Assembly: GCA_945903685.1 (NCBI GenBank)
Contig: CAMDOQ010000006.1
Span: 1-34,102 of the forward strand
Direction of reading: 5' to 3'
Source: Rhizobium sp. Q54
GTDB lineage: Bacteria; Pseudomonadota; Alphaproteobacteria; SHVV01
Length of the DNA stretch: 34,102 nt
The notes under the pieces are model-generated. The model made no database searches. It was not told the DNA's origin and worked only from the letters and a program-made list of their open reading frames with translations. Below, piece after piece: positions 1 to 34,102 of this stretch (positions within the stretch are counted from its first letter, which is position 1; each line of letters starts with the position of its first letter). A program made the translations under genes and the position numbers.

Positions 1-2
1 TC

Positions 3-158
3 GAGAGCGAGGTCTTTGATGGTCACACCAGCATCGTCGAGGGCAGCATCGGCGCGATTCCGCGCCGCCTGATGGTGGCCGACAGCGACGCGGCGGCGGC
101 GCGCCGAATCGTCGCCGAGATCGAAGGCATCGGCCGCCCCGCGGGAGACGGCGGATGA
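3..158 (+). CDS. C-terminal end of a DUF2007-like (putative signal-transducing) protein, truncated by window start
   Basis: Open frame from base 3: ESEVFDGHTSIVEGSIGAIPRRLMVADSDAAAARRIVAEIEG..., stop TGA 156-158 overlaps next ATG (ATGA). Confidence 0.6.
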   Translation, partial: ESEVFDGHTSIVEGSIGAIPRRLMVADSDAAAARRIVAEIEGIGRPAGDGG

Positions 159-910
159 CGCCGGCCGCCAGCCGCACCACCACGATCGATACGCTGTTCG
201 AGGGCCGGCTCGCGCTTGAGCAGCCGGAAAAGGCCGATCGCGTCGCGATCGACGCCGTCTTTCTGGCCGCTGCCGTTCCGGCGCAGGATGGCGACCGGGT
301 CCTCGACCTCGGCACCGGGGTTGGTTCGGCGGCACTCTGCCTCGCGTTCCGGGTACCTGGTTGCTGGATCGTCGGGATCGACCGGCGCGCCGATGTTATC
401 GCGCTCGCCCGCAGCAACGCCGCGCGCGCTGGATTTGCCGCGCGGGTCAGCTTTGTGCCCGGCGATGTCGCCGCGCCGGCAGCGGGAGCGCCGTTCGATC
501 ACGTCATGGCGAACCCGCCCTACTTTCGTGCCGGCCAGGGTCGCGTCTCGCCTGATCCGGCGCGGGCCGCGGCGCGCACCGAGGCGGGGGCGACGCTCGC
601 CGATTGGATCGTTACGGCACTCGCGGCGGCGCGCGTTGGCGGCAGCATCACCTTCATCCACTTGGCCGAGCGACTGGATGAACTGCTCGAAGGTTTAAGC
701 CGGAGCGCAGGGTCGATCGCGGTTCTGCCGCTCCTTCCCAAGCCTGGTGCCGCGGCCAGCCGGGTGCTCGTCCGCGCCGTCAAGGGTGCGACCGGCGGAA
801 CCGTCATCGCCCCGGGCTTCGTCTTGCACGAGGCCGACGGTCGCTACACGGCCGCCGCCGACGCTGTGCTTCGGGGCGCCGCGCCGGTCGCGCTTGGCGA
901 GACGCCGTAA
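155..910 (+). CDS. tRNA1(Val) (adenine-N6)-methyltransferase-like SAM-dependent methyltransferase
   Basis: SAM motif VLDLGTGVGSAALCLA and N6-adenine MTase motif MANPPYF. Confidence 0.8.
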   Translation: MTPAASRTTTIDTLFEGRLALEQPEKADRVAIDAVFLAAAVPAQDGDRVLDLGTGVGSAALCLAFRVPGCWIVGIDRRADVIALARSNAARAGFAARVSFVPGDVAAPAAGAPFDHVMANPPYFRAGQGRVSPDPARAAARTEAGATLADWIVTALAAARVGGSITFIHLAERLDELLEGLSRSAGSIAVLPLLPKPGAAASRVLVRAVKGATGGTVIAPGFVLHEADGRYTAAADAVLRGAAPVALGETP

Positions 911-929
911 AAGCCCTATCTAACGATCG

Positions 930-1826
930 ATGGATACCGAACCCGTGGCCAAGCCCGGACGCGGCCTTCCGCGCTGGGTACCGTTCTTCGGCCGCGCGGC
1001 ACGCGCGCCGACGGTCGCGGTCATCCGCCTGGCCGGTGTGATTGCTGCCGGCGGTCGCCTGCGCGGCAGCCTCAACATGGCGTCAATCGCGCCGCTCCTC
1101 GAGCGCGCGTTCGCGCTCAAGCGCGTAAAGGCGGTGGCGCTGCAGATCAATTCGCCCGGCGGTGCACCGGCGCAAACGTCGCTCTTGTTTCAGCGCATCC
1201 GCGCGTTGGCCGACGAGAAGAAAGTCCCGGTGCTCGCCTTTGTCGAAGATGCGGCGGCCTCGGGTGGCTATTGGCTCGCCTGCGCCGCCGATGAGATCTA
1301 CGCCGACCGCAACTCGATCATCGGCTCGATCGGCGTGATCTACGCCGGCTTCGGCCTCGATCAGGCGATCGCCAAGCTTGGCGTCGAGCGCCGACTGCAT
1401 ACCGCGGGCGAGAAGAAGTCGATCCTCGATCCATTCTTGCCGGAGAAACCCGACGACATCGCGCGGCTGACGGGCCTCCAGCAGGAAATCCATGCCCGCT
1501 TCAAGGATCTGGTGCGACAGCGCCGCGGCGATCGGATCAAGGGCGATGACGCCGTCCTGTTCTCGGGCGAGTTCTGGACCGGTCAGCGCGCCTTCGACCT
1601 GGGCCTGATCGACGGTTTCGGCGAGATGACGACCGTCCTCAAAACCCGTTTCGGTGCCGACGTGCGCTTGCGCCTGATGAGCGCGCCGCGCTCCATGTTC
1701 GATCTCATCCGGCGCGGCGAGGTCGGCGCCGCGGACGGCGGCGGGCTCGACCTCGGCACCAACTTTGCCGACGGTGTTCTGGCGGCGGTCGAGGCGCGGC
1801 TGTGGTGGAACCGACTGGGGCTTTGA
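930..1826 (+). CDS. S49 family serine peptidase (SppA/SohB-like)
   Basis: INSPGG...AASGGYWLACAADEIYADRNSIIGSIGVIYAGFGLDQAI, typical S49 core. Confidence 0.88.
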   Translation: MDTEPVAKPGRGLPRWVPFFGRAARAPTVAVIRLAGVIAAGGRLRGSLNMASIAPLLERAFALKRVKAVALQINSPGGAPAQTSLLFQRIRALADEKKVPVLAFVEDAAASGGYWLACAADEIYADRNSIIGSIGVIYAGFGLDQAIAKLGVERRLHTAGEKKSILDPFLPEKPDDIARLTGLQQEIHARFKDLVRQRRGDRIKGDDAVLFSGEFWTGQRAFDLGLIDGFGEMTTVLKTRFGADVRLRLMSAPRSMFDLIRRGEVGAADGGGLDLGTNFADGVLAAVEARLWWNRLGL

Positions 1827-1836
1827 GCGGAACGGC

Positions 1837-2067
1837 ATGGGCGTTCTCACCAAGATTCTGATCATTCTCGTCGCGCTTGGGATCGGCGCTGCGATGATCG
1901 CCAAGTTCTTTTTCGGCAAGCGTGGGCCGGCGCGGCTTAGCGCCGAATCGACCTCGACCAAGCCCGTCGCCGACATGAAAAAATGCGCGGTGTGCGGGAC
2001 CTATGTCGCGGCTGGCGCGCCGCGCTGCGCGCGCGGCGACTGCCCGCTCGGCGGTGCGCGCGCCTGA
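1837..2067 (+). CDS. Small membrane-anchored protein with a 4-Cys zinc-ribbon-like tail (PP0621-like)
   Basis: ATG at 1837; MGVLTKILIILVALGIGAAMIAKFFF TM helix then CAVCGTYVAAGAPRCARGDC. Confidence 0.6.
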   Translation: MGVLTKILIILVALGIGAAMIAKFFFGKRGPARLSAESTSTKPVADMKKCAVCGTYVAAGAPRCARGDCPLGGARA

Positions 2068-2159
2068 CCGCTTGACGGTGTGCGCGCGTGACAGCCGGCT
2101 CGCTTGACCGGCTCCGATCGGGTTCATAGAGTGCGCCGCGCGTTGGCGGGGCGCATTCG

Positions 2160-3038
2160 ATGCGACGGCCGAAGAACCAGTCTCCGACATTCCAGAACCT
2201 GATTCTGTCGCTGCAGTCCTTTTGGGCCGAACGCGGCTGCGTCATCCTCCAGCCCTACGACATGGAAATGGGCGCCGGGACCTTTCATCCCGCGACCACG
2301 CTGCGCGCGTTGGGACCGAAAAAGTGGTGGGCCGCCTACGTCCAGCCCTCGCGCCGTCCCAGCGACGGCCGCTACGGCAACAATCCCAACCGGCTGCAGC
2401 ACTACTACCAGTTTCAAGTGATCCTCAAACCCTCGCCTGACGACATCCAGCAGCTCTACCTCGAAAGCCTGGCGATGCTGGGTGTCGACATGCAGAACCA
2501 CGACGTTCGCTTCGTCGAAGACGACTGGGAGAGCCCGACGCTGGGCGCGTGGGGCTTGGGCTGGGAAGTGTGGTGCGACGGCATGGAAGTCTCGCAGTTC
2601 ACCTATTTCCAGCAGGTCGGCGGCTTCGACTGTGCGCCGGTCGCCGGCGAAATCACCTACGGGCTCGAGCGCTTGGCGATGTACGTTCAGGGCGTCGACA
2701 ATGTCTTCGAACTCGACTGGAATGGCGCCGGCGTCAGCTATGGTGACGTCTTCCTGCAAAACGAGCGCGAGTTCTCGGCGTTCAACTTCGAGCACGCCAA
2801 CACCGACCGGCTGCTCCGTCATTTCGGCGACGCCGAGGCCGAATGCACAGCGCTGTTGGATAAAGATCTGGCGCTGCCCGCTTACGATCAATGCATCAAG
2901 GCGAGCCACTGCTTCAATCTGCTCGATGCACGCGGCGTTATCAGCGTGACCGAGCGCGCCGCCTATGTCGCGCGGGTGCGGGCGCTCGCCAAACGGAGCT
3001 GCGAGATCTGGCTGAAGAGCCAGGGCGTCGCGGTCTGA
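2160..3038 (+). CDS. glyQ: Glycyl-tRNA synthetase alpha subunit
   Basis: [72 protein letters not shown], diagnostic. Confidence 0.97.
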
Positions 3039-3056
3039 CGCGCGGACAGGACGGCC

Positions 3057-5123
<2,067 letters not shown>

Positions 5124-5203
5124 CCGGCCGCCCTGTCCTTTCGCGGCGCGGTTTCTATATTGTTGGAACGCGCCGCCCCGGCCCCTAAGTGAAGGAGTTC
5201 GCC

Positions 5204-5599
5204 ATGGAACTGCCCGCCCTCGCCAAGAAGCTGCTGCAAGGCAAAAACTTCGCAACCGTCGCCACCGTGATGGGCGATGGCTCGCCGCAGGCGACCGTCG
5301 TTTGGGTCGACACCGACGGCAAGCACGTCATCTTCAACACCGCCGACGGCCGCCTCAAGGCCAAGAACCTCCGCCGCGATAAGCGGGTTGCGGTCGCGGT
5401 GTTTGGGACCGAGAACGCTTACCAGCAGGCGATGATCCGGGGCTCGGTCGTCGAGATGACCTCGGTCGGCGCCGAGGAGCATATCGACAAGCTGGCGAAG
5501 AAGTACTTGAACGCCGACAAATACCCGTTCCGGCAAGCCGGCGAAAAACGGCTGATCGTCAAGATCCTGCCCGAGAAAGTCGCGCTGATGGGCGAGTAG
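5204..5599 (+). CDS. PPOX-class (pyridoxamine 5'-phosphate oxidase-like / F420-type) split-barrel protein
   Basis: LLQGKNFATVATVMGDGSPQATVVWVDTDGKHVIFNTADGRLKAKNLRRDKRVAVAVF; ATG 5204 has a good SD (GAAGGAG), preferred over the GTG at 5189. Confidence 0.85.
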   Translation: MELPALAKKLLQGKNFATVATVMGDGSPQATVVWVDTDGKHVIFNTADGRLKAKNLRRDKRVAVAVFGTENAYQQAMIRGSVVEMTSVGAEEHIDKLAKKYLNADKYPFRQAGEKRLIVKILPEKVALMGE

Positions 5600-5607
5600 C
5601 CGGCCGG

Positions 5608-6042
5608 CTACATCACCGCCGACTGCCGGGGTCCGTCGACATCCCAGACATTGAACGCCGCGTCCCAGACCGCAATCTGACCGTCGCGCATGGTCCAGAA
5701 CTCGACCCCGAAACCGGTGCGGGCTTTGCCGGTGGCGCGGTCTCGCCAGGTTCCGGTCCAACTGTTGCCGAGCTTGTTGCCCTGAAGCAGGTGGAGCGTT
5801 TTCTTCAGTCGATAGTCCTGCTGTCGGGCGAGCCGGGCGGTGAAGAGACGGCGCAGCGGCTCGCGGCCTTCGAATTCGGGCTGCTCGGCGAAGCGCACCC
5901 GGCAATCGGGTGTGAAACCGTTGACCAGCCCCTCGATGTCGACGCGGTGAAAGAGATCTTCGACGATCCGGAGAAGCGCGTTCGCTTGTTCGACCGTCCA
6001 GGCATTCTCGCCGCTCGGAAACGCGATCGCCGGCGTGGTCAC
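5608..6042 (-). CDS. SnoaL-like / NTF2-fold nuclear transport factor 2 family protein
   Basis: EDLFHRVDIEGLVNGFTPDCRVRFAEQPEFEGREPLRRLF...FWTMRDGQIAVWDAAFNV. Confidence 0.7.
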   Translation of the reverse strand: MTTPAIAFPSGENAWTVEQANALLRIVEDLFHRVDIEGLVNGFTPDCRVRFAEQPEFEGREPLRRLFTARLARQQDYRLKKTLHLLQGNKLGNSWTGTWRDRATGKARTGFGVEFWTMRDGQIAVWDAAFNVWDVDGPRQSAVM

Positions 6043-6052
6043 CGCGGATCCC

Positions 6053-6637
6053 TCAACGTTTGGGCGCGAGTTCGCGGTGCCGGAAACAATCGACCATGTG
6101 GTCGTTCACCATCCCGACCGCTTGCATGAATGCGTAGCAGATGGTCGGCCCGACAAAACGGAAGCCGCGCTGGCGCAGGTCCTTGCTCATCGCCCGCGAC
6201 TCTTTGGTCTCGGCCGGCAGCTCCTTCAAGGAGCGCCGGTGATTGACGATGGTCGCGCCGTCCGTGAACCCCCATAGATAGCGGTCGAACCCCCCTTGCT
6301 TCTCGCAGAGCGCGAGGTAGCCCTGCGCGTTGCCGATCGTGGCTTCGATCTTGGCCCGGTTGCGGACGATGCCGGCATCCTTCATCAAGGATTCGACTTT
6401 GCGCTTGTTCCAGCGTGCGATCTTTTCGGGCGCGAAACCGTCGAAGGCGCGACGGAAGTTATCGCGTTTGCGCAGGACGATGATCCACGATAGCCCGGCC
6501 TGAAAGCCGTCGAGCACCAGCTTTTCGAACAGCGCGCGGTCGTCGTGCTCGGGCACGCCCCACTCATGATCGTGATAGGCGACGTAGGTCGGGTCGTCAC
6601 CGCACCACGGGCACCGGATCGCGGCTGCGGCGGTCAC
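6053..6637 (-). CDS. tag: DNA-3-methyladenine glycosylase I
   Basis: RCPWCGDDPTYVAYHDHEWGVPEHDDRALFEKLVLDGFQAGLSWIIVLRKRDNFRRAF; GTG start 6637 overlaps ygfZ stop by 4 nt (GTGA). Confidence 0.95.
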   Translation of the reverse strand: MTAAAAIRCPWCGDDPTYVAYHDHEWGVPEHDDRALFEKLVLDGFQAGLSWIIVLRKRDNFRRAFDGFAPEKIARWNKRKVESLMKDAGIVRNRAKIEATIGNAQGYLALCEKQGGFDRYLWGFTDGATIVNHRRSLKELPAETKESRAMSKDLRQRGFRFVGPTICYAFMQAVGMVNDHMVDCFRHRELAPKR

Positions 6638-7563
6638 GAGGCCTTGGCCGGCGCGAGCCGGACCCACGCCGGGACCTGCGGGTGAACGCGGGCGTCGGCC
6701 GCCATCAGGGCGAGGCCCTTGGTTGCGGCCTCTTCGACGTCGTCGAGCCGCATCATCGCGATCGCGCGGCGATCCAGTCCGCTACGGACCTCGCCGGCGT
6801 CGCGCTCGCCCAACTTGATCGGCGTACCCGGCGGCGGCAATGGCCCCTCGACCGCAACCGGCAGCAGCCGCTTGCGGATGGTGCCGCGGTAGTGGGTGCG
6901 CGCGGTGAGTTCCTGGCCGACGTAGCAACCCTTCTGGTAGTCGATCGCGTTCAACTCCTCGAATCCGCACTCGAGCGGAAAGTAGCGCTCGACGACGATA
7001 TCGCGGCTACCGTCGGGCAGGCCGTGGGCGAGGCGGAGGCGATCGTAGGCCGCGATCGGCGCGGTGGCGAAACCGGCCGCGCCGAGGGACGCACCGGCGT
7101 TCGCACGGGGCAGAATCGCACGAACGCCCATCGCCGGAAGCCGCGGATCGACATAGGCGACGCCGCCACCGAAAGCGATGGCCGCCCCCGGGCGGTCGTC
7201 GAGCCCGATCGCCGCGCGAGCATCGGGTCCCAGTAACGCGATCACCGCCAAGCGCTCGGCCGCCTTGGCAATCACGACCTTGGCCCGCAGCCGATAGAGC
7301 GTGAGCCGGCGTTCGAGGTCGGTCAATCGCTCGCCCTCAGCCTCGATCACAACGCCATTCGCGCCGGCATCGGGCCAGTCGGCGATGAAAAACTCGTGCA
7401 GGAACTTACCCTGTGCGGTTAGGAGCGCAGCGTAGATCGCGTGCGCCGGCGCGACCTTGTTGATGTCGTTCGAGATCAGGCCTTGCAGGAACGAGCGCGT
7501 GTCGGCCCCGCCGATGAGAAGCGGAGCGCGGTGATCCAGAAAGACGGCCTCGAGGTCGGACAT
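6634..7563 (-). CDS. ygfZ: Folate-binding protein YgfZ/CAF17 family
   Basis: Signature KGCYVGQELTARTHYRGTIRKRLLPV. Confidence 0.92.
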   Translation of the reverse strand: MSDLEAVFLDHRAPLLIGGADTRSFLQGLISNDINKVAPAHAIYAALLTAQGKFLHEFFIADWPDAGANGVVIEAEGERLTDLERRLTLYRLRAKVVIAKAAERLAVIALLGPDARAAIGLDDRPGAAIAFGGGVAYVDPRLPAMGVRAILPRANAGASLGAAGFATAPIAAYDRLRLAHGLPDGSRDIVVERYFPLECGFEELNAIDYQKGCYVGQELTARTHYRGTIRKRLLPVAVEGPLPPPGTPIKLGERDAGEVRSGLDRRAIAMMRLDDVEEAATKGLALMAADARVHPQVPAWVRLAPAKAS

Positions 7564-7645
7564 GGGCGTGCCTCCAAGATAGGGGCCCGTTCCGGGCTAG
7601 GCAAGCGAGCCTCCGGCCTTGGCACCGTCGGAGGCTTGCGGTTAT

Positions 7646-8176
7646 ATGACCATCATGAAACGAACACTGAACCGACTGACGACCGCAGCCGCCGTCGTTT
7701 TCCTCGCGCTGGTGGGGGTATCGATGTGGGAAGGCGGACCGCTCGACTGGATCTTTTCGGTCGGCAAACCGGCCGCTGTCGATTTCAAGACCCTCGAGCG
7801 AACGCCTAACCCCAACCAATTCTTGATGTGCCCACCCGGCTACTGCGCGGCGCCGATGGAGCGCGCGAGTCCGGTCTACGACGTTCCGGTCGCGGCCCTG
7901 CGCGCAGCCTGGGTCAAGGTCGTAGCGGCCGCGCCGCGGGTAACGGTGCGCGGCGAGGACCCGCAAGCGCAGACCATCGACTACGTGCAGCGGAGCGCGC
8001 TCCTGCGCTATCCCGACCTGGTGACGGCGGAGTTTATCGCGCTCGGCGCCGGCCAATCGACGCTCGCGGTCTATAGCCGATCGATCTATGGGCGCTCCGA
8101 TTTCGGCGTCAACGAAAAGCGCGTGACCGACTGGCTCGCCAAGCTGGACGCGGCTTTGAAGTCCGGGAAATCGTGA
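7646..8176 (+). CDS. DUF1499 domain-containing protein
   Basis: ATG 7646 (or 7655); N-terminal TM helix then VDFKTLERTPNPNQFLMCPPGYCAA...SPVYDVPVAALRAAW. Confidence 0.75.
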   Translation: MTIMKRTLNRLTTAAAVVFLALVGVSMWEGGPLDWIFSVGKPAAVDFKTLERTPNPNQFLMCPPGYCAAPMERASPVYDVPVAALRAAWVKVVAAAPRVTVRGEDPQAQTIDYVQRSALLRYPDLVTAEFIALGAGQSTLAVYSRSIYGRSDFGVNEKRVTDWLAKLDAALKSGKS

Positions 8177-9132
8177 ACATCCTGTTCGTCACCGCCAATC
8201 GGGTCGGTGATGCTGTGCTGTCGTCGGGCGTGTTGGATCACCTCGTCCGGGCCCATCCCGGGGCGCGCGTGTGGGTCGCGTGCGGCGCGGCGCCGGCGCC
8301 GTTGTTCGCAGCAACGCCGGCGGTCGAGCGGGTGATCGCGGTCGTCAAGCGGCGCTGGGCCGGGCACTGGTTCGAGTTATGGCGCACAACGGTCGGCATC
8401 GTGTGGGACCTGGTGGTCGATCTGCGCTCGTGGGCGTTGGCCTGGACGCTGCCGGCGCGCCGCCGCCTCGCGCTCCGTAAGCGCGACGACCGCGCCCACC
8501 GCGTCCGTCAGTATGGCGCGGTGCTCGGTCTTGAGCCGCCACCCGCGCCATCCATCCGGCTCGACGAAGCGCATCGCCGCCGTGCTGCCGCGCTGGTACC
8601 CGCGGGGGTGCCGATCCTGGCGCTCGGCGCGACTGCGAACTGGGGCGGCAAACAATGGCCGGCCGACCGGTTCGCCGCTTTGGCCGATCGCCTGACTGCG
8701 CCCGGGGCGCCGCTCGCCGGCGCCGCCATCGCGGTGATGGGCGCCGCGAACGAGCGGGCGAGCGTTACGTCCCTGATCGAGCGGATTCCGCCGGCGCGGC
8801 GAATCGATCTGGTCGGTACGGCCGATCTCCTTACGATCGCCGCGCTTTGCGAGCGCGCCCGGCTCTTCGTCGGCAACGATTCCGGCCTGATGCATCTCGC
8901 AGCGGCGATGGCAACGCCGACCTTGGGCCTGTTCGGGCCGAGCCGCGAAGCACTCTACGCGCCGTGGGGGTCGCACACGGCAACGGTGCGGACGCCCGAA
9001 AGCTACGACGCCATCGTGACCGCGCCCGACTACGACTACCGCGATCAGCGCTCGCGCATGACCTCGCTCGCGGTCGAGACCGTGGCGACGGCAGCGCTCG
9101 ACCTGCTAACGCGGCAGGGGCCACGCGCATGA
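8173..9132 (+). CDS. Glycosyltransferase family 9 (heptosyltransferase-like)
   Basis: ILFVTANRVGDAVLSSGVLDHL...RLFVGNDSGLMHLAAAMATPTLGLFGPS; GTGA overlap with upstream stop. Confidence 0.9.
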   Translation: MNILFVTANRVGDAVLSSGVLDHLVRAHPGARVWVACGAAPAPLFAATPAVERVIAVVKRRWAGHWFELWRTTVGIVWDLVVDLRSWALAWTLPARRRLALRKRDDRAHRVRQYGAVLGLEPPPAPSIRLDEAHRRRAAALVPAGVPILALGATANWGGKQWPADRFAALADRLTAPGAPLAGAAIAVMGAANERASVTSLIERIPPARRIDLVGTADLLTIAALCERARLFVGNDSGLMHLAAAMATPTLGLFGPSREALYAPWGSHTATVRTPESYDAIVTAPDYDYRDQRSRMTSLAVETVATAALDLLTRQGPRA

Positions 9133-9893
9133 GCGATGGCCCGCCGCTTCAGCTCTCGGCATTGGTGGTCGCGCACAACGAAGAGGCGCAGCTCGCCGAC
9201 TGCCTTGAGCGCCTCGCCTTCGCCGACGAGATCGCCGTCGTGCTCGACCGCTGCAGCGACCGCTCGGCCGAGATCGCGCGGCGCTTCACCGATCGACTGG
9301 TCGTCGGTGCGTGGCCGATCGAGGGTGATCGCCGCAACAGCGGCATTGCTGCCTGCCGCGGTACGTGGATCCTCGAGGTCGACGCCGACGAACGGGTACC
9401 GCCGGCTCTGGCCCAAGAGATTCGCCGCGCCATTGCCACCGCCGCGCCCGGGCACTTCCTGATCCCGTTCGACAACTACATCGGCGATCGCCTGGTTCGC
9501 CACGGTTGGGGCGGCTCGTGGGGCGTTTCGGCGGCGCCGCGGCTATTTTCGCGTGGCGCCAAGACCTGGGGCCCGCAGCGTATCCATCCTGCGGTGGCGC
9601 TGGCTGGGCCCAAGCGGCGGCTGACGCAACCGATGATCCACTACGTCGACCGCAACCTCAGCGACATGCTCACGCGCCTCGACCGCTATTCGACGGCACG
9701 GGCGCGCGATCTGCGGGCGAGCGGTGATATCGGCTCGCTCGGGAGCAACGTGCGGCGCCTGTTCACCCGCTTCTTCAAGTGCTACGTGCAACGCCGCGGC
9801 TATCGCGAGGGTGCCTGGGGTTTCGTGATCGCACTGTTCGCCGGGCTCTATCCGTTACTCGCCCATCTCAAGGCGCGGCTCGAAAGCGAGTGA
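9129..9893 (+). CDS. Glycosyltransferase family 2 (LPS core WaaE/KdtX-like)
   Basis: ATG 9129; LSALVVAHNEEAQLADCLERLAFADEIAVVLDRCSDRSAEIA...RGTWILEVDADERVP. Confidence 0.88.
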   Translation: MSDGPPLQLSALVVAHNEEAQLADCLERLAFADEIAVVLDRCSDRSAEIARRFTDRLVVGAWPIEGDRRNSGIAACRGTWILEVDADERVPPALAQEIRRAIATAAPGHFLIPFDNYIGDRLVRHGWGGSWGVSAAPRLFSRGAKTWGPQRIHPAVALAGPKRRLTQPMIHYVDRNLSDMLTRLDRYSTARARDLRASGDIGSLGSNVRRLFTRFFKCYVQRRGYREGAWGFVIALFAGLYPLLAHLKARLESE

Positions 9894-9896
9894 CGG

Positions 9897-10940
9897 GTGC
9901 CGGTGATCAGGCTGTTGCAGGCGATGGCAGGGCCTAATCCGGGCGGTGCCGAGCTCTTCTTCGTGCGCCTGGCGGCTGCGTTCGCCGCCGCGGGAATCGA
10001 CCAACATCTGCTGGTCCGCCGGAACGGCTATGCCGCGCGACGGCTCGCGGACGACGGTATCGCCCGCGAGCCGTTGCCGTTCGGCGGCTGGTTCGACTTC
10101 GTTACGCGCCCGCGCTTCGCGGCCGCCATCGAACGTTTCCGACCCGGCGTTGTACTGACCTGGATGAACCGCGCCACGAGCTTTTGCCCGCGCCCGGCGC
10201 CCAAGCATCCGTTTGTTCACGTCGCGCGCATGGGCGGCTACTACAACCTGAAATACTATCGCGCGTGCACGCACCTGATCGGCAACACGCCGAGCATTGT
10301 CGATTACATCGCCGCCACCGGTTTTCCCAAGGAGCGCGTGCACTATCTTCCCAACTTCGTCGACGCCCGCCGGGCGGCCGCAGAACCGCGTGCGCTCCAC
10401 GCGACCCCGGCGGACGCGCCGTTGCTACTCGCCCTCGGCCGGCTGCACCGCAACAAGGGGTTCGATGTCCTGCTGCACGCGCTCGCCGACTTGCCCGGGA
10501 TCTACCTGTGGATCGCCGGCGCCGGACCGCTCCTCGACGATCTGACGGCGCTCGCCCGCCGATTGGGTATCGACGCGCGGGTGCGGTTTCTCGGATGGCG
10601 CGACGATGTCGCGGCGCTCTATGCTGCCTGCGATGTATTCGTATGTTCGTCCCGGCTCGAACCGCTCGGCAACGTCGTGATCGAGGCGTGGGCGCAACGC
10701 AAACCGGTGGTCGCGGCCGCGGCCGCGGGCCCGGCCGCACTGATCGCGGATGCAGAGACCGGTCTCAAGGTCGCGATCGAGGATGCGCCGGCGCTCGCAC
10801 GCGCGGTGCGGCGCCTGCTCGACGAGCCGGCGCTTCGTCAGCACGTGATCGAGTCCGGGTACCGTGCCTACGCCGCGGAATTCGCAACCGAATCGGTGGT
10901 CGGCCGCTACCGCGCCTTTTTTGAACGGATTGCCGCCTGA
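9897..10940 (+). CDS. Glycosyltransferase family 4
   Basis: GTG start; LLALGRLHRNKGFDVLLHALADLPGIYLWIAGAGPLLDDL...VFVCSSRLEPLGNVVIEAWAQRKPVVAAAAAGPAALI. Confidence 0.9.
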   Translation: MPVIRLLQAMAGPNPGGAELFFVRLAAAFAAAGIDQHLLVRRNGYAARRLADDGIAREPLPFGGWFDFVTRPRFAAAIERFRPGVVLTWMNRATSFCPRPAPKHPFVHVARMGGYYNLKYYRACTHLIGNTPSIVDYIAATGFPKERVHYLPNFVDARRAAAEPRALHATPADAPLLLALGRLHRNKGFDVLLHALADLPGIYLWIAGAGPLLDDLTALARRLGIDARVRFLGWRDDVAALYAACDVFVCSSRLEPLGNVVIEAWAQRKPVVAAAAAGPAALIADAETGLKVAIEDAPALARAVRRLLDEPALRQHVIESGYRAYAAEFATESVVGRYRAFFERIAA

Positions 10941-12691
10941 TGTGCGGGCTTGCCGGCCTGATGGCGTCGAACGCAGCGCCGGACCTCGCCGCGGTCGAGC
11001 GAATGGGGGCGGTCTTGGCGCATCGTGGGCCGGACGGCGAGGGCGTGCACGTCCGAGACGACGTCGCGATGACCCACCGCCGGCTCGCCATCATCGATGT
11101 CGCCGGCGGCGCACAGCCCCTGATCGACGCCAACGGCGTCGCGCTGATCGCCAACGGCGAGATTTACAACTATGTCGAACTCAAGCGCGATCTGCCGGAC
11201 GTCGACTATGCGACCGCCTCGGACTGCGAACCGCCGCTTCACTATTACGGCAAGCTCGGCGCCGGTTTCGCGTCCGTGCTCCGCGGCATGTACGCGATTG
11301 CGCTGCACGATCCGGTGCGCGCGCAACTGGTGCTGGTGCGCGATCCGTTCGGCATCAAGCCGCTGTATTACGCGCAAGGTGCTTTCGGCTTGGCTTTTGC
11401 CTCCGAGCCCAAGGCCTTGCTCGCCGCCGGCTTCGCCCGGCGCGTGGTCGCGGCCGAGACCCGCAACGAACTGCTGCAACTTCAATTCACGACCGGCGCC
11501 GAAACGATCTTTCCCGACATCAGGCGCGTGCTGCCGGGCGAAACATTGGTCGTAAGCCATGGCCGCATCATCGACCGGGTGCGCCGAGCGGCACTGCCCG
11601 ATGCCGCGCCGGCGGACTGGAGCGAGGACGAAGCGATGGCACGGCTCGACCGGGCGCTCCGCGACAGTGTCCGCGTTCACCAACGGTCGGACGTTCCCTA
11701 CGGCATGTTCCTCTCGGGTGGCATCGACAGCTCGGTGCTGCTCGCTTTGATGGCCGAGCTCAACGAGCGCCCGGTCGTCGCCTATACCGCCGGCTTCGCA
11801 GGCCAGGTCCACGACGAACGCGCGCACGCGCGGACCGTCGCCCGTCGGCTCGGCGCCACCCACATCGAGGTCGAGGTCGACGCCGACGACTTCTGGCGCA
11901 TGCTGCCGGCGATCGCGGCGGCGGTCGACGATCCGGCCGCCGACTACGCGATCGTCCCGACTTTCAAGCTTGCCCGCGAAGCCGCCAAGGACCTCAAAGT
12001 AGTGCTTACCGGCGAGGGCGGCGATGAGCTGTTCGCCGGCTACGGCCGCTACCGGTCGGTGCTGCGGCCGTGGTGGCGGGGCGGCCGCGTGATGCGGCCG
12101 CGCGGCATTTTCGATGGCCTCGACGTGCTGCGCGTCGATACCGCGGGCTGGCGCGACGGCATCGTCGAGGCCGAAACCGCGGCGGCCGTCGGCAACCGCA
12201 CGCGCCTTCAAGTGGCGCAGGCGGTCGACGGAATCGATTGGCTGCCCAACGACCTTCTGATCAAGCTCGATCGCTGCCTGATGGCGCACGGGCTCGAGGG
12301 CCGCACGCCGTTTCTCGATCCGGCCGTCGCCGAGGTGGCGTTCCGGCTGCCCGATCGCTTCAAGATCTGGCGCGGCAAGGGCAAGTACCTCTTGCGGCGG
12401 TGGCTCGAAGCGCGCGTCCCTGAGGCAGAGCCGTTTGCGCGCAAGCGCGGCTTTACCGTGCCGGTTGCGGAGTGGATTTCAGCCGCGGGACATAGGATCG
12501 GGCCGTTGGTGGCGCGCCAGCCGGCGATCGCAGAGATCGCCCGCACGAAGGAAGTGCAGGCCTTGTTTCGCTCGTCGAGCAAGCGGGCTGGCCTCGCCGC
12601 GTGGACCCTGCTTTTCTACGCCCTGTGGCACCGTTGCCACATCGACGGGCGCACGCCCGCGGGGGATACGTTCGACATGCTGGGCGACTGA
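10940..12691 (+). CDS. asnB: Asparagine synthase (glutamine-hydrolysing) / class II amidotransferase
   Basis: MCGLAGLM (Cys2 nucleophile), IANGEIYNY, SGGIDSSVLLALMAE PP-loop. Confidence 0.92.
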   Translation: MCGLAGLMASNAAPDLAAVERMGAVLAHRGPDGEGVHVRDDVAMTHRRLAIIDVAGGAQPLIDANGVALIANGEIYNYVELKRDLPDVDYATASDCEPPLHYYGKLGAGFASVLRGMYAIALHDPVRAQLVLVRDPFGIKPLYYAQGAFGLAFASEPKALLAAGFARRVVAAETRNELLQLQFTTGAETIFPDIRRVLPGETLVVSHGRIIDRVRRAALPDAAPADWSEDEAMARLDRALRDSVRVHQRSDVPYGMFLSGGIDSSVLLALMAELNERPVVAYTAGFAGQVHDERAHARTVARRLGATHIEVEVDADDFWRMLPAIAAAVDDPAADYAIVPTFKLAREAAKDLKVVLTGEGGDELFAGYGRYRSVLRPWWRGGRVMRPRGIFDGLDVLRVDTAGWRDGIVEAETAAAVGNRTRLQVAQAVDGIDWLPNDLLIKLDRCLMAHGLEGRTPFLDPAVAEVAFRLPDRFKIWRGKGKYLLRRWLEARVPEAEPFARKRGFTVPVAEWISAAGHRIGPLVARQPAIAEIARTKEVQALFRSSSKRAGLAAWTLLFYALWHRCHIDGRTPAGDTFDMLGD

Positions 12692-12708
12692 TACGAGCGG
12701 GGACGGGA

Positions 12709-14043
12709 ATGGCCACCTTCGACCTATTGATCCGCGACGGTACGCTGCTGACCACAAGCGGCGAGGAGCGGGCAGATATTGCGGTGCTCGATGGCCGCAT
12801 CGCCTTGATCGGCAGTCTCGGCCGCGCCACAGCCGCGACCACGATCGAGGCGAGGGGGCTTTACGTTCTGCCGGGGGTCATCGATACCCAGGTTCACTTC
12901 CGCGAGCCCGGCCTCACGCATAAGGAAGACTTCGAATCGGGAACCCGCGCGGCGGTCAAGGGCGGCGTCACCGCGGTCTTCGATATGCCCAACACCAAGC
13001 CGGCGATCGTCGACGAGGCCACGTTCGAGGACAAGTTCCGGGCGATACGAACGCGGTCGTGGTGCGACTTCGGGCTCTACGTCGGCGCCTCGCCCGCCAA
13101 TGTCGAGCGGCTCGAAGCGCTCGAACTGATGCCGGCCTGCGCCGGGGTCAAGGTCTTCATGGGCTCCTCGACCGGCGATCTCCTGATCCCCGACGACGAA
13201 ACCCTGAAGAAAGTACTGTTTGCCGGTCGCCGTCGGGTTGCCGTCCACTGCGAGGACGAACCGCGGCTGAAAGACCGCCGGCCGATTGCCGAGAAAGCCG
13301 GGCAACCCTCGGCGCATCCCGAGTGGCGCGACGAGCAGACTGCGTTCGAAGCGACCAGCCGGCTATTGGCGCTGGCGCGCCTCGCCGGGCGACGAGTGCA
13401 CGTCCTTCACGTTACCACCGGCCAGGAAATGGATCTGCTCGCCGGGCATCGCGACATCGCGACCATCGAAGTGACGCCGCAGCATCTGACGCTGGTCGCG
13501 CCAGAGTGTTACGAACGGCTGGGGACACGGGCACAGATGAACCCGCCGATTCGCGGCCTGATCCATCAGGAACGCTTGTGGCGCGCCGTCGCCGATGGCT
13601 TGGTCGACATGATCGGCTCGGATCACGCGCCGCATCTGCCCGACGAGAAAGCACGGCGGTATCCCGACAGTCCGTCGGGCATGCCAGGCGTGCAAACCCT
13701 GGTGCCGATCATGTTGGATCACGTCAACGCCGGCCGGCTCACCTTGCGGCGCTTCGTCGACTTGACGTCGGCCGGGCCGGCACGCGCCTTCGGTATCGCG
13801 CGCAAGGGGGCGGTCGCGGTCGGCTACGACGGCGACTTCACCATCGTCGATATGGCTGCCAAGCGCACCATTGCCGCCAGCTGGCTGGTCAGTAAGTGCG
13901 GCTGGTCCCCGTTCGAGGGCTGCGCCGTTACCGGCTGGCCGATCGCCACCATTATCCGCGGCCGCGTCGTCATGCTGCAGGGCGAGGTGATCGGCGAGCC
14001 CGCGGGATCGCGCCTGCGTTTCGTCGAAGCGCTCAGTCTTTAA
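12709..14043 (+). CDS. Dihydroorotase (class I, amidohydrolase superfamily)
   Basis: ATG 12709; PGVIDTQVHFREPGLTHKEDFESGTRAAVKGGVTAVFDMPNTKP...MIGSDHAPH. Confidence 0.88.
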   Translation: MATFDLLIRDGTLLTTSGEERADIAVLDGRIALIGSLGRATAATTIEARGLYVLPGVIDTQVHFREPGLTHKEDFESGTRAAVKGGVTAVFDMPNTKPAIVDEATFEDKFRAIRTRSWCDFGLYVGASPANVERLEALELMPACAGVKVFMGSSTGDLLIPDDETLKKVLFAGRRRVAVHCEDEPRLKDRRPIAEKAGQPSAHPEWRDEQTAFEATSRLLALARLAGRRVHVLHVTTGQEMDLLAGHRDIATIEVTPQHLTLVAPECYERLGTRAQMNPPIRGLIHQERLWRAVADGLVDMIGSDHAPHLPDEKARRYPDSPSGMPGVQTLVPIMLDHVNAGRLTLRRFVDLTSAGPARAFGIARKGAVAVGYDGDFTIVDMAAKRTIAASWLVSKCGWSPFEGCAVTGWPIATIIRGRVVMLQGEVIGEPAGSRLRFVEALSL

Positions 14044-14722
14044 CGCCGCCGTTGCGGCGCGCTTCGTCGCCCGGTAGGGGGGCCCGCACGGTCGCGTTCT
14101 CGATAAACAGCGTCGCGGTCTCGACCAGATCGGCGAAGCTCGCCGCCTTCATCTTGCTCATGACGTTGGCGCGGTGGGTTTCGACCGTTTTCGGGCTGAT
14201 GTTGAGCTTGTTGGCGATTTTCTTGTTCGAGTCGCCGCCGAGCAGCAGCGCCATCACCTCTTTTTCGCGCGCCGTCAATTGATCGTAGCGGGCGAGGTAG
14301 ACGCATCGCCGCGCCGCGCTCTTGCGCGCGTGGGCGTCCATCTCGATGCAGCGTTGCACGAGGTCGAGCAGTGCCTGGTTGCTGAACGGTTTTTGCAGCA
14401 GGTCGACAGCTCCGTTCTTCATCGCCTTGACGGCGGTCGGGACATCGACGTGCCCGGAAACGATGATGACCGGGTGGGCGTTGCCGAGGTCCTTGAGCCG
14501 GCGATGGACCTCGAGGCCGCTCATGCCGGGAAGCCGGATATCGAGGACAATGCAGCCGGGGCGACTGCCGTCGAGTTTGTCGAGGAATTCGGTGCCCGAG
14601 CCGTAGGCTTCGGGGCTAAGCCCGACCGCTTCGACGACGGCGCACATGGTTTCGCGCAATTCGGGATCGTCCTCAACGATAAAAACGGTCGCGGAGGCTT
14701 GAAGCGTCGTTACCGGTTGCAT
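14033..14722 (-). CDS. FixJ-family response regulator RR1 (REC + LuxR HTH)
   Basis: VFIVEDDPELRETMCAVVEAVGL...GCIVLDIRLPGMSGLEVHRRL...LTAREKEVMALLLGGDSNKKIANKLNISPKTVETHRANVMSKM. Confidence 0.93.
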   Translation of the reverse strand: MQPVTTLQASATVFIVEDDPELRETMCAVVEAVGLSPEAYGSGTEFLDKLDGSRPGCIVLDIRLPGMSGLEVHRRLKDLGNAHPVIIVSGHVDVPTAVKAMKNGAVDLLQKPFSNQALLDLVQRCIEMDAHARKSAARRCVYLARYDQLTAREKEVMALLLGGDSNKKIANKLNISPKTVETHRANVMSKMKAASFADLVETATLFIENATVRAPLPGDEARRNGGVKD

Positions 14723-14741
14723 GGATGTCCTTAATCTTCTC

Positions 14742-17700
14742 CTAGTCGGGTTCGTGGGCCCGGCTGGATCCGATTAGTTCTCGAATACGCAGGGCGACTT
14801 CATCGCGGTTGTAGGGCTTGTGCAGGAACGGAAGCGGCGGCGAGGCGGCGGCGGCAACGGTCGATTGCGACTCGTCACCCGACGCTACCACGATCTTGAG
14901 GCCGGGCGCGATTCCGAGCGCCGCTTTCGTCAACTGCCAACCGTTCATATCACCGGCTATCCCGAGGTCGGTGAGCATCACGTCGACCGGCGTTCGCCGC
15001 TTGATGATGCCGAGCGCGGTTTGCGCGTCGGCGACGGCAATCGTACGAAAGCCAAGCGTTTCGATCATGGCCCCAACCGTCTCACGCACGTCGGGATCGT
15101 CCTCGACCACCAGAACGGCACACTTGGCTTTTGGAGGGCTTTTTCCGGCGATCGGTTTCGCCGAAGCGAGGGGCGCCAGCGGTGGCGTGCTGGCGTACTC
15201 GCGTCCGATCGAGCGCGGCAAGTAGAGCGACACCGTCGTTCCACGTTTCTCCTCGCTGGCGACGCGGGCGAAACCGCCCGCCTGGTTGACAAACCCGTAG
15301 ACCAGCGCGAGGCCCAAACCGGTGCCGACGCCGACTTCCTTGGTGGTGAAGAACGGCTCGAAGGCGTGGCTCAACGTTTCGGCCGGCATGCCGATGCCGG
15401 TGTCGCTGACCGCGACCACCACATAGTCGCCGGGGGGGATACCGTCGCTCGCGTCGACGAGGGTCGTGTTGCGGACGACCACGGCGAGGGTTCCGCCGTC
15501 GGGCATGGCGTCGCGGGCATTGACGATGAGATTGACGAGCGACGACTCGGCCTGTACCGGGTCGACCAGCGTCGTCCACGATTTCTCGGCGTCGATCGCG
15601 ATCGTTATGCCGTGGGGCAGGGTCTGTTGCAGCATTTCGACCGTGCCGCGCGCGAGCGCGCCGAGATCGGTCGGCCGGTGCTGCTCGGGCTGCTTGCGGG
15701 CGAAGGCGAGCAGGCGCCGCGTGAGATCGGCGCCGCGGTTGGCGCCGCGCAGCGCGATCTCGACCCGCTTCTGGGCGAACGCGTCCTCGCGGAAGCGATC
15801 GCGCAACAGTTCGAGGTTGCCGGTGATCACCATCAACAGGTTGTTGAATTCGTGCGCGATGCCGCCGGTCAGCGTGCCGATGGCCTCGAGCTTTTGCGAT
15901 TGGCGCAAGGCTTCTTCGGCCTCCTTGCGTGCGGTGATGTCGATGGCCGCGACCTGCACGGCATTGGTCCCCTCCCAAGCGATCATGTTGCTCACCGCGA
16001 CGATCCACACCCGCGACCCGTCTTTCTTCAAGCCGCGATACTCGAAGCGGGCGGTGGCGATGTCGCCACCCAAGCGGGCGTCGCGCAAGGCTTGGAGCTT
16101 CAGCCGATCTTCGGGGGCGACCAACGAGTCGAGCGACGCCAGCACCCGAATCTCGTCGACGGCGTACCCGAAGATATCGGCAAACGCGCGGTTGGCGAAC
16201 AGGACGCCGGTATCGCTGAAAACGATCGTGCCCTGAACCGAGCTCTCGACCACGCCGCGAAACTTTTCTTCGCTCGCGCGCAGCGCCGCTTCCGCGCGTT
16301 TTCGGTCCGTAATTTCGAACAGGGTGCATAGGAACGCCGGCTGGTCCTGCCAGCGCACCGCCTGCACAGCGACGTCGATCCAGCAGCGCGAACCGTCGCG
16401 GCGGACGCCGCGAAATTCGTAGCGTGACGGCGCGCTGTCGCCGCGTTGGCGCGCCGCCGCGTACCCGCGCAACCGCGGTATTTCGCTTGGATCGAGCAGC
16501 GACCCGATCGACTCGAGCGCGAGATACTCGGCCGCCGAATCGAGCCCGTGAATCTTGGCGACCGCGTCGTTGGCGAACAACGGCTTCCACTTGGTGTCGA
16601 GGACGACGATCCCTTCGATCGATCCTTCGACCAGGTAGCGGAAGCGCGTTTCGTTCTCGCGCCGTTCCTTTTCGGCTTGCTTGAGCGCGCTGACATCGGT
16701 GGTCACGCCGAGCAGCATCGGTTGACCATCGATGTCGATCGCGACGGCCGAGTGCAAGGCGTGAATAGTTGCTCCGTTGCGGGCGCGCAACGTCACTTCG
16801 GCGTTGCGGATTTCGCCATCGTGGTCGAGCGTCGGTGCAACGCGGCTGCGTTCGTCGCGATCGACCCAGATACCGAGGTCGGTCGCGGTACGTCCGACCG
16901 CCTCGTCGCGCGACCACCCGAAGGTCTCGCACCACTTGTCGTTGACCGCGAACAGCACGCGGGTCGATGCGAACGTGATCGCGGTTGCAATCGGGCTCGC
17001 TTCGAACGCGCGGAAGAAGCGTTCGTTGGCGCGCCGGAGCTCGTTTTCGCTGTCGCGAAGCGGCGTTACATCGACGATCGCCGCAACCACCATCGCTTCG
17101 CCGTTGATTTCGGTTCGTTCGAAACCGCAGAGGGCGCGTACGATCCGACCGTCCGGCGCTCTGAAGTCGGCGGCTAGATCGCGTACGTAGTCCTTTCGGC
17201 GCAGACGGTCGTACGTGCGCTGACGCTCGGCTGGCTCGACCCAAAAGTCGAACTCGGCGGCACTTCGGCCGACCACCTGCTCGCGCCCGACGCCGAACAG
17301 TCTTACCCACTTGTCGTTGACCGCATGAACGATGTCGCCATCGAGCTTGACGATCGACATCGCGACCGGCGCGGCATGGAACGACTTGAAGAACCGCTCG
17401 TTGGCGAGCTCGGCCTCGCGTTCGGCGAGCTTGCGCGCGGTCACATCGCGGAAATGAACGACAAAACCGCTGACCGCCGCATCTTCGCTCTCGCGCCAGG
17501 TTGTCTCGAGGCTACGCCACGCGCCGTCATGACGCTGGAGACGCAATTCGATCGTACTCTCGCGACTGGCGGCATCCGAAACGACCCGTCGGGCACGATC
17601 GACATCGTCGGGGTGAACGATGTCGAATAGACGCCGACCCACGATCTCCGGCGGCTGCATGCCGAGCGTGGCCTTCACCGACGGACCCGCATAGCGTACG

Positions 17701-18428
17701 GTCGCATCGGGCGCGACGTTCATGACAATATCGCTCGCACTTTCGGTGAGCGCGCGAAAATAGGCTTCGCGAACGAAGAGCGCGTCGGATTTTTCTTTCA
17801 ATTCTTCGATCAAACTTTCGTTCTTGATGGCCATCTCGATGCCGCCAAGTAGCGCCGTATGAAGCCGCGCACCGCCCCGCTGGACAAATCCCAACCAAAC
17901 GATCGCGAGGATGGCGGCGGCGACCTCGAAACGCGTACCGAGAAGGAGATCGAATGTGCCGGGGCCGAGCGTTAACGCGGCGGAGAGCATCGCCAAGCGT
18001 GGACGGGCCGTTATGGTGATCGGTAGGCCCGTCGCTATCGCCAATACGAGTATAGAGAGAATTAGGTCGCCGGAATCGGGTAGGTCGGGAAGCGAAATGA
18101 GTCCGTGGAGGGAAACCAAGCCCCACAAGAGACCGGAGATCGGAAACGAGCTCACGACGATTTGCACCGCCCTCCGCGGCACCTCGTCTGTCGGGCGAAA
18201 ACGCAAATAGTACGCTGTGATTGCCAGCCGTAGGCAGCTTAGGCCGACCATGGCAGCGACCCATGATGCCGAGAACCCAACCAGATGGTTGTAAAACAAT
18301 TCGACGGCGACGATCGGCGTGACCAGAAGCGAAAAAATCGCCGAAGTCTTAGCCTGGGAAAAAAAGGCTGCGTTCAGGCGGCGCTCGCGCTCGGCCGTCG
18401 GATCGGGGCGGGTCGATGGACCGTGCAT
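14742..18428 (-). CDS. Multi-PAS hybrid sensor histidine kinase HK1 (N-terminal membrane domain, about 5 PAS, HisKA, HATPase_c, C-terminal REC)
   Basis: 1228 aa; five PAS-like repeats (starting FRALTESASDIV, FFKSFHAAPVAMSIV, FFRAFEASPIATAIT, FRYLVEGSIEGIV, FRGVVESSVQGTIV); H-box LTGGIAHEFNNLL; G-box GVGTGLGLALVYGF; REC VLVVEDDPDVRETV...VDVMLTDLGIAGDMNG. Confidence 0.95.
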   Translation of the reverse strand: MHGPSTRPDPTAERERRLNAAFFSQAKTSAIFSLLVTPIVAVELFYNHLVGFSASWVAAMVGLSCLRLAITAYYLRFRPTDEVPRRAVQIVVSSFPISGLLWGLVSLHGLISLPDLPDSGDLILSILVLAIATGLPITITARPRLAMLSAALTLGPGTFDLLLGTRFEVAAAILAIVWLGFVQRGGARLHTALLGGIEMAIKNESLIEELKEKSDALFVREAYFRALTESASDIVMNVAPDATVRYAGPSVKATLGMQPPEIVGRRLFDIVHPDDVDRARRVVSDAASRESTIELRLQRHDGAWRSLETTWRESEDAAVSGFVVHFRDVTARKLAEREAELANERFFKSFHAAPVAMSIVKLDGDIVHAVNDKWVRLFGVGREQVVGRSAAEFDFWVEPAERQRTYDRLRRKDYVRDLAADFRAPDGRIVRALCGFERTEINGEAMVVAAIVDVTPLRDSENELRRANERFFRAFEASPIATAITFASTRVLFAVNDKWCETFGWSRDEAVGRTATDLGIWVDRDERSRVAPTLDHDGEIRNAEVTLRARNGATIHALHSAVAIDIDGQPMLLGVTTDVSALKQAEKERRENETRFRYLVEGSIEGIVVLDTKWKPLFANDAVAKIHGLDSAAEYLALESIGSLLDPSEIPRLRGYAAARQRGDSAPSRYEFRGVRRDGSRCWIDVAVQAVRWQDQPAFLCTLFEITDRKRAEAALRASEEKFRGVVESSVQGTIVFSDTGVLFANRAFADIFGYAVDEIRVLASLDSLVAPEDRLKLQALRDARLGGDIATARFEYRGLKKDGSRVWIVAVSNMIAWEGTNAVQVAAIDITARKEAEEALRQSQKLEAIGTLTGGIAHEFNNLLMVITGNLELLRDRFREDAFAQKRVEIALRGANRGADLTRRLLAFARKQPEQHRPTDLGALARGTVEMLQQTLPHGITIAIDAEKSWTTLVDPVQAESSLVNLIVNARDAMPDGGTLAVVVRNTTLVDASDGIPPGDYVVVAVSDTGIGMPAETLSHAFEPFFTTKEVGVGTGLGLALVYGFVNQAGGFARVASEEKRGTTVSLYLPRSIGREYASTPPLAPLASAKPIAGKSPPKAKCAVLVVEDDPDVRETVGAMIETLGFRTIAVADAQTALGIIKRRTPVDVMLTDLGIAGDMNGWQLTKAALGIAPGLKIVVASGDESQSTVAAAASPPLPFLHKPYNRDEVALRIRELIGSSRAHEPD

Positions 18429-18436
18429 GTTCTCGC

Positions 18437-18492
18437 AAAAAAAACGCGCACCGCAGCGGTCGTCCCGCTGGGGCGACCCGCAGGGTGCGGTA
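18437..18492 (-). terminator. Intrinsic terminator-like hairpin + T8, ending 8 nt before the HK1 start codon (possible leader attenuator)
   Basis: Minus strand ACCGCACCCTGCGGGTCG-CCCCAGCGGGA-CGACCGCTGCGGTGCGCG-TTTTTTTT; CGCACC/GGTGCG and GGTCG/CGACC stems. Confidence 0.5.
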
Positions 18493-18584
18493 CGCTTTTA
18501 AGTACAACGATTATGCCGCTTAGCGGGAGGGAGGCCTAGCGCCTAGGATACGGAGGCGCCCTCCGGAAATACCCGGATACGACA

Positions 18585-18602
18585 GGTTGTATGGGGTAGC
18601 CG
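18585..18602 (+). promoter_or_regulatory. Candidate shared promoter/operator motif upstream of thiolase
   Basis: GGTTGTATGGGGTAGCCG, about 67 nt before ATG 18669; near match GGTTGTATAAGTAGCCCG at 20719-20736. Confidence 0.35.
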
Positions 18603-18668
18603 TTTTTCGCTTGCGACGCGTTTGCTGTATCTTGCTTTGTGCCGCCGCTACCAACAGAAAGGCAATCC

Positions 18669-19835
18669 ATGACTGCGTGCATCATCGGCTGGGGTCACAC
18701 CCGCTTCGGCAAGCTCGATGGCGTCGACCTGGAGGCGCTGGTCAAGACCGCGGCCGGCGAGGCTATTACCGACGCCGGGATCGCGCCGACCGACGTCGAC
18801 GCGATCTATCTCGGCTTCTACAACGGCGGCATGGATCCGCAGGAATTCGCCGCCTCGCTCGTCCTTCAGCTCGACCCCACGCTTCGCTTTACACCGGCGA
18901 CCCGGGTCGAGAACGCGTGCGCGACCGGTTCGGCCGCGATCTACCAGGGGATCGACGCGATCGATGCGAAACGGGCTCGGATCGTGCTGGCTGTCGGGGT
19001 CGAAAAGATGACGGCGACGGCGACCGCCGACGTCACCGCCTCGCTCGCTAAGTGTTCCTACGTTAAAGAGGAAGCGAGCCAGGGCATCACCTTCCCCGGC
19101 ATGTTCGCGCAGATGATGCAGCGTTACTATCAGCGGTACGGCGACAAATCGGATGCGATCGCGCGGATCGCGGCCAAGAACCATCGCAACGGCGCCAAGA
19201 ATCCGCTCGCCCACATGCAGAAGGATTTGGGCTTCGAGTTCTGCCGCCACGAGTCGGAGAAGAATCCCGTGGTCGTGCCGCCGCTCAAGCGGACCGATTG
19301 TTCGATGATTTCCGATGGCGCGGCGGCGGTGGTCCTGGCCGATGTCGAAACCGCGCTCGCGATGAAGAAAGCGATCGTGTTCCGGGCCCACGAGCACGTC
19401 CAGGACCTGCTGCCGATGCGCTCGCGCGATATCTTGAAAATGGAAGGCGGTCGCCGGGCCTGGCGCCGCGCGCTCGACGCGGCCGGTGTTTCGATCGCGG
19501 ACCTGTCGCTGGTCGAAACCCACGACTGTTTCACCATCGCGGAGCTGCTCGAGTACGAAGCGATGGGCTTGACGCCCGAGGGCGAGGGCGCGCGCGCGAT
19601 CGACGAGGGCTGGACCGAGCCCGGCGGGCGCCTACCCGTCAATCTGTCGGGCGGCCTCAAATCCAAAGGCCACCCGATCGGGGCGACCGGCGTTTCGATG
19701 CACGTGATGGCGGCGTCGCAACTCGCCGGAACCGCGGTCGGGGTTCAGCACCCGAACCCCAAGCTCGCCGGCGTCTTCAACATGGGTGGATCAGCGGTCG
19801 CGAACTACGTCTCGATTCTCGAACGGCTGCGCTGA
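18669..19835 (+). CDS. Thiolase-family protein (acetyl-CoA acetyltransferase / SCP-x thiolase-like)
   Basis: ATG 18669; Cys motif VENACATGSAAIYQGI and C-terminal KSKGHPIGATGVSMHVMAASQL...GVFNMGGSAVANYVSIL. Confidence 0.9.
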   Translation: MTACIIGWGHTRFGKLDGVDLEALVKTAAGEAITDAGIAPTDVDAIYLGFYNGGMDPQEFAASLVLQLDPTLRFTPATRVENACATGSAAIYQGIDAIDAKRARIVLAVGVEKMTATATADVTASLAKCSYVKEEASQGITFPGMFAQMMQRYYQRYGDKSDAIARIAAKNHRNGAKNPLAHMQKDLGFEFCRHESEKNPVVVPPLKRTDCSMISDGAAAVVLADVETALAMKKAIVFRAHEHVQDLLPMRSRDILKMEGGRRAWRRALDAAGVSIADLSLVETHDCFTIAELLEYEAMGLTPEGEGARAIDEGWTEPGGRLPVNLSGGLKSKGHPIGATGVSMHVMAASQLAGTAVGVQHPNPKLAGVFNMGGSAVANYVSILERLR

Positions 19836-20496
19836 CCGCCGGCGAGGGGCTTTTCGGCCGAGGCTGGCGGCGACCCTCGATCATGGTCGCGGAGGTGAAT
19901 CGCCGCCGCACGAGTTCGGCGAAGCTCTTGGCGCTGAGCTTGCGCATAACGCGGAGACGATGGATTTCCACCGTCTTGCGCGTGATGCCGAGTCGCTCGC
20001 CGATCGTGTGGTTGGTGAGGCCGTTCAGCAGCAGCGCGAACACGTTGCGTTCACGGGGAGTTAACTTGCGTACGCGCTCGACGTAGTCGGTCCGTTCCGC
20101 GATCCCGCGACGGGCCTTACGATCGGCGTCGAGCGCCCGCTGCACCGCATCGAGCAGCTCCTGACGCGGAAACGGCTTCGAAATGAGCTCGACCGCCCCC
20201 GCCTTGAACCCAGCCACCGTCATCGCGACGTCGGCGTGGCCGGTCACGAAGATAACCGGCTGGGCGGCACCGCGCTCCTTGAGCCGGCGCAGCAGTTCGA
20301 TCCCGGTCATGTCGGTGAGCCGCATCTCGGAGACGATGCAGCCTGCGCGCCCCGGATCGACGGCGGCGAGGAGTTCGGCGCCGTTCGCGGACGCGGCCGC
20401 CAGCAACCCGACGGTTTCGAGCAACGCCGAAATTTCCTTGCGCACCACGGGATCGCCGTCGACCACATGGGTGAGCGGCTCGTCGTCGACGTTCAT
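19777..20496 (-). CDS. FixJ-family response regulator RR2 with atypical receiver (Glu at phospho-acceptor position)
   Basis: ATG 20496; HVVDGDPVVRKEISALLETVGL...GCIVSEMRLTDMTGIELLRRL...FVTGHADVAMTVAGFKAGAVELISKPF...LTPRERNVFALLLNGLTNHTIGERLGITRKTVEIHR. Confidence 0.9.
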   Translation of the reverse strand: MNVDDEPLTHVVDGDPVVRKEISALLETVGLLAAASANGAELLAAVDPGRAGCIVSEMRLTDMTGIELLRRLKERGAAQPVIFVTGHADVAMTVAGFKAGAVELISKPFPRQELLDAVQRALDADRKARRGIAERTDYVERVRKLTPRERNVFALLLNGLTNHTIGERLGITRKTVEIHRLRVMRKLSAKSFAELVRRRFTSATMIEGRRQPRPKSPSPAVSAAVRESRRSSRPLIHPC

Positions 20497-20600
20497 GCTC
20501 AGACCCGGGGCGCGCCCAAGTCGGTGGAGTGGAGATCTGGCAAAGGGCTCCTGACCGGAGTTCTCGTTATTGCGTCGGCGCACAGCCCCGACGACCGGTG

Positions 20601-20616
20601 CGTGACGTACGTCACA
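20601..20616. promoter_or_regulatory. Candidate CRP/FNR-superfamily-like operator
   Basis: CGTGA-CGTACG-TCACA; inner 14 bp GTGACGTACGTCAC (20602-20615) is a perfect palindrome; 9/10 match to TGTGA-N6-TCACA. Confidence 0.45.
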
Positions 20617-20637
20617 ATCTAGTTAGTGAGTGCTACC

Positions 20638-20679
20638 GATCGCTATATCCGAACCAATGGATCGCTCTATGGTTGAACC
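20638..20679. repeat. Imperfect direct repeat, 22-bp period
   Basis: GATCGCTATATCCGAACC (20638-20655) and GATCGCTCTATGGTTGAACC (20660-20679). Confidence 0.4.
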
Positions 20680-20718
20680 CCAACTCACATAGGAGGATTA
20701 CGGTCGAATTCCCGCAAG

Positions 20719-20736
20719 GGTTGTATAAGTAGCCCG
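20719..20736 (+). promoter_or_regulatory. Candidate shared promoter/operator motif upstream of acyl-CoA ligase
   Basis: GGTTGTATAAGTAGCCCG, about 73 nt before ATG 20809; matches 18585-18602. Confidence 0.35.
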
Positions 20737-20808
20737 CTGAGCTACCGGCCGGGTTGCTTGAAAATGTCTCGGTAACCGCGTCTATCGAAGCGTGACCGAA
20801 GGGGTGCC

Positions 20809-22395
20809 ATGTCGACCGTGTTGAATTTAGGCCGCTTACTGTCGGATACAGCGCGGCTGTATCCGGAGCGCGAAGCCCTGGTTCAGGGTTCCCTGAGTCG
20901 GACCTGGCGCGAGGTCGACGATCGCGTCAACGCGGCGGTTACCGGGTTGCGGGCGCTCGGTATCGCTAAGGGCGACCGGCTGCTCGTGGTCGCCGCCAAT
21001 TGTCCGGCGATGTTCGAGCATATGTGGGTCGCCTTCAAGCTGGGCGCGGTGTGGGTGCCGTGCAACTTTCGGCTGGTACCGCGCGAGATCGCCTACATCG
21101 CCGAGAATGCCGGCGCGCGCGCCGTTTTCTATGGGCCTGGCTACGAAGCGCATGTCGATGCCGCACGGGCCGGTGCGCCGGAATTGAAACACGTCGTGGC
21201 GTTCGGCGCGCCGCGCGCGGGCGAGATCGGCTACGAGGAATTACTTGCAGCGCATACCGGCGCCGCCACCGCCGAGGAGCCGGTTGTCTACGACGACCCG
21301 CTTTGGCTCTTCTACACGTCCGGCACCACCGGCCGCTCGAAGGGCGCGGAACTCACCCACGGCCAGATGGGGTACGTCGTCACCAACATGCTGGCCGACC
21401 TGATGCCGGGTCTCGCGGCCGACCATGCCTCGCTCGTGGTCGCGCCGCTTTCGCACGGCGCCGGCGCACACGTCCCGCCGCAGGTTGCGCGTGGCGCTAA
21501 GACCGTGCTGCTCACCTCGCCAAAGTTCGATCCGGACGAGGTATGGCGGCTGGTCGAACAGCACCGCATCACCAACATGTTCACGGTTCCGACCATTGTT
21601 AAAATGCTGGTCGAGCACCCGGCGGTCGATCGCTACGATCATTCCTCGCTTCGCCACGTGATCTACGCCGGCGCGCCGATGTACCGCGCCGATCAGAAGA
21701 TCGCGCTCGCCAAGCTGGGATCGGTACTGGTCCAGTACTACGGCATGGGCGAAGTCACCGGCTGCATCACCTACCTGCCGCCCCACCTCCACACCGCCGA
21801 CGATACGAGCCCGCTGGCGCGGATCGGGAGCTGCGGTATTCCCCGCACCGGCATGGAAGTCGGGATCTTCGATCTCGATGGCAAGCCGCTCGCGACCGGC
21901 GACCAGGGCGAGATCTGCGTGCGCGGCCTTGGCGTCTTCAAAGGCTATTTCGGCAATCCCGAGGCCAACGCCAAATCGTTTCGCGGCGGCTGGTTCCGAA
22001 CCGGCGATTTGGGCCGGGTTGACGATGCCGGCTTCGTCTACATAACCGGACGTGCCTCCGACATGTACATTTCCGGCGGCGCCAACGTCTACCCGCGCGA
22101 AGTCGAGGAAGTGCTGCTGATGCACCCGGCGGTTTCGGAAGTCGCGGTGCTCGGGGTGCCCGACCCGAAATGGGGCGAGGCGGGCGTCGCCGTGGTCGTG
22201 CGCAATCAGCACGCCGACACGGACGCAGCCGATCTCGCGCACTTCCTCGAGGACAAGCTTGCGCGTTACAAACATCCGCGGCGAATCCTCTTCTGGGACG
22301 AAATACCGAAGTCGGGTTACGGCAAGGTGCCGAAGCACCTCATCCGCACCAAGCTTTACGAGCGGGGTGACCTGCGCGAGGGCGAGGCCGTATGA
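20809..22395 (+). CDS. Acyl-CoA synthetase / AMP-dependent (fatty) acid-CoA ligase
   Basis: LFYTSGTTGRSKGAELTHGQM (P-loop), YYGMGE, WFRTGDLGRVDDAGFVYITGRASDMYISGGANVYPREVEEVL, KSGYGKVPKHLIR. Confidence 0.95.
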   Translation: MSTVLNLGRLLSDTARLYPEREALVQGSLSRTWREVDDRVNAAVTGLRALGIAKGDRLLVVAANCPAMFEHMWVAFKLGAVWVPCNFRLVPREIAYIAENAGARAVFYGPGYEAHVDAARAGAPELKHVVAFGAPRAGEIGYEELLAAHTGAATAEEPVVYDDPLWLFYTSGTTGRSKGAELTHGQMGYVVTNMLADLMPGLAADHASLVVAPLSHGAGAHVPPQVARGAKTVLLTSPKFDPDEVWRLVEQHRITNMFTVPTIVKMLVEHPAVDRYDHSSLRHVIYAGAPMYRADQKIALAKLGSVLVQYYGMGEVTGCITYLPPHLHTADDTSPLARIGSCGIPRTGMEVGIFDLDGKPLATGDQGEICVRGLGVFKGYFGNPEANAKSFRGGWFRTGDLGRVDDAGFVYITGRASDMYISGGANVYPREVEEVLLMHPAVSEVAVLGVPDPKWGEAGVAVVVRNQHADTDAADLAHFLEDKLARYKHPRRILFWDEIPKSGYGKVPKHLIRTKLYERGDLREGEAV

Positions 22396-22907
22396 GAGCA
22401 ATCCGTCACCCCGGTCCGCCGCTCGAGCCCCGTCTATTGACCGCGCGTTCCGACACGAGCCAGGAGTTCGCGATCGAACTGGGTGCGGGCGCGGACCTGC
22501 TCGCGACCTTGGCCGATGCGCTGGAGCGGCTGGGGGTCGATACGGCCGGCATCCGCTTCGCCGGAGGGAACTTGGATCGGATCGGCTTCGTCACCGGCGT
22601 GATCGATCCGACTGGGTATCGGATTGCGACGCACTCGGCGCCTGCTTACCTCGAAGGACCGATCCTATTGATCGGCGGCAGCGCGATTCTCGGGCGCGAG
22701 AGCGCCGAACGCTTGCGACTCCACTGCCACGCCGCGTTCGTCGCCGCCGACGGCGCAGCGCGAAGCGGCCACCTGCTGCCGGGCTGCTGCCCGGTCGGCA
22801 CTGGTGGCGCGCGCGCGTTCGTGACCTCGACCGGCAATGCGCAATTCGCGGTCGTGTTCGACGCCGAAACCAATTTCCCGCTCATGCAGCCGGTGGCGAG
22901 GGCATGA
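22392..22907 (+). CDS. PPC/DUF296-domain protein (histidine-containing copy)
   Basis: LRLHCHAAFVAADGAARSGHLLPGCCPVGTGGARAFVTS resembles the PPC motif HxH...GGHL; ATGA overlap with upstream gene. Confidence 0.65.
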   Translation: MRAIRHPGPPLEPRLLTARSDTSQEFAIELGAGADLLATLADALERLGVDTAGIRFAGGNLDRIGFVTGVIDPTGYRIATHSAPAYLEGPILLIGGSAILGRESAERLRLHCHAAFVAADGAARSGHLLPGCCPVGTGGARAFVTSTGNAQFAVVFDAETNFPLMQPVARA

Positions 22908-23296
22908 CTGCGGTCGTGACGGCCGGCCGGTTCGGACGCCTGTTAGCGGTCCGAGTCCGACCCAATCTCGATCTGACGCTCGGGATCGAGGCGCTGTGCG
23001 CCGACCATGGCGTGCGTCACGCCGAGGTTCGTGCCGCCGTTGGCAGTTTGACCGACGCCGTTCTCGTCACCGCGAACGGCCGTCGCACGATCGCCGGGCC
23101 CGGACTCGAAATCGCGCTCACCGCCGGCCGGGTCGCGCCGGACGAGAGCGGTCAGCCACGCGCGCAGCTATATGGACTCGTCTCCGATGGCGATGGCCGG
23201 CCGTACGGCGGCGCGTTCGCGCGCGGCGAAAACCCGGTGTTCGTCACGCTCGAGCTCATCCTTCAGGAGTGGCTACCCGATCGTCAGGCGACCTGA
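22904..23296 (+). CDS. PPC/DUF296-like protein (copy lacking the motif histidines)
   Basis: ATG 22904; RAQLYGLVSDGDGRPYGGAFARGENPVFVTLELILQEW aligns to the PPC C-terminal half; ATGA overlap. Confidence 0.6.
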   Translation: MTAVVTAGRFGRLLAVRVRPNLDLTLGIEALCADHGVRHAEVRAAVGSLTDAVLVTANGRRTIAGPGLEIALTAGRVAPDESGQPRAQLYGLVSDGDGRPYGGAFARGENPVFVTLELILQEWLPDRQAT

Positions 23297-23337
23297 TACA
23301 ACGCGCGACCGCGACGTTTTCGGTGCAGGGGAAAGCC

Positions 23338-24333
23338 ATGGGGCAGTCGTTCAAAGCGCTGGTCATCGACCAGGTCGACGGCAAGATCAAAGCCGGATTC
23401 CAGAAACTCGACACCGACCAGTTGCCGGCGGGCGAACTCTCCGTCGACGTCAGCCACTCGACCTTGAACTACAAGGACGGGCTTGCCGTCAGCGGCAAGG
23501 GCAAGATCGCGCGGAAATACCCGATGGTGGGCGGAATCGACCTGGCCGGTATCGTGACTCATTCGACGTCGGCCGACTTCAGGAGCGGCGATCCGGTCGT
23601 CGTTTGCGGCGGCGGCTTGTCCGAAACGCACTGGGGCGGATACGCCGAGAAGGCGCGCGTTCCCGCCGACTGGGCGGTAAAAATTCCGGCACCGTTCTCG
23701 GCGAGCCAGGCGATGGCGATCGGGACCGCGGGCTTCACCGCAATGCTTTCGGTGATCGCGCTCGAGCGTGTCGGGCTCAAGCCCGGGCCGCACGAGGTGG
23801 TCGTCACCGGCGCCGCCGGCGGTGTCGGAAGCGTCGCCGTCGCGCTCCTGGCCAAGCTCGGCTACAAAGTCGCGGCCTCGACCGGACGGGCGGCGACCCA
23901 CGATTACTTAAAGGGACTGGGCGCGACCACGATCGTCGCCCGCGAGGATCTCAACAAGCCCTCGGGCCGCCCGCTCGATTCCGAGCGCTGGGCCGGCGCA
24001 ATCGATTCGCTGGGCGGCGAGACGCTGGCGAGCGTGCTGCGTCAGACGCGCGCCAACGGCGCGGTCGCCGCCTGCGGGCTGGCCGAGAACTTCGCGCTGC
24101 CGACCACGGTGATGCCGTTCATTCTGCGCGGCGTCAGCCTGATCGGCATCAACTCGGTGATCGTCACCGCCGAGCAGCGCCGCGAAGCGTGGCGACGGCT
24201 GGCGCGCGACCTCGATCCCAAGCTGCTCGACGCCATGACCCAGACTGTCGCGTTCGACGAGGTGCCGCGCTTGGCCGAGGAAATCCTCAAAGGTCAGGTG
24301 CGCGGCCGCACCGTGGTCGCGATCAAGGGTTAG
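23338..24333 (+). CDS. acuI: YhdH/YhfP-family MDR oxidoreductase (acrylyl-CoA reductase AcuI-like)
   Basis: ATG 23338; FKALVIDQVDGKIKAGFQKLDTDQLPAGELSVDVSHSTLNYKDGLAVSGKGKIARKYPMVGGIDLAGIV...VVVTGAAGGVGSVAVALLAKLGYKVAASTGR. Confidence 0.88.
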   Translation: MGQSFKALVIDQVDGKIKAGFQKLDTDQLPAGELSVDVSHSTLNYKDGLAVSGKGKIARKYPMVGGIDLAGIVTHSTSADFRSGDPVVVCGGGLSETHWGGYAEKARVPADWAVKIPAPFSASQAMAIGTAGFTAMLSVIALERVGLKPGPHEVVVTGAAGGVGSVAVALLAKLGYKVAASTGRAATHDYLKGLGATTIVAREDLNKPSGRPLDSERWAGAIDSLGGETLASVLRQTRANGAVAACGLAENFALPTTVMPFILRGVSLIGINSVIVTAEQRREAWRRLARDLDPKLLDAMTQTVAFDEVPRLAEEILKGQVRGRTVVAIKG

Positions 24334-24380
24334 CGGGTGGCAACGCGATCGGAGAGGGGCCGGCTAGACGGCGCGGCAAC

Positions 24381-24767
24381 ATGAAGGAAGGCTTTTATAG
24401 CGCTCGTTTCAAAGGCGAGGGAGTCGGCGATGGTTTCGCCGTGCTCGTCTTCATGGACGGTGTCGTCGTCGGTGCCTCTTCGAACGAAGCGACCTACAAG
24501 GGCGACTACAAGACCGACGCCGAAACCGGTCACACCTCGGTCGCGATCAGCGTGACCTATCCGCCGGGCGGCGGGCCGAAAGCAAAGCGTGCCGAGGGCG
24601 CGCCGCCAGTCGCGTGGGGCGTCGACCTGACCTCGATCCTGCCGCCCGACTTCGAGGGTAAGCCGATTATCGGCAGTTCGCCGTTCGGCATGATTGAGGT
24701 CGTGTTCAAGTACGTGCGCGGACTGCCCGGCGCGGGAGCGGCAGAAGACGACGACGAAGAGGCTTAA
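24381..24767 (+). CDS. Small conserved-looking protein, possibly GrlR-like
   Basis: MKEGFYSARFKGEGVGDGFAVLVFMDGVVVGASSNEATYKGDYKTD resembles the GrlR-type start (MK.G.Y...F....G.GV.V..DG...G.....Y.G.Y); acidic tail EDDDEEA. Confidence 0.5.
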   Translation: MKEGFYSARFKGEGVGDGFAVLVFMDGVVVGASSNEATYKGDYKTDAETGHTSVAISVTYPPGGGPKAKRAEGAPPVAWGVDLTSILPPDFEGKPIIGSSPFGMIEVVFKYVRGLPGAGAAEDDDEEA

Positions 24768-25534
24768 CCCGCCCGCCCGCGGGCGACGAAGTTCGGATTG
24801 ACGAAATCTGGCTTGCCGTAGGTGAGCGGCGCGCCCGCGACTGTGGTAACGCTCCCGCCAGCCGCCGCCAGTACCGCATGGCCGGCGGCCGTATCCCACT
24901 CCATGGTGCGGCCGAGGCGGGGATAGACGTCGGCCGCGCCCTCGGCGATTACGCAAAACTTGAGCGAGCTTCCGGCTTCGGCGTAGACGGCGACGCGGAG
25001 CGTCTGCACGAACGCCTGGGTCTCGGCATTGTTATGAGAACGGCTCGCCATCACGGTGACGCCGGCCGCCGGCGGCACCCGGACGCGGATCGAGCGCCGC
25101 GCGCCGCCATCGTCTTCGCGAAAGGCGCCGCGTTCGTCGCCGCCATAGAGGCTGCCCTTGGCGGGGACATAGACGATCCCAGCCACCGGGCGTCCGCGTT
25201 CGATCAGCGCGATGTTGACGGTGAACTCGCCGTTGCGGTTCAGGAACTCGCGGGTGCCGTCGAGCGGGTCGACCAGCCAGAACGGGCCGGCGTCGATCGC
25301 GGGGCGGACGCCGCGCGCCATCCGCTCTTCGGCGACGATCGGAATTGCCGGCGTCAACCGCTCAAGCGCAGCGACGATAATCGCCTCCGCCGCTTCATCG
25401 GCATCGGTCACCGGGGTGCGGTCGGCCTTTTCGCGCGCGGCCGGCGCGCCAGCGTAGATCGCCATAATCGCCTGGCCGGCCTCGCGTGCGATCGAGGTCA
25501 GCTCCGCTAGCAGCGCTGGATCAAAGTCCGTCAT
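24764..25534 (-). CDS. cysQ: 3'(2'),5'-bisphosphate nucleotidase (inositol monophosphatase family)
   Basis: FWLVDPLDGTREFLNRNGEFTVNIALIERGRPVAGIVYVPAKGSLYGG...EWDTAAGHAVLAAAGG. Confidence 0.92.
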   Translation of the reverse strand: MTDFDPALLAELTSIAREAGQAIMAIYAGAPAAREKADRTPVTDADEAAEAIIVAALERLTPAIPIVAEERMARGVRPAIDAGPFWLVDPLDGTREFLNRNGEFTVNIALIERGRPVAGIVYVPAKGSLYGGDERGAFREDDGGARRSIRVRVPPAAGVTVMASRSHNNAETQAFVQTLRVAVYAEAGSSLKFCVIAEGAADVYPRLGRTMEWDTAAGHAVLAAAGGSVTTVAGAPLTYGKPDFVNPNFVARGRAG

Positions 25535-25641
25535 TGTCGGTTGCAGGGCGTGAAAGCGCGTTTGGTCACGCCGTTTCTAGCCGATCGGCGGCAGTTGAGC
25601 TATTTGCTTCCGCTGCCGCGTCTGCGCGCTGGCTTGCGGCG

Positions 25642-26289
25642 CTACGAAAGGCGTTCGCGATCCGCTTCCGAAAGATTCAAAGTCGCGGTTTCGATCAGGT
25701 CGGCAAGCGCGTGCGCCATCAGCTTAGTTTTAATACAGCGGCGCACCGCGCGCACCTCGTCGCGCGTTATCGCGTACTCCGCAGCGATCTTGCGGCTCGT
25801 CCATCCGTCTAGAAGCGACCGAAACACTTTTCTTTCGGTCGGAGCCAAGGATTCAACGCGTTTCAAGTAGAGTGCGCGGCCTTCGCCGTCCCGTCGCGCT
25901 CGGGTGCCGACTGATGCCGCCTTGCGGATCAGCTCAACCATATCGGTCGAGCGGAATGGCTTCTGAATGACATCGATCGCCCCCTGCTTGTACGCACACC
26001 CGGCGGCGGGCACATCGACGCTGCCGCTAACGATGATAACCGGATGGGTCACGCCCGATTCGCGAAGGCGCTTTAGGACTTCGAGGCCCGAAGCACCGGG
26101 GAGGGCGAGGTCGAGGACGATGCAGCCAGCCCGTTCAGGAGTGAAGCGGTCGAAGAACTCATCGACGTTGGCGGCGGCGACGGCCTCGCAACCAGCGAGA
26201 TCGGCAATGTCGATCAACAACTCGCGCATGTCCGGATCGTCGTCGAGGATGAACGCAATCGCTCGTTCGCGGGAAAAGCTGTCGGTCAT
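25642..26289 (-). CDS. FixJ-like response regulator RR3 with divergent LuxR-type HTH
   Basis: FILDDDPDMRELLIDIADLAG...GCIVLDLALPGASGLEVLKRL...VIQKPF; HTH region LAPTERKVFRSLLDGWTSRKIAAEYAITRDEVRAVRRCIKTKL. Confidence 0.85.
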   Translation of the reverse strand: MTDSFSRERAIAFILDDDPDMRELLIDIADLAGCEAVAAANVDEFFDRFTPERAGCIVLDLALPGASGLEVLKRLRESGVTHPVIIVSGSVDVPAAGCAYKQGAIDVIQKPFRSTDMVELIRKAASVGTRARRDGEGRALYLKRVESLAPTERKVFRSLLDGWTSRKIAAEYAITRDEVRAVRRCIKTKLMAHALADLIETATLNLSEADRERLS

Positions 26290-26366
26290 TGGCTACTCGT
26301 TGTCCTCAAAGTTCGGAGGTAGGGCGGCAAGGGGTCGCCGCCGTCTGCCCGCGATACTGGTCACGG

Positions 26367-26745
26367 ACAAACTAGGTCGACATACCGCTCCTGACTAGCT
26401 GCGGAAAATGCTGAGCGACGTGGGCAAACACCACGGTCGGCAGGACACGACTCCTTGTCGTAGGTACCCGGGGTTTTCCCTGAGAAACGTCGGTGGAGGT
26501 CTCCGTTACCTAAGCCAATGAAAACGACTACAACGCAGCCGACGTTAGGCCGCTTATGTTCCCTCGATATGCCTCGCGCGCCGGTGTCGCGCTTTGTCCG
26601 TTTGTTCGGCCCGCTCGTTGGGTTTGCTCGAGGCATTCTTGGACCAACGGCGGATAGTAGGTGCTGCATTCGCGCCCAGGGCTGAAGGTCCGTTGTTCGC
26701 ACCGCCCTTCGTTGCGCACTTCAATTGGTGAACAAACTAGTCGAC
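26367..26745. repeat. Two near-identical 14-15 bp elements in the RR3/HK2 divergent intergenic region
   Basis: ACAAACTAGGTCGAC (26367-26381) and ACAAACTAGTCGAC (26732-26745), one base indel. Confidence 0.35.
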
Positions 26746-26816
26746 CACTCGAAGCGCGAGGTGAGACGAAGGTTCCGAATCTAAATCTTGTACGAAAAAC
26801 GCGAGGTTCCACGCGT

Positions 26817-28283
26817 ATGAATCGGTTGTATATCGTCGAAGACGAAGCGTTGATCGCGATCGAGATCGCCGATCGTCTCTCGGCATTGGGATACGAGATC
26901 GTTGGAACCGCATCGCGCGCCGACAGAGCGCTCGTCGAGATCGAAACGCTGAAGCCGGATCTCGTCTTGATCGACATGCGGCTCGGCGAGGGGGTGACTG
27001 GTATCGGCATCGCCCAGCGGCTTCACGATCGCGGCGAGATTCCGGTCGTTTTCCTTACGGCTTACTCCGACCCGAACCTCCTCAGGCAGGCGGCGGAAAC
27101 CGAACCGTTCGGCTACCTGGTCAAGCCATTCGAAGAACGCGAGTTGCATGCGACCGTCGAAACGGCTTTGCAGCGTCACCGTGCCGAGCGTGCGCTGCGC
27201 GAGACCAATGCCAAGCTTCGAGCGGCGCAAGCGGCGCTCGAAATTTCGAAGGAGTTATTCGAGTCCTTGGCCGCGTCCTCGCCGACGGCGGTCTTTCGAA
27301 CCGACGCCGCAGGGCGATGCACGTACGTCAATCGGCGGTGGGAGGAGATTACCGGCATTGACAGCGCCGACGCGCACAACGCGCCCTGGACGAATGCATT
27401 GCATCCGCTCGACCACGCGAGCGTTGCCGCTGAGTGGAATGCGGCCGGCCGGCGTGCGGCGCAGTTTCAAGCGGAATTGCGCGTCGGGGGCAGCGCCGAT
27501 AGCTGGGTAATCGCGCAGACGGCCCCCTTGCGGGGCCCAGATGGCGCGATGATCGGTCACGTCGGAACGCTGACCGACATCGCCGATCGGAAAAAAACCG
27601 AGTCGGCGTTGCAGCTCTTGTCGAACTTGAAAGGCGCCAGGAGCGAGTTCCCAAGCCACATTGTGGCAGGCCTTGCCGCGCTCTTCGATGCCGATTTCGC
27701 GTTCCTGGCCCAGCCAGTCGCCGGCGATCCCGAGAGCGCCCGTACTCTCGCCTACTGGGCCGACGGCAAGCTTCTGCCCGGCATCGCCTACAAGATTGCG
27801 GGAACGCCCTGCGAAACGGTGGTGGGTAAGGAGATCCGCGTTTACGAGGACGGCGTTCAGAAGTTGTTCTCGCGTGACGCCGCGTTGGTTCCGTTGGGGG
27901 TCAACGCTTATGCGGCAGCTCCGATTCGCGATTCGCTCGGCCGGTACTGCGGACACTTCGGCGTGATGCGGCGAGAACCGATCGTCAAACCGTCGGTCGT
28001 CCAGGGTGTGCTCGAGTTGTTGTCGGTGCCTATCGCCGCCGAACTCGATCGCGCCAACGCCGAGCAGAAATATTCCGGACTGTTCGAATTTGCGGCCGAC
28101 GGCATCCTCATGGTCGACGCGTCGGGAAAGCTACAGCTGGCTAATCGTAAAGCGGAATCGATCTTCGGATACGGCGTCGGCGAACTGACCGGATGCTCGG
28201 TGGAAAGTTTGGTTCCCCTGGCGCGCCGGCCGAATCATCCGTCGCTTCGCGAAGCGTTCACGAAGGTAGGCACTCCGCGCTAA
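26817..28283 (+). CDS. N-terminal part of split hybrid histidine kinase HK2 (REC-PAS-GAF-half PAS)
   Basis: ATG 26817; RLYIVEDEALIAIEIADRL...VLIDMRLGEGVTGIGIAQRL...; PAS; GAF-like; final PAS GILMVDASGKLQLANRKAESIFGYGVGELTGCSVESLVP stops at TAA 28281-28283. Confidence 0.85.
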   Translation: MNRLYIVEDEALIAIEIADRLSALGYEIVGTASRADRALVEIETLKPDLVLIDMRLGEGVTGIGIAQRLHDRGEIPVVFLTAYSDPNLLRQAAETEPFGYLVKPFEERELHATVETALQRHRAERALRETNAKLRAAQAALEISKELFESLAASSPTAVFRTDAAGRCTYVNRRWEEITGIDSADAHNAPWTNALHPLDHASVAAEWNAAGRRAAQFQAELRVGGSADSWVIAQTAPLRGPDGAMIGHVGTLTDIADRKKTESALQLLSNLKGARSEFPSHIVAGLAALFDADFAFLAQPVAGDPESARTLAYWADGKLLPGIAYKIAGTPCETVVGKEIRVYEDGVQKLFSRDAALVPLGVNAYAAAPIRDSLGRYCGHFGVMRREPIVKPSVVQGVLELLSVPIAAELDRANAEQKYSGLFEFAADGILMVDASGKLQLANRKAESIFGYGVGELTGCSVESLVPLARRPNHPSLREAFTKVGTPR

Positions 28284-29597
28284 ATGGGCGCGCGGCAAAG
28301 CTCTCTTACGGGGCTGCGTAAGGACGGCGCTGAAGTTCCCCTAAGCATCAGCCTCAGCCCAATCAAGACGAATGCCGGCGACTTTGTCGCGGCGATTGTC
28401 CGCGACATGACGGAACTCAATGCCCTCAACCACCAGCTTCGCCAAGCGCAAAAGATGGAGGCGATGGGTCAGCTAACTGGGGGAATCGCTCACGACTTCA
28501 ACAACTTGCTCGGAATTATCGTCGGGAACCTCGACTTAATGACGCTGCGCGCCGGCGTCTCGGGCGAGAGCGACGTCTTCGTCGATCGCGCGATCAAGGC
28601 AGCGCAGCGCGGTGTGGCCTTGACGCGGCGGCTCTTGGCGTTTGCGCGTCAGCAGCCGCTCAGTATCGAGCCGACGAATGTCGACACACGCATCCAGGAA
28701 ATGACGACACTGCTCAAAGGGACTTTGGGCGAAACCATCGAGATACGATTGAAACTGGACGCCGGAGATACACGCTGCGACATCGACGCGGGGCAACTTG
28801 ACTCAGTCATACTCAATCTCTGCTTGAACAGCCGCGCCGCCATGCCGAAGGGCGGGATGGTCGTCATCGAGACGTCGGTCGTCGACTTCGACGGTGGGGT
28901 TTTATCGGACAATGGCGAAATGCCGCCCGGGCGATACTGCATGATTGCGGTCACCGACAATGGCACGGGAATGCCCCGTGAGGTCCGCGAGCGCGCGTTC
29001 GAACCGTTCTTCACGACCAGGGAGACGGGAGACGGTACGGGGCTCGGCCTCAGCATAGTATACGGCTTCGCGCGTCAGACCGGCGGGATCGCGCGGATTT
29101 ACAGCGAGCTCGGCTACGGCACGACGGTGAAGATTTTCTTGCCGGTTTCCGCGTCAGTTTCGTCCGATGATCCCAAAGCCGTGAATGGCGGAGTGGTCGT
29201 TGGACACCGCGAGCGCATCCTCGTGGTCGAGGACAATGCCGATGGCCGCCAACTCCTCACCGATCTGCTGCCAACGATCGGCTACGAAGCAATCCTCGTC
29301 GGCGACGGTCCGTCGGCTTTGAAAGCGTTGGCGGACGACAAGGACATCGCGCTGGTACTCACCGATATCGTTTTGCCGGGGGGCATCAACGGATTTGAGG
29401 TCGCGCGAGCCGCGATCATGCGGGCACGGCCGGTACCCGCTTTGCTGATGTCGGGGTTTTCCAGCAATGCGATGCGGCCCGCCGATCTGCCCGCCGACTT
29501 GCCGATGTTGAGTAAGCCGTTCCGGGTCGCCGAGTTGGCTGAGGCGATTGCGGCGGAGCTGGGCAAGGCGGCGGCCCTGAGGGAAAAAATTCCGTAA
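28284..29597 (+). CDS. C-terminal part of split hybrid histidine kinase HK2 (half PAS-HisKA-HATPase_c-REC)
   Basis: Same frame as 26817-28283, starting right after [30 protein letters not shown]..., H-box [20 protein letters not shown]-box [32 protein letters not shown]...[16 protein letters not shown]. Confidence 0.85.
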
Positions 29598-29612
29598 CGA
29601 CTCGCGATCCTG

Positions 29613-29630
29613 GCCGCATCCTCGTGCGGC
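29613..29630. terminator. Possible weak bidirectional terminator hairpin between convergent HK2 and transsulfuration genes
   Basis: GCCGCA-TCCTCG-TGCGGC, 6-bp stem; no good T-tract. Confidence 0.25.
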
Positions 29631-29780
29631 GCCGGTCTTATACCGACGGCCACGAAGTACGGCGCCGTCCGGCCTTTACCTTTGGCGATCTATGTGTCGC
29701 TGAAACGCGCCGCGGGAGATCAGCGCGTCGGTGAGATCGCCGGCGGCACTCGAAGCGGCCATGGCGGCAACCCTTGGACG

Positions 29781-30944
29781 CTAAGCGAGTGCGTGGCGGA
29801 GGTCGGCGATCAGGTCGTCGACGTCCTCGACCCCGACCGAAAGCCGCACCAAACCGTCCCCGATCCCGAGCGTCGCGCGCACGGCAGGCGGTACCGAGGC
29901 ATGGGTCATGATCGCCGGATGTTCGATCAGGCTCTCGACCCCACCCAAACTTTCTGCGAGCGCGAAAATCTCGCAGCGTTCGAGGAACCGGCGCGCGGGG
30001 GCGAGGCCACCTTTGAGCACCGCAGTCACCATGCCGCCGAAACCGTGCATCTGGCGTTGTGCCAGGGCGTGCTGCGGGTGCGAGGCGAGGCCGGGGTAGT
30101 AGACCGTCGCAACCTTGGGATGCTGGGCGAGAAACGCGACGATCGCTTGAGCGTTCGCGCAGTGGCGCTCCATCCGGAGCGCCAGCGTCTTGACGCCGCG
30201 GAGCGCCAGGAAACTGTCGAACGGCCCGGCGATCGCACCGACTGCGTTCTGCAGGAACTTGAGCCGTTCGGCGATCTCGCCCCGCTCGCGCACGACCGCG
30301 ACGCCGCCGATCATGTCGGAGTGGCCGTTCAGGTACTTGGTGGTCGAGTGAACGACAATGTCGAACCCGTGGTCGAGGGGCCGTTGCACATAGGGCGAGG
30401 CGAAGGTGTTGTCGCAGACGCTGATCAGGCCGCGCCGGCGCGCGATCGCGGCGATCGCCGAAAGATCGACCAGACGGAGCAGGGGATTGGTTGGGGTCTC
30501 GACCCACACCAGCTTGGTCGCGTCCGTGATCGCGCCTTCGAGCGCGGCGGCGTCGGTCAGGTCGACGAATGCGAAGCTGAGATTCGCGCTTCGGGCGCGG
30601 ACCTGCTCGAACAAGCGCCGCGTCCCGCCATAGAGATCGTCCATGGCAACCACGTGCGCGCCGGCCGGTAGCAGATCGAGCACGGTCGCCTCCGCGGCAA
30701 GACCGGAGGCGAACGCGAAACCGGCAACGCCGTTTTCGAGATCGGCGACGCACGCTTCGAACGCGGCGCGGGTCGGGTTCTGGCTGCGTGCGTATTCGTA
30801 GCCCTTATGGACGCCGGGGCTCTCCTGGACGTAGGTCGAGGTCGCGTAGATCGGTGTCATGATCGCGCCGGTGGTGGGATCGGGCGACTGGCCGGCGTGA
30901 ATGACCCGAGTCGCGAAACCGGGACGGTTCTTGGTGTCGGCCAT
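29781..30944 (-). CDS. PLP-dependent trans-sulfuration enzyme (cystathionine gamma-lyase/gamma-synthase/beta-lyase family)
   Basis: GFATRVIHAGQSPDPTTGAIMTPIYATSTYVQESPGVHKGYEYARSQNPTRAAFE...IVVHSTTKYLNGHSD (PLP Lys)...SLGGVESLIEHPAIMTHASV. Confidence 0.93.
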   Translation of the reverse strand: MADTKNRPGFATRVIHAGQSPDPTTGAIMTPIYATSTYVQESPGVHKGYEYARSQNPTRAAFEACVADLENGVAGFAFASGLAAEATVLDLLPAGAHVVAMDDLYGGTRRLFEQVRARSANLSFAFVDLTDAAALEGAITDATKLVWVETPTNPLLRLVDLSAIAAIARRRGLISVCDNTFASPYVQRPLDHGFDIVVHSTTKYLNGHSDMIGGVAVVRERGEIAERLKFLQNAVGAIAGPFDSFLALRGVKTLALRMERHCANAQAIVAFLAQHPKVATVYYPGLASHPQHALAQRQMHGFGGMVTAVLKGGLAPARRFLERCEIFALAESLGGVESLIEHPAIMTHASVPPAVRATLGIGDGLVRLSVGVEDVDDLIADLRHALA

Positions 30945-32323
30945 CAGCGCACCTTGCGGCGGAGGTAAGCGAGAAGGTCGGTCTTGGTGACGAGGCCCAA
31001 GAACGCATCGCGGTCGACGACGATGGCGATCCGGTCGGCGCGGAGGATCGCGATCACGGTATCGAGCGGATCGCTGGGCCCGACCACCTCGAGGCGCTGC
31101 GTCATGAAGTCGCGCACCGGCGCTTTGAAATTGTCCTCGTGCCGATAGATCGCGAGCAACAGGTCCGATTCATCGATGATCCCGACCAGCCGGTCCTTTT
31201 CGAGCACCGGCAATTGGCTGAGGTCATAGAGTTGCATGCGGGCATGCGCAAACAGCAAGCTGTCGCCGGGCTCGACCGAAACGACGGCCCCTTCCGCCGC
31301 CGGTCGGCCGATCAGGTCGCGGAGATCGCCGTGGGTTTCGCGCTTGAGGAAGCCCTGATCGATCATCCAATAGTCGTTGTACATCTTGGAGAGATACTTG
31401 TTGCCCGAGTCCGGCGCCAGCGTCACCACCCGCTTGGGCGAGGTCTGCGCCCGGCAGTAACGGAGCGCGGCGGCGACCAGGGTTCCGGTGGAGGAGCCGC
31501 CGAAAATGCCCTCGCGCAGCAAGAGCTCGCGCGCGGTGGCGAACGCTTCGGCGTCGTCGATCGTGTGGGCCTCGGCGACCAGCGCAAGGTCGCAGTTGTC
31601 GGGCACGAAATCTTCGCCGATGCCTTCGACCAGCCACGCGCCGGCGGTTCCCATGCGGCCGTTCTTGACCAGATCGGCCAGCACCGAGCCCTTGGGGTCG
31701 GCGAGCACCATGCGCACGTCAGGCGCGACCCGCTTGAAGTAGCGGCCGAGGCCGGTGAGGGTGCCGCCCGAACCGACGCCGACCACCACCGCATCGAGCG
31801 CGCCTTCCATCTGCGCCCAGATTTCAGGGCCGGTGCTTTGCTCGTGCGTGCGTGGGTTGCTGGGATTGGCGAATTGGTTGACCCAGAACGCGCCGTCGAT
31901 CTCGCGTTCGAGCCGCGCCGCCATGTCCTGATAATAGGCGGGGTGGCCCTTGACGACGTCGGAGCGCGTGATCCGGACCTCGGCGCCCAAGGCTTCGAGG
32001 TGCTGGATCTTCTCCCGACTCATTTTGTCGGGCACGACCAGGATCAGGCGGTAGCCCTTTTGCGCCGACACCAGCGCGAGTCCGAGCCCGGTGTTGCCGG
32101 CGGTGGCTTCGATGATGGTGCCGCCCGGCTGCAGGCGGCCGTCGCGCTCGGCGGCCTCGATCATCGCGAGCCCGATCCGGTCCTTGATCGAACCGCCCGG
32201 GTTCTGGTTCTCGAGCTTGACGAACAGTCGGCAGCGGCCGGTATCGATCCGCGTCACCTCGGCCATCGGCGTGTTGCCGATCTGCGCCAGGATCGAGCGG
32301 GCGGACGGCGCGGTGTGGATCAT
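30944..32323 (-). CDS. Cystathionine beta-synthase (PLP domain + CBS-domain pair)
   Basis: LENQNPGGSIKDRIGLAMIEAAERDG, EATAGNTGLGLALVSAQKGY, GVGSGGTLTGLGRYFK, C-terminal CBS pair; TGATG junction with the lyase gene. Confidence 0.93.
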   Translation of the reverse strand: MIHTAPSARSILAQIGNTPMAEVTRIDTGRCRLFVKLENQNPGGSIKDRIGLAMIEAAERDGRLQPGGTIIEATAGNTGLGLALVSAQKGYRLILVVPDKMSREKIQHLEALGAEVRITRSDVVKGHPAYYQDMAARLEREIDGAFWVNQFANPSNPRTHEQSTGPEIWAQMEGALDAVVVGVGSGGTLTGLGRYFKRVAPDVRMVLADPKGSVLADLVKNGRMGTAGAWLVEGIGEDFVPDNCDLALVAEAHTIDDAEAFATARELLLREGIFGGSSTGTLVAAALRYCRAQTSPKRVVTLAPDSGNKYLSKMYNDYWMIDQGFLKRETHGDLRDLIGRPAAEGAVVSVEPGDSLLFAHARMQLYDLSQLPVLEKDRLVGIIDESDLLLAIYRHEDNFKAPVRDFMTQRLEVVGPSDPLDTVIAILRADRIAIVVDRDAFLGLVTKTDLLAYLRRKVR

Positions 32324-32949
32324 GTCGCTTTGCTCGCGGCGACGCTGAAGAAGGGGACGGTGCGGCCTTCCCCGGTCGCGACGGCGGGATGGTCGAAGCC
32401 GGCCGAAACCATCAGCGCCGCGACCTCCGCGGTCGTCCGGTAGAGGAAGCCCAACCGTTCGAACTTGGCGAGCTGGGCGCCGCCCGGCAGTCGAAACGCG
32501 ATCGCCAAGCGGCCGCCCGGCTTCAGGACGCGCGCCGCCTCGCGAAGCGGAACGGCCGGATCGGGCCAGAAGTAGATCGTGTTGACGGTGACCGCGGCGT
32601 CGATCCGCTCGGCCTGGAACGGAAGCCTCGCGAAATCGCCGGGGAGAATCGCGAGGCGGCGCTTGGCGATCAAGTCGGCGTGGGCGCGCTCGGCTGCTTT
32701 CAGCATGGTGGCCGAGGCATCGACGCCATAAACGATCCCCGCCGGTACGCGCTCGGCCATGATCCGAAACGCCGGCCCGCCGCCGAAGCCGATGTCGAGG
32801 ATGTGCGCGGCCGGGTCCAGCGACAGTTGCCCGAGCGCGAGCGCGTAGAGCGGCAGATTGGCATCGTTCATCTGCCGCGCGACGCGGCGGCCGAGCAGGC
32901 CGCGCGGATGGCGCAGATGGCGCGCGATCAGGGCATCGTAGAGGTACAT
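32320..32949 (-). CDS. Class I SAM-dependent methyltransferase
   Basis: ATG 32949; AAHILDIGFGGGPAFRIMAERVPAGIVYGVDASATMLKAA...REAARVLKPGGRLAIAFR; 4-nt overlap with CBS gene. Confidence 0.85.
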   Translation of the reverse strand: MYLYDALIARHLRHPRGLLGRRVARQMNDANLPLYALALGQLSLDPAAHILDIGFGGGPAFRIMAERVPAGIVYGVDASATMLKAAERAHADLIAKRRLAILPGDFARLPFQAERIDAAVTVNTIYFWPDPAVPLREAARVLKPGGRLAIAFRLPGGAQLAKFERLGFLYRTTAEVAALMVSAGFDHPAVATGEGRTVPFFSVAASKAT

Positions 32950-33024
32950 GCGAGGATCGTGTTCGATCTCGAGCGGTTGGTCTACTCTTTCGTCCGATCG
33001 AGGCCGGGAGCGGCGGAGGCGAAC

Positions 33025-33597
33025 ATGTCGGTCGAGGCGTTGCGTTTCCTTCACGTCGTTGCGGTCATCGTCTTGGGCGGCGGCCTGCTCGCGGTGTTGG
33101 TCGCCGAGGTACGCACCCGCCGGCAAAGCGATCTCGGCATTTTTGCCGAGCTCGTGAAGAGCATCCGCATTTTCTACAGCGGCCTCGTCGTCCCCGGCGC
33201 GGTCGTGGTCGGATTGACCGGCGTTGCGCTGGTCGCTTCCTATTATGACGGCTGGGCGGCCTTCGCCGAACCGTGGATCGGCGGCATGGCCGCGCTCTAT
33301 GTGTTCGAGTTCGTCGAAGGCAATACCGTGACCCGGTTCTACTTCGGCCGCGTCCGGCGCTTGACGCGCGATGCCGTCGCGGCCGGCCGCTTTACGCCTG
33401 AACTCGAGGCGGCGCGGGCCCAGCAGCTTTTGACCTTCACTCACTTTCTCGATGTACCGCTCTTTTTGACAATGGTGTTCCTGGGTGTAGCGCGGCCGGA
33501 TAGCTGGAGCGCCGTGGTCTGGGCGGTAGTCGTGGCGATGGCTGTGGCCGTGGTCGCGAGCGCAACGGTGCCGCGGCTGGTGCGGCCGACGGCCTGA
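33025..33597 (+). CDS. DUF2269-like integral membrane protein
   Basis: ATG 33025; LRFLHVVAVIVLGGGLLAVLVAEVRTRR..., four hydrophobic segments. Confidence 0.65.
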   Translation: MSVEALRFLHVVAVIVLGGGLLAVLVAEVRTRRQSDLGIFAELVKSIRIFYSGLVVPGAVVVGLTGVALVASYYDGWAAFAEPWIGGMAALYVFEFVEGNTVTRFYFGRVRRLTRDAVAAGRFTPELEAARAQQLLTFTHFLDVPLFLTMVFLGVARPDSWSAVVWAVVVAMAVAVVASATVPRLVRPTA

Positions 33598-33607
33598 TGG
33601 CGGTGGC

Positions 33608-33636
33608 TTGACTCAGGCGCCGGTTCCTACTAGAAC
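33608..33636 (+). promoter_or_regulatory. Candidate sigma70-type promoter of imuA
   Basis: TTGACT (33608-33613), 17-nt spacer, TAGAAC (33631-33636); the -10 overlaps the first LexA box. Confidence 0.4.
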
Positions 33637-33647
33637 AAAACAAGAAC
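33633..33647. promoter_or_regulatory. LexA (SOS) box 1, alphaproteobacterial type
   Basis: GAACAAAACAAGAAC = GAAC-N7-GAAC (reverse complement GTTCTTGTTTTGTTC). Confidence 0.88.
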
Positions 33648-33662
33648 GAACAAAGAGAGAAC
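33648..33662. promoter_or_regulatory. LexA (SOS) box 2, directly abutting box 1
   Basis: GAACAAAGAGAGAAC = GAAC-N7-GAAC, no gap after box 1. Confidence 0.8.
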
Positions 33663-33703
33663 GACCGGAAGGTGCTCCGTCCGGCCGTCAGGATGGATTT
33701 CCC

Positions 33704-34102
33704 ATGTTGCGGACATACCCCGAGGGTGTCGTACCCCCGGCTAGCTTAAGCATCCCTCCGCCTCCGCTCGGTCCCATGGCGGACCGGCTCGCCGCTACCC
33801 GCACCGAAGTGGCGCGGATCGAACGTCAGAGTCTTGGCGCTGGCATGATCGAGCGGGCGGCGGTGTTGGGAGCCCCCGCCATCGATGCGAGCTTGGGCGG
33901 CGGGCTCGCGCTCGGCGCGCTCCACGACATCGCGGCCGCCGATGCCGGTGCCGGGCTGGGCCTGGCCGCGGCGCTGGCAGCGCGGATCGTGGCCGCGGCC
34001 CAGGCGCGCGCGACCGGCGCCACCGTGCTCTGGTGCCTGCCGCTCGCCGGGCTTTACGAAACAGGCAACCTGCATGCGCCGGGTTTCGCCGGGATCGGGC
34101 TC
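33704..34102 (+). CDS. imuA: ImuA-like (RecA-fold) inducible mutagenesis protein, truncated by window end
   Basis: Open frame from ATG 33704 (alternative ATG 33776) to window end: ...IDASLGGGLALGALHDIAAADAGAGLGLAAALAARIVAAAQARATGATVLWCLPLAGLYETGNLHAPGFAGIGL; LexA boxes upstream. Confidence 0.75.
   Translation, partial: MLRTYPEGVVPPASLSIPPPPLGPMADRLAATRTEVARIERQSLGAGMIERAAVLGAPAIDASLGGGLALGALHDIAAADAGAGLGLAAALAARIVAAAQARATGATVLWCLPLAGLYETGNLHAPGFAGIGL

Follow-up and report, generated by a model that had tools for sequence, protein, structure and literature searches.

RR2, a FixJ/NarL-type gene in the window (the whole stretch of 34,102 nucleotides that was analysed), probably encodes a pseudo-response regulator, namely a duplicate of an RR1-like gene that keeps DNA binding, is not phosphorylated, and is set by its expression and/or by pairing with RR1. 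We infer from the sequence that Asp phosphorylation has been lost in RR2, that the protein would bind DNA and dimerise, and that expression or heterodimers would control it. The genome (G000) was compared with two congeners, G001 and G002. The features concerned are as follows.

19777..20496, minus strand: RR2, probable FixJ/NarL-type pseudo-response regulator of 239 aa (ORF and translation, Pfam, PDB sequence and fold matches, AlphaFold)
20455..20457, minus strand: Gly14 (GGC), which takes the place of the second acidic residue (DD2, the Mg2+ ligand) (alignment to VDDEEP of FixJ, alignment A1, homologue counts)
20326..20328, minus strand: Glu57 (GAG), which takes the place of the phospho-acceptor Asp54 of FixJ (sequence, ungapped alignment, alignment A1)
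19903..20070, minus strand: output domain of RR2, a LuxR/GerE helix-turn-helix, which is conserved (Pfam GerE; domain-wise identity and dN/dS)
19777..19907, minus strand: C-terminal tail of RR2 in a shifted frame, with 4 nt deleted relative to G002 (nucleotide alignment, frame comparison)
14033..14722, minus strand: RR1, a canonical FixJ-type regulator paralogous to RR2, in which the phosphorylation pocket is full (Pfam, residue table, tree)
14742..18428, minus strand: multi-PAS hybrid histidine kinase of 1228 aa, probable partner of RR1 (Pfam PAS, HisKA, HATPase_c and Response_reg)
18639..19835, plus strand: thiolase-fold gene, convergent with RR2 and syntenic in G001 and G002 (Pfam; 94% and 87% identity in the congeners)

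The protein encoded by the RR2 ORF (MNVDDEPLTHVVDGDP...) consists of a receiver (residues 8-122), a linker, a LuxR/GerE helix-turn-helix (HTH; residues 143-198), and the frameshifted tail. Both Pfam matches, Response_reg (PF00072; 1.7e-23) and GerE (PF00196; 7.7e-17), are above the cut-offs, and the latter bears out the original prediction that the LuxR HTH is kept. The AlphaFold model has a mean pLDDT of 89.1, with the receiver and the HTH mostly above 90, and the best PDB matches are StyR and FixJ by sequence, and StyR and full-length FixJ by predicted structure. RR2 has the FixJ/NarL-type architecture, with an N-terminal receiver and a C-terminal LuxR/GerE HTH, and its phosphorylation pocket (DD, D, T/S, K) is incomplete. 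Judged by its sequence, it is a protein of FixJ architecture and not a canonical phospho-regulated member of the family.

Glu57 of RR2 sits on Asp54 of FixJ in an ungapped alignment with S. meliloti FixJ, B. japonicum FixJ, and StyR. The Glu noticed earlier at the phospho-acceptor position is real, as is the Asp at this position in RR1 and in RR3 (25642-26289). The acidic pair, which had been taken as kept, is in fact broken: when VVDGDP of RR2 is aligned with VDDEEP of FixJ, the first acidic position (DD1) is Asp13 and the second (DD2) is Gly14. The DD2 residue is a direct Mg2+ ligand in receivers (PMC12632262), and D57 and D14 are nearly invariant in alignment A1, which comprises RR2 and 56 relatives. 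Thr85 and Lys107 are retained, in agreement with the original prediction; of the five catalytic residues defined in PMC12632262, RR2 lacks two. In addition, the D+4 residue is Thr in place of Pro, the K+2 residue is Phe, and the K-3 residue is Leu (Phe101 in FixJ); the K-3 aromatic is also absent from RR1 and RR3, and its loss is therefore not specific to RR2.

Among 134 aligned homologous receivers, which were collected by similarity to RR2 and are not a random sample, the acceptor is Asp in 132, Glu in one (RR2), and Ala in one (the RR2 orthologue in G002). DD2 is Asp in 130 of the 134, the exceptions being RR2 (Gly), the G002 orthologue (Ala), a relic in G001 (Gly), and one unrelated hybrid ORF. 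With Glu in RR2 and Ala in the orthologue, both proteins are aspartate-less receivers, i.e., receivers with no Asp at the acceptor position. The D of LTDMTG was considered as a displaced acceptor and ruled out; it aligns with the D of MPDMSG in FixJ, five residues past the acceptor (D+5). With Glu at the acceptor and Gly in place of the acidic Mg2+ ligand, the RR2 receiver would be without Asp phosphorylation.

G002 has its genes in the same order as G000: AMP ligase - RR2 - thiolase - kinase - RR1 - amidohydrolase. The RR2 of G002 has Ala at DD2 (IDAD), Ala at the acceptor (GCIVAAIDLPSMSG), and Val at the Thr position (LLVGHAE), which makes the absence of the pocket common to the pair. A single base change separates either codon, GAG (Glu) or GCC (Ala), from GAC (Asp), and two separate GAG from GCC. 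Phosphorylation independence, as originally proposed for RR2, appears well supported, since the acceptor Asp and the Mg2+ ligand are gone from the congener orthologue too. The Glu itself is not kept: the one intact syntenic orthologue found, that of G002, has Ala, and the G001 relic, a possible orthologue, has Asp. On the best reading, the conserved feature would be the loss of the phosphorylation chemistry rather than the Glu, and this argues against a dedicated phosphomimetic.

At the same locus, G001 has only a truncated receiver fragment (VDGD, with an intact GCIVLDLRLPDMGG) without an HTH, together with a leftover piece of the RR1 C-terminus, and the kinase has no match there. The two remnants (L127 11511-11807 for the receiver and 13330-13470 for RR1) lie on either side of the thiolase gene. 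Synteny and VDGD favour assigning the relic to RR2, whereas trees place it with RR1 (98/92) and its grouping with RR2 is not rejected (p-AU 0.165). Apart from the G002 orthologue, no match to RR2 above 48% identity was found in 80 contig loci and in 385 genomes sampled from the whole class, and the latter yielded no further RR2 orthologue.

In the tree, RR2 of G000 groups with RR2 of G002 (100/100), and a lineage-specific clade (95/95) unites this pair with RR1, RR3, and the G001 relic. The best reading of this nesting is that RR2 would be a lineage-specific duplicate of an RR1-type gene.

RR3 lies, with a receiver-PAS protein and a second hybrid kinase, in a cassette (25642-29597) which is present in G000 only; the genes flanking the cassette are about 50 bp apart in G002. 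The receiver pocket of RR3 is intact, its HTH match is weak (28 bits), and its branch, adjacent to RR1, is very long.

The two domains of RR2 differ markedly in conservation. Between G000 and G002, 53 of 115 positions differ in the receiver (54% identity) and 6 of 54 in the HTH (86-89% identity; p = 5e-6 for the difference between the domains). The corresponding values for RR1 are 10 of 114 (91% identity) and 0 of 54 (100% identity). The dN/dS is about 0.41 in the RR2 receiver, about 0.18 in the RR2 HTH, and 0.11 in the RR1 receiver, i.e., below 1 in all; the exact ratios should be read with the caveat that the RR2 pair may not be simple orthologues, because its dS is 0.82 as against 0.25-0.38 in the neighbours. 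The dN of the RR2 receiver is eight times that of RR1. These values indicate that the output domain of RR2 is under purifying selection and that the constraint on the receiver is much reduced, not absent. The net charge of the HTH is +8 and +7 in the RR2 pair, compared with about +3 in RR1.

The tail of RR2 is altered in G000 by a deletion of 4 nt directly after ...FAELV-R (about 19906), past the HTH core. The last 40 residues are consequently a shifted reading of the G002 tail (AAVHLRDDNRVPPPASAGKPLAGGQRSRSRIET versus AAIHLRDHDRGSPPASAEKPLAGGQRSRSRIET in the other frame). The tail overlaps the 3' end of the thiolase gene by 59 bp, and the deletion has lengthened this overlap. RR2 had been described as having no adjacent kinase gene, which holds only in part. 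The hybrid kinase is the nearest same-strand gene and starts 1.35 kb away, an arrangement found in G002 as well; on the other hand, the convergent thiolase gene lies between the two, and the kinase is probably paired with RR1. The reading frame of its orthologue in G002 (L118 11339-15006) is broken by TAG codons at 311 and 935 and shifts near codon 983. The RR1 gene beside the broken kinase is intact and 90% identical. From the frameshift in the RR2 tail and the lesions in the G002 kinase, the whole small system looks unstable in this genus.

Upstream of RR2, one further feature was found.

20602..20616, minus strand: CRP-like palindrome TGTGACGTACGTCAC (pattern search, alignment)

The CRP-like pattern has one match in the window, versus 0.05 expected, and TGTGACATTCATCAC is present at the corresponding position in G002. 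Of the three genomes, only G000 gave a match to the Pfam model used for a Crp-family HTH. As a lead towards control of RR2 by expression, the putative site is only suggestive. The intergenic region has a tRNA-like look, and ARAGORN finds no tRNA in it.

The proposed mechanism would begin with the duplication of an RR1-like gene within the lineage, giving rise to RR2. The receiver of the duplicate would keep its fold, be unable to carry out Asp phosphorylation, and serve as a fixed dimerisation platform driven by no kinase. The conserved and strongly basic HTH would then be on DNA whenever the protein is present. The activity of RR2 would depend on its expression level, which the CRP-like site of the promoter region may control, and/or on pairing with RR1; the idea of an RR2-RR1 heterodimer is only suggestive.

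The original prediction had also offered a natural phosphomimetic, in which Glu57 would bond with Thr85 and Lys107, imitate phospho-Asp, and lock the receiver in an active, dimerising form. All three residues are present in RR2, and the crystal structure of CmrT (DGD, E53, T80, K102) exhibits such bonding without Mg2+ or phosphate; D52E, moreover, increases the activity of CmrR (PMC12548384), and overexpressed DevR D54E is more active than the wild type (PMC4973870). However, D-to-E alone is often insufficient (PMC4395418), and CmrT E53A, a change made in the same DGD/E/T/K set as that of RR2, has little effect, surface motility being similar to that of the wild type (PMC12548384). RR2 also lacks the K-3 aromatic for Y/T coupling, and Phe at K+2 has been tied to inactive conformations in CheY (pseudo-receiver review). 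In the orthologue, moreover, the acceptor has been replaced by Ala and the Thr by Val; Glu is thus not what selection keeps, and phosphomimicry appears rather unlikely. A sequencing error or a strain-specific mutation in a normal regulator is very improbable indeed. The assembly is fragmented (227 contigs) and Glu is a single base from Asp (GAG from GAC or GAT), but the second catalytic residue (DD2) is lost too, and the syntenic orthologue, assembled separately from a congener, has neither acidic residue.

Some of the observations above may instead reflect a gene in decay, in which RR2 would be a redundant duplicate that has lost the constraint on its receiver and is heading for a pseudogene. 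The high dN of the receiver, the frameshifted tail, the two TAG codons and the frameshift in the G002 kinase, and the reduction of the G001 locus to fragments with no kinase match are all in line with it, and the fast evolution of the receiver and the frameshifted tail, which would also fit early decay, weigh against the reading of RR2 as a pseudo-response regulator. Against decay, the ORF is uninterrupted in G000 and G002 alike, the predicted fold is intact, the frameshift lies past the HTH core, and the dN/dS and identity values indicate constraint in the HTH and, to a lesser degree, in the receiver. Decay is therefore considered unlikely. A broader account, in which the two-component system is being dismantled stepwise in the genus, is more doubtful still. 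According to it, the kinase erodes, RR2 drops the phosphate switch while keeping DNA binding and becomes a kinase-free heterodimer partner of RR1, and RR3 keeps its pocket with a weak HTH.

The reading of RR2 as a pseudo-response regulator may be compared with known systems. Aspartate-less receivers constitute about 4% of receivers. Glu is the commonest replacement of their acceptor, accounting for 26% of them (PMC4395418). Only 29% of aspartate-less receivers have an acidic DD2 (PMC4395418), which is usually lost (PMC12632262), and the on/off switching of bacterial pseudo-receivers has been described as largely unknown (PMC12632262). By its residues, RR2 belongs to the known aspartate-less receivers and probably to the pseudo-receivers, whose activity does not depend on Asp phosphorylation, with a pattern nearly that of CmrT and AtvR. 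What is new is modest, namely that one locus provides both a Glu and an Ala version in nature, with a recent, canonical paralogue next to it. The Glu of RR2 and the Ala of its relative offer a natural comparison for whether the Glu matters at all; otherwise RR2 is an ordinary case of a class that forms several percent of receivers.

CmrT, an OmpR-type aspartate-less regulator of Clostridioides difficile, resembles RR2 in having DGD, a Glu acceptor, and the retained Thr and Lys, in having no Pro at D+4, and in being encoded alongside a normal kinase and a normal regulator (PMC12548384). It differs in its OmpR-type output and in keeping the K-3 aromatic (PMC12548384), whereas RR2 lies outside the kinase operon and has an orthologue with Ala instead of Glu. 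According to the account of AtvR of Pseudomonas aeruginosa given in PMC12548384, this regulator shares with RR2 a NarL/FixJ-type output, the absence of one DD residue, and the D-to-E change at the acceptor, and, unlike RR2, keeps Tyr at K-3 and Pro at D+4. WhiI of Streptomyces is likewise of the NarL/FixJ subfamily with a degenerate pocket that lacks one DD residue, but it is the Lys that is missing in WhiI and the Asp in RR2 (PMC4125116). WhiI acts as a heterodimer with BldM (PMC4125116), while a heterodimer of RR2 and RR1 is only putative. FixJ and StyR share the domain order, length, and fold of RR2; in contrast to RR2, their pocket (DD/D/T/K) is complete and phosphorylation regulates them.
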